Of a DNA stretch of 64,000 nucleotides, positions 1 through 64,000 are shown piece by piece. The notes beneath the pieces are model-generated. The model was not told where the DNA came from and ran no database searches. It saw nothing but the letters and a program-made list of their open reading frames with translations. Position 1 is the first letter of the stretch; every line of letters starts with the position of its first letter. A program made the translations under genes and the position numbers. The DNA is taken from contig JABLXA010000003.1 in the NCBI GenBank assembly GCA_013178415.1, positions 64,815 through 128,814 on the forward strand. The letters run 5' to 3'. Origin of the DNA: Bacillota bacterium. GTDB taxonomy: Bacteria > Bacillota > SHA-98 > Ch115.

Positions 1-2095
1 GGCTGAGCTCGATGGCCGTGACAACGCCTTTGAGGTCGCCCCCCATCAATGTTATGTCCGCAGCCTCCATGGCTATGTCCGTGCCTGTTCCGATTGCGAT
101 CCCCACATCTGCCTGAGCCAGGGCTGGAGCATCGTTTATCCCATCGCCGACCATACCGACGACCTTGCCCTCTTGTTGAAGCCGCCTGACTTCGAGAGCC
201 TTATCCTGCGGGAGCACCTCAGCAAGCACCCGGTCAATTCCTAAGCTTGAGGCAATGGCTTCCGCTGTCCTCCTGTTATCCCCGGTCAGCATGGCTACCT
301 CTATCCCCATTTTGTGCAGCATGTCCACAGCCTCACGACTGCCGGGTTTGATCCCATCAGCAATGGCCACTACCGCTGCCGGTTTGCCTTCTATTGCCGC
401 AAGCACTGGAGTCTTCCCCTGCTGGGAGAATTCCATAGCTCTGGCGGACAATGCCCGAGCATCTACGCCTTCCTTTTCCAAAAACTTCTCACTTCCAACC
501 AGGACCTTTTTCCCTTCGACCGTGGCCTTCACTCCATATCCAGGAATGGCCTCAAAATCAGTCACTCTGGGCAGAGAGAGTCCTTCAGCCTCTGCCTTCG
601 CTACCACCGCCTGCGCCAGCGGGTGTTCGGACGCCTTCTCCACCGCCGCCACAAGCTGCAGGACCTTTCGTTCCCGGCCTGCGGCTGGGCCTCCCATATG
701 CCCACCAGCCGGCGCCGCTTCATTTGTCATTGGACCACCTTCAGATACCAGTTCGAAATCCATGACTTCCGGCTTCCCTGTCGTCAGAGTCCCAGTCTTA
801 TCGAAGATAAGGGCATTGATTCGATGTGCTCTTTCGAGATGTTCTCCTCCTTTGAACAAGACGCCGAATTCCGCCCCTTTGCCGGTGCCCACCATTATAG
901 CTGTAGGGGTAGCAAGGCCAAGGGCACATGGGCAGGCTATTATCAGCACAGACACAAAACTAAGAAGAGCAAAGCTCAACCTGGGCGCAGGCCCAAAAAA
1001 GTACCATGCCAGAAAGGTAGCAACAGCGATGGATACAACTGCTGGCACGAAGATCCCCGCAACCCTGTCTGCTAATCTTTGTATCGGAGCTTTTGACCCC
1101 TGGGCTTGCTCCACCAACTTGACTATTTGAGACAGGACCGTATCCCTCCCCACCTTTGTGGCCTTGAATTTGAATGTGCCCGTCTTATTGATGGTGGCGC
1201 CTACAACTTCGTCGCCCACTCCCTTGTCTCTGGGGATACTTTCTCCTGTCAGCATTGATTCATCCACAGATGAATGCCCCTCGATGATCACGCCGTCTAC
1301 CGGGATCTTTTCTCCAGGCTTCACTATCACAATATCCCCGACTTCCAGTTCCTCCGATGGGATCTCCACCTCCTGCCCGCCTCGCACGACATGAGCAGTC
1401 TTTGCAGAAAGACTGAGGAGCTTTCGCATCGCCTCAGAAGCTTTTCCTCTTGCCATGGCCTCAAGATAACGTCCTACAAGTATGAGCGTTATGATCGTCG
1501 CTGACGTATCGTAATATACATGCGTCGCTCCAGTAGCGCCTACTTTGAGCAGGCCAGGGGCAAAAGTGGCGACCACGCTGTAAAGATAAGCCGCTGTCGT
1601 GCCAATGGCCACTAGTACATTCATATCAGAAGAGCCATGAACGAGCGCGGCATAAGCCCCATGATAAAACCGCCATCCAACCCAGAATTGCACTGGTGTG
1701 GCAAGCAAGAACAGGAGCCGCCTGTCAGAAAAAAACTTGGGGATCCATGGTACCCATTCACGCATGGACCCGGCAAAGATGATAGCCGTGAGGACGATGC
1801 TGACATACAGCCGGAGTCTCAGGGCTTTCATCTCTTTTTCGTGCTCTATTTTTTCCCGATCCTCGATAATAGCCTTGTCCTCGCCCTGACTTATGACATC
1901 ATAACCTGCGCTCCTGATCTGTTCTTCAATGGCAGATATGGAAACGAGCTCGGGTTGGTACAAAACTGTCGCCCTTTCTGTGGCGAAATTTACCGCAGCT
2001 GACCTTACCCCCGGCAGCTCCTTGAGGGCTTTCTCGATGCGCACGGCGCATGAAGCGCAGCTCATTCCCGAAATTGATATTTCAATCTTTTCCAT
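1..2095 (-). CDS. copA: Copper-translocating P1B-type ATPase, 3' end cut by window
   Basis: Inner-membrane ATP-driven exporter of Cu+ or a similar soft metal. Translating the reverse strand from ATG 2095 gives an N-terminal HMA domain with the metal site MSCASC (C13, C16). A transmembrane block follows, with the CPC ion-path motif (ACPCALG), the actuator TGES, the phosphorylation motif DKTGTLT, the P1B marker SEHPLA and the hinge GDGINDAP. The frame is still open at base 1, so the last membrane segments lie outside the window. A Shine-Dalgarno (SD) GGAGG sits just upstream of the chosen ATG. One oddity is a Gly/Pro/Ala-rich insert of about 25 residues, with one His and two Met, between DKTGTLT and SEHPLA (about 655-745). 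It is divergent from the next gene. I see no clear copper operator in the 139-bp gap. The family call is firm; Cu+ specificity is inferred from CPC and the CxxC HMA domain. Confidence 0.95.
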
Positions 2096-2234
2096 AATAC
2101 TTACCTCCATTAAGATAGTGTTACCATAAATTCAGCCCGGTGAAAAGTGGAAGGATCCGGAGGATTTCTTGTTTCTGTGTAGAATAATGTGTGGGTAAAT
2201 AGCCATCGGCTATAATGATAGTGAGGTGAGCCCG

Positions 2235-3443
2235 ATGAAGCTGGCGCGGCGGGTGTCGGCAATTTCACCTTCCAAGACCTTTGGAATAGATTCAATGGTT
2301 CAGGATATGCGAAAAAAGGGTATGGATGTGATTTCATTTGGAATCGGCGAGCCCGACTTTGATACACCAGAAAATGTTAAAGCCGCAGGGATAGAGGCAA
2401 TTAAGCAGGGCTATACCAAATATACGGCAGCAGCAGGAAGCATCGAACTCAGAGAAGCGATATGCGAAAAGCTCAAAAGAGAGAACAACCTGGATTATCA
2501 ACCATCACAGATCGTAGTCTCCAACGGCGCAAAGCATTCCATATACAACATAATGCAGGTCCTTTGCGAAGAAGGAGATGAGGTGATAATACCTTCTCCT
2601 TACTGGTTGAGCTACCCTGAGCAGGTGCGTCTCATGGGCGGGATTCCTGTCTTTGTCAAGGCAGGCATCGAGCAAGGTTTCAAGGTTACCGGAGAGGCCC
2701 TGGCGGCTGCCATAACCAAAAGAACCAAGATAATAATTCTAAATAGCCCGTGCAATCCGACAGGCGCTGTTTACACCAAGAAGGAACTCGAGGCGATTGC
2801 CGAGGTTGCGGTAAAGCATGGGGTCTATGTGATTTCCGATGAAATATACGAGCACTTCGTCTATGATGGGACCCAGCATTACAGCATCGCATCGTTCGGA
2901 GATGAAATCAAGAGCCTTACTCTTGTGGTCAACGGCCTGTCTAAGAGCCACGCAATGACTGGCTGGCGCATAGGTTATGTAGCAGGAGACCTTGAGATAA
3001 TCAGGGCCATCTCAAACGTGCAAAGCCACACTACCTCAAACCCTGTATCCATATCCCAAAAAGCGGCCATCGCCGCGCTGAGAGATCCCGGCGCCTGGAC
3101 GAGGCAGATGGTGACCGAGTTCAAAGCCCGTCGGGATTTCCTGCTGGAAAAATTGCGCGATATCCCCGACGTTGAATGCCCTGCGCCAGATGGGGCATTC
3201 TATGTATTTCCCAAGGTGTCGAAGCTTTATGGTGGACGTCTTGGGGCGCGCCAGATCAAGGATTCGGCGAGCTTCTGCGAAGCAGTCCTGAATGAGGCGA
3301 GGGTAGCCCTCATACCAGGGGCGGCCTTTGGCGATGATGAATGTGTAAGGATTTCCTATGCAACCAGCATGGATAAACTTGAGGAAGGCATCCGCCGATT
3401 GAAAGACGCCCTCAAGCTCATAAGAACCGGTGGAGATGGCTGA
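2235..3443 (+). CDS. Class I PLP-dependent aminotransferase (aspartate aminotransferase type)
   Basis: Cytosolic fold-type I aminotransferase of the prokaryotic aspartate aminotransferase (Ib) group. It moves the amino group of Asp or a related amino acid to 2-oxoglutarate. It is full length (about 402 residues). The N-terminal GIGEPDFDTP, the substrate loop NSPCNPTGAVY and the PLP-lysine motif SKSHAMTGWRIGY are all present. The reading frame also allows GTG 2226, but AGGTG at 2224-2228 is a well-spaced SD for ATG 2235, so I chose 2235. The stop overlaps the start of the TPR gene (TGATG), implying translational coupling. A second paralogue lies at 12619..13827. The amino-acid preference cannot be read from sequence alone. 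Confidence 0.93.
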   Translation: MKLARRVSAISPSKTFGIDSMVQDMRKKGMDVISFGIGEPDFDTPENVKAAGIEAIKQGYTKYTAAAGSIELREAICEKLKRENNLDYQPSQIVVSNGAKHSIYNIMQVLCEEGDEVIIPSPYWLSYPEQVRLMGGIPVFVKAGIEQGFKVTGEALAAAITKRTKIIILNSPCNPTGAVYTKKELEAIAEVAVKHGVYVISDEIYEHFVYDGTQHYSIASFGDEIKSLTLVVNGLSKSHAMTGWRIGYVAGDLEIIRAISNVQSHTTSNPVSISQKAAIAALRDPGAWTRQMVTEFKARRDFLLEKLRDIPDVECPAPDGAFYVFPKVSKLYGGRLGARQIKDSASFCEAVLNEARVALIPGAAFGDDECVRISYATSMDKLEEGIRRLKDALKLIRTGGDG

Positions 3444-4096
3444 TGCGCCGAGGATCTGGATTTGTGTTAAAGGTCTCCTTGTTTGTGATATCCCTGATTA
3501 TGGCGGCTATCGCGAGCGCCGGGCAGTCTGTGGCGCCCGACGATGATCGCGCTGGCTCATCCTTAGATTGGAATAAGATCCTGGAGGAAAATGATTCCCC
3601 CTCACCAGATGACTGGAGAGGGCATCTTTTGAAGGCGATTTCCTATGCGAATACTGGCAAGATGCTGAAGGCCAATGATGAATTTGCGCTTCTCTCCGCA
3701 GGAGATTATGAAAAAAATGCAGCCCTGGTGGTACGCGAGAATTCCGCAAAGCTAGCTGCAAACCCTGATGATATCCTTGCCCTCAACTGTATGGCCTTCT
3801 CTTATTATGCCCTGGGGCAGGATGAAAAGGCTATAGAGCAATTTGAACGCCTCGTCCGGATAGACTCAAAGAACGTGTGGATCCGGCACTACCTGGCATA
3901 TCTTTATACGCGTGTCGGAAGACTCGATGAAGGTATCTCCGTCCTGCGAGAAGCGCTGGAGATCGATCCAAAGAACGAATATACCCACCTGCTGCTGGGG
4001 CTCGCTTACCAAAAAAAGGGGTGGACGATCGCGGCGCTGCTCGAATTCCTCAAGGCGCCGAATGCCCGAAGGGAGGCCCTGAAGCTTCTAAGATAG
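3443..4096 (+). CDS. Exported or membrane-anchored TPR-repeat protein
   Basis: A 217-residue protein with a basic N-terminus and a hydrophobic stretch to about residue 27 ending in a signal-peptidase-like site (ASAGQ). It is therefore probably secreted or anchored. At least two tetratricopeptide units are visible in the C-terminal half: ALNCMAFSYYALGQDEKAIE and the following LAYLYTRVGRLDEGISVLR unit, ending in a partial third. TPRs are protein-interaction scaffolds and no enzymatic domain is visible. Its ATG overlaps the aminotransferase stop by one base, so the two are co-translated. The functional link between them is unknown. Confidence 0.8.
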   Translation: MRRGSGFVLKVSLFVISLIMAAIASAGQSVAPDDDRAGSSLDWNKILEENDSPSPDDWRGHLLKAISYANTGKMLKANDEFALLSAGDYEKNAALVVRENSAKLAANPDDILALNCMAFSYYALGQDEKAIEQFERLVRIDSKNVWIRHYLAYLYTRVGRLDEGISVLREALEIDPKNEYTHLLLGLAYQKKGWTIAALLEFLKAPNARREALKLLR

Positions 4097-4468
4097 CCCC
4101 CAAAGCCTCCTTTAAAGCGAGTTTCGTCTTATTGGACGGAGGCACTCCAAGTTCCTTCTCACCTCGCCCGGCGTGTGGCAGATTTCCCATCGTTTCAGGG
4201 ATAATTCGACAACATCCAGTCCATACCCTTCTATTAATGGAACTTTCCCTTGCTATTCCATCGCCTAACATCTTATAATCAGCTTGTGGCTTTTGATCGC
4301 CCAAATAACCCGAGAATGTGGAGCCACACCCTCTGGAGAAAATGGCAGAGAATTTCGTGCCTTCATTTAGCAGGGCGCAATCTATCTTTATGGCGTCGAT
4401 AAGGGCATAAATCATCTTCACAGCGCCGATTAGGGCGCAGGTCACGCCATTTAAGGAGTATGAGGCTG
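4097..4468. other. Intergenic region with degenerate 30-bp repeats
   Basis: This 372-bp gap lies between the TPR gene and the phosphorylase gene. It holds no convincing gene. A reverse-strand ORF here overlaps the TPR gene and has no SD or recognisable domain. The right end carries a degenerate 30-bp tandem repeat (4372-4461) running into the SD (AAGGAG, 4453-4458) of the next gene. No riboswitch was recognised. Confidence 0.6.
4372..4461. repeat. Degenerate 30-bp tandem repeat upstream of the MTA salvage pair
   Basis: Two adjacent 30-bp units (4372-4401 and 4402-4431) match at 20 of 30 positions. Both begin AGGGC and end GCGYCGAT plus one base. A third unit starts AGGGCGCA at 4432 and then diverges into the ribosome-binding site. 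Its position directly 5' of the phosphorylase gene suggests a leader or binding-site role, but that is inference. Confidence 0.5.
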
Positions 4469-5254
4469 ATGAGAATTGCAGTAATCGGCGGAACGGGCGT
4501 TTTAAGTCCGGAAATGCTTGAGAATGTGCAGGAATCGAGAGTCTCCACCAGATATGGTGAGGTTGAGTTCAAGACTGGGATATGCCGGGGCGAAGAAGTG
4601 ATATTTATGGCAAGACATGGCGCAAGGCATACGATTCCCCCTCACCTTGTCAACTATCGGGCCAATATCGAGGCTTTGAGGCTGCTGGGAGTGACGAGGA
4701 TCATCGCTACATCAGCCGTAGGTTCCCTGAATCCTGAGATGAAGCCCGGTGATAGCGTAATCTTGGACCAATTCATAGATTTCACAAGGGGCAGGATCAG
4801 CACGTTCTTTGAAGGCGGCGAGATGGGGGTAGTTCACACAGATTTCACTGAACCTTATTGTCCTGAGATTCGCTCCTGTCTCATCAACGCCGCCCGATCG
4901 CTTGGCATCCCGGTTCATGAAAGAGGTTGCTATGTCGCAACTGAAGGACCACGTTTTGAAACGCCCGCAGAAATCAGGGCATTTCGCATCCTGGGCGGGG
5001 ATGTCGTAGGAATGACAAATGTACCGGAATGCGTCCTCGCGCGGGAAGCCAGCATTTGCTACGGGACCGTGGCTATAGTCACAAATTTCGCTGCAGGGAT
5101 TTCGCCCACGCCTCTGACCCATGAAGAGGTTGTCCAGGTTATGAAGGAGAATGGTGACAGGTTGAGAAATATCATCATAAATTCTATTGCCGCTCTGCCA
5201 CGGGAACGAAGGTGCCGATGCGGTCAGCATAAGGGGGCATTGGGTTGTGAGTGA
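4469..5254 (+). CDS. MTAP-family nucleoside phosphorylase, probably 6-oxopurine (methylthioinosine) specific
   Basis: Trimeric class II purine nucleoside phosphorylase family, which cleaves 5'-methylthio-nucleosides with phosphate to the base plus 5-methylthioribose-1-phosphate. Visible motifs are GGTGVLSPE, the phosphate-site MARHGARH, YVATEGPRFETPAEIR and GMTNVPE. Human MTAP has TDYD here, whose aspartates bind the 6-amino group of adenine. This protein has TNFA, with Asn as in 6-oxopurine enzymes. With the adjoining MTA deaminase this suggests a methylthioinosine substrate rather than MTA, which is inference. Two ATGs are possible. AAGGAG at 4453-4458 is too close to ATG 4460 and suits ATG 4469. 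The 3' end overlaps the deaminase by 8 bp. Confidence 0.88.
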   Translation: MRIAVIGGTGVLSPEMLENVQESRVSTRYGEVEFKTGICRGEEVIFMARHGARHTIPPHLVNYRANIEALRLLGVTRIIATSAVGSLNPEMKPGDSVILDQFIDFTRGRISTFFEGGEMGVVHTDFTEPYCPEIRSCLINAARSLGIPVHERGCYVATEGPRFETPAEIRAFRILGGDVVGMTNVPECVLAREASICYGTVAIVTNFAAGISPTPLTHEEVVQVMKENGDRLRNIIINSIAALPRERRCRCGQHKGALGCE

Positions 5255-6548
5255 GATTTTGATCTCCGGGGCCACGGCGCTGACGCTGGACTCCCAGAAC
5301 AGCATAATCGAGGATTGCGACATACGGATCTCCCGGGACAGGATAGTCATGATGGGGAGAAACCTTGCGAGGCCATCTCCCAGTGATTCGTCCACCGTTA
5401 TCGACGCAAGGGGCAAAGTGGTCCTACCAGGTTTTGTCAATGCCCATACCCATGCATCAATGACCCTATTCAGAGGCTATGCAGACGACCTGCCACTGGC
5501 TGAATGGCTGGAGACCAGGATATGGCCGGCAGAAGCGCGCCTTACCAAAGAGGATGTTTACTGGGGCGCGCTTTTGAGCTGTATTGAGATGATCAGGTCT
5601 GGCATAACCACCTTTGCCGACCAGTATTTCTTCATGGATCAAGTGGCAGAGGCAGTGAAGCTTTCCGGAATGAGAGCGGCGCTCTCCAGGGGCCTCATTG
5701 GCATTGCCCCCGGATCTGATGCTTCGCTGGATGAGGGCAGTGAATTATGCGCCACATGGCACAGGGCGGCGAATGATAGGATCACAACCATGCTGGGCCC
5801 TCATGCGATCTACACCTGCCCGCCCGATTATCTGGAAAAGGTCATAGAAAGAGCCAGGCAACTCAATGTTGGGCTTCATATCCATGTCTCCGAGACCCAG
5901 AAGGAAGTAAGAGAATGCATTGAAAAATACGGGAAATCGCCGGTTGCGATTTTGGATGATATCGGCCTGTTCGAGGTCCCCACCCTGGCTGCCCACGTTG
6001 TCCATGTATCTCAGGATGATATGGAAATCCTCGCGAGGAATCACGTAGGGGTCGCTCATAATCCTACAAGCAACCTCAAGTTGGCATCTGGGATTGCTCC
6101 TGTGCCCGAAATGCTGGAACGCGGCATATCTGTCGGAATCGGGACCGATGGGGCAGCAAGCAACAATAACCTTGACATGGTGGAAGAAATGAGGCTGGCT
6201 GCTTTGATTCACAAGGCTGCTTCCGGGGATCCGACCGTGATCCCTGCCTTTACGTCGCTCAGGATGGCCATTACATATGGCGCAATGGCGCTCGGCCTGG
6301 GGCATGAGATCGGCTCAATAGAACCTGGGAAAAAGGCTGACCTTATCATCTTTGACACAGACCGCCCGCACATGCATCCCGAACATGATATAATATCTCA
6401 TCTGGTTTATTCCGCCCATGCCGATGATGTTTCTACGGTCATCATCAATGGAGAGGTTGTCATGAAGGAACGAAAGATCCTAACCTTGGACGAAAAGGAG
6501 ATCCTAAGAGAAGTGGATCGGAGAGCAAAAAGGCTGATCAGTCCTTAA
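5247..6548 (+). CDS. mtaD: 5-methylthioadenosine / S-adenosylhomocysteine deaminase
   Basis: Zn-dependent amidohydrolase of the TRZ/ATZ family. It deaminates 5'-methylthioadenosine to methylthioinosine and SAH to S-inosylhomocysteine in the cytosol. The 433-residue protein shows the metal motif [15 protein letters not shown], the second-His motif HIHVSE, HVVHV and the metal-Asp loop [14 protein letters not shown] chose GTG 5247, which has a G-rich SD (AAGGGGG) just upstream and overlaps the phosphorylase stop. The longer in-frame extension to 5187 adds unrelated sequence. Coupling with the phosphorylase forms a two-step route from MTA through methylthioinosine to hypoxanthine plus MTR-1-P. 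Confidence 0.93.
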
Positions 6549-6567
6549 ATGGAAAGGGGGAGCCAAA

Positions 6568-7113
6568 TTGAGTATCATATTGTTGGTAATTCTGCTCGCT
6601 ATCGCATTACTTTTGGTTTCCATCTACAATGGGCTCGTTTCGCTGCGCCAGCGCGTCAAAAATGCCTGGTCTCAAATCGATGTCCAGCTCAAGCGCAGGT
6701 ATGACCTTATTCCTAACCTCGTTGAAACAGTAAAAGGGTATGCGGCCCATGAGAAGGAAACCTTCGAAATGGTTACCAGAGCCCGCGCCCAGATGGCGTC
6801 AGCCAAAACAGTTGCTGAGCAGGCTGAAGCCCAAAATGCAATTACCGGCGCCTTGCGGACACTGTTTGCAGTGGCGGAAGCTTACCCGGACCTGAAAGCC
6901 AATCAGAATTTCATGATGCTCCAGGAAGAGCTGGCCGGAACGGAGAACAAGATTGCGTATGCCAGGCAATTCTACAATGATACTGTGATGAAATACAATA
7001 CCATGATCCAGTCCTTCCCAAGCAATATCATTGCCGGTATGTTTGGATTCAAACAAGAGGAATTCTTTGAAATAGAGGAAAGTTCTAGGGAGCCAGTAAA
7101 GGTCAAGTTTTAG
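6568..7113 (+). CDS. lemA: LemA family membrane protein
   Basis: A 181-residue protein with one N-terminal transmembrane helix (about residues 2-22), then the conserved LemA core [20 protein letters not shown] and the C-terminal FNDTVMKYN-like region ([19 protein letters not shown]). LemA proteins are helical envelope proteins of uncertain role. I chose TTG 6568 because AAAGGGGGAG ends 6 nt upstream and the hydrophobic helix starts at once. It lies 20 bp after mtaD in the same direction. Confidence 0.92.
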
Positions 7114-7195
7114 GATTTGCAGGTGCATTGTGATCTCAAGCGATTTGTGACTATGAAAGCCTTGGTCGCTGCATACTAGAACAGGGGTGACCAAG

Positions 7196-8479
7196 GTGAA
7201 AAAGACACAATGTAAAGGTATCGCAGGATTGCTGCTTGTGTCCCTGGCTATTCTTACCTTATTGTTCCTGCTGCCCGGTGGCTCTCCTATTTCTGCCCAT
7301 GAAGAGTTAAAAGATGGTTATTTTACTATAAAAGATATAAAAACTGAAAAGACCATCATGCAGACCGGTATTGTGGTCCGGAAAGGTGACAGGTTTCTGG
7401 ACCACGATAACCATTTCTATGAGGTCACGAAAATCGACGGACAGGTTGCCTTTGCAAGGCTGGTTGAGGTTGTTGATCTGACCAGCAAGGCCCGGGAGTT
7501 TGAAAAGGCTATGGCCGCTGAATGGAAGGCCAGGGCAGAGACCGGGGCGGCCAAGATGGCCCAGGGCAGCCCCAGGATGGTGATCGCCACATATCATACC
7601 CACAGCGATGAATCATACATTCCCACGGATGGTGCCGCGTCCATCGAGCCCAGGGGCGGCATCTACAGAGTCGGAGCGACCCTGACAAGCACCCTCGAGC
7701 GATATGGAGTGAATGTCCATCATTCATATGCCATTCATCTTCCCCATGACGGAGCCGCATACGAAAGGTCCAGGAGAACGGCAGTTCAGCTGCTCAAATC
7801 AAACCCTGACGCCCTTTTCGACATCCACCGTGATGCTGCTCCTCTAGAGCAATATGTCACTACCATTGGGGGCGTCCCTGGAGCCCGAGTGATGATAGTA
7901 GTTGGGCGAGAAAACCCAAATATGTCAGCAAATGAACAATTTGCATGGGCGATAAAGTCCGTGGCAGATAGAGAATTTCCTGGCCTGATACGGGGAATTT
8001 TCTATGGGGCAGGCGGATACAACCAGGATCTCTCCCCCAGAGCGCTGCTCTTTGAGGTAGGAAGTCAAGAGAATAGCAGATATGCCGCGGAGCGTTCTGT
8101 GGCAGCTCTTACCAATGCGCTGCCGAGATTGCTATATGGGATCACAGGACCTCCTCCTGCGGGTCGAACGCCAGCAGCTAGAAGGGAACAAGCGGGGCGC
8201 GCCGCTCGAGAGTCAAGTAGAGCCTTGGTAGGAGTATTCTGGATAGTCGTCAGTCTACTTGTGATCGGTGCCACATACCTTTTTATCAACGAAGGTAGCT
8301 GGGCCGGAGTCAAGAAAAGGCTATCTAAATTGTTGAAATTGGAATTTCTGCACCTCATCGGGGTAAATATGCTGTCCCGGCATGGGAGAGAGAAGCGAGA
8401 TATGACATCCCAGGGCAGGGGACAATCTGAGACTCAAGGTAAAAATCACGCGCCTGACGATACAAGAAACCGAGGCTGA
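7196..8479 (+). CDS. spoIIP: Stage II sporulation protein P (SpoIIP), septal peptidoglycan amidase/endopeptidase
   Basis: SpoIIP cleaves septal peptidoglycan with SpoIID/SpoIIM during engulfment. After an N-terminal membrane helix (LLLVSLAILTLLFLLP) and a spacer, the SpoIIP domain shows the zinc/catalytic motif YHTHSDESYIPTDG (around residue 135), GGIYRVG, FDIHRDA and LLFEVGS. A second hydrophobic helix near the C-terminus (LVGVFWIVVSLLVIGATYLF) is followed by a basic tail. I chose GTG 7196, with AGGGGTGA ending about 5 nt before it. GTG 7187 would lie inside that SD. This gene is direct evidence that the organism sporulates or descends from spore-formers. Confidence 0.94.
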   Translation: MKKTQCKGIAGLLLVSLAILTLLFLLPGGSPISAHEELKDGYFTIKDIKTEKTIMQTGIVVRKGDRFLDHDNHFYEVTKIDGQVAFARLVEVVDLTSKAREFEKAMAAEWKARAETGAAKMAQGSPRMVIATYHTHSDESYIPTDGAASIEPRGGIYRVGATLTSTLERYGVNVHHSYAIHLPHDGAAYERSRRTAVQLLKSNPDALFDIHRDAAPLEQYVTTIGGVPGARVMIVVGRENPNMSANEQFAWAIKSVADREFPGLIRGIFYGAGGYNQDLSPRALLFEVGSQENSRYAAERSVAALTNALPRLLYGITGPPPAGRTPAARREQAGRAARESSRALVGVFWIVVSLLVIGATYLFINEGSWAGVKKRLSKLLKLEFLHLIGVNMLSRHGREKRDMTSQGRGQSETQGKNHAPDDTRNRG

Positions 8480-8480
8480 A

Positions 8481-8508
8481 TTTACATATATGATTGTCCG
8501 CTTATATT
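8481..8508 (+). promoter_or_regulatory. Sigma-A-like promoter for the CBM25 gene
   Basis: TTTACA (8481-8486) and TATATT (8503-8508) are separated by 16 bp, immediately after the spoIIP stop and about 45 bp before the CBM25-like gene. This suggests that gene can be transcribed separately from spoIIP. Confidence 0.5.
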
Positions 8509-8552
8509 GGGAACACTGAATAGAGAGGCCAGCAAAAGGGGGGTTTCTTGTC

Positions 8553-9131
8553 ATGGTCTTTTGGTTCCTACGACGCAAAGATAAGGAAGTGAAGGCTCCC
8601 GAAAAAACACGGGATATGGAATTGGCTAGTGAACTTGGCACAGGAATTACTAGCTCAACTATACAGTCAGAACACGCAAAGGAGGCGAGCGGGCCCGCCG
8701 TACAAGGAAAACGCGCAGAAGAGATTGTTGGGGCTGAGCGAGAAACGGTCGCCATGCGGAATATCCAAAGCAAGGCGCAATATCATGGCAGGGCACAATA
8801 TCGCGGGGATGATGGCGTTTACGTCAGCCCGACCCCAATTACCGCAGGCAGCGAGGTCACTATCAAATATGACGGCCTCCTGGCGCGAAGCGGAGCAGAC
8901 CAAATATATCTGCATTATGGATTTGGCGATAATGATAACTGGAAAGAGCCCAGGGATATTCCCATGACGCTAACTGTAGATAATATGTGGACCACAACAG
9001 TGCCGATAGATATCGATGAAACATCCAATCTTAATTTCTGTTTCCATGATAGCGCCAACAATTGGGATAACTTTAACAAGGCCAACTGGAGTTACCAGAT
9101 CCATAATGGCGAAAACCCAACGCAATTCTAG
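8553..9131 (+). CDS. CBM25-like starch/glycogen-binding protein without signal peptide
   Basis: A 192-residue protein with a charged, low-complexity N-terminal half (residues 1-85). A C-terminal domain resembles carbohydrate-binding module family 25: VYVSPTPITAGSEVTIKYDG, then YLHYGFGD, MWTTTVPI, LNFCFHDSANNWDN and NWSYQI. Family-25 modules bind alpha-glucans through such aromatic residues. No signal peptide or catalytic domain is visible, so it may act on intracellular glycogen or in the spore mother cell. SD-like AAAAGGGGGG lies upstream of ATG 8553. Placement after spoIIP hints at a developmental role, which is only inference. Confidence 0.8.
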   Translation: MVFWFLRRKDKEVKAPEKTRDMELASELGTGITSSTIQSEHAKEASGPAVQGKRAEEIVGAERETVAMRNIQSKAQYHGRAQYRGDDGVYVSPTPITAGSEVTIKYDGLLARSGADQIYLHYGFGDNDNWKEPRDIPMTLTVDNMWTTTVPIDIDETSNLNFCFHDSANNWDNFNKANWSYQIHNGENPTQF

Positions 9132-9153
9132 AGTGCAATTTGAAAGCTCAAAG

Positions 9154-9211
9154 CAGGGATGGGACCTCCATCCTGGCCAATGGGGCAGCAGGAACGGAGG
9201 TCCGTTCCCTG
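9154..9211. terminator. Hairpin between convergent genes
   Basis: GGACCTCC (9162-9169) pairs with GGAGGTCC (9196-9203), flanked by CAGGGA/TCCCTG (9154-9159 with 9206-9211). It lies between two convergent genes. There is no strong U-tract on either side. Confidence 0.45.
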
Positions 9212-9237
9212 ACATTAGGTACCCGCGCCGCGAGGCA

Positions 9238-10713
9238 CTATAAAATGGCGGAAGTCACCTTCACCCCTATCTGATGGCCCTCCTCGGATTTAGAGGGAGC
9301 ATGTGGATAGAGCTTCCGGACCGCCTTATAATCCAAAGAGATCCCCAAAACATCTGAAAATCTATGGGAAAGGCCCAGATTGACACTAGACTGCTCATAT
9401 GTCTCCCTTGAGGTTGGCACATTCTGGTATGTCTTATCAGAACCGGCGACCGTTACGGCCAGCTTTGTATGGGGCGCAAAGTGATATATGGCTTTCCAGG
9501 AATAGGCGACACGGATATACTCAGCATCTGGATCCTCATAGACATCTCTATCGTAAAGATCTGAGGAAAAGGAGAACTCAACAGGCTTTGAGGGTTTCAG
9601 GGAGAGATCGATGCCAATGATGGAATCCCGACGATTTTTGAGGGGGGCCAGAGAATAACTCCTGTTCCTTACGGCCGTCTTCAGAGTCAGATCCCATGTT
9701 GCGGATTCTTTAACAAGAGGATCCTTAGTGGGAGAGCTTCCGGCAGAAGAGCGCTGGGCGAAATGGATCCTGTCTAGGAAACCTCTATATGATAATGCAG
9801 CGCCGGAGGAAGCCTGCTCATAGGAGCCGGAGGGGTCATAGGGATACCGCTTCTCGGCGCGGGCGAATTCCAGGTCCAAGGAGAATGGACCGAATTTCGG
9901 CGGCTGGATCGAAACCATGTAGCTGCTGGTAATCGAACTGGATTCTGGCTTGAACACATATACCTTCTGGCTCATGGAAGTCTCGACTTCACTCTTGAAT
10001 CCCTTCAAAGCAGCCGAGGTGGGTTCAATCTGGAAAGACAGTTGCTTTTTCGTCTCGAAGTTCATGCTATCCTTCCGGAAAGGATATTCAGTCTGCGATG
10101 CATCCCAAACGGCTTTGAAGCCGAACCAGGATTTGCGGGGTTTCCACGCTAGATCGAGACCTGCTGATAATTTGGCCGTTGTATCACCTATATCACTCCA
10201 TGATGAATGTCGTTGGATGGATAATTCGGACTTATATTTGAATTGGCGGGCCAGTGAGCCTGCCAGGTGGATGCCTGCCTCTCCATCTATGACGCCGCTT
10301 CCGGGGGCGGGTGTGGCAAATGAGATGTCCAGGGCTGCATTCTGTCCCGCAGGATAGCGAAAATCCAAATCTAAATCTACTCCATTTTGCAGCTTCCATG
10401 GATTCCCCTCCCAGTTGCCCCAACCGCCTTTGAATTCAGACCACCATTCCCCTGCCACCTTTGACTTCGTTGGCTTGAGGCCAGCCATGCCTGGCTCGAC
10501 ACCCGCTGCGGCCTTTACTAGCTCGACGCTTGCCCCCTCTTGATCCCTCTCGGGCATGAGGATCAAAACCTCATTGGGAGCCATGCTTACCTCAGTTGCT
10601 TCAACTGTCGGGCCTTCGCCTGGAACAATGATTAGGGGAATACATAAAAGCTGCAAAAGATGGGGGATCCTCCGGATCCCCCGGAGAAGTGCAAGAAAAC
10701 CCATATACGACAT
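9238..10713 (-). CDS. Secreted protein with predicted outer-membrane beta-barrel
   Basis: I do not recognise a named family. The N-terminus has basic residues and a hydrophobic segment (about residues 15-35) ending in VEA, consistent with a signal peptide. From about residue 90 to the end the protein is a series of short alternating-hydrophobicity strands with aromatic ends and turns rich in Gly, Asp, Ser and Pro. Examples are LDLDFRYPAG, LSAGLDLAWKP and VNLGLSHRFSDVLGISLDYK. This is the pattern of outer-membrane barrels, and the chain ends soon after its last strand. ATG 10713 is preferred over 10728 because GGAAAGG lies 6 nt before it. It has its own promoter (10807-10835). With 59696..63611 it supports an outer membrane. 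It could instead be a secreted beta-repeat protein. Confidence 0.6.
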   Translation of the reverse strand: MSYMGFLALLRGIRRIPHLLQLLCIPLIIVPGEGPTVEATEVSMAPNEVLILMPERDQEGASVELVKAAAGVEPGMAGLKPTKSKVAGEWWSEFKGGWGNWEGNPWKLQNGVDLDLDFRYPAGQNAALDISFATPAPGSGVIDGEAGIHLAGSLARQFKYKSELSIQRHSSWSDIGDTTAKLSAGLDLAWKPRKSWFGFKAVWDASQTEYPFRKDSMNFETKKQLSFQIEPTSAALKGFKSEVETSMSQKVYVFKPESSSITSSYMVSIQPPKFGPFSLDLEFARAEKRYPYDPSGSYEQASSGAALSYRGFLDRIHFAQRSSAGSSPTKDPLVKESATWDLTLKTAVRNRSYSLAPLKNRRDSIIGIDLSLKPSKPVEFSFSSDLYDRDVYEDPDAEYIRVAYSWKAIYHFAPHTKLAVTVAGSDKTYQNVPTSRETYEQSSVNLGLSHRFSDVLGISLDYKAVRKLYPHAPSKSEEGHQIGVKVTSAIL

Positions 10714-10806
10714 CAACGACCTTTCCATTTTAGTATTTTGTCTGCTGCCGGGATACTTTGGCGTGAATCAGCCCATGCCTGCTATTCCCATTTATAACCC
10801 CCAGAA

Positions 10807-10835
10807 ACTATACCATAATATTACATAACTGTAAA
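10807..10835 (-). promoter_or_regulatory. Promoter of the beta-barrel gene
   Basis: On the reverse strand, TTTACA (10835-10830) and TATAGT (10812-10807) are 17 bp apart, about 95 nt upstream of ATG 10713. Each hexamer matches the sigma-A consensus at five of six positions. Confidence 0.55.
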
Positions 10836-10981
10836 CCTGACTATCCTTGTGAAATATCTCATTCTACGTGAAAAATCCCTTTTGATCTCTCATAGAATGC
10901 TGTCTCTTCTTCCAGGGGTGTTATTATGATCCTTGGAATGGTATAATAGCGCTTGTCAGGATACTGAAGAATATGAAGCAA

Positions 10982-11026
10982 AGGAGGGGCGGCTCCTCCC
11001 CCTATCTGAAATCAGGGGGCTCCGCC
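10982..11026 (+). promoter_or_regulatory. Stem-loop leader upstream of gltX
   Basis: GGCGG (10988-10992) pairs with CCGCC (11022-11026), and CCCCCT (10998-11003) pairs with AGGGGG (11014-11019), closing a 10-nt loop. The best SD-like sequence, AAGGAGGGG (10981-10989), can also pair with the following CTCCT/CCTCC. The element ends 11 nt before the gltX ATG. No T-box specifier or conserved T-box sequence was found. Confidence 0.45.
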
Positions 11027-11037
11027 GCAGTTGGCCG

Positions 11038-12519
11038 ATGAACGAAGTTCGTTGCAGGTTTGCTCCAAGCCCCACAGGTTATCTTCATGTGGGGGGTGCG
11101 CGTACTGCGCTTTTTAATTGGCTTTTCGCCCGTCATATGGGCGGTACATTTATCCTTAGAATTGAGGACACTGACGTCCAGCGTTCCACAGAAGAATCCG
11201 CTGATGCGATAATAGAGGCGCTCAGGTGGCTAGGTTTGGACTGGGACGAGGGGCCGGAGTCCGGCGGCGAATTTGGCCCATACTTCCAATCCCAACGTCT
11301 TGAGATCTATGCTGAGCACGCGAAGAAGCTCATTGAAACGGGCAAGGCATATCCATGCTATTGCACGCCGCAGGAACTCGCCGCCAGGCGCAAGGAAAGG
11401 CTTGAACGCGGAGAAGATCCGGGTTATGATGGGCGCTGTCGCGAACTCACCTCAGCCCAAAAGGCTCAATTTGAGCGTGAAGGAAGAAAACCTGCGCTCC
11501 GATTTCGCGTTCCTGAAGGACAGACAACGATCCACGACTTGATCAGGGGAGAAGTAAAGTTTGACAATTTCTCGTTCGAAGATTTTGTGATAATGAAATC
11601 CGACGGTTTTCCCATGTATAACCTGGCATGCGTCGTAGACGACTCCCTGATGAAGATGACCCATATTATTCGAGCGGAAGAGCATCTGCCCAATACGCCC
11701 AAGCAGGCGCTTCTTTATGAGGCGTTCGGCTACCAGTTGCCTCAATTTGCTCATGTATCTATGATACTAGGTCCTGATCGGACAAAACTAAGCAAGCGTC
11801 ATGGCGCAATGTCAGTCACCCAGTACCGCGATATGGGTTACCTTCCTGAGGCCATGGTAAATTACCTGGCGCTTCTGGGATGGGCATATGACGCCGAACA
11901 GCAGATTTTCACCGTAGATGAGCTGGTGCAGAAGTTTTCCCTCGATGGGGTATCGAAGAATCCAGCGATTTTCGACGTTAAGAAACTCGAATGGATGAAT
12001 GGTCAGCACATCAGGATGGCGAGCACAGAGCGTCTCGCCGAGCTATCAGTACCATTTCTCAGCGAAGCGGGACTCATTACAGAAGATCAGGCTCGAGAGA
12101 AAAAGGGTTATATTGTGAGAGTGGCCAAGGTCGTCCAGGAACGGCTCAAAACGCTTAAAGATGTGGCCACTGTAGGAGACTTCTTTTTCAAAGATGAGGT
12201 TGAATTCAATGAAGCTGCTGTAAACAAGTTCCTTGCAAAGCCAGGGGTCGACCAAATCCTTGCCCAGGTAAAGGATCGTCTCCAAAAATGCGAACCATTT
12301 TCGCAAGAGGAAACGGAAAAGGCTCTCCGCGGACTTGCAGACGAACTCGGCATCAAGGCGGGCGGAGTATTCCACCCTGTGCGCGTTGCTCTCACAGGGC
12401 GGGCGGAAAGTCCCGGCTTGTTTGAGATCATCGATGTGCTGGGTAGGGAGAAGACCATAGAGCGCATTGATGGAGCCCTGAGTAAAATCAGGGACTTGCC
12501 TGCCGTAGATCAAACGTAG
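11038..12519 (+). CDS. gltX: Glutamate--tRNA ligase
   Basis: Cytosolic class I aminoacyl-tRNA synthetase that charges tRNA-Glu (and tRNA-Gln in organisms using the amidotransferase route). The HIGH-type motif PSPTGYLHVGGART is at the N-terminus and KLSKRHG (in LGPDRTKLSKRHG) is present. The length from ATG 11038, about 493 residues, is typical. The frame is open back to 10933, but those residues precede the conserved N-terminus MNEVRCRFAPSPTG and a TATAAT box falls inside them. No good SD precedes ATG 11038; the upstream sequence instead folds into a strong hairpin. The gene is convergent with the following aminotransferase. Confidence 0.95.
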   Translation: MNEVRCRFAPSPTGYLHVGGARTALFNWLFARHMGGTFILRIEDTDVQRSTEESADAIIEALRWLGLDWDEGPESGGEFGPYFQSQRLEIYAEHAKKLIETGKAYPCYCTPQELAARRKERLERGEDPGYDGRCRELTSAQKAQFEREGRKPALRFRVPEGQTTIHDLIRGEVKFDNFSFEDFVIMKSDGFPMYNLACVVDDSLMKMTHIIRAEEHLPNTPKQALLYEAFGYQLPQFAHVSMILGPDRTKLSKRHGAMSVTQYRDMGYLPEAMVNYLALLGWAYDAEQQIFTVDELVQKFSLDGVSKNPAIFDVKKLEWMNGQHIRMASTERLAELSVPFLSEAGLITEDQAREKKGYIVRVAKVVQERLKTLKDVATVGDFFFKDEVEFNEAAVNKFLAKPGVDQILAQVKDRLQKCEPFSQEETEKALRGLADELGIKAGGVFHPVRVALTGRAESPGLFEIIDVLGREKTIERIDGALSKIRDLPAVDQT

Positions 12520-12602
12520 ATGCACATGCTCGGATGAAAGGCTGCCCATACAGGTGATGTGTGGGCTCCATGATGCTGGAGCTAGATCACAAGAGCCAGA
12601 TC

Positions 12603-12641
12603 GTGCCTCATTCCCCGCCTAAAGGCGGAAGAATGAGGCAC
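12603..12641. terminator. Long hairpin between gltX and the convergent aminotransferase
   Basis: GTGCCTCATTC pairs with GAATGAGGCAC, with an inner CCGCC/GGCGG around a TAAA loop. It overlaps the last codons of the reverse-strand aminotransferase. There is no U-tract, so it is a terminator-like structure rather than a textbook intrinsic terminator. Confidence 0.5.
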
Positions 12642-13827
12642 GGCCGTCTTCGAGGAACCTGTGGAGTCTCCGCATCCCCTCTTCGATATTTTCGAGGGAA
12701 TTTGCATATGAGAAGCGCAAGTACCCTTCAGCATTTGCGCCGAAGTCGACGCCAGGCGCCACTGCTACATGGGCATGTTCGAGAATTTCGTTGGCGAAGC
12801 GATAAGAATCCTGGCAGAACATCCGGGCATTCGCAAGCACGTAAAATGCGCCCTTTGGCTCTACCTGGACCCCAAATCCAATTTCCCTGAGGCGCTTGAT
12901 GATATGGCGGCGGCGTTTATCATAGATCCTCACCATGTTCCGAATATGTTCCTGGCATTCCGTAAACGCAGATATGGCCGCCCTTTGCGCAAAGGCAGGC
13001 GCGCAGATGAGGAAATTTTGCTGCATCTTTTGCATAGGGCGGATGAATTCCGGCGGGGCAATCACATAACCCAGCCTCCAACCGGTCATGGCATAAAGTT
13101 TGGAGAAACCATTTATGACAATAGCTTTATCGGTAAATTCAAGTATGGAATGCTCCCTCTCGCCATAAACCAGCCCATGATAGATCTCATCCGAAACAAC
13201 GGGTAATTGGAGATTAGAAATAGCTTCGAGATCCTCAGGAGGTATCAGCGCACCTGTAGGGTTGGCCGGAGAATTCACGACTATTGCCCTGGTGCGCGGG
13301 TTGATCATTCGTTTTATCTCATCAACGCGATATCTATACCCGTCTTCCTCCTTCAAGGGAACCGTCCTGGGCACCCCGCCCGAATGGGCCACGATATTCT
13401 TATAGCATGAATATCCTGGGTCAGAAAGGATAACCTCATCCCCCGAGTTTATCAAAGCATCAAACACCAGGAGCATGGCCGGAGATGTCCCGGAAGTTAC
13501 AAGGATTTGATCGGGTGATACATTCACCCCGTAGCGCTCATAATAATGGCGGCAGATGGCTTCCCTCAATTCAGGAAGCCCCAGACTCGTGGTATAATGA
13601 GTCTCCCCATCCCAGATGGCCTTTTGCGCGGCCTCTTTGATAGGTTTAGGGGTATCAAAATCTGGTTCCCCCACCTCCAGGTGAATAACATCGATCCCTT
13701 TTTTCTCCAGCAACCTGGCTTTTTCAAGAATATCCATGACAATGAACGGAGGCATGGCCTGTGATCTTTTTGATGGAATCCATACCGGTCCTGGCACTCC
13801 GAACTCCTCGGAAAGCGGCATAGACAT
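12619..13827 (-). CDS. Class I PLP-dependent aminotransferase, second paralogue
   Basis: Fold-type I aminotransferase of the aspartate aminotransferase superfamily, about 402 residues. It shows EVGEPDFDTPKPI, the motif NSPANPTGALIPP, SDEIYHGLVY and the PLP lysine in GFSKLYAMTGWRLGY. Substrate is unknown; related enzymes act on Asp, aromatic or branched amino acids. Of the in-frame starts I chose ATG 13827 because AAGGGTGA lies just upstream. It is not adjacent to any biosynthetic gene. It differs clearly from the protein at 2235..3443, so it is not a recent duplicate. Confidence 0.9.
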   Translation of the reverse strand: MSMPLSEEFGVPGPVWIPSKRSQAMPPFIVMDILEKARLLEKKGIDVIHLEVGEPDFDTPKPIKEAAQKAIWDGETHYTTSLGLPELREAICRHYYERYGVNVSPDQILVTSGTSPAMLLVFDALINSGDEVILSDPGYSCYKNIVAHSGGVPRTVPLKEEDGYRYRVDEIKRMINPRTRAIVVNSPANPTGALIPPEDLEAISNLQLPVVSDEIYHGLVYGEREHSILEFTDKAIVINGFSKLYAMTGWRLGYVIAPPEFIRPMQKMQQNFLICAPAFAQRAAISAFTECQEHIRNMVRIYDKRRRHIIKRLREIGFGVQVEPKGAFYVLANARMFCQDSYRFANEILEHAHVAVAPGVDFGANAEGYLRFSYANSLENIEEGMRRLHRFLEDGRASFFRL

Positions 13828-14268
13828 AATGTTCACCCTTCTCCCTGCTAAAGTCACGCCGCAGTCGAAATCACTGGGACTGGCTAGCGTATAACCGTGA
13901 TTATAAAAAATTTAATAGTACTTCGACGTCTATATGCATAATCCTTCTATTGATAGAGGAAAAATCAATTCATGTAGCCCCATCGGTCTTGCGACTGGTG
14001 GCTGAGCTGATTAACCTCAGACCTGCAATAAGCAAGCTCCTAGCTTCGGCTATGGAGTGGTTGACCAGTGTGCATATGTGCATCCAGAAAGACACATAAT
14101 ATGCACATACTGAGTGTATGAGGAAATCTGCCTATAATTTCTAGTACCTTCATAATTATTAATGATAGTCATAAATTATAAGCCGTTAGGGCATGCCAGG
14201 CAAGAGATGAGATCTCCTGCCTGAAGGCGAAAAGCCATAAAAAGTGGTGAAAGGAGGAATTGCATAAG
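13828..14268. other. Divergent intergenic region with inverted repeat
   Basis: This AT-rich region of about 440 bp lies between the reverse aminotransferase and the forward regulator gene. It contains a reverse -10-like TATAAT (13905-13900) without a good -35, an interrupted inverted repeat at 14066-14112, and an A/T-rich stretch near 14140-14180. No gene or known RNA was recognised. Confidence 0.6.
14066..14112. repeat. Interrupted inverted repeat, candidate operator
   Basis: CAGTGTGCATATGTG (14066-14080) faces CACATAATATGCACATACTG (14093-14112). The shared core is GTGCATAT / ATATGCAC (14070-14077 with 14099-14106), and the arms share outer CAGT/ACTG. It lies about 160 bp upstream of the regulator gene and could be an operator or a hairpin in its leader. 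Confidence 0.45.
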
Positions 14269-15111
14269 ATGCCTGAGGAGGCAAGAGAAATTTTGGAGGC
14301 AAATGATTCTGGCATTGCAACTGACGCGGATGGTCAGGAGACCCAAATGGTCACAACAAGCGAGGAGACAGTCCTGGATACTTCTAGAGCCGCCGAGACC
14401 ATGCAGCCGGAAATTCCGCAACCCCATCCTGCTCCTAAGCGTAGGAGACACCGCTTCACGGACAATGAAGATAACATGATCCTAAAGGCACGCGAGGTCG
14501 AAAGGGGCGGAAGGAAGGAAACCCTCAAGAAAATAGCCCAAACTCTGGGAATGAGGCAGTCTTCAGTAGAAAGGAGGTACTACTTCCTGCTCCGGCGTGA
14601 AAAGGTCACCCACCAGAAAAGTGCGCGAGGTAGCATGGATAGATCTCCTACTCTAAATAAATCACCCAATGGGGGGGCTCAGGTAGCTCAGCAACCTTCC
14701 TTTTTCAAATCAGATGAGGAATTCCTGCAAACCCTGATCACCCTTCCGGCGAGAGTTGCGGCACTCGAAGAACGTACCCGCAACATGCTAGATCTAAAAG
14801 GCTTTATAGAGCACCTGGTTGAGGTTGATCGCCAGTTTGAGCGAGAACAGCAACTCCTTGATGAACTGGCGGCAAAAGATGAGGAAATTCATAGGCTGAA
14901 GGAGGATATGCAGGCCAGGATCGAAAGACTGAACCGCCGGGAAGAAGAGTTGAATGAGATTTATCAATTATTGGAGATAACTTTCCAACAGTTCATGAAT
15001 CTTTCTTCGCTAGATAAACTGAGAGTCCTTGGAGATTTCACAGTCAAGATTGAAACGGTAATAGACAAATTTGGCAACATCATAAGAAGACGCCCAATAG
15101 CTGTTCGCTGA
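14269..15111 (+). CDS. Myb/SANT-like DNA-binding protein with C-terminal coiled coil (RsfA-like architecture)
   Basis: About 280 residues. An acidic, disordered N-terminus is followed by a basic helical domain (about residues 55-110). The domain contains RHRFTDNEDNMILKAREVER, KIAQTLGMRQSSVERRYYFL and flanking Arg/Lys, which resembles a Myb/SANT or helix-turn-helix fold. Residues about 185-240 form a Glu/Lys/Arg-rich coiled coil (DELAAKDEEIHRLKEDMQAR), giving likely oligomerisation. Prespore regulators of the RsfA type combine a Myb-like N-terminus with a coiled coil, and the gene next door encodes a spore SASP. That parallel is inference. ATG 14269 is better spaced from AAGGAGG (14251-14257) than ATG 14260. 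It has a perfect terminator at 15127-15160. Confidence 0.65.
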   Translation: MPEEAREILEANDSGIATDADGQETQMVTTSEETVLDTSRAAETMQPEIPQPHPAPKRRRHRFTDNEDNMILKAREVERGGRKETLKKIAQTLGMRQSSVERRYYFLLRREKVTHQKSARGSMDRSPTLNKSPNGGAQVAQQPSFFKSDEEFLQTLITLPARVAALEERTRNMLDLKGFIEHLVEVDRQFEREQQLLDELAAKDEEIHRLKEDMQARIERLNRREEELNEIYQLLEITFQQFMNLSSLDKLRVLGDFTVKIETVIDKFGNIIRRRPIAVR

Positions 15112-15126
15112 AATCGACAAAAGTAA

Positions 15127-15160
15127 ATTTGAGGCCCGAAAATTCCCCCGGGCCTCAAAT
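15127..15160. terminator. Bidirectional intrinsic terminator
   Basis: A perfect 12-bp stem, ATTTGAGGCCCG (15127-15138) with CGGGCCTCAAAT (15149-15160), closes a 10-nt loop. It lies between the convergent regulator and SASP genes. A/T runs flank both sides, so it can serve either strand. Confidence 0.75.
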
Positions 15161-15203
15161 ACTTAGTCATTCTACTCACATCCGCCCTGGCATCATCGGG
15201 CTA

Positions 15204-15542
15204 TTACTGAGTAGGAAGGTTCTGATTCTGGAGGGCTGGCGATGTCAGGTTTGTCTCATTAGTATAAGATGCCGTCACAGACGGGATTGCCTGCTGAAGA
15301 GCCTGAGCGAATCCTGCCTTGACACCGCTTGCCGCCTGCTGGATCAGGGCCTGCTCCGCAGCAGCGATCATATTTCGCACCATCTGGCCACCTATACGGC
15401 CATTAACTGCCGATGGGAGATGCCCGAGATAGCCACCATTCTGGTTGAGATCCACGCCAACCTGGTTAGCTATTTCATACTTGAACCGATCCAGCCCCTG
15501 TCTTGCCTGGGGCAATACTGCCCTGTTACCACGCCTTGGCAT
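15204..15542 (-). CDS. Alpha/beta-type small acid-soluble spore protein, C-terminally extended
   Basis: SASPs coat forespore DNA and protect it from UV and heat. The signature is clear: LDRFKYEIANQVGVDL, then SAVNGRIGGQMVRNMIAAAE, including the germination-protease-type site around FKYEIANQ. Start ATG 15542 follows AGGAGGTG with good spacing; upstream in-frame residues belong to the leader. The protein is 112 residues, longer than the usual 60-90. The extra 40 or so C-terminal residues are rich in Gln, Ala, Asn and Ser. A sigma-G-like promoter lies about 40 bp upstream. This is strong evidence for endospore formation. Confidence 0.92.
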   Translation of the reverse strand: MPRRGNRAVLPQARQGLDRFKYEIANQVGVDLNQNGGYLGHLPSAVNGRIGGQMVRNMIAAAEQALIQQAASGVKAGFAQALQQAIPSVTASYTNETNLTSPALQNQNLPTQ

Positions 15543-15582
15543 TATATACACCTCCTGTTGTCTCGACCCCGCCTTCTGCACT

Positions 15583-15611
15583 TATTATGCTTCTGGCAAT
15601 AAAACAAATGC
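15583..15611 (-). promoter_or_regulatory. Sigma-G-like promoter of the SASP gene
   Basis: On the reverse strand, GCATT (15611-15607) and CATAATA (15589-15583) are separated by 17 bp. The -10 fits the forespore consensus CATNNTA, and the -35 fits GNATR at four of five positions. Location and target gene agree with forespore-specific sigma-G control. Confidence 0.6.
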
Positions 15612-15650
15612 TAGAACATGCAGGAGAGGTAGTAAACAACAGGTATTTAC

Positions 15651-17441
15651 TTATGGTATTTGCCGTTTACGCATCCTCAAAGAAAGTGGCGTAACCTCAA
15701 GAAGCTCATCTTCCGAGATGAATTCTATGCACTGCTCGAGGCTCATTTCCCGGGGAGGAGTCAACTTCACAGCAATATCTGCAGTGGAGCTTCGCATATT
15801 GGTGAGTCGCTTTCTCTTGCACACATTGACCAAAATATCGTCTCTGCGCGCATTTTCGCCAACGATCATTCCTCTATAAACACTTATTCCAGGTCCGACG
15901 AAGAGATCGCCTCGTTCCTGCGCGTTTTCGAGCCCATAGGCCGCGGTTTCGCCGGTTTCTGAGGCAACCAAGGCGCCGCGAGAACGTATTTCTATTTCCC
16001 CGCTCCATGGCGCATAATGGTGGAAAGAATGGTACATGATTCCAAGTCCTTTGGTTTCTGTTAGAAACTCCGAACGCAACCCAAATATGCCACGTGTTGG
16101 CAAATGAAATATTAAAAGCACACGACTATCAGAGCGATTATTCATGTTTACAAGGTTCCCCTTACGCCGGCCAAGAAGCTCCATCACGACTCCGACATAG
16201 TCGCCTGGCACGTCTATAACCAACTCCTCTACCGGTTCATGGGTGACCCCATTGATTTCCTTGGTGACAACCCTCGGCCTAGAGACTTCGAATTCATACC
16301 CTTCTCTGCGCATAGTTTCAATCAGTATGGAAAGGTGAAGCTCTCCCCTACCATAGACAGTAAAGGCATCAGGCGAGTCAGTCTCCTCGACACGCAAACT
16401 CACATTAGATTCAAGCTCACGCCATAATCGTTCGCGAAGATGCCGGGAAGTGACGAACTGACCTTCGCGCCCGGCAAATGGACTCTTATTCACAAGGAAA
16501 GTCATAGCAACCGTAGGCTCATCAATTTTCACGAATTCAACGGGAACTGGATTATCAGGGTCTACTATGCTATCAGCCACATTCACATGGTCAAGCCCGG
16601 ATACCACCACTATTTCTCCGACACCCGCCTCCTCGACCGGCACCTTCTTAAGTCCGTCGAAGACTGCAAGTCCGCTTACATATTGATGTTCCATCGTATC
16701 TTCCTGGGAATGACTTGAGATTATTGCAACTCTTTGCTTTGCCTTTATTGTCCCGTTCACTATCCGGCCTATGGCTTGTCGTCCTACATATGGATCATAG
16801 TCGATCATGGCCACGCCAAGCTGGAGAGGTTTTGCGTCATCACCTTCAGGGGCCGGGATGTGGTTTATGATGGCTTCAAAAAGAGAAATAAGATCCTTTC
16901 CTTCACTGTCAGGCGAAAGCGATGCCACACCTTTCGTGGCGGTAGTATAGATCACTGGAAACTCAAGTTGCTCATCAGAGGCGTCAAGCTCTATAAATAG
17001 ATCCATGACCTCATCGAGCACCTCAAGCGGACGGGCGTTGGGCCTGTCCATCTTATTTATGACCACGATGAGTTTGAGGCCGGCCTCCATCGCCTTCCGC
17101 AACACAAAGCGCGTCTGGGGCATCGGGCCCTCGAAGGCATCTACCAGAAGTAACGCGCCATCTACCATCTGCATCACGCGCTCCACTTCGCCACCAAAAT
17201 CCACATGCCCCGGAGTATCCACGATATTGATCCTGTGTCCCTTATAAAAGACTGCAGTATTCTTGGACATTATGGTTATGCCGCGCTCTCGCTCGAGGGC
17301 GTTACGATCAAGGATCCTTTCCTCAACAACCTGTCCCTCGCGAAAAACCCCGCTTTGCTTGAGCATCCCATCCACAAGAGTCGTCTTGCCATGATCAACG
17401 TGGGCAATTATAGCTATATTTCTAATAAGGTCTTTTTCCAT
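15651..17441 (-). CDS. typA: Translational GTPase TypA/BipA
   Basis: Ribosome-binding GTPase of the EF-G-like family, involved in ribosome assembly and stress or cold response. G1 [11 protein letters not shown]3 [15 protein letters not shown] and G4 NKMDRP are present. Domains II and V follow, with the TypA-specific C-terminal region ([20 protein letters not shown]). About 596 residues, typical. The frame extends upstream to 17507, but ATG 17441 begins the conserved [19 protein letters not shown], so I chose it even though no strong SD is visible. Confidence 0.95.
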
Positions 17442-17670
17442 AATTGTAGCTGCAGGGTCGTATGCCAGATCACACCTGTCGAACCGCCTGCCAAATCTCG
17501 TCGACACCTCGAATACTAGTATTGCTATATGACCGCAGATAATGATAGACCAGGCGAAGGAAAATGTAAACCCCTTCTCAGAACAAAACTGTCCATTCGA
17601 GGTTGAGGGTCTGGGTTTGACCTTCCTTGAATTGGGGTGGGCTTACATCCGGCCGTAGTCGGGAAGGTAT

Positions 17671-19620
17671 TCAAGCGGTGGGCGGGGAGGCATTCAGATA
17701 ATTCGCAACAGCCTCAGCCACTTTTCTATTCATGCCCGGGACTGTCATCAGGTCATCCAGGGCGGCAGCGCGGATACCTTCCACTGACCCAAATCTGGTG
17801 AGAAGGCGCTTGAGTCTCTTTGCCCCAACGCCAGGTATTTCCAAGAGAGAAGACTCTATTCCTTCCTTCTCTCGCAGCTTGCGGTGGTAGCTCACTGCAA
17901 ACCTGTGAGCCTCATCCCTCACACGCTGCAAGAGAAAGAGGGCCTTCGAATTTGCCGGAAGCCTGATCGGGTCAGATCGGTCAGGAAGATATATTTCCTC
18001 AAATTCCTTTGCAAGCCCAGCAATTGGAATATGATGGAATCCTGCCGAATTCAGCGCTTCCACGGCATAGCTCAGTTGTCCCTTGCCCCCATCAATCAAA
18101 ATGAGGTCGGGAAGCCTGGCAAATCCGGATTTTGGACGACCTGTTCCCCCCGATAGGTCGGCGTCAGTCATGGATGAATCTACAGCATCCACGTCAGCGG
18201 GCTCAGCCAGCCCGGCATTGGACGAAGAATTTCCTGCACATTTACGGGCACGCGCAAGGCGCCTTGTCAAGACCTCTTTCATCATAGCGAAATCATCAGG
18301 GCCTGCCACTGTCTTGATCCTAAAGCGACGGTATTCAGACCTGGCCGGCCGGCCATTCTCGAACACAACCATGGAACCCACGGCTTTTCTTCCCTGGATG
18401 TTGGATATATCATAGGCTTCTATTCTGATAGGAGGAGACGGAAGACCAATCGCAAGCTGCAGTTCCAGCACCGCCCTTTCCTCCATGCTCTGCCGCGCAG
18501 CATCCTGCCGGAGCGCGTTCTGCAAAGTTATTTCAGCATTCTCAGCCGCCATATCGACCAGCGCCTTCTTATCCCCTCTCTTGGGCACTACCAGCTTTGC
18601 GGATGACAGCCATCTAGCGATAGCTTCATGGTCTTCAACCTCATGTTGCAGCAGGATCAAAGGAGGTATCCATGAGGCGGAACCATAGTATTGTTTTATG
18701 AAAGACCCGATGATCTCTCCGTCACTCGAATCCCCCGTATTCTCCAATATGAAATGCTTGTTGCCCACGAGTTTCCCTGCCCGGACCTGGAAGACCTGCG
18801 CTATAGCGAGATCTCCCTCCCTCGCCATGGCCACGACATCTTCATCCACCGGCGAAATGGAGACCACCTTTTGCTTCTCCATTATCCTCTCAATATTGAA
18901 AATCCTGTCCCTCAGAACCGCCGCGCGCTCAAAATCCAGGAGAGTAGCAGCAGCCTGCATCTCTTTCCGCATCGAGCGAAGCAGTTCTTCTTGCCTTCCT
19001 TCCAGGAATAGGCATATCTGGTCGATCAATTGGCGATAGGCTTCCCTGGTGATATTCCCCGAACAAGGTGCAAGACACCTTCCAATGTGATGGTTCAAGC
19101 AAGGCCTGGAATTCGGACCCTGCCCTGAACTACCACCCTCCTGGATATCCCGTTTGCAGCCTCTAACCGGGAAGAACCGTTTCAAGAAAGCCAGGGTTTC
19201 CCGCAAAGCCCCGCTGTCAGTATATGGGCCGAAATACCTGGATCCGTCATCCACAACCCGTCTTGTGATGAAAATCCGAGGAAAAGGCTCGGCCATGGTC
19301 ACCTTGACATACGGATATGTCTTATCATCCCTCAAGCGAATGTTAAACCAGGGATGATGCTTCTTTATCAAGGTGTTTTCAAGGATGAGAGCCTCGACTT
19401 CTGAATCTGTCACAATATACTCGATATCGCGAATCGCAGACACCATGACCCTGGTCTTTTGAGAAAGCCCTGACGGGTCATGAAAGTACGAGCGGACCCG
19501 CGATCTCAGCGAGACCGCCTTACCTACGTAGATTATCTCGCCATTCTGGTCCTTCATAAGGTAAACTCCCGGGCGATCCGGGAGATTCTTGAGGATATCC
19601 TCGATCATGGCCTTAGACAT
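17671..19620 (-). CDS. uvrC: Excinuclease ABC subunit C
   Basis: UvrC makes both incisions in nucleotide excision repair. It has an N-terminal GIY-YIG nuclease (GVYLMKDQNGEIIYVGKA), a Cys-rich region (RPCLNHHIGRCLAPCSG), a UVR helix pair (LLDFERAAVLRDRI), the RNase H-like endonuclease (ILIDGGKGQLSYA) and C-terminal helix-hairpin-helix motifs (LLEIPGVGAKRLKRLL). Start ATG 19620 immediately follows the uvrA stop. An insert of about 35 Ser/Ala/Asp/Gly-rich residues (about 18110-18250) lies just before the DGGKGQ strand, where most UvrC proteins have a short loop. Last gene of the uvrB-uvrA-uvrC run. Confidence 0.96.
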   Translation of the reverse strand: MSKAMIEDILKNLPDRPGVYLMKDQNGEIIYVGKAVSLRSRVRSYFHDPSGLSQKTRVMVSAIRDIEYIVTDSEVEALILENTLIKKHHPWFNIRLRDDKTYPYVKVTMAEPFPRIFITRRVVDDGSRYFGPYTDSGALRETLAFLKRFFPVRGCKRDIQEGGSSGQGPNSRPCLNHHIGRCLAPCSGNITREAYRQLIDQICLFLEGRQEELLRSMRKEMQAAATLLDFERAAVLRDRIFNIERIMEKQKVVSISPVDEDVVAMAREGDLAIAQVFQVRAGKLVGNKHFILENTGDSSDGEIIGSFIKQYYGSASWIPPLILLQHEVEDHEAIARWLSSAKLVVPKRGDKKALVDMAAENAEITLQNALRQDAARQSMEERAVLELQLAIGLPSPPIRIEAYDISNIQGRKAVGSMVVFENGRPARSEYRRFRIKTVAGPDDFAMMKEVLTRRLARARKCAGNSSSNAGLAEPADVDAVDSSMTDADLSGGTGRPKSGFARLPDLILIDGGKGQLSYAVEALNSAGFHHIPIAGLAKEFEEIYLPDRSDPIRLPANSKALFLLQRVRDEAHRFAVSYHRKLREKEGIESSLLEIPGVGAKRLKRLLTRFGSVEGIRAAALDDLMTVPGMNRKVAEAVANYLNASPPTA

Positions 19621-22494
19621 CTATCTCCCAGCACAATATAATCTCGCTTCATCGCCTTGTTCTTCGAGATGAAGCATCTGCCTCAAAAACTGGCCTGTAT
19701 ATGACTCAGGAACCATGGCGACCTCTTCTGGTGTGCCGGTCGCGACCACTGTTCCTCCCCGTTCTCCGCCTTCAGGCCCCAGGTCGATGATATAATCAGC
19801 CGTCTTTATCACATCCAGATTATGCTCGATGACGACCACTGTGTCACCTGCATCAACCAGTCGCTGGAGGACCCCCAGGAGCTTTTCCACATCAGCGAAA
19901 TGCAGGCCTGTTGTAGGTTCATCGAGGATATAAAGAGTCCTCCCGTTGCTCCTCCTTGAAAGCTCAGTTGCGAGCTTTACCCTCTGGGCCTCTCCTCCCG
20001 ATAGAGTCGTGGCAGGCTGGCCCAGCTTTATATATCCAAGCCCGACATCATTCAATGTCGCTAGCTTGCGCTGGATTTTTGGGATATTGCGGAAGAACTC
20101 AAGCGCTTCCTCAACCCTCATATCCAGGACTTCCGCGATATTCTTGCCTTTATACCTTACTTCAAGAGTCTCCCGGTTATATCTCTTCCCCTTACAGACA
20201 TCGCATGGGACATAGACATCCGGGAGGAAATGCATCTCTATCTTTATGATACCATCACCATGGCATGCCTCGCATCTTCCGCCTTTGACATTGAAGCTAA
20301 AACGTCCAGCTGTATATCCCCTGATCTTGGCCTCAGGGGTCTGGGCAAAGGTCTCCCTGATAGGATCAAAGGCCCCGGTATAAGTGGCTGGATTGGATCT
20401 GGGAGTCCTCCCTATCGGGGACTGGTCAACATCTATCACCCTATCAAGATGCTCAAGGCCAAGGATCGTATCGTGCTGGCCAGCCTTGGCGGTGGCTCCA
20501 TTCAAATCATGAGCTAGCTTCCGGTAAAGGATTTCATTCACAAGGGTGCTCTTTCCCGAACCGGAGACTCCGGTAACGCACACAAAAACGCCCAAAGGTA
20601 TGTCAACATTTATGTTCTTGAGATTATGCTCCCGTGCTCCTACGATCCTGAGCCAATTGCCAGTGGGGGCCCTCCTCCGCGAAGGGACCGCTATCTGCCT
20701 CTTCCCGCTCAAATACTGACCAGTTATGGACTCCGGACATTTCATGATCTCATCTACAGTGCCGGCAGCAACGACCTTCCCGCCTTCGCTGCCTGCCCCG
20801 GGTCCAATATCGATCACGTAGTCACTAGAACGAATCGTCTCTTCATCATGCTCAACCACTATGACCGTGTTCCCCAGGTCCCGCAAGCGCAACAGGGTAT
20901 TGATCAATCTCCGGTTGTCCCTCTGATGCAGGCCTATACTTGGTTCGTCTAGAATATACAGGACGCCGACGAGGCTCGAGCCGATCTGGGTTGCCAGCCT
21001 TATGCGCTGCGCCTCTCCCCCCGCGAGGGTTCCAGCGGTCCTGTCAAGGGTCAGGTAATCCAACCCCACATCCACCAAGAATCCCAGACGTTCCCGGATT
21101 TCCTTCAATATCTGACGGGCAATTAGCTCCTCCCGTGGAGTCAATTTCAGACTGACAAAGAAATCTCTAGCATCTACAACGGTCATCCGTGTTACATCAA
21201 TGATAGATTTTCCTGCTATGGTCACAGCCAGGCTCTCAGGCTTAAGTCTCGCCCCATTGCACGCAGGGCAGGGCCTGGATCCCATGAATTGCTCGATTTC
21301 CTCCCGAGCCTGGTCCGACTGCACCTCCCGGTATTTACGCTCAAGGTAGGGAATGACACCTTCATAGGTGGTTTCATACCACCGATATTCGCCCTCAAAG
21401 TTGTGATAGCGGAACCTAAACCTGCGATCGCCAGCGCCATGCAGCAGGATGTGGCGTTCTTCTTGTGACAGCTTGCCAAGGGGTTTCTTCATATCTATGC
21501 CAAATTCCCGGCATACCGCATCAACACGAGCAGCGAAGAAGTCGCTGCGCGTGCCATTCCACGATCCCCGCCATGGAACTATTCCCCCATCTTCGATGGA
21601 ACGGGCATAGTCGAGGACCAGCTCAGGGTCCATCTCCCATTTACTTCCCAACCCCGCACAAACGGGGCAGGCCCCATAAGGACTATTAAATGAGAACATC
21701 CTGGGCGCAAGTTCTTCAAAGCTGATTCCGCAATCCGGACAGGCGAACTTCTCGCTGAATACAAGATCCTGGTCAGGGAGGCTGATTATGGCGATCCCGT
21801 CCCCCAGCTTCATGGCCGTTTCCACCGAATCCGCAAGCCGCGCCTCTACCTCGGGCCGCACTATCAACCTGTCCACCACAGCCTCGATCGTGTGTATCTT
21901 ATAGCGCTCAAGGTTTATATCCTCTGAAAGCTCATGAATCTCGCCATTGATGCGGACTCTGACAAACCCCTGCTTGCGGATGTCTTCAAGGACTTTCTTA
22001 TGTTCGCCCTTTTTCCCCCTGATGATGGGAGCGAGCACTTGTATCCGAGTCCCCTGAGGAAGCGATAGGACCTGGTCTACCACCTGTTCCGGGGTTTGCT
22101 GCGCGATGGGCCTGCCGCATTTGTGGCAATGGGGCTGCCCTATGCGAGCGAAAAGCAATCGCAGGTAGTCATATATTTCTGTGACTGTTCCCACCGTTGA
22201 CCGCGGGTTGCGGCTCCCGCTCTTCTGATCAATGGAAATCGCCGGCGAAAGCCCCTCAATATAGTCGACATCTGGCTTGTCCATCTGGCCCAGAAACTGC
22301 CGGGCATATGACGACAAAGATTCCACATAGCGTCTCTGGCCCTCAGCGTAGATAGTATCAAAGGCAAGAGACGACTTGCCCGACCCGCTGACCCCTGTGA
22401 TTACCACAAGCTTGTTCCTGGGGATCTCCAAATCGATGTTTTTTAGATTGTGCTGTCGCGCCCCTCGAATAATCAATTTCTCTTTGCTCATCAT
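19621..22494 (-). CDS. uvrA: Excinuclease ABC subunit A
   Basis: Damage-recognising ABC-type ATPase of nucleotide excision repair, 957 residues. Two ABC modules are visible. The first has [20 protein letters not shown], the CHKCG and CPDCG zinc sites and the signature [16 protein letters not shown]. The second has [29 protein letters not shown] zinc ligands, [15 protein letters not shown] and [10 protein letters not shown]. An AAGGAG-type SD precedes ATG 22494 or 22491. The gene directly abuts uvrC, and 15 bp separate it from uvrB. Confidence 0.97.
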
Positions 22495-22509
22495 CTGCTC
22501 CTTGCGATT

Positions 22510-24564
22510 CTACTGCAGCAGCCTGTTGCGAAGCTCGCGAATTTGATCTCGTATCTCCGCGGCCCTTTCAAATTCCAGGGCCTCAGCAGCCTTCCGCATT
22601 TCGGATTCCAAGTCCTTGATGTATTTGGAAAGCTGCTTATCAGTGAGGTTCTCGGGTACCTCAACCGGTTTCTTGGCCTCACCAGGCTCTTCCTCTGCGC
22701 CCCCGGTGAACTTCGACATATCGAATATCGCTTTGCGTATAGTCTCAGGCGTGATATTGTGTTCTTCATTATACCTTATTTGAATGCGCCTGCGTCTTTC
22801 GGTCTCGTCAATAGCCCGGCGCATGGATTGGGTTATGACATCAGCGTACATTATAACCGTTCCATCAACATTTCGTGCAGCGCGCCCTATGGTCTGAATG
22901 AGCGAAGTCTCAGAGCGCAGGTACCCCTCTTTATCTGCATCAAGAATCGCTACTAGAGAAACCTCAGGAAGGTCCAACCCTTCCCTCAATAGGTTTATTC
23001 CCACAAGCACGTCGAATCTGCCCAACCTCAGATCCCTCAGGATCTGAACCCTTTCGATGGTCTCGATATCCGAATGCAGATAGCGAACCTTGACTCCCAC
23101 CTCGGCCAGATAGTCAGTAAGATCCTCCGCCATTTTCTTTGTCAGTGTAGTGACGAGGACCCTCTGGCCTCTATCAGTTCGCATCCTTATTTCCTTCAAA
23201 AGATCATCGATCTGGCCCTTGGTAGGCCGCACCTCCACTTTCGGATCCACCAGGCCGGTAGGCCTGATGATCTGCTCTACGATCCTGTGACTCACCGATA
23301 ATTCGTAGGGCCCAGGAGTCGCTGACACGAAAATGACCTGGTTTATATGCCTCTCAAATTCCTCAAATCGAAGAGGCCGATTATCGAAAGCGGATGGGAG
23401 CCTGAAACCATATTCGACCAGACTTTCCTTGCGCGAACGGTCTCCTGCGTACATAGCGTGCAATTGGGGAATCGTGACGTGCGACTCATCTACGAACATG
23501 AGAAAATCCTCCGGGAAATAATCGAGCAAGGTAGCCGGGGGCTCGCCGGGCGCCCTGCCGGTCAAGTGCCTCGAGTAGTTCTCGATTCCCTGGCAATACC
23601 CTACCTCCTGAAGCATCTCCAGGTCATACCTTGTCCGCATTTCAAGCCTCTGAGCCTCAAGGAGTTTCTCCTGGTCTTTCAATTCCTTTAACCGCTCCTC
23701 GAGCTCCGCCTCGATCCCAGCAATGGCCCGCTTCATTTTCTCGTCAGAGGTTATAAAATGTGTGGCCGGGAAGATGGTCACGCGGTCGAGCCTGTGCAGC
23801 ACCCTGCCAGTAATGATGTCAGCCTCAACTATACGATCAATTTCATCTCCGAAAAATTCTATTCGTATGGAATTCTCCCCATATGCCGGGATGATCTCAA
23901 CGGTATCTCCTCGAACCCGGAAGGTGCCGCGCACAAAGCCAATGTCATTCCTGGCATAGTGGATTCTAACCAGGTCCCGCAAGAGCTGGTCACGATCAAG
24001 TATGTCCCCTGCCGCTACAGATACAGTCATATTCTGGTAATCCTCAGGAGAACCCAAACCATATATGCAAGATACGCTAGCCACTATGATGACATCACGC
24101 CGCTCCAGCAAAGCGCTTGTGGCGGCATGCCTCAGACGGTCCAGCTCATCATTGATGGATGCGTCTTTCTCGATATAGGTATCTGTATGTGGGATATAGG
24201 CCTCGGGCTGATAGTAATCATAGTAGCTGACGAAATATTCTACAGCATTCTCCGGGAAAAACTCCTTGAACTCACTGCACAGCTGGGCCGCCAGGGTCTT
24301 ATTATGAGCTATCACAAGAGTTGGCCTCTGCACAGCCTCGATTACCCCGGCCATGGTAAATGTCTTGCCGGTACCCGTAGCGCCCAGCAGCACCTGAAAC
24401 CGCTCCCCGGCCTTCAGACCCTCGACAAGCTCAGCAATAGCCTTAGGCTGGTCCCCTTTGGGTGTGAATTTTGAGACTAGCTTAAATCGATTCTGAGCGC
24501 TCCTGCGGCGAGGCAGGGTGACTCTTTCTTGTGCAAATTCCCCTATCTGACCCGCGGCCTTCAT
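22510..24564 (-). CDS. uvrB: Excinuclease ABC subunit B
   Basis: Helicase-like DNA damage verification subunit that bridges UvrA and UvrC. Walker A is [13 protein letters not shown]. The damage-verifying beta-hairpin region ([20 protein letters not shown]), helicase motifs ([37 protein letters not shown]) and a C-terminal UVR motif ([14 protein letters not shown]) are all present. 684 residues with an N-terminal extension of about 25 basic residues before the conserved [11 protein letters not shown]. It is first in the uvrBAC run and has a promoter-like pair at 24605-24633. Confidence 0.97.
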
Positions 24565-24604
24565 GTCTGTCCTCCAAATTTAAAAGCAAAATAGCCCATG
24601 ATTA

Positions 24605-24633
24605 AGGATACCACTATAGATCCGCGGGTTCAA
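24605..24633 (-). promoter_or_regulatory. Putative uvrB promoter
   Basis: On the reverse strand, TTGAAC (24633-24628) and TATCCT (24610-24605) are 17 bp apart, about 40 nt upstream of uvrB. No LexA/SOS-box palindrome was identified next to it. Confidence 0.4.
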
Positions 24634-24769
24634 GATCAAGGAGAAACACAGCTGAACATCTGATATAAGGCACCACTATATGGAATAGGGTGGTTGGCTG
24701 AGAATCTGCTTAGATGCGGCCTTCAGGTCTTGGTCACCCAACTGGTCAGGATAAACTAAGTATGATAAA

Positions 24770-24931
24770 ATGATCCCGAGATTGCGAAATATACCCAAAC
24801 TGGGGGCACAGGAGATGGATGAGCCCATATTACTTGATAAGGAGGCGATCCGGGCAGCGACATTAATTCTCGATTATGTCCGGGCGATGAAGGAGGTGTT
24901 AATTAAGGATGCACAAGGTGCTCAAGAATAG
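24770..24931 (+). CDS. Small ORF upstream of the MNT nucleotidyltransferase
   Basis: A 53-codon frame from ATG 24770 to TAG 24931. The C-terminal part (residues about 20-45, including ILLDKEAIRAATLILDYVRA) looks helical and ends in acidic/Gln residues. It overlaps the nucleotidyltransferase start by 23 bp, so its translation would carry ribosomes to that start. I recognise no family. It could be a small partner or antitoxin-like peptide, a leader for coupling, or not a gene. TTGGTC-N16-TAAACT upstream is a weak promoter candidate. Confidence 0.45.
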   Translation: MIPRLRNIPKLGAQEMDEPILLDKEAIRAATLILDYVRAMKEVLIKDAQGAQE

Positions 24932-25313
24932 AATGAACCAGCGCGAGGAATTGATTGAATCAGCACGGAAATACATAGAAACGATTAGCGGGAAGATTGG
25001 TCCACTTTGCGCCGTCTTGATCGGGTCCGTGGCCAGAGGGGATTTTAATTTGCATAGCGACATCGACATTCTTGTCATCTCCGACCAGCTCCCGTCCCAT
25101 CCCCTTGAACGTTCAAGATTCCTATATCGTTATGCCATACCACTCCTTGATGTTAAAGGTTACCTCCCGTCCGAGGTTGCTCTTCTCAAGGCACGCCGTA
25201 ATCCCCTAATACTTGACGCGTTAGCCCATGGCATTCCCCTCGCCGATAATGGCTTCTGGCGCGGCATTACATCGGGGATTGATGGGGCAGGCACCCATAA
25301 ACTTACACAATAA
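24909..25313 (+). CDS. MNT-type nucleotidyltransferase-domain protein
   Basis: Minimal nucleotidyltransferase of the DNA polymerase-beta superfamily. The catalytic motif GSVARGDFNLHSDIDILV has the GS...DxD arrangement of active enzymes. About 134 residues with a divergent C-terminus. Members of this family often act as the antitoxin partner in HEPN/MNT modules by AMPylating the HEPN toxin. No HEPN gene is visible next to it, only the 53-codon ORF upstream. ATG 24909 follows AAGGAGGTG; ATG 24933 is an alternative. It is flanked by housekeeping genes of opposite direction and may be a recent insertion. Confidence 0.8.
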   Translation: MHKVLKNRMNQREELIESARKYIETISGKIGPLCAVLIGSVARGDFNLHSDIDILVISDQLPSHPLERSRFLYRYAIPLLDVKGYLPSEVALLKARRNPLILDALAHGIPLADNGFWRGITSGIDGAGTHKLTQ

Positions 25314-25314
25314 A

Positions 25315-25342
25315 TGGCGGAGAGCTTCATTTCCTTCCGCCA
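25315..25342 (-). terminator. Hairpin at the end of the MinJ-like gene
   Basis: TGGCGGA (25315-25321) pairs with TCCGCCA (25336-25342), 7 bp with a 14-nt loop, overlapping the last codons of the PDZ gene. On the reverse strand it is followed by a modest T-rich stretch. It sits between convergent genes. Confidence 0.45.
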
Positions 25343-26589
25343 CGAATGCGATCTATGAGCCTCTTCAAAATCCCATCCGGCATGACTTCCATATAAAAGG
25401 TCTCGTCCGGCTCGGGGACAAAGACTATCCCGAGCTTTTCGATATCCGCGGGGAGGATCTTTGTGACTCTCTTTTCTGACCCATCAGGGCCACGGTGGAT
25501 AGCTTCGATGTAATAGTGGGGAACAGGATCTCCCATTACCTTCATTATATCGGAGCTTGAGTCTACCCTTTCTCCATTGATGGACAGAATGATATCTCCT
25601 GGAGCAAAGCCTACCCTGGATGCAGGCAATCCCGGCACCACATCTAGGATCCTCACGCCCCTCACTGGCTGCGAAAAGAGCGGGGCTCTACCGAATTCCA
25701 TACGCCTTCCCACCTGGATTACAGCCTCATGTCCCAGCGGAGAGAATATAGCTGCGGCGTACTTCAATAGAGGATATTTTACAGAAGCCACCGCAAGGCA
25801 TAGAAGGATGAGGCTGAATAAGAGAAGATGAAAAGACGTAATCCTGCTCCGCTCGCCAGGCATGCGCGCGAGGGCGATATCCCCATATCCCAGGGCTGCA
25901 GGCAAGGCGAACATCGCATAGACCAATTCGTGTCCAGAAGGGACCGAGATCGTGGACTTTATCAACGGCCACCAGTCGGGCATCTTGATCATATCCCGCG
26001 CCATATCCTGAAGCTGTGCCAATTCGGGGGGCAAGACCATCATGGCGACTATAGGCACGGGCCAAAATCTCTGGAGCGCGAACCCTCCCATAATTTGGCC
26101 CTTTTTATCCTTCAGGAAGACAGGCACCTTATTTTCATCCCCGCCAAGCCAGATCAATATGCTTTCGATCATATGCAGCACAGCAACCAATGCCATGAGT
26201 TCCGGCACGCCTATCTTGGGGAGGCCAAAGACGAGGTTTGAAAGGGCTACGATGCCGCCGGCATAGGAGAAACAAAGAAATCGTACATCCACTAGCATGA
26301 GGAATATGGCTAATGGCCAGACATATGAGATACCTGCGCCAGTCAGCGTTACTCCAAGGAGAATGAAAATGAAACTGCCTATGATCCCTCCTGCAAACCC
26401 GTAAATAAGGGAGGAAATTGTCATTCTCATGGGTGATATAGAGGTAATTCCTAGCATCCTCTCCTGTAATTTCGCGACACGAGCATACTGCATCCCCACG
26501 AGAAAGATGACAATCCAGAAAAAGTAATTAAAGATTACGCTTGGCAGCACCATGAACATTGCCAGCAGGATCTTTCCAAAGGGAAACAT
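25327..26589 (-). CDS. Polytopic membrane protein with C-terminal PDZ domain, MinJ-like
   Basis: 420 residues. The first 300 or so form about eight hydrophobic helices with short loops. A PDZ domain follows (about 310-400) with VRGVRILDVVPGLPASRVGF, APGDIILSINGERV and a carboxylate-binding-type start. In Bacillus the order ftsE-ftsX-ctpB-minJ is conserved. Here the same order ftsE, ftsX, (EnvC-like), CtpA/B, PDZ-membrane protein supports a MinJ-like division-site or envelope-scaffold role. It is 20 bp after the S41 protease gene. Function is inferred from architecture and synteny, not from residue-level identity. Confidence 0.72.
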   Translation of the reverse strand: MFPFGKILLAMFMVLPSVIFNYFFWIVIFLVGMQYARVAKLQERMLGITSISPMRMTISSLIYGFAGGIIGSFIFILLGVTLTGAGISYVWPLAIFLMLVDVRFLCFSYAGGIVALSNLVFGLPKIGVPELMALVAVLHMIESILIWLGGDENKVPVFLKDKKGQIMGGFALQRFWPVPIVAMMVLPPELAQLQDMARDMIKMPDWWPLIKSTISVPSGHELVYAMFALPAALGYGDIALARMPGERSRITSFHLLLFSLILLCLAVASVKYPLLKYAAAIFSPLGHEAVIQVGRRMEFGRAPLFSQPVRGVRILDVVPGLPASRVGFAPGDIILSINGERVDSSSDIMKVMGDPVPHYYIEAIHRGPDGSEKRVTKILPADIEKLGIVFVPEPDETFYMEVMPDGILKRLIDRIRGGRK

Positions 26590-26609
26590 TCAAGAGCCAG
26601 ACCAGCGAT

Positions 26610-27953
26610 CTATGCCGCGGGCCTAGACTTGGTCACCCCCTTATGTCCCGCCTCGATCTTCTTGAGGTGAGGCTGCTTTTCGCGTTCCTCCTGGATCTTC
26701 TTGAGGAGGACCTGCTTTGCCTTTTCGAGTTGCGTATCTTTGATCTGTTTCGGAGTGGATGAACCCCCTGAATCCGACGACTTATCTGGGACCGGCAGCT
26801 CAACATAAATATCAGGCTTGAGCCCGGTGCCGTGAATCGACCTGCCTAAAGGGGTAAGATAACGCTGCACTGTTATGGTCAATCCAGAACCGTCACTTAA
26901 TGGCTGGATTATCTGAACCACTCCTTTGCCAAAGGTTTTGGTGCCCACCAGATCGGCGACCTTCAGATCCTGCAGGGCGCCGCTCAGGATCTCAGATGCG
27001 CTTGCCGAATATTCATTTACCAACACCACCATGGGGAGGGAAAATCGTTTGCCAGGGCCTGCATAGGTCGTCTGTTTCAAACCATCCCTATCTATTGTAT
27101 GCACTATCGGCTTTCCTTCGGGAATGAACATCTGCGCTATTTGCACTGCCAACTCAAGGAGCCCGCCGCCATTGAATCGAAGGTCAAGTATCAAGCCCTG
27201 CATACCTTCCTTCTCCAGCTTTTCGATGGCACTTCGCATTTCCGCGGCTGTATCTTTTCCTTCAAAGTTGGCCAAAATCACATATCCTATCTTATTGTCC
27301 AGCATCTTGGCTTCGACCGGTGGAGGAGCCTTGACAGTGTCGCGTATGATTTTAAATGTAAGTGTTCCTTTTTCGCCCTTTCGTTCAACGCCAAGAATCA
27401 CCTGCGTGCCCTTCTTGCCTCTCATCAAGCTTACTGCATAGTCAAGGGCCATGTCTTTTGTTGATTTTCCATCGATCGTGACTATATGATCCCCGGGTTT
27501 TAGCCCTGCCTTATACCCTGGAGTGCCTTCGAGAGGGGCGATCACCGTCAGCATATTGTCACGCAGTCCCACAGTAATACCTATACCGTCAAACTCTCCC
27601 TTCGCATCCTCCAATAAAGTCAGGAATTCTCGCGGATTCATGTATCGAGTATAGGGATCTCCTAGCGTCGCCAGCATTTCAGGAATGGAATGGTTCTTTA
27701 GATATGCCTTGACCAACTTGCCGGTGTCAACCTTATCGATATAGTACCGCTCCAGACTCAGGATCACCTCGATAGCTGTGGCATCAGAGGCCCGTCCCTG
27801 CTGGTTTTCAGCATTTTCCTTGGGCGCATGGGATTCTCCAGCCATAGTAGCTTTTAGAGAGGGAAGAGCAATACAAAGAATGACGATCACTATTGCTAGG
27901 GCCATGAGGCGAAAGCGTCTTTTCCGCCCGACCATCTTATCAACCAGGTTCAT
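26610..27953 (-). CDS. S41 family carboxy-terminal processing peptidase (CtpA/CtpB type)
   Basis: Membrane-anchored serine protease exposed on the outer side of the inner membrane. It has an N-terminal signal-anchor (basic RKRRFRLMAL followed by IVIVILCIALPSL). A PDZ domain follows with GIGITVGLRDN and LKPGDHIVTIDGKSTKDM. The S41 catalytic core has LDLRFNGGG, the nucleophile region NEYSASASEILSGAL and the Lys in GTKTFGKGVVQ. The C-terminus is Lys/Glu-rich. ATG 27953 is chosen; GTG 27968 and TTG 27965 sit on or next to the AAAGG SD. In Bacillus CtpB cleaves SpoIVFA in the sigma-K checkpoint and lies beside ftsEX. A sporulation role here is plausible but inferred. Confidence 0.9.
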   Translation of the reverse strand: MNLVDKMVGRKRRFRLMALAIVIVILCIALPSLKATMAGESHAPKENAENQQGRASDATAIEVILSLERYYIDKVDTGKLVKAYLKNHSIPEMLATLGDPYTRYMNPREFLTLLEDAKGEFDGIGITVGLRDNMLTVIAPLEGTPGYKAGLKPGDHIVTIDGKSTKDMALDYAVSLMRGKKGTQVILGVERKGEKGTLTFKIIRDTVKAPPPVEAKMLDNKIGYVILANFEGKDTAAEMRSAIEKLEKEGMQGLILDLRFNGGGLLELAVQIAQMFIPEGKPIVHTIDRDGLKQTTYAGPGKRFSLPMVVLVNEYSASASEILSGALQDLKVADLVGTKTFGKGVVQIIQPLSDGSGLTITVQRYLTPLGRSIHGTGLKPDIYVELPVPDKSSDSGGSSTPKQIKDTQLEKAKQVLLKKIQEEREKQPHLKKIEAGHKGVTKSRPAA

Positions 27954-28007
27954 TATTGCGGTCAACACCTTTCAAACTTGACTACCGCGGCAGCCATTTC
28001 GTTTTCT

Positions 28008-29258
28008 CTATCTCAACCATTTCCATGGGCTCACCGGGACACCCTCCTCCCGCACCTCAAAATGCACATGAGGTCCGGTTGCAAGGCCCGTTGCTCCAAC
28101 CCTCGCTATCAGCTGCCCTTTTTTCACCCAATCTCCATTAGATGCAAGTAGCACTGAATTATGCCCATATAGAGTTGAGAGCCCCCCACCATGATCAATG
28201 ATCACGGTGTTACCATAGCCGCTTATCCACCCGCTGTAGATCACTGTGCCATCTGCCGCGGCCACTACGGGAGAACCCTGGGGAGCCGCTATGTCGATCC
28301 CTGAATGAAAGCGGGCCTGGTGGAGAATTGGATGCATTCTATTGCCGAAATCTGATGAAATCCTCCCTCTCACAGGCATGACAAACGCACCGGACCATTT
28401 TATCTCTACCTTACCTGACCTGGCGCGCTGATCCTGCAATTCTTTTATGACCCTGGCAAGCTGGTTGGACATAGCCTCAAGTTCATCAAGGGCCTGCTCA
28501 TAATTCTTTCTCTCTCCCTGAATTCGCGCCAACACCCTGGCGCGCTCCCTGCGCTGATTTTCAAGGGTCTTATGTTCCTGAGCGATCCTTGCCTCTATCT
28601 TTTGCAGGTTCTTTCGCTTTTCCACAAGGGCAGACCTGCGTTGGTCTATCTCGGCCATCTGCACCTTGATAGACTCTGCCTCGGCGCGCACTTCACCATA
28701 TATCTTCGCATCATATTCAAGACAGCGGGAGATCATATCAACACGGGTTATCAGATCAGTGAAACTGCGAGTTCCTATCAAGAGCTCCAGATAGTTCAAG
28801 GGGCCATTCATATATAATGCCCGGAGCCTGCTGCTAAATATGGACAGCCTCTTGGATAGGGCGCGTTTCTTGGATGCAAGGTCCGCCTCCGCCAATTTGA
28901 GCTGCCTCTCCGCGGCAAAGATATCCTTGCTGACAGCGTCCAGCTGCAGGTCGAGCTTTCTCAGGCTAGCCTCTGACTTGTCCAACTCCTTCTCTATTCT
29001 ATCAAGCTCAGCCAGCACTCCTCTTTCTTGGTTTCTTATCTTCAGGACGAGATTTTTGGTGGCGGCAATCTTAGAGTTAACGGATTTTAATTCGCTCTGT
29101 TTCTTTGAAAGGTCATCAGCTCCAAGAGCGTTTGAAGATAAGAGGAGAACCAGTAATAGGAATATGAAGACAGGCAGAATAGACCCAAATAATGGGGTCG
29201 ATTGAAAAGCCGTATCCTGAGACCTTTTCGCTGCAAACCGTATCTTTTTGGTGAACAC
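28008..29258 (-). CDS. EnvC-like coiled-coil murein hydrolase activator with M23 domain
   Basis: 416 residues. A signal-anchor (ILPVFIFLLLVLLLSS) is followed by a long coiled coil (about 50-260, e.g. LSKKQSELKSVNSKIAATK). A C-terminal LytM/M23 domain shows HSGIDIAAPQGSPVVAAADG, YGHNSVLL and HVHFEV. The zinc ligands HxxxD and HxH appear intact, so it may be an active endopeptidase rather than an EnvC-type degenerate activator. Start GTG 29258 follows GGAGGAAAA. It lies directly after ftsX. FtsEX is known to control such periplasmic or extracellular hydrolases through coiled-coil contacts, so the operon encodes a complete septal cell-wall cutting module. Confidence 0.9.
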   Translation of the reverse strand: MFTKKIRFAAKRSQDTAFQSTPLFGSILPVFIFLLLVLLLSSNALGADDLSKKQSELKSVNSKIAATKNLVLKIRNQERGVLAELDRIEKELDKSEASLRKLDLQLDAVSKDIFAAERQLKLAEADLASKKRALSKRLSIFSSRLRALYMNGPLNYLELLIGTRSFTDLITRVDMISRCLEYDAKIYGEVRAEAESIKVQMAEIDQRRSALVEKRKNLQKIEARIAQEHKTLENQRRERARVLARIQGERKNYEQALDELEAMSNQLARVIKELQDQRARSGKVEIKWSGAFVMPVRGRISSDFGNRMHPILHQARFHSGIDIAAPQGSPVVAAADGTVIYSGWISGYGNTVIIDHGGGLSTLYGHNSVLLASNGDWVKKGQLIARVGATGLATGPHVHFEVREEGVPVSPWKWLR

Positions 29259-29275
29259 CTTTTTCCTCCGAATCT

Positions 29276-30154
29276 TTATGCCTTAAGATATCTTCTTGTA
29301 AAGCCCCAGCTGGCCACCGCGCCCATCAACGCCCCTATCCCCACGAGCCCCAGGCAGGTCAATCCGATGATCAGGCGATCTGTAACGACCGGGATGAAGG
29401 GCGCTCCAGAATTAAGGTATCTAAGACATGCCTGGTAACCTGCATATAATACAAGACAGGATATGGCAGCGCCTGACATTCCGATAATTATCCCCTCCAA
29501 GATGAAAGGCCATCTGATAAACCAATCGGTTGCTCCAATCAGACGAGCTATTTCTATCTCGCGGCGACGAGAGAAAATGCTCAATCTGACTGCATTTCCT
29601 ATGATAAATACCAGGAGTGATGTCATAATGGCAAAGAATGCGACTGCTATGACACCGATGAATCTGGTAGCAGCAAAAAGTGCCTCTGCGAATCCCTTGC
29701 CGTAGTTTACTGACTCCACTCCGGCAAATGCTTCAATGGTCCCTGCCAGGGAAGCTGCCTTTCTCGGATCCTTAAGTTTAATATCGATGGCATCAGGAAG
29801 GGGATTCTCTTCTAGCACATCAAACAAAAACTGTTTATCTTTCAATTGCGCCTTGAGGGCCTTTAGACCTTCATCTTTTGAGATGAAATCCAATGACTTC
29901 ACCTCCGGCAAGGCCTCTAATTTAGACTGAAGATTCTTGATCTGAGATGGGCTGAGTCCATTTTTCAGGAAGACCCTTATCTCAACACGCGACACCAGAG
30001 ATCGGGAAAGATAATCCAGATTCACAAAGACCAGAGCCAGTGAACCGAGGATAAAGAAAGAAGCGACTATTGTACTGAGTGACATAAGACTGATGCCGCG
30101 CCGGGCGCCCTTTAAAGCCTCAGATATGTAATAACCAAAAGTGTGGAATCTCAT
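29276..30154 (-). CDS. ftsX: Cell division protein FtsX
   Basis: Integral membrane partner of FtsE. 292 residues with an N-terminal helix (LMSLSTIVASFFILGSLALV) and an extracytoplasmic loop (about 50-165). Three C-terminal helices follow, including GVIAVAFFAIMTSLLVFIIG and the conserved RRREIEIARLIGATDWFIR cytoplasmic segment. Its start overlaps the ftsE stop by 4 bp. It transmits ATP-driven conformational changes to the downstream-encoded M23 hydrolase. Confidence 0.95.
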   Translation of the reverse strand: MRFHTFGYYISEALKGARRGISLMSLSTIVASFFILGSLALVFVNLDYLSRSLVSRVEIRVFLKNGLSPSQIKNLQSKLEALPEVKSLDFISKDEGLKALKAQLKDKQFLFDVLEENPLPDAIDIKLKDPRKAASLAGTIEAFAGVESVNYGKGFAEALFAATRFIGVIAVAFFAIMTSLLVFIIGNAVRLSIFSRRREIEIARLIGATDWFIRWPFILEGIIIGMSGAAISCLVLYAGYQACLRYLNSGAPFIPVVTDRLIIGLTCLGLVGIGALMGAVASWGFTRRYLKA

Positions 30155-30831
30155 CCTTTATAGGCGCCCCCATCCTCGTCCCTAACTATTCGCCCGTGGT
30201 CAATCTCAACCACGCGTCTCTTCATCCTGTCTACAATAGCCTTGTTATGGGTAGCCATGATCACCGTAGTGCCATTTCGATTTATTTCCTCGAGCAATTC
30301 CATGATGCCGAAGGAGGTGTCAATATCTAGGTTGCCGGTAGGCTCATCAGCAAGCAGAATGTCAGGCCGCTTCACAATGGCCCTGGCGATCGAGACACGT
30401 TGTTGCTCTCCTCCAGACAGATTTTGCGGCAGCACCTTGGCCTTATCTTGTAACCCCACCAGGCGCAAAACATCTGACACGCGTTTCCAGATCTCGTAAT
30501 TCGGTCTTTCCATCACTCTCAAAGCAAAGGCGATATTCTCAAATACTGTCTTATTGGGAAGCAGCTTGAAATCCTGAAAGATCATTCCGATCCTCCTGCG
30601 CAAGTAAGGAACTTCCCATGGTTTGAGCCGACAAATGTTCTTGCCATCTATAATCACGTGTCCCGTCGTTGGGAGTACATGACGAACTAAAAGGTTTAGG
30701 AAGGTCGTCTTCCCCGCTCCGCTGGGCCCGACAAGGAACACAAATTCTCCATCCCTGACAGAAAGATCGACATTCACCAGTGCGGCTGTCTTGTTTGGAT
30801 ATACTTTTGAAACTCGATTCATGCGAATCAT
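30151..30831 (-). CDS. ftsE: Cell division ATP-binding protein FtsE
   Basis: Cytoplasmic ABC ATPase that pairs with FtsX at the septum. It has Walker A GPSGAGKTTFLNLL, the Q-loop in IGMIFQDFKLLPNKTVFENI, the signature LSGGEQQRVSIARA and Walker B ILLADEPTGNLD followed by the H-loop ATHN. 226 residues, normal. First gene of the ftsE-ftsX-EnvC-ctp-MinJ-like run. About 290 bp separate it from the upstream CsaB-WecG gene, enough for its own promoter. Confidence 0.96.
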   Translation of the reverse strand: MIRMNRVSKVYPNKTAALVNVDLSVRDGEFVFLVGPSGAGKTTFLNLLVRHVLPTTGHVIIDGKNICRLKPWEVPYLRRRIGMIFQDFKLLPNKTVFENIAFALRVMERPNYEIWKRVSDVLRLVGLQDKAKVLPQNLSGGEQQRVSIARAIVKRPDILLADEPTGNLDIDTSFGIMELLEEINRNGTTVIMATHNKAIVDRMKRRVVEIDHGRIVRDEDGGAYKG

Positions 30832-30882
30832 CAGACTAACACTCCAGTTTGTCCGATTATTTTCCGATATCCACTCTCATCT

Positions 30883-30910
30883 GGCCCGGACCATACCTCC
30901 GGGCCCGGAG
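30883..30910 (-). promoter_or_regulatory. Overlapping palindromes in the ftsE leader
   Basis: CTCCGGGCCCGGAG (30897-30910) is a perfect 14-bp palindrome. Part of it (CCGGGCC, 30899-30905) can instead pair with GGCCCGG (30883-30889). The two foldings exclude each other and lie within 80 nt of the ftsE start. Role unknown. Confidence 0.4.
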
Positions 30911-31122
30911 CGGCTTGCGATAGTTTCAGCCTTTTCCCTGAAGCTTTTTCCTCTAAATTGCATACTTCGATAACATGTTACAAAACCCTGCATGACCTTA
31001 CTTCCAATAGATTGAAATCGCATTTGGGTGAATCCTCACCCCACTAGAAAGGATTTCGCGCCCAACTCCCGGTTGGAAGTCGAAAGCATCCAGCGCGGAA
31101 TTGCCATCAACGAGTTTTTGCA

Positions 31123-33120
31123 CTATCGCCGCGCTTCACCAGTTGACTTGTCGCGCCTCAGTCTAAGCCCCAGGCATAGCCTCAATGCCTCATGCATCAT
31201 CACAGCCCACATAAATCGGGGCAGATTCCATACTCTCCGTATCCTAGCGGGCTCAGACAGGACACGATAGAGCCATTCCAGGCCAGCTCTTTGTATCCAT
31301 AATGGGGCCCTCTTTTTGATCCCGGCGACCACATCGAAGGCCCCACCTACACCGATATACAGGCCAGGGGGCAATTTGCCTGCGGACCGCATCTTGTCGA
31401 TCCATTTCTCCTGTTTCGGAGCGCCCATAGCCACGAAGAAGACCCTGGCGCCACTGTTCCACATGGAACATAAGACATCCTCCTCTGCATCTTCTCCTTT
31501 GAAATAACCATGATGCGCTCCTAGGACGCGAAGGCCGGGGATATTCTCCTCTAGGCGTTTTTTAGCGGATTCAACGACCTCTGGCGCGCTCCCAAGAAGA
31601 TACACACCCATTCCCCACTGAGGCAGGGCATGCATGATGGAAAGCATCAAGTCATAGCCGGCTACCCTTTCTGGAACCGGCCAACCGGAAAGGCGAGCGG
31701 CCCACACGACGCCCGCGCCATCTGCAGTGACCATATCAGCTGCCCTTATGATGCGGGCAAGCTCCTGATCACCTCTGGCTAATATACATATCTCAGCATT
31801 CATGGTAACGACATGAGATACGGCATCACGCCGGGCCATCTCCCCTGCACGTTCCGTCGCCTCCCGCATATCGATGGAATCAACAGGGAAACCCAATATA
31901 TAGACCGTGCCTGGCTTTCTCTTTCGCGCAGTTTCCACGGCTAGGACTGCAGATTTCCGACTTTTCTCCCGGAGCGCCAGGACCACGTCTTCACGTGGAA
32001 AGCATACATTTGCCAGCGGAAAACGCCCATTCTCTGGTTCCGCTGAACCGGGGGCGCCGCCTGGCTCTTTTCCCCGTTGGTTCAAAACAGCTGCGGCAGC
32101 ATCATATATCTGTTCAGATGAGACATCATCCACTTTGAGAGGCTTACCGCAGCCCAGCTCCGCTGTTAAGGCTTCTATCTTGGGGTCATACGAAATCGCT
32201 ATGAAAGGAGTGCCCGAATTCGCGGCCATTATGAGAGAGTGGAGGCGCATCCCGATGAGCAGGTCCAACTCCTGAATCTTCGCCATGACCTCTTCCGGAG
32301 ATCTGCACTGGCTGACCGGCGCAGGCTTACCGCTTTTCCCCGTAATTTCAGCTGAAATTTCATGGCATATCTTGTCATCTACAGCATGATGGAATGGCAT
32401 GAGAACGCAATCAGCATCAAAGTCCTTAATGAGACGACTTGCTGCCTCAGCTATGGCGCGCCTATAACGTCCAGACCCATTCCATTCCCTTGGCGCTATG
32501 CCTATCCTGAATTTCGAACCCGGCCGCCCGCCCAGCCGGTCCGGTCGCCAATCCGCCCGGATCTGAAGTTCTCTGAAATCTAGACCGAAAACAGGGTCTG
32601 CCACCACATGGATCGAAGGTCGATTGATGGCCAGGGCGTCGAGTGCCTTTCTGGATTGCTCGTCACGTACAGTGATGACATCACAGCGATTCAAGAACCT
32701 GCGCGTCACAATCTGGCTGATTCGGGACCTGAATGGCCCTATCCCCTGCGCATAGACCATTACAGGCACTCCAAGAGACAGTGCCAGCCCCACCATGCCG
32801 AGATAGTACCAAATGGAACGGAAGCTGGTCACATCTTGAAACAGGCTCCCGCCCCCACTGATGAAGAGCGAGGCTGTCTCGAGCTCCCTAGCAATGCCCC
32901 TTACGGCGTACCTGTGGATAGATCTTACTCCATATGCTCTCCGAGTATCATCAGGATCGCCAGATAATACTAGGATCTCGCAACCGGGTGACGCCTCGCG
33001 GAGATGGGAGATTATAGCCTGAAGGACACATTCATCCCCTAAATTGCCAAAGCCATAGTAACCGGATATGACGAACTTATGATCCCCCATACTCAGCCCT
33101 TTCTCCCTATCCTCTGGCAT
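31123..33120 (-). CDS. csaB: CsaB polysaccharide pyruvyltransferase fused to WecG/TagA glycosyltransferase
   Basis: 665-residue fusion. Residues about 14-375 are a CsaB-type pyruvyltransferase (FVISGYYGFGNLGDE, SGGGSLFQDV, GIAPREW, GMRLHSLIMAANSGTPF). This family adds ketal-pyruvate to secondary cell-wall polysaccharide, the ligand of SLH domains. After a Gly/Pro-rich linker, residues about 405-640 are a WecG/TagA/CpsF-family transferase (VTMNAEICILARG, ADGAGVVWAARL, GAPKQEKWID, GVGGAFDVVAG), as used for N-acetylmannosaminyl transfer to lipid-linked precursors. ATG 33120 (GAAGGG upstream) and ATG 33090 (AAAGGG upstream) are both plausible. Only 4 bp separate it from the DUF5693 gene. Likely role is making the pyruvylated polymer that holds the SLH protein at 62400. 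Confidence 0.9.
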   Translation of the reverse strand: MPEDREKGLSMGDHKFVISGYYGFGNLGDECVLQAIISHLREASPGCEILVLSGDPDDTRRAYGVRSIHRYAVRGIARELETASLFISGGGSLFQDVTSFRSIWYYLGMVGLALSLGVPVMVYAQGIGPFRSRISQIVTRRFLNRCDVITVRDEQSRKALDALAINRPSIHVVADPVFGLDFRELQIRADWRPDRLGGRPGSKFRIGIAPREWNGSGRYRRAIAEAASRLIKDFDADCVLMPFHHAVDDKICHEISAEITGKSGKPAPVSQCRSPEEVMAKIQELDLLIGMRLHSLIMAANSGTPFIAISYDPKIEALTAELGCGKPLKVDDVSSEQIYDAAAAVLNQRGKEPGGAPGSAEPENGRFPLANVCFPREDVVLALREKSRKSAVLAVETARKRKPGTVYILGFPVDSIDMREATERAGEMARRDAVSHVVTMNAEICILARGDQELARIIRAADMVTADGAGVVWAARLSGWPVPERVAGYDLMLSIMHALPQWGMGVYLLGSAPEVVESAKKRLEENIPGLRVLGAHHGYFKGEDAEEDVLCSMWNSGARVFFVAMGAPKQEKWIDKMRSAGKLPPGLYIGVGGAFDVVAGIKKRAPLWIQRAGLEWLYRVLSEPARIRRVWNLPRFMWAVMMHEALRLCLGLRLRRDKSTGEARR

Positions 33121-33124
33121 CCTT

Positions 33125-35188
33125 CTACCCTTCCAGTCTCAATCTTCGTGATGTGGCCTGCCGGACATTTCTTGAAAGAAACAAGTAGATGACCGAAATC
33201 ACGACCCCACCAGCACAGCCTATAAAAGCTCCCCAAAAAGTCCGCATGATGGTGACAATGATGGGGGTATGCAAGTGCGAAAAGCTATTTACGAAAGACA
33301 ATTGCCCTATGGTCCCTACCAGCAGAGCCACTGCCGCCAACCAGTTCTTTCGCAAGCCGTCCTTCGCGAACAACAAAGCTGCAAGGATCATGGCTGGATG
33401 CCCGATCAGAAACTCCTTCGTTCGAGGCCTTACAATAAAGATTCGTTCGAGGGTGGTCCTCATCGTCTCTTCGATCCCTGATATTGGAAGAATAAAGGAA
33501 TTACCTGTCCTTCCCACATATATCACCCCGGACACCAAAACGAGCGCCGCCGCCAGGACATGCCACATAAGTATAGGCTTATTCAAAAAGTCCGCTAGCC
33601 CAAATTGCCCGCGCTCCTCTCTTTCGTAGAAGGCATCTTTCTTCCTCCACATGTAAAAGGCCACGATCAAGATGGGAAGGATATGCATGAATTTTACCCC
33701 GGCGAATTGATCCAGCTGAAGCATGAAATTCAGATTTGATAGAATGGATGCGACGATGAGCGCCCCGACGCCTGTCATAAGGCAGGCTGAGAGCCAGATA
33801 GAGATGGCGCGCACAACGGCCCCCCCGAAGGAATAGCCATCCTTTCCAACACCGAAAGGATCATTCCCGGCATGACGGCGATTTGCCCGGCAACCAGCCT
33901 CTATGACGGATATGGCTCCGAGGCTCGGGTATACGATGGCAGCGCCGAGGGCCACGATTTTGCGGGTGAGAGTAGAGGAGAAAGAAAGATATATACCTGT
34001 AAAAGCCAGAATGCCTATGCCGAATAGAAGCATTTGTGCCCATGCGGGAAGGGGATGGAATGCCTCCAATAGCAAGATACCACCCGCGAGCGCCCCAAGC
34101 GATATAGCCAACAATATGATGAAGCGCGAGTCAAAAGCAGAATAAGGCCGGGCGATCCCTATATGAAAACCCTCACCCTCCAGAGACCGGGCAATGGAAC
34201 CGAAATATTCGATGTTGCCTTTCACAGGATCTATCGATGGCGGAAATTGCGTAAGAGGACGAATATAAAGGATGCGCATCCCCCTCTCACGAGCCGCCCG
34301 GATGAAGCGCTCCCTTGCCGACTCTGGCATGTATTTAGGAATCTCATTGGCTGTGATACTGTGCACCCGGATGATGTGTTCCGGGGTCATAAACCATGCA
34401 AGCTCAGCATCGCCCTGCTGCTTCGCAAACTCGATACGGCCAAAGGCGATCCCATTTGCCATTAAAACTGATGCCACATCCTTGACGTGATCGGGAAACC
34501 CTGCCACCTGAGTGCCATTGAAAAGAACGACACTGAACGGATCGAGCTGTCCGGCACGCCTTATGAAGCCTTCTATGACCTTTGGGGTTACTCCCCGAGC
34601 ATTCGTAAATCTAGGGATTATCCCGAGCCCCGCGGCCTTCGCCATCTCTATTTCATCCCTGGATAAGCCTAGATTGAACCTCAGGGAGAGATTTTTCCTC
34701 TGGGCGATTTCTATTACGCCAAGCCCGTCCGATTCCCATGATTTTAGACGCTTTCCCTCGAGGCGAATCATAAGAGCGTCCTTGAGATCGTTGTATGACT
34801 CTTTATCTGCAGAGAATACATAGGTATTGGCGGCCACTATCTTGTTATTCTTGACCAACCAAGCGAGCAAAGGGTGTGCCAATCTGCCTAGCCGCTCAAA
34901 CGTCATAACCTCAGAGCCACTCAACACGACCGCATCTCCCTGGTCGACAAGATCCGCCAACGTTTCTTCCGTCAATCCGAGGGAATTCACGCCAGCCCCC
35001 TTCACCTCTCGAAGGAAGGTTTGAAGGTCATAATCATTTTCCTCGCAAAACGCGCGCGCGCTATCCAAATCGAGGACCAGCTCCACAGTCCGGTTGCCGC
35101 TCTCGATGGCCGACCTCTTGAATAGTACCGAACCAGCGAACATGAGGGAGATTATGATCACGATCACCCATATATAGCGTCTCATCAA
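33125..35188 (-). CDS. DUF5693 family polytopic membrane protein
   Basis: 687 residues. It has an N-terminal helix (VIVIIISLMFAGSVLF), a soluble region of about 330 residues that looks like an alpha/beta barrel-type domain (LDLDSARAFCEENDYDLQTF, GVNSLGLTEETL, RFTNARGVTPKVIEGF), then about eight or nine membrane helices to the end. DUF5693 proteins occur next to csaB in Firmicutes, and their function is not established. The start overlaps the DUF2993 stop by 4 bp and the stop is 4 bp before csaB. All three are therefore one translationally coupled envelope unit. Confidence 0.85.
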   Translation of the reverse strand: MMRRYIWVIVIIISLMFAGSVLFKRSAIESGNRTVELVLDLDSARAFCEENDYDLQTFLREVKGAGVNSLGLTEETLADLVDQGDAVVLSGSEVMTFERLGRLAHPLLAWLVKNNKIVAANTYVFSADKESYNDLKDALMIRLEGKRLKSWESDGLGVIEIAQRKNLSLRFNLGLSRDEIEMAKAAGLGIIPRFTNARGVTPKVIEGFIRRAGQLDPFSVVLFNGTQVAGFPDHVKDVASVLMANGIAFGRIEFAKQQGDAELAWFMTPEHIIRVHSITANEIPKYMPESARERFIRAARERGMRILYIRPLTQFPPSIDPVKGNIEYFGSIARSLEGEGFHIGIARPYSAFDSRFIILLAISLGALAGGILLLEAFHPLPAWAQMLLFGIGILAFTGIYLSFSSTLTRKIVALGAAIVYPSLGAISVIEAGCRANRRHAGNDPFGVGKDGYSFGGAVVRAISIWLSACLMTGVGALIVASILSNLNFMLQLDQFAGVKFMHILPILIVAFYMWRKKDAFYEREERGQFGLADFLNKPILMWHVLAAALVLVSGVIYVGRTGNSFILPISGIEETMRTTLERIFIVRPRTKEFLIGHPAMILAALLFAKDGLRKNWLAAVALLVGTIGQLSFVNSFSHLHTPIIVTIMRTFWGAFIGCAGGVVISVIYLFLSRNVRQATSRRLRLEG

Positions 35189-35937
35189 GATTTTCCTCCA
35201 AAAACATAGATGGCGCCCTGCTCTATCCGGACATCATGGATAGAAAACGGGACGGGCAATCCCTGAAGATCTATGGAAAGATCCAGATTCTTTGTGAGTT
35301 CCCTTTGTATAAACTTCGGTATGAGGTATTTCTCTACATGGGCTTTGTCTATGACAAACTTCACACGTGTCGCTCCCTCTACGGCAAAATGCCCATTGAC
35401 AGACACCGTCAAAGTCTTGCCAAGGATCGGATACTCCCCAATGAGCTCAGCCTTGCCTCGTGAGAGTTCTACCCTCACGAGGCTCAGCAATCCCCCTCTT
35501 GATTTTATATACCTGTTGATATCGTCCTGATCCAACACCACCGTGACCGATGCCCGGTCAATTCTCCTCAAGTCAACCTTCTTCTTCAGGAGTGCCCTTT
35601 GTACATCAAGATCAATGTCTTGAGCATCGAGGAATATCCGTTTGATTCTCAGATCATTTAGAACCAGACGTGAAATATCCGCTGTCAGATGGTCGACATG
35701 ACCGGCAAGCATGCGGACCGCAGGGAATGTCTTTATTTCAACTTGAATGGTAGCATCTCTATTGACGTTGTTCCGAAAGGCCATTTCTATGGCTCGTCCG
35801 GCCATCTGAGGCAAAAGGGCCTCAGATGCGAGACACAAGGCAAGGACGGTTGCTGCTATGGAAATCGCTATCCACCTCGCGACAGGTCCGCCAGGACCCC
35901 TATGATCCCGCCTCGGATGCTCTAAATTCAGTGCCAA
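35185..35937 (-). CDS. DUF2993 / LmeA-like lipid-binding domain protein
   Basis: 250 residues with one N-terminal membrane helix (about 21-42). The DUF2993 fold follows, an elongated beta-rich tubular lipid-binding domain, with phrases such as [20 protein letters not shown] and [18 protein letters not shown]. Mycobacterial LmeA (same family) binds phosphoinositides in the cell envelope. Start is TTG 35937 with AGGA 6 nt upstream, which overlaps the 3' end of prfB by 38 bp. An envelope lipid role in a diderm Firmicute is tempting but unproven. Confidence 0.82.
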
Positions 35938-37034
35938 CGTTTTTCCTGCCTCTCAAAAACGCATCAATGAATTCGTCGATCTCTCCGTCCATTACAGCCT
36001 GTGCATTCCCCTTCTCAAGGCCGGTCCTGTGGTCCTTTACCATCGAGTATGGGTGAAATACATAAGATCTTATTTGATTGCCCCATGCGATCTCTCGTTG
36101 CTCGCCCCGGATCTCCGAAAGCTTCTTATTTTGTTCCTGCTGATGAAGCTCGAAGAGACGAGCCCGCAGAAGTTTCATCGCAGTCAGCCTATTGCTGTAT
36201 TGTGAACGCTCATTCTGGCATTGAACCACAATCCCGGTCGGTATATGGGTGATCCGCACCGCAGAGTCTGTCTTATTCACATACTGGCCGCCATGGCCGC
36301 CAGCGCGATAGGTATCTATCCGTAAATCCTCAGGATTAATGTCTATCTCAATATTATCATCGATCTCGGGGATGACTTCCACAGACGCAAAAGAAGTATG
36401 ACGCCGCGAATTTGCGTCAAATGGGGATATCCTAACCAGTCGGTGAATCCCCTTTTCGGCCTTCAGATAGCCATAGGCGTTTTCTCCAGATACGACTACT
36501 GTAACGCTCTTGATCCCAGCCTCATCACCTGGAAGCAGATCAACGATCTGCGTCTTGTATCCCCGGCGCTCTGCCCATCTAAGGTACATTCTGAGGAGCA
36601 TGTCCGCCCAATCCTGGGATTCTGTTCCCCCGGCGCCCGGGTGTATGGTCAAAATGGCGTTGTTCCCGTCATATTCCCCTTTCAAGAGGGATGACAGCTC
36701 TAGAGCATCCACTTCTTTCGCCAGATCTCTCAGATCCTGACGGATCTCAGGCTCCAGGCTCTCATCTCCCTCTTCGATACCGAGCTGCAACAGGGTCTTC
36801 AGGTCCTCGACCCGGCGTTCAAGTCCCCTCACACGGTCTACGGATCCCTTGAGGGAGCTCATCTCCTGCAGCACCCGCTGCGCCTGGTCGCGATCGTTCC
36901 AAAAATCCGGCCGCGAAGCCACTTCTTCAAGCTCCGCGACTCTGCGCTCCTTGCCCGCGATGTCAAAGATACTCCCTCATCTCTCCTAATCTGTCCGCTA
37001 TTTCCTCAACCTGAGGTTTGATTTCGCTCAACAT
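35900..37034 (-). CDS. prfB: Peptide chain release factor 2, with programmed +1 frameshift
   Basis: RF2 reads UGA and UAA stop codons. The gene is split: codons 1-23 run from ATG 37034 (SD AGGAGGTGG) to an in-frame TGA at 36965-36963. The rest (from GAC 36964) is in the +1 frame and gives 377 residues in total. The slip site is TAT CTT TGA C with an AGGGAG internal SD just before it, the classic autoregulatory arrangement. Downstream the SPF anticodon-mimic tripeptide ([10 protein letters not shown]) and the catalytic GGQ ([18 protein letters not shown]) are intact. It is therefore functional and not a pseudogene. Confidence 0.96.
36962..36977 (-). promoter_or_regulatory. prfB programmed frameshift site
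   Basis: Read on the reverse strand, AGGGAG (36977-36972) is followed by TAT, CTT, TGA and C. The AGGGAG pairs with anti-SD 16S rRNA and CTT is the slippery codon. The weak stop TGA-C is read by RF2 itself, so low RF2 favours the shift. Confidence 0.93.
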
Positions 37035-37090
37035 AGCCAAACCACCTCCTGATTTTATCCTTCTTGCTCCAAATAATATAAACTCCTTGA

Positions 37091-39778
37091 CTACGCTGTC
37101 TTACCACAGCATTTTTTGTATTTCTTACCACTGCCACATGGGCATGGATCATTTCGGCCCACCTTTTTGACATTCCGCTTTACCGGCTTCGGATGTCCCT
37201 CATCTTCATCCCTATTGGTCACGACTGCAATTCTGGGCTTCTCCACAGGATGTCTCGCAGTCTGGGCGGGATTGAACCTGAACACCCAGCGGACTGTATC
37301 CTCCCGTATACCAGCTATCATGGAATTGAACAGATCAAAAGCTTCCATCTTATATTCAATGAGCGGGTTCCTTTCGCCATAAGCCCGCAGGCCTATTCCC
37401 TCACGTAGATCATCCATGGCCTCCAGATGGTCCATCCATTTAGCATCCACGATCCTCAACATTATGAACCTCTCGAGGGCGCGCATCTCATCAGCCCCGA
37501 TGAGTTTTTCCTTTTCATCATAGGCAGTTCGCGCGATCTCATAGAGGTCGGCGAGGAGACTATTACGGCCTCTGGATCTAAGCTGCTCTTCACTCATATT
37601 GAACTTGAACCCGAATACGATTTCAAGCTGATTCAAGAGCCCCTCGAGGTCCCATTCATCAGGATGAACTTTCTCGCCGGCATAGGCATCTACCAGGCCC
37701 TTGATTACCTCATGTATCATATCGAGGATCACCGGCTTAAGGTCCGTGCCTTCCAAGACACGGCGCCGCTCTTTGTATATGACTTCCCTCTGCTTGTTCA
37801 TTACATCGTCATATTCAAGTACCTGTTTACGTATATCGAAGTTCCGGGCTTCAACCCGCTTCTGCGCCATTTCTATGCTACGCGACAGCCTGGGATGCTC
37901 GATGGGCACATCTTCTTCCCATCCGAGGCGCTCCATCCACTTGGTTATCATTTCTCCGCCAAAGAGGCGCATGAGGTCATCCTCGAGCGAAACATAAAAC
38001 CTTGAAGACCCTGGGTCTCCCTGCCTACCCGCCCTGCCTCGAAGCTGATTATCTATGCGCCTGCTCTCGTGGCGCTCGGTGCCAATGATATGAAGCCCGC
38101 CGAGGGCCACTACCTTCTCATGTTCCGCATCCGTCTCCTTCTTGACCTCGGCCAGGATCTCCCTGTATTTTTCACGCGCCTCGAGAACTTCGGGGACATT
38201 TGATGGGCCCCGCTCCGTGGCAGCGAAGATCACCGATGGGTCATACCCCAGGCTGCGAAGCTTTTGCCTGGCGATATACTCTGGATTGCCTCCCAGGACG
38301 ATATCTGTACCGCGTCCTGCCATGTTCGTGGCTATCGTAACGGCCCCAAGTCTTCCTGCCTGCGCGATTATCTCGGCCTCTTTTTCGTGGTACTTTGCGT
38401 TCAACACCTGGTGCGGCACGCCTTCCCGGCTCAAGAGGGCGCTCAGCCTTTCCGATTTCTCGATGGAAATCGTCCCAACCAGCACCGGTTGCCCTTTCTT
38501 GTGCAATTCCACGATTTCCTTTACTACTGCAGCAAACTTGGCTCGCTCCGTCTTGTATACCATGTCAGGATGATCTACTCTTATCATAGGGGCGTTGGTC
38601 GGAATCACAACCACATCCAGGCCATATATCTTCCTAAATTCTTCCTCTTCCGTGGCGGCGGTTCCAGTCATTCCAGCAAGCTTGCGATACATTCTAAAAT
38701 AATTCTGGAAAGTTATAGATGCAAGGGTCTGACTCTCCCGCTCGATCCTCACATTTTCCTTAGCCTCGATCGCCTGGTGCAGCCCATCGCTGTATCTCCT
38801 CCCGAACATGAGCCTGCCTGTGAATTCATCCACGATGATGACCTTGCCATCCTTCACCACATAATCCCTGTCCCGCTTCATGAGGGCATGGGCCCTGAGC
38901 GCCTGGTTCAAGTAATGGGCAAGGTCGTTATTGGCGTCATCATACAGGTTGTCAACATTGAGCATCTTTTCGACCTTGGCAACCCCGGCCTCCGTTATGG
39001 CAACAGTCTTGGCTTTTTCATCCACGGTATAGTCTTCTTCAGGCCTCAAACGGGTGACGATCCTTGCAAATTTATAATAAAGATCAGTGGGCTTTTCAGC
39101 CTGTCCCGAGATGATGAGCGGCGTCCTGGCCTCATCAATCAAGATGCTGTCTACCTCATCAACAATGGCATAATTCAAGGATCGCTGGACCATGTCCTCC
39201 TTGCGGAGCACCATGTTATCCCTCAGGTAGTCGAAACCAAATTCGTTATTCGTCCCATAGGTGATATCGGCTGCATATGCCTCTTTTCGCCCTTCCACAT
39301 CCAGGTCGTGCGTAATTACGCCTACTTTGAGTTTCAAAAACCGGTAGATGGCGCCCATCCATTCAGCATCGCGTCTGGCGAGGTAATCATTGACCGTGAC
39401 CACATGAACTCCCTTGCCCTCAAGAGCATTGAGGTAAACAGGGAGCGTTGCGACAAGGGTCTTGCCTTCGCCAGTTTTCATCTCAGCGATGCGACCCTCA
39501 TGGAGAACTATGCCGCCCATGAGCTGCACGTCGAAATGGCGCATTCCCAATGTACGCACTGAAGCCTCCCGCACCACGGCAAATGCCTCCGGCAGGAGAT
39601 CATCAAGTGATTCGCCATTCGCCACCCTCTCCCGAAATTCATCTGTCTTCGAAACCAGCTCCTCATCAGAAAGACGGGAGATTTCCGGCTCAAGGGCGTT
39701 TATTTCCCGGACCTTTTCCTGAAGGCGAATGAGTTCTTTTCTATTAAAGTCAAAAAGGTTCTTGACGAACCCGAACAT
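37091..39778 (-). CDS. secA: Protein translocase subunit SecA
   Basis: ATPase motor of the general secretion pathway. 895 residues with Walker [34 protein letters not shown], the PPXD and scaffold regions, and NMAGRGTDI. The C-terminal zinc-binding tail is [19 protein letters not shown], which contacts SecB or lipids. It stands between hpf and prfB, a widespread Firmicutes order. It serves the exported proteins encoded in this window. Confidence 0.97.
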
Positions 39779-39949
39779 GTGCCATCACCATCCTTTCGCC
39801 ATGCAGAGGCCCCTGCCTCCGGGCGTGGAGTCTATGGCCTCAAATTCTAAGACCAATCTCGACCTTTCTCATTATAACATGGAGCTAGGTTCCATGCCAC
39901 ACCGGCAACCTGGCTTTATGAACCCGCATTCAGCATTTGACATGCTATC

Positions 39950-39998
39950 GCCAAAAGAATGAAGCCCCGCGGCTTCCTTGAGCCAGCGAGGCTTCATT
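39950..39998 (-). terminator. Intrinsic terminator after hpf
   Basis: AATGAAGCC (39958-39966) pairs with GGCTTCATT (39990-39998). On the reverse strand the stem is followed at once by CTTTTGG. It lies between hpf and secA, so hpf may be a separate transcript. Confidence 0.6.
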
Positions 39999-40044
39999 GA
40001 AAATATTACCAGGCGCTTTCAACGCGACCGTCAAAAGGTTCTTG

Positions 40045-40584
40045 CTAAAACTCCGGTTCGATCAGGCCGTAATTTCCGTCCCTACGACGATATACGACAT
40101 TCACCTCTTCTGTCTCAGCATTGGAGAAGACGAAGAAGTCATGCCCGAGGAGATCCATCTGCATTACAGCCTCTTCCACGGACATCGGCTTGATGGCGAA
40201 GCGTTTTGTCTTCACGATGCGCGGTTCCTCTGCCTCACCCTGTTCGTTCGCCTCATTCAAAGCAGATTCCACCAATTTGGTGCCAAGCTGGCGCAGTTTC
40301 CGATTGATCCTCGTCTTATATTTCCGAATCTGTCGCTCGATGCTATCCACGGCGCCATCGATCGAGGCATACATGTCTCCGGTGGTCTCTTCACCCTTCA
40401 GCAAGAGCCCATCCACCTGCACGGTTATATCCACGGTATGGAGTCCCTTTTCGACACTAAAGACCACATTAGCCCCCACGATCGCCTTTTCAAAGAATTT
40501 CTGGATCTTGCCAACCTTCTTTTCGGCATACCCCTTCAGCGCCGGAGTGAGTTCCAGATTCTTGCCTTTGAATATTATTTCCAT
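40045..40584 (-). CDS. hpf: Long-form ribosome hibernation promoting factor
   Basis: Cytosolic ribosome-associated factor that forms 100S dimers in stationary phase. The N-terminal S30AE domain (MEIIFKGKNLELTPALKGYA) occupies about residues 1-100. A linker and the C-terminal dimerisation domain (IVKTKRFAIKPMSVEEAVMQ, ending NVVYRRRDGNYGLIEPEF) make it the long Gram-positive form (179 residues). It is directly upstream of secA, the usual Firmicutes arrangement. Confidence 0.95.
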   Translation of the reverse strand: MEIIFKGKNLELTPALKGYAEKKVGKIQKFFEKAIVGANVVFSVEKGLHTVDITVQVDGLLLKGEETTGDMYASIDGAVDSIERQIRKYKTRINRKLRQLGTKLVESALNEANEQGEAEEPRIVKTKRFAIKPMSVEEAVMQMDLLGHDFFVFSNAETEEVNVVYRRRDGNYGLIEPEF

Positions 40585-40625
40585 TCAGCATCAGTCCCCT
40601 TTGCATGATGCCATTTATTAATAGT

Positions 40626-40648
40626 ATTTCTGGATGAAACCCAGAAAT
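40626..40648 (-). terminator. Hairpin between the ABC permease and hpf
   Basis: ATTTCTGG (40626-40633) pairs with CCAGAAAT (40641-40648) around a 7-nt loop, just after the permease stop. On the reverse strand it is followed by an A/T-rich but not U-only stretch. It could terminate the transporter operon or be part of the hpf leader. Confidence 0.45.
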
Positions 40649-40653
40649 CCTGT

Positions 40654-41358
40654 TCAGTGAGGAATATGTAATTTCTTCTCAGTAAAGGCAACTAGTCTCG
40701 AGATGCTCACTGTCATCACTAGATACATGATGGCAACCATGGTCCATATTTCAAAAGGCCTGAACGTGCGCCCGATGACAATTTGGCCCTTCCTCACGAG
40801 TTCCTCCATAGCTATCACCGATACGAGAGAAGAGTCCTTGAGCAAGGCTATGAACTCGTTCCCAAGAGGTGGTATAATTCGCCTGAAGGCCTGCGGCAGG
40901 ATGACATATCGCATAGCCTGAGCGTAGGACATCCCCAGGGACCTCGCCGCTTCCATCTGGCCTCTGTGAATGGACTGGATACCAGCTCGTATGATTTCTG
41001 CCACGTAGGCGCCGCTATTGATGCTAAGCGCAGAAAGGGCAGAAATATAGGGAGGCACAGGAGAACCTATAAGCTGCGGCAGCCCCATATGAATCAGGAA
41101 AATCTGCACTAGTAGGGGCGTCCCTCTCAGAAAATCCACGTAGACAGCGGCCAGGAGCGAGATGAGTCGACCTTTTGAGACCCTTGCTATGCCTACGAAA
41201 GTACCTATTATGATTCCGAAAAATACCGCAAGCGTGGTAAGGCGCAATGTCATCCAGGCGCCTTGAAGCAAGAAAAGCAATGACCTCTGTATTATATCTA
41301 CTCTAAATGCGGGTAGAAGGCGGCCTATTACATCTAGAATCGACGACACCCCCGCCAT
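40654..41358 (-). CDS. Polar amino acid ABC transporter permease
   Basis: HisM/GlnP-type permease, about 234 residues. The hydrophobic segments and the conserved EAA loop (MEAARSLGMSYAQAMRYVILPQA) that contacts the ATPase are present, as are RGTPLLVQIFLIH and ALLKDSSLVSVIAMEELVRKG. Start ATG 41358 with GGGAGG upstream; TTG 41379 would extend it by seven residues. It follows the binding-protein gene after a hairpin. No ATPase gene follows, so the ATPase must be encoded elsewhere. Confidence 0.92.
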   Translation of the reverse strand: MAGVSSILDVIGRLLPAFRVDIIQRSLLFLLQGAWMTLRLTTLAVFFGIIIGTFVGIARVSKGRLISLLAAVYVDFLRGTPLLVQIFLIHMGLPQLIGSPVPPYISALSALSINSGAYVAEIIRAGIQSIHRGQMEAARSLGMSYAQAMRYVILPQAFRRIIPPLGNEFIALLKDSSLVSVIAMEELVRKGQIVIGRTFRPFEIWTMVAIMYLVMTVSISRLVAFTEKKLHIPH

Positions 41359-41382
41359 ACACCTCCCAAGTGGCAACAACGA

Positions 41383-41425
41383 AGCGTAGCGAACCCCTGA
41401 TTTGCCTCCGAGGACACGCTACGCT
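41383..41425 (-). promoter_or_regulatory. Intercistronic hairpin between binding protein and permease
   Basis: AGCGTAGCG (41383-41391) and CGCTACGCT (41417-41425) form a 9-bp stem. Such structures often raise binding-protein expression relative to the permease by stabilising or attenuating the transcript. That role is inferred. Confidence 0.45.
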
Positions 41426-41448
41426 CCTGATGAGGCCAACTAAACTTC

Positions 41449-42252
41449 TTACTTGCTCTCTTCGGCGGCCGCCTCAAAATATTTGGCGTAGATCTCGTCA
41501 TATTTGCCTGTGCTCTTGAGAGTGGCAAGCGCCCTGTTGATATTTTTGAGGAGGTCCTCACGACCCTTACGTATCGCAAATCCATAGTACTCAACTGTAA
41601 TTGGATTACCGACGATCTTGAAGGAATTATCTTGTTTCACGAAATCCTTGGCTACGGCAAGATCCATTATGCAGGCATCCACGCCACCATTTTTGAGTTC
41701 CAGGAAAGCATCAGGCACAAGGTTGAACCTCTTGACTTCGCCCAGCTCCTTCATCTTGGATGCGAAGAGATCACCTGTGGTGTTGATCTGAACAGAGACC
41801 TTCTTACCAGCAAGGTCCTGCGGGGTCTTGATGCTATCATTATTGGCGAGAGTAGCGATAACAAGACCAGCGGTAAAGTATGGATCGGAAAAATCTACGC
41901 TCTGTGCGCGTTCATCTGTGATGGTCATCCCAGAGGCGATGACATCATAATTTCCATTCAAAAGACCTGGTATTATTCCATCCCACGCGGTATTGATTAT
42001 CTCGGCCTTCATGCCCATTTCCTGGGCAATGGCAGTGATAAGGTCTACATCAAATCCTTTGATCTCACCTGTTTTTTCGTCTTGAAATTCGAAAGGAGGG
42101 AAGGCGGCATCGGTGCCAACTTTGAGGACTGGCAAATCCGCCCCGGCTTTCCCGGTCGCGGCCTGCTCCTGCGCAGGCTTCCTGACGGCCAGGCCGACGG
42201 CGATCAGGACGATGGCTGCGACCACAATCAAGAGAATCGCATTGCGTTTCAT
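41449..42252 (-). CDS. Amino acid ABC transporter substrate-binding protein
   Basis: Family-3 periplasmic-type binding protein, 267 residues. An N-terminal hydrophobic segment (AILLIVVAAIVLIAVGLAV) without a lipobox Cys suggests an uncleaved anchor or a soluble periplasmic form. The mature part shows LKVGTDAAFPPFEF, GFDVDLITAIAQEMG, DVIASGMTITDERAQ and FSDPYFTAGLVIA, typical of Gln/His/Cys-type binding proteins. The lack of a lipoprotein Cys is worth noting in a Firmicute and fits a diderm with a periplasm. Its ligand cannot be assigned. Confidence 0.92.
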   Translation of the reverse strand: MKRNAILLIVVAAIVLIAVGLAVRKPAQEQAATGKAGADLPVLKVGTDAAFPPFEFQDEKTGEIKGFDVDLITAIAQEMGMKAEIINTAWDGIIPGLLNGNYDVIASGMTITDERAQSVDFSDPYFTAGLVIATLANNDSIKTPQDLAGKKVSVQINTTGDLFASKMKELGEVKRFNLVPDAFLELKNGGVDACIMDLAVAKDFVKQDNSFKIVGNPITVEYYGFAIRKGREDLLKNINRALATLKSTGKYDEIYAKYFEAAAEESK

Positions 42253-42368
42253 CTATTATTGTACCTCCTCAGGTCATTAATAAAAACCGTGCGGCATAAT
42301 TATACACTACCCTGAGGAAGGTTATCAATTATATCCATAAAAATGCATCCCACAGAAACGCCGGATAT

Positions 42369-42405
42369 GAAAAACAGAAGAAAAGGCGTGACGAACGTCA
42401 CGCCT
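42369..42405 (-). terminator. Strong intrinsic terminator of the zinc-ribbon gene
   Basis: AGGCGTGACG (42384-42393) and CGTCACGCCT (42396-42405) form a perfect 10-bp stem. On the reverse strand it is followed by TTTTCTTCTGTTTTT. Confidence 0.85.
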
Positions 42406-42443
42406 GACTGTCCCCAGACACTTGGAGCCTACTACTCGGAAGA

Positions 42444-42725
42444 CTACCCTCTCATCGAGTCAAAGCAATCCTTGCAGTAAACAGGACGATCATTCCGCGG
42501 CTTGAACGGGACCTGGGCTTCGCGGCCACAGGCAGAGCATGTGACTGTATACATTTCCCTGGGCCCACCCTCGCTGCGGCCTCTCTTCCTGGCTGAACGG
42601 CAATCTCTGCAGCGTGTAGGCTCATTCTGGAAGCCCTTCTCTGCATAAAATTGCTGTTCGCCAGCAGTGAACACAAACTCAGCCCCGCAATCGCGACACT
42701 TTAGCACTTTATCCTTAAACTCCAC
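42444..42725 (-). CDS. Small double zinc-ribbon protein
   Basis: 93 residues with four CxxC knuckles: C10/C13, C39/C42, C63/C66 and C84/C87. The first pair forms one ribbon (LKCRDCGAEFVF ... RCRDCRSARK). The second pair forms another (VTCSACGREA ... VYCKDCFDSMRG). A basic Arg/Lys/Gly linker joins them. Proteins with such zinc-ribbon pairs are common in Firmicutes and may bind nucleic acid or protein. No specific function is known to me. It is monocistronic, ending in a strong terminator. Confidence 0.88.
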   Translation of the reverse strand: MEFKDKVLKCRDCGAEFVFTAGEQQFYAEKGFQNEPTRCRDCRSARKRGRSEGGPREMYTVTCSACGREAQVPFKPRNDRPVYCKDCFDSMRG

Positions 42726-43184
42726 TGGACTTATCCCCTCGCTTCCGGATCTTGGTCCTTGCTCACCCGAGCTAGTCTTGCTCTTACTTCTGCCCGCAGA
42801 CGGTATCCGTGAAGTCGTGGGGACAGTCTGCCCGTTTTACTGCAGGGCCCTCAAGCCGGCAGGGCTCAGGAACTATAGCTCTGACCTCTTGTCAGCCGCC
42901 ACCCTGGCCTTTCCGTCCGCGACCGATGTAAGCCCCGGTCGCGGGATTGAACAAGATCGCAGGATTGAACAAGACTTACCATCGTTATTATACAGCGTTC
43001 CCCGCCGAAAGGCAAGAATTATTTGTATTCTCGTATTCTCGAGGTCATATGAGGAGCTCCTTTGGTTGACTCGAGCGAGAGCGGATGTAGCAATGGTCAG
43101 CTCTATAGAAGGAGAACATCTATATGGAGCGAAATCACCTTATGGAGAGTCCTACATTCAGCCTAATGGGAGGGCGATAGTCTC
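42726..43184. other. Divergent intergenic region with hairpin and short direct repeat
   Basis: This 459-bp region between the zinc-ribbon gene and the oxidoreductase gene contains a 9-bp-stem hairpin at 42917-42944 and an adjacent 18-bp tandem repeat at 42940-42975. The reverse strand between about 42780 and 42900 is GC-rich with several possible short pairings, such as GCAGAC/GTCTGC, and could be a structured leader or small RNA. The open frame that crosses it on the forward strand has no coding character. Confidence 0.5.
42917..42975. repeat. Hairpin plus 18-bp tandem duplication
   Basis: CCGCGACCG (42917-42925) pairs with CGGTCGCGG (42936-42944). Overlapping its 3' arm are two consecutive 18-bp units (42940-42957 and 42958-42975) of the form CGCRGGATTGAACAAGAY, differing at two positions. 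Confidence 0.6.
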
Positions 43185-44222
43185 ATGGATGTAGTGAGGG
43201 CAGCTATCGTAGGAATGGGAATCGGCAGGCCCAATGCCCGTGCCATCGCGCGAAATCCGCGAGGCCGTGTAGTAGCGCTCTGCGATCTAGTAGAAGAGCG
43301 TATGAAGGACTTTGCGAAAGAGCTTCCTGAGCCCGTGAAAATGTATACTGATTACAAGGAAATGTGCAGAGATCCAGAGATTGATGCGGTGTTCGTAGGC
43401 ACTCCGAACCAGTGGCATGTTCCTATCGCTCTGGAGGCCGTGCGCAACGGAAAGCATGTGCTGGTGACAAAACCCCTGGCGGATTCGGAGAGAGCAGCTG
43501 CGGAACTGGTAGAGGCGGCTGAGGCGGCCGGGGTAGTAAATATGATGTCGCTGAGCACGAGATTTGACGCCCCATGCCGTTACCTGGGGAAACTTGCGCA
43601 GAATGGTTTCTTCGGCGAGCTATATTACGCACGGGCCCTGAGTGTCAGGCGAAGCGGCATACCAGCCTGGAATCTGGGCTTCATCCAGGCAGGCGGCGGA
43701 GCATTCCGTGATATGGGTGTACATGTACTTGATGCCGTCTGGTGGCTTCTGGGGATGCCGAAGCCTATCAGCGCCCTGGCTATATCTGGCGCGAAATTTG
43801 GTCCAAGAGGCCTCGGCTACTGGGATTGGAAGGTGCCTCCCAAGGAGGTCTACACACAGTATGCGGCAGACGACTATGCAGGCGGCTTTATTCTATTTGA
43901 AGGCGGTATCGGCGTTCAGGTGGAGAGCTTCTGGGCTTCACACCAGCCGGAAGAATTCCAGATCGTGCTCTTTGGAACCGAAGCTGGCGCGAAATTATCA
44001 CCGCTTACCCTCTATCGCACTGAAAATGGAGCTCCCCAGGACATCACCGTTAATATTCCTAAAGGCCCGGAAGCATGGGACGCGATCGCTGCACATTTTA
44101 TCGACTGCATCCTCGACGGGGTCCCGTGTGAGGCCCCGCTACGGCATGGTCTGATCGTCCAGAAAATGATGGAGGCTGTTCTAAAGAGCGCGGAAATAGG
44201 CCGGGAGGTCCGAATATCTTAA
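43185..44222 (+). CDS. Gfo/Idh/MocA family oxidoreductase
   Basis: NAD(P)-dependent sugar or inositol dehydrogenase-like enzyme, 345 residues. The N-terminal Rossmann fold (AAIVGMGIGRPNARAIA) has an unusual GMGIGRPN loop. The catalytic-type segment GKHVLVTKPLADS (TKP where EKP is usual) is followed by the C-terminal alpha/beta domain (DMGVHVLDAVWWLLGMPKP). ATG 43185 follows GGGAGGGCG. It is alone on the forward strand and ends against the convergent ABC operon. Substrate unknown. A second, distant family member is at 55919..57094. Confidence 0.88.
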   Translation: MDVVRAAIVGMGIGRPNARAIARNPRGRVVALCDLVEERMKDFAKELPEPVKMYTDYKEMCRDPEIDAVFVGTPNQWHVPIALEAVRNGKHVLVTKPLADSERAAAELVEAAEAAGVVNMMSLSTRFDAPCRYLGKLAQNGFFGELYYARALSVRRSGIPAWNLGFIQAGGGAFRDMGVHVLDAVWWLLGMPKPISALAISGAKFGPRGLGYWDWKVPPKEVYTQYAADDYAGGFILFEGGIGVQVESFWASHQPEEFQIVLFGTEAGAKLSPLTLYRTENGAPQDITVNIPKGPEAWDAIAAHFIDCILDGVPCEAPLRHGLIVQKMMEAVLKSAEIGREVRIS

Positions 44223-44233
44223 CACCGATGGAG

Positions 44234-44252
44234 GTGACGGGGCCTCCGTCAC
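44234..44252. terminator. GC-rich hairpin between convergent genes
   Basis: GTGACGG (44234-44240) pairs with CCGTCAC (44246-44252) around a 5-nt loop, in the gap between the oxidoreductase and the ABC ATPase. There is no T-run. Confidence 0.5.
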
Positions 44253-44275
44253 TTGGAGGCGGAGAGTCGTACCCC

Positions 44276-45088
44276 TCACGCCAGGAGCAATCGGTCCTCT
44301 ACCAGCTGCTCTCCCCTTACTTTGGCAAACTGGTCGAGCAGATCCTCCACAGTCATGCCCTTTCGCTCTTTCCCGGACACGTCGAGGATCACTTCACCTT
44401 CATGCATCATGAATGTCCTTGTGCCTACATCGAGCGCATGTCGGAGATTGTGGGTCACCATGAGGGCGGTGAGATTGTTCTCCTTCACGATGCGGCAAGT
44501 GAGATTCAAAATCTGTTCGGCAGTCTTTGGGTCCAGTGATGCGGTATGCTCATCCAGCAGCAATAGTTTCGGCCTGGTCATGGCCGCCATCAGGAGGGTC
44601 AAGGCCTGCCGCTGACCGCCCGAAAGGAGGTGTACCGGGTCAGAAAGGCGCTTTTCGAGCCCCAGGCCAAGAAGGGCGAGATATTCTCGGAATAACTTCC
44701 TGTCAGCAGATACGACTCCCCTGGATAGCCCGCGCCGCTTACCCCGCTTCATTGCCATTGCCAGATTTTCTTCTATCGTCATGGATCCTGCGGTGCCATG
44801 GCCTGGATTCTGGAAAACCCGCGCCATGAACCTCGCCCGCTTATATTCAGGAACCCGTGAGATATCGACGCCGTCAAGCCTCATGACACCAGCATCAGGG
44901 TAATAGACCCCTGCTATAATGTTGAGAAGCGTAGACTTTCCAGCCCCGTTGCTTCCAATTATCGTAACGAATTCGCCCTCTTCGAGACTGAAATTCACAT
45001 TCTTGACAGCGACCTTCTCACCATTTGTCGTGTCGCTGCCACCGGTATGAAAGACCTTGCTGAGGTTCACGACTTCTAGCATTGACAT
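44276..45088 (-). CDS. ABC transporter ATP-binding protein (ABC_sub_bind-type system)
   Basis: 270-residue ATPase with Walker A GSNGAGKSTLLNII, the signature LSGGQRQALTLLMA and Walker B LLLDEHTASLDPKT. The His switch is VTHNLRHAL. It begins one base after the permease gene stop, with an SD (GGAGG) 8 nt before its ATG. It drives import through the permease at 45089..46075 using the binding protein at 46204..47199. Systems of this type include tryptophan/tyrosine importers, but the substrate here is unknown. Confidence 0.9.
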   Translation of the reverse strand: MSMLEVVNLSKVFHTGGSDTTNGEKVAVKNVNFSLEEGEFVTIIGSNGAGKSTLLNIIAGVYYPDAGVMRLDGVDISRVPEYKRARFMARVFQNPGHGTAGSMTIEENLAMAMKRGKRRGLSRGVVSADRKLFREYLALLGLGLEKRLSDPVHLLSGGQRQALTLLMAAMTRPKLLLLDEHTASLDPKTAEQILNLTCRIVKENNLTALMVTHNLRHALDVGTRTFMMHEGEVILDVSGKERKGMTVEDLLDQFAKVRGEQLVEDRLLLA

Positions 45089-46075
45089 CTAACGCGCCTC
45101 CTGATTTACCCTTACACTACCATTATCCGCGTTGGAAACGCCTGAAACACCAGAACCTGATACACCCCTGGCATTTGATCTATTCAATCTGATATGTCGT
45201 TTCAGAGCAGGCGCGAGAGCAGACCCAGGAGCGGCAAGAGCAATGACGACCATTATGGCTGTCACCAACTTGAGATCCGTGGGCGCAAAACCAGCCCTGA
45301 GAGCAAACGAGATGACAAATCGATAAACGATGGAGCCGGCCACTGCGCCTACCACAGCTCTAGCGACTGTTCGTGGAGGCACGACTACCTCGCCGATGAT
45401 CACCGATGCCAGCCCGGCGACCACCATTCCGATACCCATGCCTACATCAGCAAACCCTTGAAATTGCGCCACCAGCGCGCCAGAAAGAGCCACAAGAGTG
45501 TTGGAAAGGCCCAGCCCCAGGATCTTCATGGAATCTGTATCAACCCCGAGGCTGCGGATCATCCTCTCATTATCGCCGGTCGCTCTGAGAGCCAGGCCTA
45601 CTTCGGTATGTAGAAAGACGACGATCAAGTATGAGAGAATAGCTGCCGCTATAAGGAATACGGCAAGCGCACAGGCATCCTCGGGCAACCCCGCGTCACC
45701 AACCATGGTGAGCACCGTTTTCTGGCGTAGAAGGGCGACATTAGCCCGCCCCATTACCCTGAGGTTTACCGAATAGAGTCCGGTCATGGTCAGAATGCCG
45801 CTGAGCAATCCTGATATCCGGAGCTTTGTATTGAGAATCCCTGTGGTGATCCCCGCTATAAAACCCGATGATGCCGCGACGAATGTAGCGATGAAAGGAT
45901 CGGATCCCCCTACGATGAGGGTCGCCGCAACCGCTCCCCCCAGTGGAAAACTGCCATCAACAGTAAGGTCTGGAAAATCCAATACCCGGAATGTCAAATA
46001 AACGCCTATAGCGAGGATACCATAAACAAGGCCCTGTTCCAACGCGGTGCGAACTAACTCGATCGTCGAAGACAC
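45089..46075 (-). CDS. ABC transporter permease (ABC_sub_bind-type system)
   Basis: 328-residue polytopic permease of the branched-chain amino acid/ribose permease superfamily. About eight to nine hydrophobic helices are visible, starting with GLVYGILAIGVYLTFRVLDF and DLTVDGSFPLGGAVAATLIV. The Asp-Gly-Ser-Phe segment is typical of permeases paired with ABC_sub_bind proteins. The C-terminal 30 or so residues are low-complexity Ser/Gly/Asn. Middle gene of the operon. Confidence 0.9.
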   Translation of the reverse strand: MSSTIELVRTALEQGLVYGILAIGVYLTFRVLDFPDLTVDGSFPLGGAVAATLIVGGSDPFIATFVAASSGFIAGITTGILNTKLRISGLLSGILTMTGLYSVNLRVMGRANVALLRQKTVLTMVGDAGLPEDACALAVFLIAAAILSYLIVVFLHTEVGLALRATGDNERMIRSLGVDTDSMKILGLGLSNTLVALSGALVAQFQGFADVGMGIGMVVAGLASVIIGEVVVPPRTVARAVVGAVAGSIVYRFVISFALRAGFAPTDLKLVTAIMVVIALAAPGSALAPALKRHIRLNRSNARGVSGSGVSGVSNADNGSVRVNQEAR

Positions 46076-46203
46076 CTCATTTCATGCCTGGCCGCTCGGC
46101 CCAAATCTCGAATACCCGATGTCAAGGATTGATCAAACGCGATCCGGGCATAGACCAAGGTCGAGCGACCAGCGCTCACTACACTACAGAGAAATGCTAT
46201 CCC

Positions 46204-47199
46204 CTATTTTATGACTTTATCGGCGCTCTTGACAAGCGCTTCTGGAAGATTCACGCCCATTGCCTTCGCGGCTGAAACATTGATCACCAATCGCATTTCC
46301 TTTTGATACTGGATCGGCATCTCTGCCGGATTCTTTCCCTTCAAGACCTCAACGGCCATGGCCGCAGTCTGCTTTCCGAGCCTGTAGTAATCTATTCCTA
46401 CCGTAGCGATGCAACCACGGTCGACAGAGTTCTCTTCCCCCGCTATCACGGGAATCTTGTTTCGCTCCGCCACCTTGATGACAGATTCCAGGGCGGTAAC
46501 CACAGTGTTATCAGTCGGCACATAGATGGCGTCCACACGCCCGACCAGGGATTGAGCAGCTTCATAAACCCCACTGGTGTTGCTGGCAGTTGCCTTGATA
46601 ATCGTAAGCCCGCGCTTCTTTGCGTCCGCTTCCGCGAGTTCCACCTGGACTACTGAATTCACCTCACCGGCATTGTATATGATCCCAATGCGTTTCGCCC
46701 TGGGCACAATCTTTAACAGCAGCTCAAATTGCTCAGATACCGGGTTGAGATCTGAAGTGCCGGTGACATTGGTCCCGGGGTGCGCCAGATCCTTCACGAG
46801 ACCAGCCTTCAAGGGGTCAGTAACGGCTGTTATCAGAATCGGTATCTTATTGGTCACATTGGCGGCTGCCTGAGCCGATGGCGTTGCAATAGCCAGAATC
46901 AAATCCACCTTATCGCTTACAAACTTCTGAGCGATCGTCTGAGCCAGGGACAGGTCGCCCTGAGCATTCTTGAAATCAATCACCAGATTTTTGCCTTCTA
47001 CATAGCCCGCCTCCGCGAGCCCATCGACGAATCCTTTGCGAGCCGCGTCAAGAGCCGGATGCTCGGCGATCTGCGAAATGCCGATCTTGATTTGCTTGGC
47101 TGCGCCCGCCCCAAGACTCACGAATAACAAGCTGACGACCAACATTAGAATAGTAATGGCTGTCCCAGCTAGTCTTCCCGCTATGATTTTATGATTCAT
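46204..47199 (-). CDS. ABC_sub_bind family substrate-binding protein
   Basis: 331-residue exported binding protein. The signal peptide ends in a small-residue site (VSLGAGAAKQ) with no lipobox Cys. The mature domain shows KIGISQIAEHPALDAARKGF, GYVEGKNLVIDFKNAQGD, the periplasmic-fold core LILAIATPSAQAAAN and the ligand-cleft strand ATVGIDYYRLGKQTA. Members bind aromatic amino acids or other small ligands. The gene starts 11 bp inside the Lrp gene. A short hairpin (GAGCG/CGCTC, 46163-46177) follows it, consistent with higher expression of the binding protein than of the permease. Confidence 0.9.
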   Translation of the reverse strand: MNHKIIAGRLAGTAITILMLVVSLLFVSLGAGAAKQIKIGISQIAEHPALDAARKGFVDGLAEAGYVEGKNLVIDFKNAQGDLSLAQTIAQKFVSDKVDLILAIATPSAQAAANVTNKIPILITAVTDPLKAGLVKDLAHPGTNVTGTSDLNPVSEQFELLLKIVPRAKRIGIIYNAGEVNSVVQVELAEADAKKRGLTIIKATASNTSGVYEAAQSLVGRVDAIYVPTDNTVVTALESVIKVAERNKIPVIAGEENSVDRGCIATVGIDYYRLGKQTAAMAVEVLKGKNPAEMPIQYQKEMRLVINVSAAKAMGVNLPEALVKSADKVIK

Positions 47200-47722
47200 T
47201 TCTTTGAGCCTCCCCTTCTAAGCCTAAGCCACCGCTCCATGTGTAACTTTGCTTGCAAATCTTTAGAACTAGCGAGGTATCTGAACTTACAACACCAGGG
47301 ATGCGCCTCAACTTGCGCGTCAGAAAGTAAAATAAATCCTCATTTGATTTGACTGTTACCTCAGCGATTAGGTCATGAGAACCGGTGCAAACTGCAATAT
47401 ACCTGACCTCAGGAAGCCGCCCCAGCGCCTCTATCGTCCCTTCCGGGTCATCCCCGGAGACCTTGATTCCAACAATCGCGATGAAGTTCATGCCCAGCCG
47501 AGAGGGATCAACTACGGCGGCCACCTTCACGATCCCATTTTCTATCATCCTGGCGACGCGCTTACGCACTGTTCCCTCAGCCACCCCTAACTCGCTGGCG
47601 ATCATCGTGTACGGGGTCCGGCCATCCCTAAGCAAAAATTTTAAAATCTCCCTATCAAGCTCATCTAGCGCTGCACCTGATTCGCTCAATCCCATCCCCC
47701 CGTGACCATCATTCATTGCCAT
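47189..47722 (-). CDS. Lrp/AsnC family transcriptional regulator
   Basis: 177 residues. The winged HTH has LDREILKFLLRDGRTPYTMI and LGVAEGTVRKRVARMIENGI. The RAM effector-binding domain (FIAIVGIKVSGDDPEGTIEA, YIAVCTGSHDLIAEV) binds amino acids and sets oligomeric state. It is first in the operon with the ABC_sub_bind transporter and overlaps its binding-protein gene by 11 bp, so it very likely regulates that transporter and itself. ATG 47722 has no SD of its own. A 9-codon ORF with a strong SD ends just past it, suggesting translational coupling. Confidence 0.92.
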   Translation of the reverse strand: MAMNDGHGGMGLSESGAALDELDREILKFLLRDGRTPYTMIASELGVAEGTVRKRVARMIENGIVKVAAVVDPSRLGMNFIAIVGIKVSGDDPEGTIEALGRLPEVRYIAVCTGSHDLIAEVTVKSNEDLFYFLTRKLRRIPGVVSSDTSLVLKICKQSYTWSGGLGLEGEAQRNES

Positions 47723-47738
47723 ATACGAATTTCGTCAT
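47709..47738 (-). CDS. Putative 9-residue leader peptide of the lrp gene
   Basis: ATG 47738 is preceded by GGGGGG with good spacing. The peptide MTKFVYGNE ends at TGA 47711-47709, 13 nt beyond the Lrp start at 47722. Lrp itself lacks an SD, so reinitiation from this ORF would explain its translation. Not supported by anything beyond the sequence arrangement. Confidence 0.4.
   Translation of the reverse strand: MTKFVYGNE
47725..47735. promoter_or_regulatory. Candidate Lrp operator palindrome
   Basis: ACGAATTTCGT is an 11-bp palindrome just upstream of the Lrp start codon. A related CGATTTCG (47780-47787) sits between the -35 and -10 of the promoter. Both positions suit autoregulation. This is inference. 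Confidence 0.4.
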
Positions 47739-47771
47739 AAATACCCCCCTGCATTTATGCTTTTCTTACAT

Positions 47772-47799
47772 ATTATACTCGATTTCGACGTAATGTGAA
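47772..47799 (-). promoter_or_regulatory. Promoter of the lrp-ABC transporter operon
   Basis: On the reverse strand, TTCACA (47799-47794) and a perfect TATAAT (47777-47772) are separated by 16 bp, about 34 nt upstream of the leader ORF. Confidence 0.65.
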
Positions 47800-47813
47800 C
47801 GCCTCCTGCTAGA

Positions 47814-48710
47814 TCAATGGACAAAATTCTTTCCATACCAATCGGACTGTAGAATCCCCACAGCTGCTACCACAACTGAGACCGAACGGGCGCCCGCCTT
47901 TAGCAAAGCCATTGAGCACTCGTTGGCTGTGGTTCCTGTTGTAAGCACATCGTCTACCAATAAAACGCTCCGCCCTGCCACGTGGGAAGGGCTGACAACC
48001 TCGAAGACATCACCTAGATTGCGCCTCCTCTGATTCCCTTTGAGGAGGCTCTGGGACATCACGCCATCACCACGAGCCATGGCATCTGTGACAACCCCGA
48101 TCCCCACAACTTTGCCAAGGCTGCGCGCCAAAATTTCAGACTGATTGTACCCACGCGTTTTCATTCTTTCAGGACTGAGCGGAACCGGCACGATCATATC
48201 CGAAGCAAGAAGCCGCAAATCCCCTTCCAGGCATCTGGCCATGAGGAGTCCGAGGGCCTCTCCCACGTGAAGGGCCCCACGATATTTCAGATCATGAATC
48301 CGCTCTTTCACTATGCCATCATATACGGCTACAGCTCTCGCCTTCTGGAAGATCCGGCCATGCCTTCGGCATTCTGAACAAAGCAACGCCGCCCTCGGCC
48401 GCGGCTTCTTCCCTCTATCGCCCTCGGCCCCTTGATCATTGCCCCTGAGCCCAGGCTTCTCAGGATCACTGTTCAGCCTGGTTCCTTCATCATTGCCCCT
48501 GAGTGGTCTTCCGCATTTCTGACACATGGGGGGCACCACAAAAGGTATCTGTTCGAGACATGCATGGCAAATCTGTCTTCCCTCCAGAGAAAAGTCCATC
48601 GGGCCGAAAGGCTCTCCACACAACAAGCAATAGGATTGGGGCATAACCAATGAGACTATGCCCCGCCACAAATCTTTACCAAATGTGCCCAAGCTTTCGC
48701 GCCTCCTCAT
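47814..48710 (-). CDS. comFC: ComF family phosphoribosyltransferase-like protein (ComFC)
   Basis: Competence-associated cytosolic protein. N-terminal zinc knuckles (CLLCGEPFG, CHACLEQIP, CQKCGRPL, LCSECRRHG) are followed by a PRTase-like fold with DMIVPVPLSPERMKTRGYNQ and the PRPP-type loop SVLLVDDVLTTGTTANECS. Known comFC products help transformation with ComFA. An unusual insert of about 35 residues splits the second zinc ribbon and contains a repeated LRGND(E/Q)G. In DNA it is a 15-bp direct repeat (48435-48449 and 48489-48503). The start overlaps comFA by 35 bp. Confidence 0.9.
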   Translation of the reverse strand: MRRRESLGTFGKDLWRGIVSLVMPQSYCLLCGEPFGPMDFSLEGRQICHACLEQIPFVVPPMCQKCGRPLRGNDEGTRLNSDPEKPGLRGNDQGAEGDRGKKPRPRAALLCSECRRHGRIFQKARAVAVYDGIVKERIHDLKYRGALHVGEALGLLMARCLEGDLRLLASDMIVPVPLSPERMKTRGYNQSEILARSLGKVVGIGVVTDAMARGDGVMSQSLLKGNQRRRNLGDVFEVVSPSHVAGRSVLLVDDVLTTGTTANECSMALLKAGARSVSVVVAAVGILQSDWYGKNFVH

Positions 48711-50652
48711 TCATAGATGAAATAGCGTGTATCGCCTTTCTCATCGCGGACGAAACCGCCTTTGCCGCAAACCATACCTTTCCCGCAGGGAATTCTATGG
48801 TCCTACCAACCCTTCCAGCCATCTGGATCAGGGTCCCCTCATCAAAGATTCGCTCATAGTCAGCGTAGAGGACCAGGACATTTACACCCGGCACCGTGAT
48901 TCCCCTTTCCATGATTGTGGTAGTGACCAATATATTGATCTCACCACACTTGAAGCGCCGTATTTTTTCTTCTCTGCTCTCATCCCCACTATGTATCCAT
49001 GCTACGGAGGCCTTTCCGCGCAGGCGTGACCGTGAGATGGCGTTTTGCAGGCTGGGTCCGATCGCCTCAGTGAGACGAATGGTAGGGACAAATATGAACA
49101 GTTTGGCGGGCAGAGATGCTTCTATGGTCTCCAACACCTTGCCAGGGATCCGCATCGTCTTGGAGATAGCCATATCATTTCTCGAGTCGGGATCTCCTGG
49201 AAGATTAAGGTATATTATCTCTGGAACGGGCACTGGGTGGCCATGATGCCTGGCTGGTATCTTCACCAGGAATATTTCCCCGGAAATAACCCTTTTCTGA
49301 AGCTCGGCTGAAGGAGTTGCGGTCATGTAGATTATCTTGCCATCTGGTCTCGCCGCCCTCTGGACTGCATGATGCAGCATCCTGCTTCCTGCATATGGGT
49401 AAGCGTCAGCCTCGTCCAAGACTACTAGATCGAAGGCCTGATAAAATCTAATAGCCTGATGGGTGGTCGCCACTGTTATGCCAACCGGGCTGATACCCCT
49501 TACGTCCTTATGAGCTCCGGCATGCAGCTCGGCTACCTGAATGCTGGTGAAAGCTTCTGCGATTCGGGGAGCGAGTTCGCTCACCACATCCTTTCTTGGG
49601 ACGCAGTAAAGAACGTTGCCCCCGGCACAGATTGCCCGTGATATAGCGCGGAATGCAACCTCAGTCTTCCCTGCCCCGCAAACCGCCCATACGAGGCTTT
49701 CTTTCAGGCTACCGCTGCGCATGAAATCGTCGAGGGCCAGAGAGGCAGCCTCCTGAGGCCCAGTCAGGCTAAATGGTAGTTTGAACCGCGCAAGCTCGCA
49801 TGATGGCCGGGTCCCCATCTGGTCTTCCTTGCAGCTGCACTTCTCGCGGCCCGCCTGACTATCCCCCTGTCGTTTCACGATGAAAAGGGGTTCACACATC
49901 CTGGATACGCCCATGGAGCTGCACTCAAGACACATAAGACAATGGGAATTACCACATCTAGCGCATTGCGTTTCAATGATCCTGTGAGTCTCGCCACACC
50001 GATTACACCTGGCCATGCCAACAGGCCCCACACTGATGGCCGGGATGAAATCCGCCAGGCCCATAAGGCATGCCAATTGAAGCGCATCTATAACAGCGGC
50101 GTTGATAACCAGGCCGGCCCTATCAAGCGCCCCTTTCACTTCACGGAGAAAGAGGATCCTCCCCTCAAGTGGGCCTAAAATCTCCGAGATATTATCCTCG
50201 CTGAGTAGGATCGATGGATGAAAGCATGACAGACTGGAGCCGATCTGCAAGGGAGAACCGCACAGAGTGGCCGGAATTAAATACCTGCCAGGATCGTACC
50301 CCAGGTGTGTCAGGTACCCCAGAACATCCCTCCGTATATGCCTCACAACGCCATTTAGTCTGGCCCCGCAGCCGGCCTCATTGCCTAAAAGGTTGCTCTT
50401 GAGTTTCAACTTATTCAACATTTTGGAAATAAACAGATAGAATTTGACAGGGGGTTCATTTTCAATTGCGGGCCTCAAGCAATCGGAAATGAAAATGGCA
50501 TGAGCCAAAGGCAAGGGGCCTGCCAGGGGAATGAAATGATCATAATGCCTGGTGATCCAAAACTCTTTGTCTAACTTGAGATCATGGGTGACCCGAATCC
50601 TTATATCGCTATGATCTGAAACGAGGTACAGAAAATACTTGTGATTATACAC
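48676..50652 (-). CDS. comFA: ComFA-like DNA helicase/translocase
   Basis: 658-residue superfamily 2 ATPase thought to pull single-stranded DNA through the ComEC channel. A four-Cys zinc module (CNRCGETHRI, CARCGNSHCLMCLECSSMG) precedes Walker A AVCGAGKTEVAFRA. The Walker B-type VLDEADAYPYA, YMTATPS and motif VI MAGRVGRT follow. The N-terminal 200 or so residues are poorly conserved. With comFC it suggests natural transformation ability. The gene overlaps comFC by 35 bp, which would couple their translation. Confidence 0.9.
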   Translation of the reverse strand: MYNHKYFLYLVSDHSDIRIRVTHDLKLDKEFWITRHYDHFIPLAGPLPLAHAIFISDCLRPAIENEPPVKFYLFISKMLNKLKLKSNLLGNEAGCGARLNGVVRHIRRDVLGYLTHLGYDPGRYLIPATLCGSPLQIGSSLSCFHPSILLSEDNISEILGPLEGRILFLREVKGALDRAGLVINAAVIDALQLACLMGLADFIPAISVGPVGMARCNRCGETHRIIETQCARCGNSHCLMCLECSSMGVSRMCEPLFIVKRQGDSQAGREKCSCKEDQMGTRPSCELARFKLPFSLTGPQEAASLALDDFMRSGSLKESLVWAVCGAGKTEVAFRAISRAICAGGNVLYCVPRKDVVSELAPRIAEAFTSIQVAELHAGAHKDVRGISPVGITVATTHQAIRFYQAFDLVVLDEADAYPYAGSRMLHHAVQRAARPDGKIIYMTATPSAELQKRVISGEIFLVKIPARHHGHPVPVPEIIYLNLPGDPDSRNDMAISKTMRIPGKVLETIEASLPAKLFIFVPTIRLTEAIGPSLQNAISRSRLRGKASVAWIHSGDESREEKIRRFKCGEINILVTTTIMERGITVPGVNVLVLYADYERIFDEGTLIQMAGRVGRTIEFPAGKVWFAAKAVSSAMRKAIHAISSMNEEARKLGHIW

Positions 50653-50710
50653 ATCCTTCCCCCGGCCACATCGAATCTCCTCTGCAAAAGATGTGCTGCC
50701 GGGTCATAAT

Positions 50711-52981
50711 TCAAGACATCACTGCACTTTTGATCCGTGACGCAAGCCCGCTATACCGGACAGCGGAACGGTCATTCCTTACCGCCATAGCTATTGCCTT
50801 TTTCGTGCCAACTAGGATCACTGCCCGCCTGGCCCTGGTAACAGCGGTATATAGGAGGTTCCTTTGCAGCATGATATAATGCTGTGTTGTGATGGGCATT
50901 ACCACCACCGGATATTCACTTCCCTGGCTCTTATGAACAGATGCAGCATATGCCAGCACCAGCTGGTCGACTTCCGCGCCCTCATATTCCACCTCCCTTG
51001 ATCCATCCTGATCAGAGAATCTCACCCCTAGAACCCTCTCCCTCGGATCTACATGGACCACTCTTCCGAGGTCTCCATTGTAGACCATCTTGTCATAGTT
51101 GTTTACAACCTGCATGACCTTGTCGCCCTGACGAAATATCATATTCTTGGCTTTTAATTCTGGCTTATGGCCAGCTGGCGGATTCAGCGCGTTCTGAAGG
51201 AGGTTATTCAATTCATCCACGCCTGTTATAGTCTTGCGCATAGGCGACAATACCTGGATATCGTCAAAAGGATCGCATTGCAGCCGCCCGGGGAGCTCGG
51301 TCTCCACCAGATCGCGAATCAGGCCAGGTATCTTTTGAGGATCTTCCTCCTCTATGAAAAGGAATTCCCCATAGCCGTCTTTGCCCCCTGCTAAGATCGG
51401 GAACTTGCCCTCATTGATGCGGTGAGCGTTAACGACTATCATGCTCTCCCTTGCCTGCCGGAAGATCTCTTTAAGCTCGATGACTGGTATCTCCCGGGAT
51501 GCGATTATATCCCTGAGCACCGCCCCCGGTCCCACGGATGGCAGCTGATCTTTGTCTCCCACAAGAAGAATGCGCATCCCCGGCCTTGTTGCCCTGAGGA
51601 AACTAGCCATGAGCGGCAAGTCTATCATGGAGACCTCGTCAAGGACCACTGCGTGCATATCAAGCGGACAATCTTCGTTCCTCTGAAACCGCATCACCCC
51701 ACCTTCGGGAGCGACTTCCAGAAGACGATGAAGAGTGCGCGCTTCTCTCCCTGTCGCCTCCTGAAGGCGTTTTGCCGCCCGTCCCGTGGGAGCCGCCAAA
51801 GCCACCTTCAGCCCCAGCGCCTCCAGGACCCGAACGACACTCCTGATAGTGGTTGTCTTGCCAGTCCCGGGCCCGCCAGTTAGGACCAGGACCCCGGAAC
51901 TCGCGATGCTTGAGACAGCCTTCTGCTGAAGTGGAGTAAGCTCGATACCAGCACTGCTCTTAAGCTGCGCCATGAGCTTCTCCACCGTCTGGAGGGGAGC
52001 GGCAGGCACCACGGGACCTCTCGCGAGAGCCACAAGCCGTTCTGCCGTCTCCGTCTCAGCGCGATGAAGCCAGTTGAGGTAGACTGGGGCCTCCGGGTCA
52101 ATATGTGGCCCGCCATCTGAGGCCGCTGCGACCGCCCACAGCCCTCCCGGCGCAGACATAGAAAAGCCCCGGTCTTCCACAGTGATCTCACGCTTGTTTG
52201 CAAGATACCTTATCGCATCCATCACCAGGCTCTCATCCGCCGACAGCAGATCCCTGGCGGCGGAGCGAAGCATTTCCAGGGGGTAATAAGCATGTCCATC
52301 TTCAGCCAGCAGCGAGAGGACATAGATGATCCCTGCACGGATACGCTCGGGAGCGGAAGGATCAATTCCCATCTTGAGGGCGATCGCGTCAGCCCGCTTG
52401 AATCCTATGCCATAAACATCGTCAGCCAGGCGGTACGGATTCTTCTTGATCACAGAAATAGCGTTGTCCCCGTACGTCCGATAGACTTTCACGGCGCAGG
52501 CGGGAGTCACCCCGATCCCAGCCAGGAACACCATGACCTTGTGGAGCTCTTTCTGCTTGCTGACCTCCGAGGCTATAGCCATAGCCTTTTTCATGCTGAG
52601 TCCTGGTATTTCGACAAGCCTCTGTGGGTCCTCCTCGATTACCTTTAGGGCATCTTCCCCTAATAGTTTCACGATCTTCTTAGCGGTAGCACGCCCGACC
52701 CCTCTTATGGCCCCAGAACCCAAATATGCCTCTATCCCCTGCGCAGTATTCGGCGCCACCGGGGCTGAATCTTCCACCTTGAATTGCCGGCCATATTGGG
52801 GATGAACCACCCAATCGCCATAAAAATCTCTCAGCTCGCCGGCTATCACCACGGGGAAAATGCCGACCGCCGTAGTCGACTGGGGGGCGCCATCCCCCTC
52901 GCATCTTATCCGTAACACGGAATAGCCCGTCTTCTCGTCCCGAAATGTTATCCGGTCTACGAAACCCCGGATTGACTCCAA
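50711..52981 (-). CDS. recD2: RecD2-type ATP-dependent DNA helicase
   Basis: 756-residue superfamily 1B 5'-3' helicase found outside RecBCD in Firmicutes. The N-terminal OB-like and helix-hairpin-helix region (GIEAYLGSGAIRGVGRATAK) is followed by Walker A GGPGTGKTTTIRSVV. Also present are VLDEVSMIDLPL, GDKDQLPSVGPG, the Gln motif EIFRQARESMIVVNAH and motif VI AYAASVHKSQGSEYP. TTG 52981 is chosen, with AGGAGGGG 6 nt upstream. It acts in recombination or repair. It is encoded upstream of comFA on the same strand. Confidence 0.94.
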   Translation of the reverse strand: MESIRGFVDRITFRDEKTGYSVLRIRCEGDGAPQSTTAVGIFPVVIAGELRDFYGDWVVHPQYGRQFKVEDSAPVAPNTAQGIEAYLGSGAIRGVGRATAKKIVKLLGEDALKVIEEDPQRLVEIPGLSMKKAMAIASEVSKQKELHKVMVFLAGIGVTPACAVKVYRTYGDNAISVIKKNPYRLADDVYGIGFKRADAIALKMGIDPSAPERIRAGIIYVLSLLAEDGHAYYPLEMLRSAARDLLSADESLVMDAIRYLANKREITVEDRGFSMSAPGGLWAVAAASDGGPHIDPEAPVYLNWLHRAETETAERLVALARGPVVPAAPLQTVEKLMAQLKSSAGIELTPLQQKAVSSIASSGVLVLTGGPGTGKTTTIRSVVRVLEALGLKVALAAPTGRAAKRLQEATGREARTLHRLLEVAPEGGVMRFQRNEDCPLDMHAVVLDEVSMIDLPLMASFLRATRPGMRILLVGDKDQLPSVGPGAVLRDIIASREIPVIELKEIFRQARESMIVVNAHRINEGKFPILAGGKDGYGEFLFIEEEDPQKIPGLIRDLVETELPGRLQCDPFDDIQVLSPMRKTITGVDELNNLLQNALNPPAGHKPELKAKNMIFRQGDKVMQVVNNYDKMVYNGDLGRVVHVDPRERVLGVRFSDQDGSREVEYEGAEVDQLVLAYAASVHKSQGSEYPVVVMPITTQHYIMLQRNLLYTAVTRARRAVILVGTKKAIAMAVRNDRSAVRYSGLASRIKSAVMS

Positions 52982-53065
52982 CCTGCACCCCTCCTGGAAT
53001 CTTGCCCCAACAGGAAACAGCTGAGCTGCCGCAGCCTTGACGCTAGCGGGTCAGCCCCACAATGC

Positions 53066-54298
53066 CTAGCTATTTAAAGGTAAGGTGAAATAAAATGAGG
53101 ACCCCTTCTCCTCCTGACTTTCAACCCATATCTTGCCACCGTGGGCCTCGACAATTCCCTTAGATATGGAAAGTCCAAGACCGAGTCCTGTTCCCGGTTC
53201 CCGGTCCTTGCCGCGCACAGGGCCAAAAGGCTCAAAGATGCTCTCAAGTCTCTCTTTCTTGATTCCCACGCCGCTGTCGGTTACCTCGACTTGCACATGG
53301 TCTCCCGCATGACTGGCCCGGACCAGGATCCTTCCCTCCGGCATTGTAAACTTGATAGCATTGTCAAGTAAGTTAGTAAGCACCTGATGAATTCGATCTC
53401 TATCCCACTTTCCCATAACAGGACCCGAGACTTGTACAGAAATCTCGATCTTCTTGGCGGATGCCAACGGCTTGACTTCCTGAACCACGCTACTGATAAC
53501 TTCGCACAAATCCATATCCCCGAGGTTCAATATCAATTCACTATGATGGATTTTCGCCATATCCAGGACATTGCTGATGATTCGCGCCATCCTAAGGATA
53601 TTCCGGTCGATCACCTCCAGAGCATCCCTCTGCCGTTCAGACAGATCGCCCATCCTTCCCTGAAGCAAAAGCTGGACATATGCCCTCACAGACGCAAGGG
53701 GGGTCCTCAATTCATGCGAGGCAACCGAAACATAGTCCAATTCCGGGATCCCCTGTCCATTATATCCTGTGGGCGCGGATCTTTCCAGTTCAAGGGGAAA
53801 TTCCTCTTGCATGCCGATGGGATTTTCGATAGGTCTCTCGGGAGAAAGGAGCGCCAGAGTTTGGGATGATGTTCGTATCTTCGTCATTTCCTTTAGAATG
53901 AACATCATACAATCCGCAAAAGCCGCCAACGCGGGCTCGTCCCCATCTTTTGGTCTGAGTTCCTTCCCGCCGGCCAGGACGAACACCCCCACGACGCGAC
54001 CTCCATCTATTAAAGGGACGGCCCTCAGGGGCGATGGGCTCCCCACTCTGAAGAGTCTCAACATCGCGCTTCTGAGCCCTTCATCTATATCCGCCGCAAA
54101 ACCGGAAATAACCTTTTGGTCAATGCCAAAAGAAGCGGCTATGTTAAAGGAATAATCCCCTCTGATGAGCAGCAAGACCCCCCTGGATGCTCCCATAAGA
54201 GAACCTGCCGATCTCAGAACCACGTCCAGGATCGCCTTGAGGAGCTTGAGGGGGGCGACGAGACCTCCAGAATTTATTGCGAAATTGGCGTCCGTCAT
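53066..54298 (-). CDS. Cytosolic GAF-like sensor histidine kinase
   Basis: 410 residues with no membrane segment. Residues about 15-145 look like a GAF-type sensor (ASRGVLLLIRGDYSFNIAAS, AVPLIDGGRVVGVFVLAGG). The HisKA domain has the phosphoacceptor H195 in VASHELRTPLASVRAYVQLL. HATPase_c is complete, with N box LTNLLDNAIKFT, G1 VTDSGVGI and G2 GTGLGLGLSISKGIVEAHGG. Its ATG overlaps the REC-KaiC stop (ATGA). The signal is probably a cytosolic small molecule. Because the coupled receiver lacks its phosphoacceptor Asp, its phosphotransfer partner may be elsewhere. Confidence 0.9.
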   Translation of the reverse strand: MTDANFAINSGGLVAPLKLLKAILDVVLRSAGSLMGASRGVLLLIRGDYSFNIAASFGIDQKVISGFAADIDEGLRSAMLRLFRVGSPSPLRAVPLIDGGRVVGVFVLAGGKELRPKDGDEPALAAFADCMMFILKEMTKIRTSSQTLALLSPERPIENPIGMQEEFPLELERSAPTGYNGQGIPELDYVSVASHELRTPLASVRAYVQLLLQGRMGDLSERQRDALEVIDRNILRMARIISNVLDMAKIHHSELILNLGDMDLCEVISSVVQEVKPLASAKKIEISVQVSGPVMGKWDRDRIHQVLTNLLDNAIKFTMPEGRILVRASHAGDHVQVEVTDSGVGIKKERLESIFEPFGPVRGKDREPGTGLGLGLSISKGIVEAHGGKIWVESQEEKGSSFYFTLPLNS

Positions 54299-55365
54299 GG
54301 CATATTCACCAGCGGATTTAGTCTGATGCCATCTTGGGTGATCTCGAGACGATGTTCACCGGGAAGGTAATTGCTGCCGCGCAGCTTTTGGATGCGCAAT
54401 AGCCTTAGATCCTCATCACCGATGTTCCTATTTTCCAGCCAGATGATCCCATCAGCGGCGGCAGCCTCAGGAACCACATCAATGGCAGTCTCGGAATATT
54501 CACCAACCCAGAGGGCAGTCAAGGAATAAGCGGAAAAAAGGCGAACAATGCCAAACAATGTTTTACGATACTCCACCATCGAGGGGGAAAAAGTGCGCAA
54601 TGATCTGAAGCTGTCGATGGCGATGATCTTGGGGAAATTGCTCCTCACTATGTCCATGATAATTTCAGGGAGGCACGAAATACCCTCGCGTACGAGCCTA
54701 TCACTGACATCGAGGAATTTGACATTTCGGGTCATCTTATCAGGATCGAAAAAAGAAAATCTTTGAACATACCTGACTGCCTTTTCGAGGCCCTCCCATG
54801 GGGCCGTCACGTAGGCGGCAGGAAACTCGTCGCTGGCGTTGGAAAAGAGTATCTGCTGAGCCAATACTGACTTGCCTGTCCCGAACGCTCCTGCAATCAA
54901 GTGAATGGCATTGACAGGCAGGCCGCCGCCCAATACCGCATCCAGATTCTTATCACCAGTCGCGAGACGCTGCCAAGATGACGCATGGAGGTCTCTGGAC
55001 CGCTGGGTGAGCTCCTTGACAGTCATGACAAACTGCGCTTCATCCATTGGCTTCAAGAGGAAGGCATCTGCTCCCGCCTCACGCGATCGCTGCCTTACCA
55101 TGAGCTCGCTGAATACCAGAATCGGTATCTTACCGGTCCTCGGATCATCCTTGAGGCGACGGCAAAGGCTCAATCCGTCCATGCCGGACAATAATATCTC
55201 AGTGATCACAAGATCAGGGCCCAGCTGAGCCGCCTTCTCCGCAGCAGACTCCCCATCGCCGGCAGTCTCAACACGGAATCCCTCGGCCTCTAAGATGCGC
55301 CGTTCCAGCGAAGACATGCGAGAATCATTTTCGACCACCAGTATGAGCGGTGCATGTTCTGGCAT
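54295..55365 (-). CDS. Receiver domain fused to KaiC/RadA-like ATPase, with Glu at the phosphoacceptor position
   Basis: 356 residues. Residues 6-122 form a REC domain, but the usual phospho-Asp is E56 (PDLVITEILLSGMDG). The acidic pocket is altered (VVEND in place of VVDDE), while the switch Ser (FSE) and K105 (LLKP) remain. Residues about 133-350 are a RecA/KaiC-family ATPase with LDAVLGGGLPVNAIHLIAG, Walker A GAFGTGKS (159-166) and Walker B KIIAIDSFRSL. The receiver may be locked in an active-like or phosphorylation-independent state. ATG 55365 is chosen (AGGG 5 nt upstream). It lies 3' of a c-di-GMP riboswitch leader. Confidence 0.85.
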   Translation of the reverse strand: MPEHAPLILVVENDSRMSSLERRILEAEGFRVETAGDGESAAEKAAQLGPDLVITEILLSGMDGLSLCRRLKDDPRTGKIPILVFSELMVRQRSREAGADAFLLKPMDEAQFVMTVKELTQRSRDLHASSWQRLATGDKNLDAVLGGGLPVNAIHLIAGAFGTGKSVLAQQILFSNASDEFPAAYVTAPWEGLEKAVRYVQRFSFFDPDKMTRNVKFLDVSDRLVREGISCLPEIIMDIVRSNFPKIIAIDSFRSLRTFSPSMVEYRKTLFGIVRLFSAYSLTALWVGEYSETAIDVVPEAAAADGIIWLENRNIGDEDLRLLRIQKLRGSNYLPGEHRLEITQDGIRLNPLVNMP

Positions 55366-55581
55366 CACATCCCTATCCTTTCCTGAAAGCGATATCTGGA
55401 TTGCCTGAATGAGCTAGTGCGCGATGCCGGAAACCTTTACCCATCTAATCTTTCAATGATCACAGAGAAAATCCTGCATAGCGAGCCAGTTTCGGCGGAG
55501 AAGTGGAAGTCCTGGCCGATCTTCAGATATAGGCGCCGGGTCCCAACGCGTGATTCCCAGGGGCCGAGGCTGTAACGCTCA

Positions 55582-55682
55582 CAACAAAAATCGGGGTCGA
55601 AAGGTCCGGGCTCTTGGGTGGGGCGGGAAGTGCGCGCTCCTTCCATGGGAGGAAGCGCAGACCCGAGCCCTTTTCGACCCCG
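55582..55682 (-). terminator. Second terminator-like hairpin in the riboswitch leader
   Basis: CGGGGTCGAAA (55592-55602) pairs with TTTCGACCCCG (55672-55682). GGGCTC (55608-55613) pairs with GAGCCC (55665-55670), and the apex has a GCGC-bounded hairpin. On the reverse strand it is followed by ATTTTTGTTG. It is larger than a usual terminator and could also bind a protein or act in antitermination. Confidence 0.55.
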
Positions 55683-55689
55683 ACGCTTT

Positions 55690-55737
55690 GATCGAAAAAT
55701 AAAACCTGCCCGGGAATTGCCATACCCGTAAAGCAGG
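55690..55737 (-). terminator. Riboswitch expression-platform terminator
   Basis: On the reverse strand, CCTGC (55737-55733) pairs with GCAGG (55709-55705), and CGGG (55728-55725) pairs with CCCG (55714-55711). TTTTATTTTT follows. The 3'-arm sequence CCGGGCAGG recurs just after the aptamer (55771-55763), where it can pair with the same CCTGC to prevent termination. Confidence 0.75.
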
Positions 55738-55762
55738 TGAGCAAACTCAAGGGAACCCTATT

Positions 55763-55886
55763 CCTGCCCGGCTTCCGGCAACCCGGCTATCATAGCCGAC
55801 CATCGCATATTATGCGTGGCTGTTGGCTTTAGACCCGTGGCTTTGCGTCCCCGCCTTTTGGACGGATTTGCCTTTATCTGATCCGG
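55763..55886 (-). promoter_or_regulatory. Cyclic di-GMP-I (GEMM-I) riboswitch aptamer
   Basis: On the reverse strand the conserved blocks appear in order: GGCAAATCC (55872-55864), a short stem-loop CCGTC/GGCGG, GGACGCAAAGCCACGGG (about 55851-55835) with CTAA, then TATGATAGCCGGGTTGCCG (55794-55776). These match the class I c-di-GMP aptamer core. By hand alignment to the Vibrio Vc2 aptamer, the position equivalent to G20 is G, which favours c-di-GMP over cGAMP. P1 can form from TCCGG and CCGGA. The downstream terminator/antiterminator supports a transcriptional switch. The nearest gene in the right direction is REC-KaiC. Confidence 0.88.
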
Positions 55887-55918
55887 ATGAATGTAAACAA
55901 TATATATCGAAAGTATCG

Positions 55919-57094
55919 TCAGAAGATCCTCTCGAACCTCAGCCCGCGCCAGATAGAGCGAGCCTTGGCCACAATATTGGTTCGCTGATTCGATGCAATA
56001 TCATAATATCCACCGTTCAAAGGAAGATATTCACTATTGGACCTCATGGAATCTTCGGCCCGGTCAAGCACGCGCACCACGGCAAGGCCATTTTTGCCAT
56101 CAGTGAGCGGTTCTTTGCCTTCCTCTATACATTCTATAAAATGAAGGCATTGATTCCTCAAAGGTTCACTTGCCTGTATCTTGGGAATCGTCACAGCAGG
56201 CATCCGATCTCGGCCGCCCTCGGCGCCGCCGACAAGGTTCTTGACCCGCTCTTTATTGTCTCGAAGACTATCTCCTGAGTTCCTCACTACAGGTATTGGA
56301 ACCGGGGAGGCGAAATTTGGATTTTCCACGCCGTTATTGTAAATCTTAACCTTTTCCTGAGGATCGACATCATCAAAAATCGCCATCCGATTGCGTCCTA
56401 CGATAACGGTGGTGCTTGCCTTCCTAGGCTCAGCCCAGCTAACGTGGATATTAGCGATGATATTGTTCTGAAACCGCAGGGAGAGAAATGCCATATCCTC
56501 CAGCCTCGGATTCATAAAGGCCTGGCCGCCAGCAGATACGTGGGTGGGCTCTTCGCCAAGAAGATAAAGGAGGATCGCCACATCATGGGGAGCCTTATCC
56601 CAAAGCACACTCACGTCATTTCTGATGAGGCCGAGACTTGTCCTGATTGAACGTATGTAGCATACGGGTCCTAGTTCACCTGATTGAATATACTCTTTTA
56701 TCAACTGTATCCCTGGGTGATATGCAAGGATGTGTCCGACCATGAGCACCTTGCCGGTTTTCTGTGATAGGGCCACGAGCTCTTCGGCGTCTACCGGGGA
56801 GAGGGTGAAGGGTTTTTCCACAAGCACATGCTTTCCACGCAGCAGACAAGTTCGGGCTATCTGGTAATGGGTAGCAGGTGGTGTCGCAACAACTACTGCA
56901 TCGATTTTAGGATTTGAGGCTATTTCATTAAAATCATTCGTAACCTTTATCAATGGATGATGCTCTTTTATCTGCCTCAGAACCCCATCTCTCTTGTCGC
57001 AGCATCCTACAAGCTTTGCAGACGGGAGTTCGCTCAAATTACGAAGATAATTTCGGCCCCAGTTTCCGCAACCAATTAGAGCGACGTTTATCAA
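55919..57094 (-). CDS. Gfo/Idh/MocA family oxidoreductase, nucleotide-sugar type
   Basis: 391 residues. The N-terminal NAD(P) fold has VALIGCGNWGRNYLRNLSEL, then VVVATPPATHYQIARTCL and the catalytic-type GKHVLVEKPFTLS. The C-terminal domain (WDKAPHDVAILLYLLGEEP) carries a His near the expected catalytic place. It resembles dehydrogenases acting on UDP-amino sugars or related polysaccharide precursors. Proximity to galE and the envelope cluster fits polysaccharide synthesis. The substrate is not determined. Confidence 0.85.
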   Translation of the reverse strand: MINVALIGCGNWGRNYLRNLSELPSAKLVGCCDKRDGVLRQIKEHHPLIKVTNDFNEIASNPKIDAVVVATPPATHYQIARTCLLRGKHVLVEKPFTLSPVDAEELVALSQKTGKVLMVGHILAYHPGIQLIKEYIQSGELGPVCYIRSIRTSLGLIRNDVSVLWDKAPHDVAILLYLLGEEPTHVSAGGQAFMNPRLEDMAFLSLRFQNNIIANIHVSWAEPRKASTTVIVGRNRMAIFDDVDPQEKVKIYNNGVENPNFASPVPIPVVRNSGDSLRDNKERVKNLVGGAEGGRDRMPAVTIPKIQASEPLRNQCLHFIECIEEGKEPLTDGKNGLAVVRVLDRAEDSMRSNSEYLPLNGGYYDIASNQRTNIVAKARSIWRGLRFERIF

Positions 57095-57235
57095 CCCACG
57101 AATCCCCCTCCATCAGCCCTGCGGCTTCCAAAACCCCAAATTGTCTAGTACATTCCACAGAGATGGTCCAATTCCTCCCGTTATACCGATTCTCTTTTGA
57201 GGTAAAATCATCAAATCAGCGGAGAAAACCGCCCT

Positions 57236-58462
57236 CTAATCAATGCCGGCCTCTTCTCTAAGGGTCTCTGCAAGATCTGTATTCTCCCAGGGGAGGTCCA
57301 GATCTGGCCGACCGAAATGCCCATAGGCAGCCACCTGGCGATATAGGGGCCGTTTTAGCTGAAGAGTCTCGATTATGGCTGCTGGACGAAAATCAAAGTG
57401 ATTATGGACTAGCCGCTCGATTTCGCTGTCAGGGAGTCTACCTGTACCAAAAGTATCGATGCTGACAGCCACGGGCCGCGCGACTCCTATCACATATGCG
57501 ACCTGAACCTCGCATTTATCCGCCAGCCCGGCGGCCACCACATTCTTCGCCGCCCATCTGGCTGCATATGCGCCGGACCTATCCACTTTTGAAGGGTCCT
57601 TACCGGAAAAGGAACCCCCACCATGGCGCGCAATGCCGCCATAGGTATCAACGATGATCTTCCTTCCTGTCAGTCCTGAATCTCCTTGAGGTCCTCCGAC
57701 AACGAACCTGCCTGTCGGGTTTATATAATATAACGTTTTCTCGTCGAGGAGCTCCGGGGGAATAGCTTGTTTGATCACATGGCGCTCTATATCAGAACGC
57801 AGCCTGTCATACTCCACCTCAGGATGGTGCTGAGCAGACACAACTACTGCTGAGACCCTAACGGGCTTTGCGCCATGATATTCAACTGTCACCTGTGTCT
57901 TGCCATCGGGGCGGAGATAAGGTATGATCCCGGATTTTCTGACCTCGGCTAGCCGACGCGCAACCTTATGGGCAAGGGCGATAGGCATCGGCATCAGTTC
58001 CGGCGTCTCATTCACGGCAAATCCGTATACTATACCCTGATCACCGGCGCCTTGCTTCTCGAAACCATTTACCGCCCCAGCTGCCCGGAGCTGGCGGATC
58101 TCGAGGGACTGCTCCACTCCCATGGCTATGTCGGGCGACTGTTCATCTATCGAGGTTATGACTGCACATGTATCACAATCGAAACCGTATTTTGCCCTGG
58201 TATACCCTATGGATCGCACAGTCTCACGCACGATCCTTGGAATATCAACATAGCATTCAGTTGATATCTCGCCCATAACCAGCACCAGGCCAGTGGAGAC
58301 ACATGTCTCGCAGGCCACCCTTGCATCTTTATCTTTATCCAGAATTGCATCTAGTACCGCATCTGATATTTGGTCACAGATTTTGTCCGGATGTCCTTCA
58401 GTCACTGATTCGGAAGTCAGGAACCTTACAGTGTCGCTAAAAGGGCCTGTCAACTCAACCAC
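57236..58462 (-). CDS. metK: S-adenosylmethionine synthetase
   Basis: Cytosolic enzyme making SAM from methionine and ATP. Diagnostic segments are [35 protein letters not shown], the P-loop-like [20 protein letters not shown], and [20 protein letters not shown]. 408 residues from GTG 58462. TTG 58453 is an alternative that is better spaced from GAGGGGTGG and overlaps the stop of a leader ORF. The promoter is strong (58558-58586). No SAM riboswitch is present. The SAM by-product MTA is salvaged by the genes at 4469..6548. Confidence 0.96.
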
Positions 58463-58485
58463 CCCTCATCTGGCTGCTTGCTCAA
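58450..58485 (-). CDS. Putative 11-residue leader peptide of metK
   Basis: TTG 58485 follows GGAGGGGG with good spacing. It encodes [11 protein letters not shown] and ends at TGA 58452-58450, overlapping TTG 58453 of metK. The strongest SD in the leader belongs to this small frame, so metK may be translated by coupling. No SAM- or Met-sensing feature is visible. Confidence 0.35.
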
Positions 58486-58557
58486 AACAAAACCCCCTCC
58501 GGATTCGGAAAGAGGTTATGGCCTCACTATGAAGTTTCCCTTTTCAAGGTCAGGTAC

Positions 58558-58586
58558 ATACTACCATAGTTGATATTGCACGTCAA
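58558..58586 (-). promoter_or_regulatory. metK promoter
   Basis: On the reverse strand, TTGACG (58586-58581) and TAGTAT (58563-58558) are 17 bp apart, about 96 nt upstream of metK. Confidence 0.65.
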
Positions 58587-58648
58587 TGCCTGCCCTTCCA
58601 AAAAAGTCCTATCTTTCCAAAAGATCAGCGCGCCCGCGTATGGATCCT

Positions 58649-59647
58649 TTATCGTCCTCTCGCGCCCGCAAATCCATAAGGATGGTTCTTATGCCAGTTC
58701 CAGGCGGTCGCGACAATATCTTTCAAGTCGGGAAACCTTGGAGTCCACCCCAATTCCCGCCTGGCAAGTTCAGAGCTCGCCACCAGCATTGCGGGGTCAC
58801 CGGGGCGTCTCGGACCCTCTTTCACAGGGATCTTGTGGCCGACTACCTCCTCGCAGACCCTTATAACTTCTCTGACAGAATTTCCTGTTTCATTACCGAG
58901 GTTATATATACGGGAGCCCATGCCGCCTAATAAGGCCTCAGCCGCAAGGACATGAGCCGAAGCAAGGTCACTTACATGGATGAAATCTCTTATGCAGGTT
59001 CCATCTGGCGTGTCATAGTCTATGCCGAATATCTCTATGCTTGGCCTGAGCCCGAGGGCAGTCTGAAGCACAAGCGGTATGAGCTGCGTCTCAGGATCGT
59101 GGTCTTCGCCAATGGCGCCGGAGGGATCTGCTCCAGCGGCGTTAAAATACCTGAAGGAGACATACTTCAGGCCATAGGATCTATCATAGCTGGCCAGCAT
59201 CCTTTCAAATATCAGCTTCGTCTCACCATAGACATTAGTTGGATTGCATGGTGCGTCCTCCCTTATAGGGATATGGGCAGGCTCCCCATAGACTGCGGCG
59301 CTAGATGAGAAGACAATGTACTTCACGCCGGCCGACCGCATGGAATCCAGTAATTTCAGTCCACCCACAACATTATTCCAGTAGTATTTGGCGGGATTCA
59401 CCATAGACTCGCCGACGGCAGTATCCGCCGCAAGATGAATAACAAGGTCGACCTTCCTTTCTTGCAATACACGGCTCAATCTGTCCTGATCCAATATATC
59501 TCCTTGAATAAATTCCCCTCCGTGCAGGGCCTCCACATGACCCTTCGACAGATTATCATAGGTGATGGTTTCATGGCCACCCTCCAATAAAGCCTTTACC
59601 ACATGGCTTCCAATATATCCGGCCCCACCAGCCACCAAAACGCGCAA
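58649..59647 (-). CDS. galE: UDP-glucose 4-epimerase
   Basis: 332-residue extended SDR enzyme that interconverts UDP-glucose and UDP-galactose. It has the NAD site GGAGYIGSH, VDLVIHLAADTAVGESM, the catalytic Ser region FSSSAAVYGEP and YxxxK (YGETK). RYFNAAGADPSG is typical of GalE. It supplies galactose for cell-envelope or exopolysaccharide polymers. The location between metK and the outer-membrane cluster suggests a role in envelope polysaccharide or LPS. Confidence 0.93.
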   Translation of the reverse strand: MRVLVAGGAGYIGSHVVKALLEGGHETITYDNLSKGHVEALHGGEFIQGDILDQDRLSRVLQERKVDLVIHLAADTAVGESMVNPAKYYWNNVVGGLKLLDSMRSAGVKYIVFSSSAAVYGEPAHIPIREDAPCNPTNVYGETKLIFERMLASYDRSYGLKYVSFRYFNAAGADPSGAIGEDHDPETQLIPLVLQTALGLRPSIEIFGIDYDTPDGTCIRDFIHVSDLASAHVLAAEALLGGMGSRIYNLGNETGNSVREVIRVCEEVVGHKIPVKEGPRRPGDPAMLVASSELARRELGWTPRFPDLKDIVATAWNWHKNHPYGFAGARGR

Positions 59648-59695
59648 TTTATTCTCCCCCTCATGGATGGACTTGCGAAATCTATAGTCTATAGA

Positions 59696-61300
59696 CTATC
59701 TCGTGAGCTTCACGCCAAGCCCAAACTCTTTCCTCTTCTCCCTCCAGGTCACGGTCACATCAAAACAATGTAGATGCCTGGCTACGGTCCAGTCGCTATC
59801 TACAAGGACCTGTGTCCTGAGATCATATTGGCCTGACCAGGCGATCGTCCACCCGGGGAAGGCGCCGAGGCTAAACCTCCCGTTCAACTCATCTGCGTCG
59901 GATTGTCTGTCAAAGGAAAAGGGAGTCTCCCCGATGGCCCTTACAACCCGGTAATCAAGCCCCAATTGCGACGATGGCCCCGCCTGTGCCGCGAGGCTGA
60001 TGGTCGCATCGATGGCGCCTGCTGAATCGCCCGTGCCATAGAAACGCCTATTTGCTTTCATGCTTGCCCCGAGCGAGACATTTTTCGTAAGCTTCAAAGG
60101 ATCAGCGAGGGATATTTGCATTTCCGCAGTCGCCCGCGCGGCTTCCCGGCCTGTGGCCGATTCGGCAAATCTCCCGGCCTCACCTACTAGCTTCACAGAG
60201 ACCTCATCACCAATCACCCGAAAAGGCTTAGATTCTACCTGGATTCGCGGGATGGCATCCACATAACCTACGTCCTGCCTTGTTCGCTCTGCCGCCGCCA
60301 AATAGCGATAGTTCCTTGACTCACCTTCGAGACGGATGCCGCCTGCAGTTGGGAACGATTGTTTCCAATCGAGATCTGCACTAGCATTTATACCTGGCGC
60401 TGGAATATAAGAAAGATCGACCTTCGCCTGCGCCCCGTCAAGACGGCTCCAGAGGATCCCGCCATGCCCGCTCAGTTTATCTCCTTTGACAATGCCCAAA
60501 GACTTTGGGCCATAATCATAATCAAACCCGAGAGCCCAACCGGCGCGACTCGCGTATTCGGCATCAATGGAGAGCTTGCTGTAGTCGTCAATGGAATAAT
60601 GGTAATCAGCCCCGACTATCACGCCCTTGTCCGGCTTATAGGCCAACCGCACATGAGGCATTGACTCATCCCAATCAACCTGTGGAAGCATGCTGTCTCT
60701 CGCCTCGGTCTTCTTGAGGGGCAAGGTCAGTCTGGGGATCGGAATCACAGGGTAACGGCCTAGATATAGAACGACCCTTTGGGCTACCAGACGATCGCCA
60801 GGATATATGACGATTCGCCTGGCTCGCACGCTGTAGCACGGGGTTTTGAGATCGCATCTGGTTACCACGCTGCCATCGAGAACGAAATCATGTCGGGTGA
60901 TAGTGGCAGAATCCGCGCCAATGATGAGGCCATCCACCACAAGATGGGCGCTATCGAACGAGATCTCTCCGGAATTCATGTCATAGGTAAGTCTATCGCA
61001 CTTCCCCGAATCAGTCTTCTTTTTGAAGGTCACATTTCCCGCTGCCACCAGGGTCTGCGCTGAAAGATCAGCGTCAATCTGATCTGCGGTGATGGTGATT
61101 TCGCCGCTATTCGCGCTGACGTTCCCGGTGGCAATCACATACATCCTATCTGCCACATATTCAAACGAATCCGCATCAATGACGATAGGCTCAGCAGCCT
61201 CGCAGGCCCTGGCAACGAGAACGACTGTCATGAACATGAAGATAGCGACAGCTGGTAATATGGCCCATAGGCTTCGATCTTTCAAACAAGAAATGCGCAA
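59696..61300 (-). CDS. LptD/OstA-like outer-membrane protein
   Basis: About 534 residues. A signal peptide (LWAILPAVAIFMFMTVVLVA then ACEA) is followed by a beta-jellyroll OstA/LptA-like domain (about residues 35-150: IDADSFEYVADRMYVIATGN, then EITITADQIDADL). A segment typical of LptD follows, TRCDLKTPCYSVRARRIVIY, then PVIPIPRLTLPL. The last 330 residues look like a beta-barrel with alternating strands. In Gram-negatives LptD inserts LPS into the outer membrane. TTG 61300 is chosen, with GAGGG 9 nt upstream. A start at 61402 would overlap the upstream gene. This is key evidence for a diderm envelope. It is shorter than proteobacterial LptD. Confidence 0.78.
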   Translation of the reverse strand: MRISCLKDRSLWAILPAVAIFMFMTVVLVARACEAAEPIVIDADSFEYVADRMYVIATGNVSANSGEITITADQIDADLSAQTLVAAGNVTFKKKTDSGKCDRLTYDMNSGEISFDSAHLVVDGLIIGADSATITRHDFVLDGSVVTRCDLKTPCYSVRARRIVIYPGDRLVAQRVVLYLGRYPVIPIPRLTLPLKKTEARDSMLPQVDWDESMPHVRLAYKPDKGVIVGADYHYSIDDYSKLSIDAEYASRAGWALGFDYDYGPKSLGIVKGDKLSGHGGILWSRLDGAQAKVDLSYIPAPGINASADLDWKQSFPTAGGIRLEGESRNYRYLAAAERTRQDVGYVDAIPRIQVESKPFRVIGDEVSVKLVGEAGRFAESATGREAARATAEMQISLADPLKLTKNVSLGASMKANRRFYGTGDSAGAIDATISLAAQAGPSSQLGLDYRVVRAIGETPFSFDRQSDADELNGRFSLGAFPGWTIAWSGQYDLRTQVLVDSDWTVARHLHCFDVTVTWREKRKEFGLGVKLTR

Positions 61301-61322
61301 ATCTTCCAACCCTCGCACAAAT

Positions 61323-62327
61323 CTATTGTCCCTTGGGAGCAGCCGGCGAAACCCCGGGTTTGATCTGAATGACAGGGAGATCTGATATGGATCCGCTGGC
61401 ATCTCCCGGATAGGTTAGTCCAAGCGCCTCAACCTCCTTTTGGACGGAGACAAACATCTCGGTGCCCGCAGGTAAGATCGCTTCCTTGCCTTCAACCAGG
61501 AAGCCGCCGAGCGCGCCTATAGGGCCGAAGATCACGAAGCCCGCGACACTAGCCCCTACGGCAAGCTGCAGGCTTTCATTCATCTTCTTCACACTCTCAC
61601 TGAGGCCCAACATTATCCTCGTTCCATCTATGGCCCGGATAGAACCAAAATCAAGCTCCACCTTGCCATCGCGGCCAAGGCGACCTGCTGGCTCGACGCT
61701 GGTTATCGTGGCCGCCCCTCGAGTACCTTTGGGGATCACCACTTCTGTACCTACGATAACATCCCGGGAAACCTCATATTGGATTTTGTCGCCTTTCTTT
61801 GCGTTGGCCGAGCTGAAGCCCTCAATCATCCTGATCTTCACTGCCGTCCCCGAAGGAATCCTGACCCTGGCCATCGAGACTCTCCCCTGGGGCAGGCAGA
61901 GGTTGACCAAATCCTCCACTCTGGCCACAATCGAAATCCCCTGCTTCGTGTTGCCGGTTATAAGTTTCTCCAACCTATCAACCTTCGGGACGACAGGTTC
62001 AGAGCTCACAGCTCTCATGAGATTCCATTCGACTGCGGCCAGCTTGAAGGCAAGGGACGGCCCTTCCAGGAGGCTTGCTCCTACAAAGGCATTGAGCTTA
62101 GCCACCCTGTCCATGATGGTCCCGTCTTGCTCCTTGCCAAAAAGGTCTTTCTCCATCTGGCCAATCCGAGAAATAATGGCGCCACTGGATTCCCGACCAT
62201 AGAGAAGCATTTCGGCCTGAGAGAGATTTGTGAGAAGTGGCGATTCCCCTAATGCGACGGGAGTTGCGGGCCCCAAAGTCAAAGCGCACATTATCGACAA
62301 AACAACATAAAGTGATCTCGTCTTCAT
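61323..62327 (-). CDS. Secreted protein with LFG-type repeats and a central beta domain
   Basis: 334 residues with a clear signal peptide (LYVVLSIMCALTLGPATPVALG). Three related helical motifs follow: AEMLLYGRESSGAIISRIGQ, KDLFGKEQDGTIMDRVAKLN and EKLITGNTKQGISIVARVED. The central domain (about 150-240) is beta-rich (VRIPSGTAVKIRMIEGFSSA, GTEVVIPKGTRGAATI). A Gly/Ala hydrophobic stretch (GASVAGFVIFGPIGALGGFL) could be membrane-associated. I do not recognise a named family. The LFG-type repeats recall proteins of diderm Firmicutes and cyanobacteria. It lies between two barrel genes and is probably part of the outer-membrane assembly. Confidence 0.65.
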   Translation of the reverse strand: MKTRSLYVVLSIMCALTLGPATPVALGESPLLTNLSQAEMLLYGRESSGAIISRIGQMEKDLFGKEQDGTIMDRVAKLNAFVGASLLEGPSLAFKLAAVEWNLMRAVSSEPVVPKVDRLEKLITGNTKQGISIVARVEDLVNLCLPQGRVSMARVRIPSGTAVKIRMIEGFSSANAKKGDKIQYEVSRDVIVGTEVVIPKGTRGAATITSVEPAGRLGRDGKVELDFGSIRAIDGTRIMLGLSESVKKMNESLQLAVGASVAGFVIFGPIGALGGFLVEGKEAILPAGTEMFVSVQKEVEALGLTYPGDASGSISDLPVIQIKPGVSPAAPKGQ

Positions 62328-62399
62328 ATACTACTCCTCCATATATACGTCTGGCGAACAACGGAAACCCGGCGCCGCAGATGTCAATGGCGTGATATC

Positions 62400-63611
62400 C
62401 TAGAACCTTATTGTAAGCTCAGCGGTCGCCATATTGGTCCTGGTATGAGCCTGATCCGAATCGCTGATTTCGGTGAAATCAATAAGCTTATACCCAAGGC
62501 TCAGGAGGGTGTCAGTGCCAAAAGAATAGCCGATCCCGAGGCTAGCCACCGATTTTGCGCTATCCTGCGACGGGTTGCTTCCGTCCTTGGCTAGAGTCTG
62601 CCAAAGAAAAGGAAGATCCAATTCCAGGCTGACCCCTGCTCCCTTCCCCAGGTTGAGGCCCTGCACCGACTGGTTGCGAGAGCGCGAGTATGAATAGCCA
62701 GCCTTTAAAAATGCACTATCGCCCAGTAGAAGGCTATAGTCGACACCCACTGTAGCAGTTCCTTTAGTAGAAGATTGCCCATCGTCTTGCGTCGCCGCCT
62801 GAGATAAGACATAGCCAGCGGAAATATTGGCAAGCTTGGACAGCGCATACTCGAGCCCGACGGACGCTATCACATCCTCCTTGTCGTCCTGCTGCCCGTC
62901 ACGGGAACTCCGCCCGGCGGGCGTTCCTTCAGGAGCAGCCCCGGGCTTGTCACTCTTTCCCTCCGGGTTCATGAGCACAGGGATCTTGAGTTCCGCCTTG
63001 ATACGATCTTGCGATAGCAGGGTGAATGTAGCCGGCTGGGCTTTCTCTTTGTCTTTCTTAGCCTCTGCCGGGGGAACAGCGGCAGGCAGATCTTCCTTGC
63101 CTGACAGCAAATCGGAAAGAGTAACTCCCGCGCCTGGATCCGCAAATGACCTGGGCAGCACCTGGGGGCTATGATCTGCAAATGAGATCTCCTGCACGGA
63201 TACCATGGCTAGTTCGCTAACAAATTCTGATCTCAATCGCTTTATAGCCTCTTTCTGCACGCTATTCAGCGCCACAGGGGGCTTTCGGGTCTCGATGGCG
63301 TTAGTGAGCCTAGATATGATGCATGCAATCTCGTACCGCGTGTAAAGCCTGTCACCGGAGAATGACCTCTCGCTATAACCTTCCACAAGGCCCATCCTGG
63401 CAAATTGGGCAATGTCATGGTAGATCCAGCTACCGCGCTCAACCAGAGCAAAGGGCCCCTCCCCTGAGATACCCGCGGGTTCCGGAGAAAAGGGGCCAGT
63501 TGAGGCCAGGGCTGCATAAGAATAAAGCGCACATATGAGCAAGGTCACAACCAATGTGGCCCGCATGATTGTAACCCATTTAGTTGTCTTTAGAGAAGCT
63601 ACGCCCACCAT
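62400..63611 (-). CDS. SLH-domain protein with predicted beta-barrel (OmpM-like)
   Basis: 403 residues from ATG 63611 (GAAGGG upstream). A signal peptide (ATLVVTLLICALYSYAALAS) is followed by one SLH domain (HDIAQFARMGLVEGYSERSF, then TRYEIACIISRLTNAI). A helical linker with Lys/Ala/Pro-rich stretches and a predicted C-terminal barrel (LSKLANISAGYVLS, LGDSAFLKAGYSYSRSRN, ASLGIGYSFGTDTLLSLGYK) end in an aromatic-terminated last strand (TAELTIRF). OmpM of Negativicutes has the same SLH-plus-porin plan, tethering the outer membrane to pyruvylated cell-wall polymer. The CsaB at 31123 would make that ligand. An upstream in-frame extension to 63830 crosses the repeat array and is not used. Confidence 0.8.
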   Translation of the reverse strand: MVGVASLKTTKWVTIMRATLVVTLLICALYSYAALASTGPFSPEPAGISGEGPFALVERGSWIYHDIAQFARMGLVEGYSERSFSGDRLYTRYEIACIISRLTNAIETRKPPVALNSVQKEAIKRLRSEFVSELAMVSVQEISFADHSPQVLPRSFADPGAGVTLSDLLSGKEDLPAAVPPAEAKKDKEKAQPATFTLLSQDRIKAELKIPVLMNPEGKSDKPGAAPEGTPAGRSSRDGQQDDKEDVIASVGLEYALSKLANISAGYVLSQAATQDDGQSSTKGTATVGVDYSLLLGDSAFLKAGYSYSRSRNQSVQGLNLGKGAGVSLELDLPFLWQTLAKDGSNPSQDSAKSVASLGIGYSFGTDTLLSLGYKLIDFTEISDSDQAHTRTNMATAELTIRF

Positions 63612-64000
63612 ATATCCCTTCAGATGAGAATAATCAATACGCCCGGCCCGATATAGATATTCGAACGGACGCACCCAAATCCGGGCCTCCAATATCACGG
63701 GAACCGAATTCTCTCTGCTGGAATCGAATTCCCTCGCCGGAGGCGATTCCCTCTGCCAAGAGCGATTTCCTCCGCCGGAAATGGGTTCCCTCCGCTGAAA
63801 ATGGCATCGCTCCGCTGGCTCTATGATCATTATCTATGTAGATAGTATTAGATAATATTCTCCTTCTTGCCGCCAGATCCCTGCTCAAATAGGCCCGGGT
63901 AAAATCAGTTTTTCCTTCCATTTTCCGGCAAAAAACCTTTCTGCTAATATTATAGCAACATAATCGTCATATGGTCTATCCGGGACCCTCAACCCAGCGG
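63612..64000. other. Region upstream of the SLH-barrel gene
   Basis: About 390 bp to the window end. It contains the six-unit 20-bp repeat (63701-63820) and A/T-rich sequence from 63830 on. ORFs here cross the repeats in two frames and have no coding signs. The promoter for the barrel gene is expected here but I could not define it with confidence. Confidence 0.6.
63701..63820. repeat. Six-unit, exactly 20-bp tandem repeat upstream of the SLH-barrel gene
   Basis: Units start at 63701, 63721, 63741, 63761, 63781 and 63801, each 20 bp. The shared core reads about CGATTCCCTCYGCYGG on the plus strand (GGCGGAGGGAATCG on the coding side). The spacing is invariant although bases differ at several positions. 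The period is not a multiple of three, so it is not protein-coding repetition. It ends about 90 bp before ATG 63611. Confidence 0.7.

Follow-up and report, generated by a model that had tools for sequence, protein, structure and literature searches.

A probably inherited c-di-GMP-I riboswitch beside a putatively σH-driven REC-KaiC/histidine kinase module in an uncultured Bacillota lineage

The c-di-GMP riboswitch in the 64-kb stretch of DNA analysed here (the window, from genome G000) is probably an inherited attenuator, turned off by c-di-GMP, that now stands beside a σH-driven stationary-phase and sporulation signalling module. The window aptamer would be the riboswitch that fronts a Tad/Flp pilus operon in a sister family, still at its position next to metK-Gfo/Idh, while the pilus operon between aptamer and recD2 would have been replaced by a module of a receiver protein, with or without a KaiC domain, and a histidine kinase (REC(-KaiC)-HK). 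With c-di-GMP bound, the closing stem of the aptamer would hold GGGUUGCC and a first terminator, T1, would end transcription. Without c-di-GMP, GGGUUGCC would pair with the T1 loop GGCAAUUCC, T1 would be opened and the RNA would continue, in G000 only as far as a second terminator, T2. For the module itself, most transcription would start at a σH promoter that belongs to it and sits past T2, ahead of the start codon, and the module would therefore be on at the transition to stationary phase and sporulation, largely independently of the riboswitch. The features of the locus are listed in Table 1.

Table 1. Features of the riboswitch and REC-KaiC/histidine kinase locus, in positions of the window
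Feature	Position	Strand	Basis
recD2, syntenic anchor downstream of the module	50711..52981	-	TIGR01448, 848 bits
Cytosolic GAF histidine kinase, 410 aa	53066..54298	-	Pfam and alignment
REC-KaiC, 357 aa	ORF 54295..55368, ATG at 55365	-	Pfam and alignments
Putative σH-type promoter AGGATTT-N13-TGAAA, upstream of REC-KaiC	55451..55475	-	motif scan
T2, long terminator-like hairpin followed by UUUUU, between T1 and REC-KaiC	55586..55683	-	fold
C-rich motif ACTTCCCGCCCCACCCAA within T2	55614..55631	-	identical in G001
T1, expression-platform terminator, CCUGC..UGGCAA..GGCAGG + UUUUAUUUUU	55695..55737	-	fold
Predicted antiterminator	55717..55784	-	forced fold
c-di-GMP-I (GEMM-I) riboswitch aptamer	55774..55882	-	RF01051, 73.1 bits, E 2e-12
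Gfo/Idh/MocA oxidoreductase, syntenic anchor upstream of the aptamer	55919..57094	-	

Gene order was compared in G001, the one further member of the family of G000 among the genomes covered, in G002, from a second family of the same order, and in a sister family of the same class. In the sister family, G005, with one contig across the whole stretch, was read closely, and G004 and G010 in part. G001 has metK-Gfo/Idh-aptamer-REC-KaiC-HK-recD2 as in the window, and G002 has metK-Gfo/Idh-aptamer-REC-GAF-PAS-HK-REC-recD2, without KaiC. The order in the sister family is metK-Gfo/Idh-DegS-like HK-NarL-like response regulator-aptamer-T1-Flp/Tad pilus operon-recD2, whereas the window has no pilus operon between aptamer and recD2 and carries REC(-KaiC)-HK in its place. 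An aptamer kept upstream of REC-KaiC, which the earlier note proposed to look for in relatives, was present in G001, with HK following, and not in the sister family, where the aptamer precedes Tad genes. Aptamers of this kind are widely associated with Tad genes in other families, and in G001 and G003 Tad genes are fronted by an additional aptamer. The Tad operon was taken as the older cargo because it is the usual neighbour of the aptamer in those other families, a polarity that is not tree-based, and the replacement would then have run from pilus operon to REC-KaiC-HK. The window genome’s own Flp/Tad locus on contig C16 (L133, 2900-10555) has no RF01051 match and is preceded by a gene for a GGDEF protein. 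Between Gfo/Idh and the aptamer of G002, a truncated NarL-type receiver fragment was recognised by eye (L054, G002:C85, about 4985-5099), apparently a remnant of the response regulator gene of the sister family. The anchor oxidoreductase belongs to a large paralogous family, with forty tblastn-level Gfo/Idh matches in the 3.6-Mb genome of G000.

The aptamer, which had been proposed on the reverse strand, was confirmed by the Rfam search with a score far above the RF01051 gathering cut-off of 35 bits, spanning model positions 1-87 of 87. This match is the only one at gathering threshold to any Rfam family in the window, and no second RF01051 match occurs in the whole window genome. The blocks AAAGGCAAA, GACGCAAAG and GGGUUGCC, which hold the ligand-contact nucleotides, are all there, and the equivalents of G20, A47 and C92 (numbering of the Vc2 structure) are retained in an alignment with seven relatives. 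G20 separates c-di-GMP-I aptamers from the cGAMP type, which have A20, and its retention rules the latter out. A GNRA tetraloop with its receptor was not found in the window aptamer in this alignment; the loop at the GNRA position is GAAA in 7/7 relatives and a CAAAA pentaloop in the window. The tetraloop-receptor contact is not known to be essential to the c-di-GMP-I class. Eight matches to GGDEF domains in the genome make c-di-GMP plausible as the ligand, to which the window aptamer would be expected to respond. The aptamer seems to be maintained by selection, to judge from the comparison of G000 with G001, in which it is 69% identical while the spacers reach 30-32%, and in which U22-A45 of G001 replaces C22-G45, a compensatory base-pair change; G001 also has one core change without compensation. 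The aptamer of G001 (L053 5328-5230, G001:C172) carries the core changes GGUAAA and GGGGCAC, two of its changes restoring a pair, and in Rfam it matches RF03167, the variant family c-di-GMP-I-GGC, better than any other.

A terminator after the aptamer had likewise been proposed, and T1 at 55737-55695 fits this description with a fold of -16.4 kcal/mol (z -2.25) and corresponding CCTG..GGCAAC..CAGG terminators in relatives. A standard terminator scan overlooked both T1 and T2, which have loops or bulges larger than it allows. The predicted antiterminator consists of two pairings, one of GGGUUGCC (the 3' strand of the aptamer, 55784-55777) with the loop of T1, GGCAAUUCC (from 55721), the other of GGGCAGG (55769-55763) with CCUGC (55737-55733). 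The G000 leader folds at -67.3 kcal/mol with the terminator vs -64.6 kcal/mol with the antiterminator, the latter being a single alternative obtained by forcing UUGCC:GGCAA, also with GCAGG:CCUGC. The same competition for the P1 strand is possible in G002 and the Tad loci where the loop reads GGCAA or GGUAA, at a cost of 3 to ~10 kcal/mol. T1 is intact in G000 and G002; that of G001 has diverged and lacks the GGCAA complement. Given this competition, termination is predicted in the presence of c-di-GMP, and the modelled folds thus suggest an OFF switch. In the sister family (L122 5725-6150, L123), CCGAAGAGA, directly behind the aptamer, and TCTCTTCGG, directly behind T1, are complementary and together would enclose T1 in a longer stem.

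T2, which like the σH-type box and the Glu of the receiver is absent from the earlier note, has a predicted fold of -50.7 kcal/mol (z -3.57), a stability that no shuffle out of 200 reached, and would act as a second terminator. A hairpin of like shape and energy occurs in G001 without a U-tract, and the terminator scan placed a second terminator in G002 at L054 5650-5672. The C-rich motif within T2 is identical at 18/18 positions between G000 and G001, while neighbouring spacers are ~30% identical, and among 61 genomes it occurs on an aptamer contig only in these two. Other matches in the 61 genomes, with 2 mismatches allowed, were at chance level and mostly coding, and a search of viral contigs gave just two overlapping, unrelated phage fragments. 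The T2 region had no match in Rfam at E up to 5, and T2 was accordingly rejected as a known RNA family; a covariance model of T2, run on 200 genomes sampled from the phylum without G001, found no copy but T2 itself. A C-rich element shared with G002 was dismissed as not significant, 26/500 shuffles being as good. In G001 the motif lies at L053 about 5080-5063, and the enclosing hairpins of the two genomes differ widely in their outer stems. In both G000 and G001 its complement, GGG-N5-GGG-T-GGGG-C-GGG, might form a G-quadruplex on the opposite strand. The T2 hairpin and its invariant C-rich motif are the least explained part of the locus.

Between T2 and REC-KaiC, the motif AGGATTT-N13-TGAAA would be expected 0.01 times in the window, and the pattern AGGAYTT-N13-KGAAW has 41 matches in G000-G003 vs 8 for the reversed pattern (fivefold). 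It occurs just upstream of all three REC(-KaiC)-HK loci, in G000, G001 and G002 (in the last at G002:C85:43874). In B. subtilis, spoVG, spoVS and minC are σH targets. The motif also precedes spoVG and spoVS, each in G002 and G003, as well as minC; the minC matches are in G000 and G001, and that of G001 lies at the end of the preceding ORF. The N13 spacing is identical at the three module loci and the same as in the spoVG, spoVS and minC motifs, and the box is 79% identical between G000 and G001. The -35 element fits the consensus in G000 and G001 and has one mismatch in G002; at -10, G000 and G001 have GAAA where G002 has GAAT. To our knowledge, REC-KaiC is no recorded σH target. The published σH consensus is RNAGGAWWW/RNNGAATWW, and spoVS is σH-dependent (PMC8510167); GAAA rather than GAAT at -10 in G000 and G001 is a weakness of the assignment. 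The SigH profile scored above its cut-off in G000-G003 and a Spo0A gene is present; with the motif upstream, this makes REC(-KaiC)-HK a probable member of the σH regulon, and the module would use this promoter. A guess in the earlier note that the locus serves development or sporulation thereby gains independent support from a conserved promoter motif.

The next gene after the aptamer was correctly described as a receiver-KaiC fusion overlapping a histidine kinase gene: Pfam places Response_reg (E 1.1e-19) and the KaiC ATPase (E 1.6e-25; PF06745, 90 bits) in REC-KaiC, a predicted ATPase with the Walker A motif GAFGTGKS, and the two genes share 4 nt (ATGA). The kinase has strong HisKA and HATPase_c matches and an intact H-box, SHELRTPL. 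Described earlier as soluble and GAF-like, it is cytosolic, and its GAF domain is marginal in G000 (E 3e-4) and better supported in G001. REC-KaiC of G001 is 54-56% identical to that of the window, and a wider search of the named genomes returned only G001 and, from an actinobacterium, two separate genes that have no riboswitch. At the phospho-acceptor position of the receiver (end of beta-3), both family members have Glu57, and G002 and L073 have Asp. Switching of the REC-KaiC receiver by Asp phosphorylation is thus unlikely, contrary to the phospho-signalling receiver envisaged earlier. A phosphorelay role of the kinase module, e.g. towards Spo0A, would be a guess.

Some observations count against our main reading: REC-KaiC is the next co-oriented gene after the aptamer in two genera, as is REC-HK in the second family, and an aptamer so clearly under selection would be odd if it controlled nothing. 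A leader with two inputs, in which the riboswitch attenuates a vegetative transcript reaching REC-KaiC-HK and the σH promoter supplies further expression as sporulation begins, would let the module combine second-messenger and developmental inputs, and we regard it as possible but doubtful. It accounts for the conserved adjacency and orientation, for a T1 that looks functional with a competing antiterminator and for the selection on the aptamer in both genera, and it resembles cmrRST of C. difficile, where several promoters follow a c-di-GMP riboswitch (PMC8844915). On the other hand, T2 in the window, or the second terminator in G002, lies between T1 and the gene, the leaders measure 400-570 nt, and the Bc1 riboswitch of B. 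thuringiensis offers a precedent for a T1 whose response to c-di-GMP is hidden by a second terminator (PMC11218506). As the hairpin of G001 has no U-tract, read-through into REC-KaiC is possible in that genome. Only tentatively would we propose that the riboswitch, its cargo swapped, gives the σH-driven pseudo-receiver-KaiC/kinase module a c-di-GMP input, through conditional read-through or a riboswitch-gated small RNA ending at T2, and so would couple c-di-GMP to sporulation entry. Control of KaiC by c-di-GMP is possible, and control of REC-KaiC is less likely than adjacency implies; the riboswitch control claimed in the earlier note is not supported. The T2 hairpin and σH motif lie between platform and gene, and two observations were made that the note itself would count as refuting: the orthologous aptamer precedes Tad pilus genes in the sister family, and REC-KaiC has a promoter motif of its own.

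The aptamer might also act without a coding target. A short non-coding RNA ending at T2 seems an improbable present target of the riboswitch; its read-through hairpin would display the C-rich ACUUCCCGCCCCACCCAA, which could pair with G-rich ribosome-binding sites. The motif is invariant across two genera although the spacers are saturated, it sits in hairpins alike in shape and energy with largely different outer stem sequence, and G000 and G002 share the T1-to-T2 architecture; yet the missing U-tract in G001, the weak similarity of the C-rich stretch in G002 and the lack of any further copy in the 200 phylum genomes or of an Rfam match argue otherwise. It is similarly unlikely that the riboswitch serves the metK-Gfo/Idh transcript as a 3'-end element dependent on c-di-GMP and has no downstream coding target: the aptamer begins 37 nt past the Gfo/Idh stop codon and a crude scan found no σA-type promoter between them, but the distance is larger in the sister family and in G002. 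Least of all do we expect a decaying relic. The lost GNRA loop of the window and the diverged T1 of G001 would suit one, but a dead relic was rejected in view of the conserved aptamer with its compensatory change from C-G to U-A; T1, intact in G000 and G002, also speaks against it.

The locus shows how adjacency misleads in riboswitch target assignment, the same syntenic aptamer being followed by pilus genes in one family and, in another, by a signalling module that has a promoter motif of its own. The probable σH regulon of this uncultured lineage also gains a REC-KaiC/kinase module not described before, a testable lead on sporulation control and, should the riboswitch reach KaiC after all, c-di-GMP would feed into the sporulation decision.

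In the literature collection searched, no paper contained both 'c-di-GMP riboswitch' and 'KaiC', and the pairing therefore looks undescribed within it, as the earlier note supposed; for a two-component system preceded by a c-di-GMP riboswitch, cmrRST of C. difficile is an existing example (PMC8844915). There, too, response-regulator and kinase genes lie downstream and the leader has extra promoters, but cmrRST has a class II, ON-type c-di-GMP riboswitch, an invertible switch and DNA-binding regulators, and no KaiC. The c-di-GMP-I riboswitch of B. thuringiensis Bc1, with its masked T1 response, shares a class I aptamer, a long expression platform and the succession of T1 and T2 before the gene (PMC11218506); the window differs in its much longer T2, in the smaller distance from T1 to T2 and in the σH motif that comes after T2. 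RF01051 riboswitches before Tad/Flp operons of Bacillota share the aptamer class, a T1 with a GGCAA(C) loop and, in the sister family, the metK-Gfo/Idh neighbourhood, and the window differs from them in having no pilus operon and, after the aptamer, the REC-KaiC/HK module, a second terminator and the σH motif. With promoters of the σH (Spo0H) regulon such as those of spoVG, spoVS and minC in these genomes, the window locus has AGGA(T/C)TT-N13-(T/G)GAA(A/T) in common.

Follow-up and report, generated by a model that had tools for sequence, protein, structure and literature searches.

A candidate c-di-GMP-I transcriptional riboswitch with a duplicated strand and a second long hairpin upstream of a response regulator–KaiC gene

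In the leader considered here, a nine-letter word, CCGGGCAGG, occurs twice, once at the edge of a c-di-GMP-I aptamer and once within a terminator hairpin (T1). This raises the question of whether the duplication forms a terminator/antiterminator switch operated by the aptamer and, if so, in which direction. The window, i.e., the whole analyzed stretch of DNA, comprises 64,000 nucleotides; the coordinates of the features are given in Table 1.

Table 1. Features of the leader and of the genes downstream (window coordinates)
Feature	Positions	Strand	Basis
c-di-GMP-I (GEMM-I) aptamer	55774–55882	minus	RF01051, 73.1 bits, E 2e-12, gathering score 35
P1 5' arm UCCGG; possible partners CCGGG in copy 1 (register A) or, for UCCG, CGGA 55777–55774 (register B)	55883–55887	minus	folding
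Copy 1, CCGGGCAGG, proposed antiterminator strand, overlaps P1 3' arm in register A	55763–55771	minus	sequence search, folding, shuffles
UUUGCUC, local hairpin with copy 1 (GGGCAGG)	55739–55745	minus	sequence and folding
CCTGC, partner common to both copies, terminator 5' arm	55733–55737	minus	sequence search
Terminator hairpin T1, loop TGGCAA as in class relatives	55704–55738	minus	sequence, folding, comparison
Copy 2, CCGGGCAGG, 3' arm of T1	55705–55713	minus	sequence search
U-tract of T1, TTTATTTTT	55695–55703	minus	sequence
Long hairpin T2 (93 nt), C-rich stretch ACTTCCCGCCCCACCCAA on 3' side, then TTTTT 55590–55586	55591–55683	minus	z −4.64
Response regulator receiver domain and KaiC-type ATPase gene, 3' of leader	54295–55368	minus	Pfam PF00072, PF06745
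Histidine kinase gene (HisKA, HATPase_c), after the response regulator–KaiC gene	53066–54298	minus	Pfam domain search

The locus and its aptamer

The leader lies on the minus strand between the end of a GFO/IDH/MocA-type oxidoreductase gene (55919), its upstream neighbor, and the start of the response regulator–KaiC gene (55368), which is probably the gene under control, about 330 nt downstream. A simple scan found no sigma-70-like promoter just 5' of the leader on the minus strand. The response regulator–KaiC protein has its nearest match in the class in genome G001 (55% identity); this ortholog comes from the genome search, and the contig-level protein search returned no relatives. The G001 contig (L032) is DUSO01000187.1, "Bacillota bacterium isolate AS04akNAM_35". 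Both in G001 and in G002, a c-di-GMP-I leader likewise precedes a response regulator gene and follows a gene that, judged by eye, is like the oxidoreductase of the window.

This is a new c-di-GMP-I leader from a little-known lineage of Bacillota, and it would tie c-di-GMP to a response regulator–KaiC/histidine kinase operon. A literature search for a c-di-GMP riboswitch together with KaiC and a response regulator found no paper; among the papers retrieved with Tad or Flp terms, none describes this arrangement, judged by title or abstract. Elsewhere in the window, the minus-strand ORF 59696–61402 presumably resembles an outer-membrane LPS-transport (OstA/LptD-like) protein, which, if so, would suit a two-membrane member of Bacillota.

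The aptamer match clears the gathering score of the covariance model by a wide margin (Table 1) and is the only RF01051 match in the genome (3,573,219 bases in 57 contigs searched). All 17 class genomes carry the family, with 32 matches in total, as do 229 of the 299 sampled genomes of the phylum. Generally, G at position 20 marks the c-di-GMP rather than the c-GAMP type; model column 12 of the aptamer is G55871, which we take to be G20 in Vc2 numbering, and by this rule the specificity base points to c-di-GMP as the probable ligand.

For comparison with relatives, 55 loci were used (30 of the 32 class matches and 25 of the 30 loci from the phylum sample). A GNRA loop on P2 is typical of c-di-GMP-I riboswitches, though not defining. 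It is present in 50 of the 55 loci, while the window aptamer has CAAAA (55860–55856, minus strand); AAAA or CAAA is seen in three further loci of the class (L117, L120, and L127), and one locus is truncated. The second departure is CAG before AUAAAGG, versus CCG as the commonest variant in relatives. The remaining conserved core is intact.

The genes following other leaders were also noted. Many c-di-GMP-I leaders in the rest of the class precede Tad/Flp pilus-like genes (judged by eye, after L002, L007, L095, L111, L112, L104, and L115), and a response regulator gene follows the leader in the window, in G001 (its second leader), and in G002.

The duplicated strand and the terminator

The original prediction placed one copy of the nine-letter word directly after the aptamer and made another the 3' arm of a terminator, and both copies are found exactly there (55771–55763 and 55713–55705, minus strand), copy 1 starting 3 nt past the end of the aptamer match (55774). 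A third copy occurs elsewhere in the window on the minus strand; the plus strand has none. Pairing of both copies with CCTGC at 55737–55733 is also borne out by complementarity, hence, an antiterminator and the terminator would share one strand and be mutually exclusive. The hairpin T1 (ACCTGC-TTTACGGG-TATGGCAATT-CCCGGGCAGGT) has a folding energy of about −16 kcal/mol and is followed by TTTATTTTT, so an intrinsic terminator hairpin with a U-tract is present downstream of the aptamer. A simple terminator scan, with a loop limit of 8, missed it (0 found).

The nine-letter repeat alone is modest evidence, with a chance of about 2%: exact repeats of 9 nt or longer appear in 94 of 5000 sequences obtained by dinucleotide shuffling of the 78-nt platform and, on the minus strand of the window, in 27 of 1640 real stretches of 78 nt. 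The complementarity of the copy 1 region to the terminator 5' arm, taken in this leader alone, is within chance, being matched by 246 of 2000 shuffles (quantile 0.19 if the arm is taken slightly longer). Partners for P1 and for the antiterminator that are jointly as good as those of the window are seen in 11 of 300 shuffles, and the two strands overlap by 11 nt versus 4.6 expected. Thus, the repeat gains meaning only from its placement and from the relatives.

The TGGCAA loop of T1 is frequent among class terminators. Over the 55 leaders, a hairpin with a U-tract lies within 150 nt in 36 by a loose criterion and in 32 by a stricter one; the 32 include leaders from 16 of the 17 genomes in the class, which thus have a detectable terminator behind the aptamer. 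In class relatives, the segment at the P1 3' arm (GAGAAGG) nearly repeats the 3' arm of the terminator (GAGCAGG). In 29 of the 32 loci with a detected terminator, the stretch most complementary to the terminator 5' arm begins at most 5 nt from the C93-aligned base, a placement that is partly trivial, as many of the stretches measure just 15–26 nt. Overall, the complementarity exceeds that of shuffles, 20 of 22 groups falling under the 0.5 quantile (Fisher p 0.0025, a value that is too small because some groups are near-identical pairs). The complementarity and overlap tests leave out 23 of the 55 loci, where no terminator was detected or the preceding stretch was shorter than 12 nt.

Joint P1 and antiterminator partners are matched in 6 of 300 shuffles for the syntenic response-regulator leader of G001 and in none of 300 for a G003 leader; for several close members of the class they are not rare (e.g., 60 of 300 for L111). 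The overlap of the antiterminator and P1 strands over the 32 loci (mean 6.2 versus 5.6 expected) is not clearly higher than by chance. The syntenic G001 leader differs in its letters yet retains all three elements (P1, antiterminator, and terminator), whose strands appear to have co-changed. Leaders at contig ends (L096, L124, and others) are incomplete, fixed position offsets are invalid for L124, and the L104 row of the leader alignment contains the aptamer alone.

Proposed direction of switching and the folding evidence

The best reading is an ordinary transcriptional riboswitch. With moderate confidence, we consider the leader a c-di-GMP class I expression platform with intrinsic-terminator control, acting as an OFF switch in which the ligand-closed P1 holds copy 1. 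Without c-di-GMP, nascent copy 1 would capture CCTGC-TTTA-CGG upon its emergence; the terminator would then be unable to close, and transcription would read through. With c-di-GMP, the aptamer would close P1, whose 5' arm UCCGG would hold CCGGG of copy 1; CCTGC would be left free to pair with copy 2, and transcription would terminate at the U-tract. We infer the P1 register, the ligand dependence, and the OFF direction; the comparative layout favors a ligand-dependent exchange and suggests the OFF direction, the original prediction having given none.

Two registers of P1 are to be considered. In register A, UCCGG (55887–55883) pairs with CCGGG (55771–55767), with further pairs G55878:C55777, C55880:G55775, and U55881:A55774, and J1/2 stays the 6-nt AUAAAG as in relatives; a CG before J1/2 faces a CG in 36 of the 55 loci. 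An OFF switch like Cd1 is predicted since copy 1 here would serve both as the antiterminator strand and as part of the P1 3' arm. In register B, UCCG (55887–55884) pairs with CGGA (55777–55774), P1 leaves copy 1 untouched, and J1/2 extends to 12 nt versus 6 nt in relatives. The energy model favors register B (−40.8 versus −38.1 kcal/mol for register A at transcript end 55763 with P2/P3 held, a gap of 2.7 kcal/mol), which counts against the OFF direction, as copy 1 is then free. The proposal that copy 1 is released or held by P1 consequently holds for register A only.

Folded by transcript end, the antiterminator is short-lived, and its probability fluctuates irregularly as the transcript grows. 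When the 5' arm of P1 is blocked, the values are 0.83, 0.43, 0.02, 0.14, and 0.89 at ends 55733, 55728, 55724, 55720, and 55714. With register A enforced, the antiterminator still reaches 0.76 and 0.59 at ends 55733 and 55728, which also speaks against the OFF direction, and is at most 0.01 from 55724 on. With register B enforced, the values are 0.72, 0.56, and 0.48 at ends 55728, 55724, and 55720, decreasing to 0.02 at 55714 as a local hairpin of UUUGCUC (55745–55739) with copy 1 gains. This hairpin, a further point against the OFF direction, can coexist with the terminator and competes with the antiterminator for copy 1.

Register B would also permit an ON switch, which we regard as improbable. 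Here, the ligand-bound P1 would free copy 1 as the antiterminator; in the ligand-free state, the P1 3' arm TGCCGG would pair by fold-back, over the loop AAG, with CCGGGCA of copy 1, and the terminator would form. The fold-back was the first idea from the letters and was demoted to a rival by the comparison with relatives. The energy preference for register B and the antiterminator values of up to 0.72 under it agree with an ON switch, although the same register demands the 12-nt J1/2 and yields almost no antiterminator at end 55714, the local hairpin forming instead; without constraints, the fold-back helix has a probability of 0.14–0.33 at the majority of ends between 55763 and 55705, but often less than 0.03 with P2/P3 held.

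Once complete, T1 has a probability of 0.94–0.999 in all three settings (at least 0.95 with P1 enforced in either register, 0.94–0.997 with the P1 5' arm blocked). The comparison of folds with and without P1, by which the original prediction was to be checked, hence shows no clean switch: ligand-dependent exchange of terminator and antiterminator is not seen in equilibrium folds, full-length T1 winning in every constrained state, and folding for this reason cannot tell whether c-di-GMP switches the leader. Burial of copy 1 in P1/P3 in all states, the outcome that would have spoken against the prediction, is not seen either. Copy 1 sits where relatives carry the strand complementary to their terminator 5' arm, and T1 resembles the terminators of the class; given the lack of switching in folds and the release of copy 1 in register B, its interpretation as an antiterminator is just partly supported. 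The same applies to the switch as a mechanism, of which T1 is present and class-like, while the exchange itself does not appear in the folds.

These results bear on a further possibility, to which we assign a low probability: there may be no effective switching, either because the duplication is incidental and T1 stops most transcripts with or without c-di-GMP, or because a responsive T1 is masked by the second hairpin, T2. The dominance of full-length T1, the chance levels of the repeat (about 2%) and of the complementarity (about 12%), and the two departures of the aptamer agree with it; the otherwise intact core and the retention of all three elements with changed letters in the syntenic G001 leader argue against it. 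Masking of this kind is reported for Bc1 (PMC11218506), and T2, too, is followed by five T; however, its G001 counterpart has no U-tract.

In unconstrained folds the aptamer is mostly unformed, its strands entering another long-range structure, and T1 has probabilities of 0.12, 0.67, and 0.89 at ends 55705, 55700, and 55690. Conceivably, the ligand-free state is a long-range antiterminator formed from the aptamer (the P2 3' strand and its neighbors with the terminator 5' arm), copy 1 being idle. The unconstrained ensemble is indeed 5.5 kcal/mol below the P2/P3-held one at end 55720, but the energy model leaves out tertiary and ligand stabilization of the aptamer, and we consider this state very improbable.

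The second hairpin and comparison with known systems

The more unusual part of the leader is not the riboswitch but T2, which sits directly downstream of T1. Its G001 counterpart occupies the same place (L009, 2836–2747, minus strand; z −4.70). The 18-nt ACTTCCCGCCCCACCCAA on the 3' side is identical in both hairpins; the longest identical run otherwise is 8 nt in the rest of the spacer, 11 nt in the neighboring gene, and at most 11 nt in 200 shuffled alignments. The stems have diverged with compensation: both bases differ in 5 of 19 pairs, and pairing is intact in all 38 cells of the window and G001, counts that are biased towards the structure, as it was picked from the same two sequences. 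The T2 model matches 2 of the 17 class genomes (that of the window and G001). Among 299 phylum genomes, 3 contain the 18-mer when up to one mismatch is allowed; exact matches are limited to the window's genome and G001.

Several identities of T2 were considered and rejected. No Rfam family matches T2 in the window at the gathering threshold, and laxer searches gave just microRNA and snoRNA matches far under gathering scores. T2 is not a repeat, being single-copy in the genome. A conserved peptide is disfavored, as the ORFs, compared by eye, have TSRPTQ alone in common, and there the identity of the 18 nt extends to wobble positions. Two viral matches of the 18-mer have folds unlike T2. A longer T2 pattern gave 58 contig matches; among the 14 lowest-energy folds viewed, the G001 contig alone has the shape.

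T2 is thus a candidate terminator, protein-binding hairpin, or small RNA. Tentatively, and with low probability, the leader may have two parts, a c-di-GMP-I gate followed at once by a new structured RNA (55683–55591, with ACTTCCCGCCCCACCCAA) that would serve the response regulator–KaiC/histidine kinase operon as a small RNA or as a further regulatory domain. If functional, T2 would represent a previously undescribed RNA element gated by c-di-GMP.

Among known systems, the leader has its closest described case in Cd1 of Clostridioides difficile (the comparisons with Cd1 and pilM draw on PMC9262584). Cd1 is a c-di-GMP-I transcriptional OFF switch, as proposed here, with an intrinsic terminator and an antiterminator formed from the aptamer-stabilizing strand at the aptamer 3' end. 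Unlike in the window, it has another downstream gene and no P1 by NMR; the P1 of the window that uses copy 1 is putative. The pilM riboswitch of Geobacter metallireducens shares the aptamer superfamily and terminator control, but is a c-GAMP sensor and an ON switch whose terminator is formed from the P1 3' strand; the window leader has G at the G20 position and both terminator arms downstream of P1.

Bc1 of Bacillus thuringiensis resembles the window leader in that a long expression platform carries two terminator-like hairpins in succession; according to PMC11218506, it has two terminators 28 bp apart and no c-di-GMP response in vitro. In contrast, the second hairpin of the window is 93 nt long and carries a conserved C-rich stretch, and in G001 it lacks the U-tract. 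The c-di-GMP-I leaders of the class share with the window the layout of P1, antiterminator, and terminator and the TGGCAA loop; unlike most of them, which precede other genes, the window leader precedes a response regulator–KaiC gene and has a longer platform.
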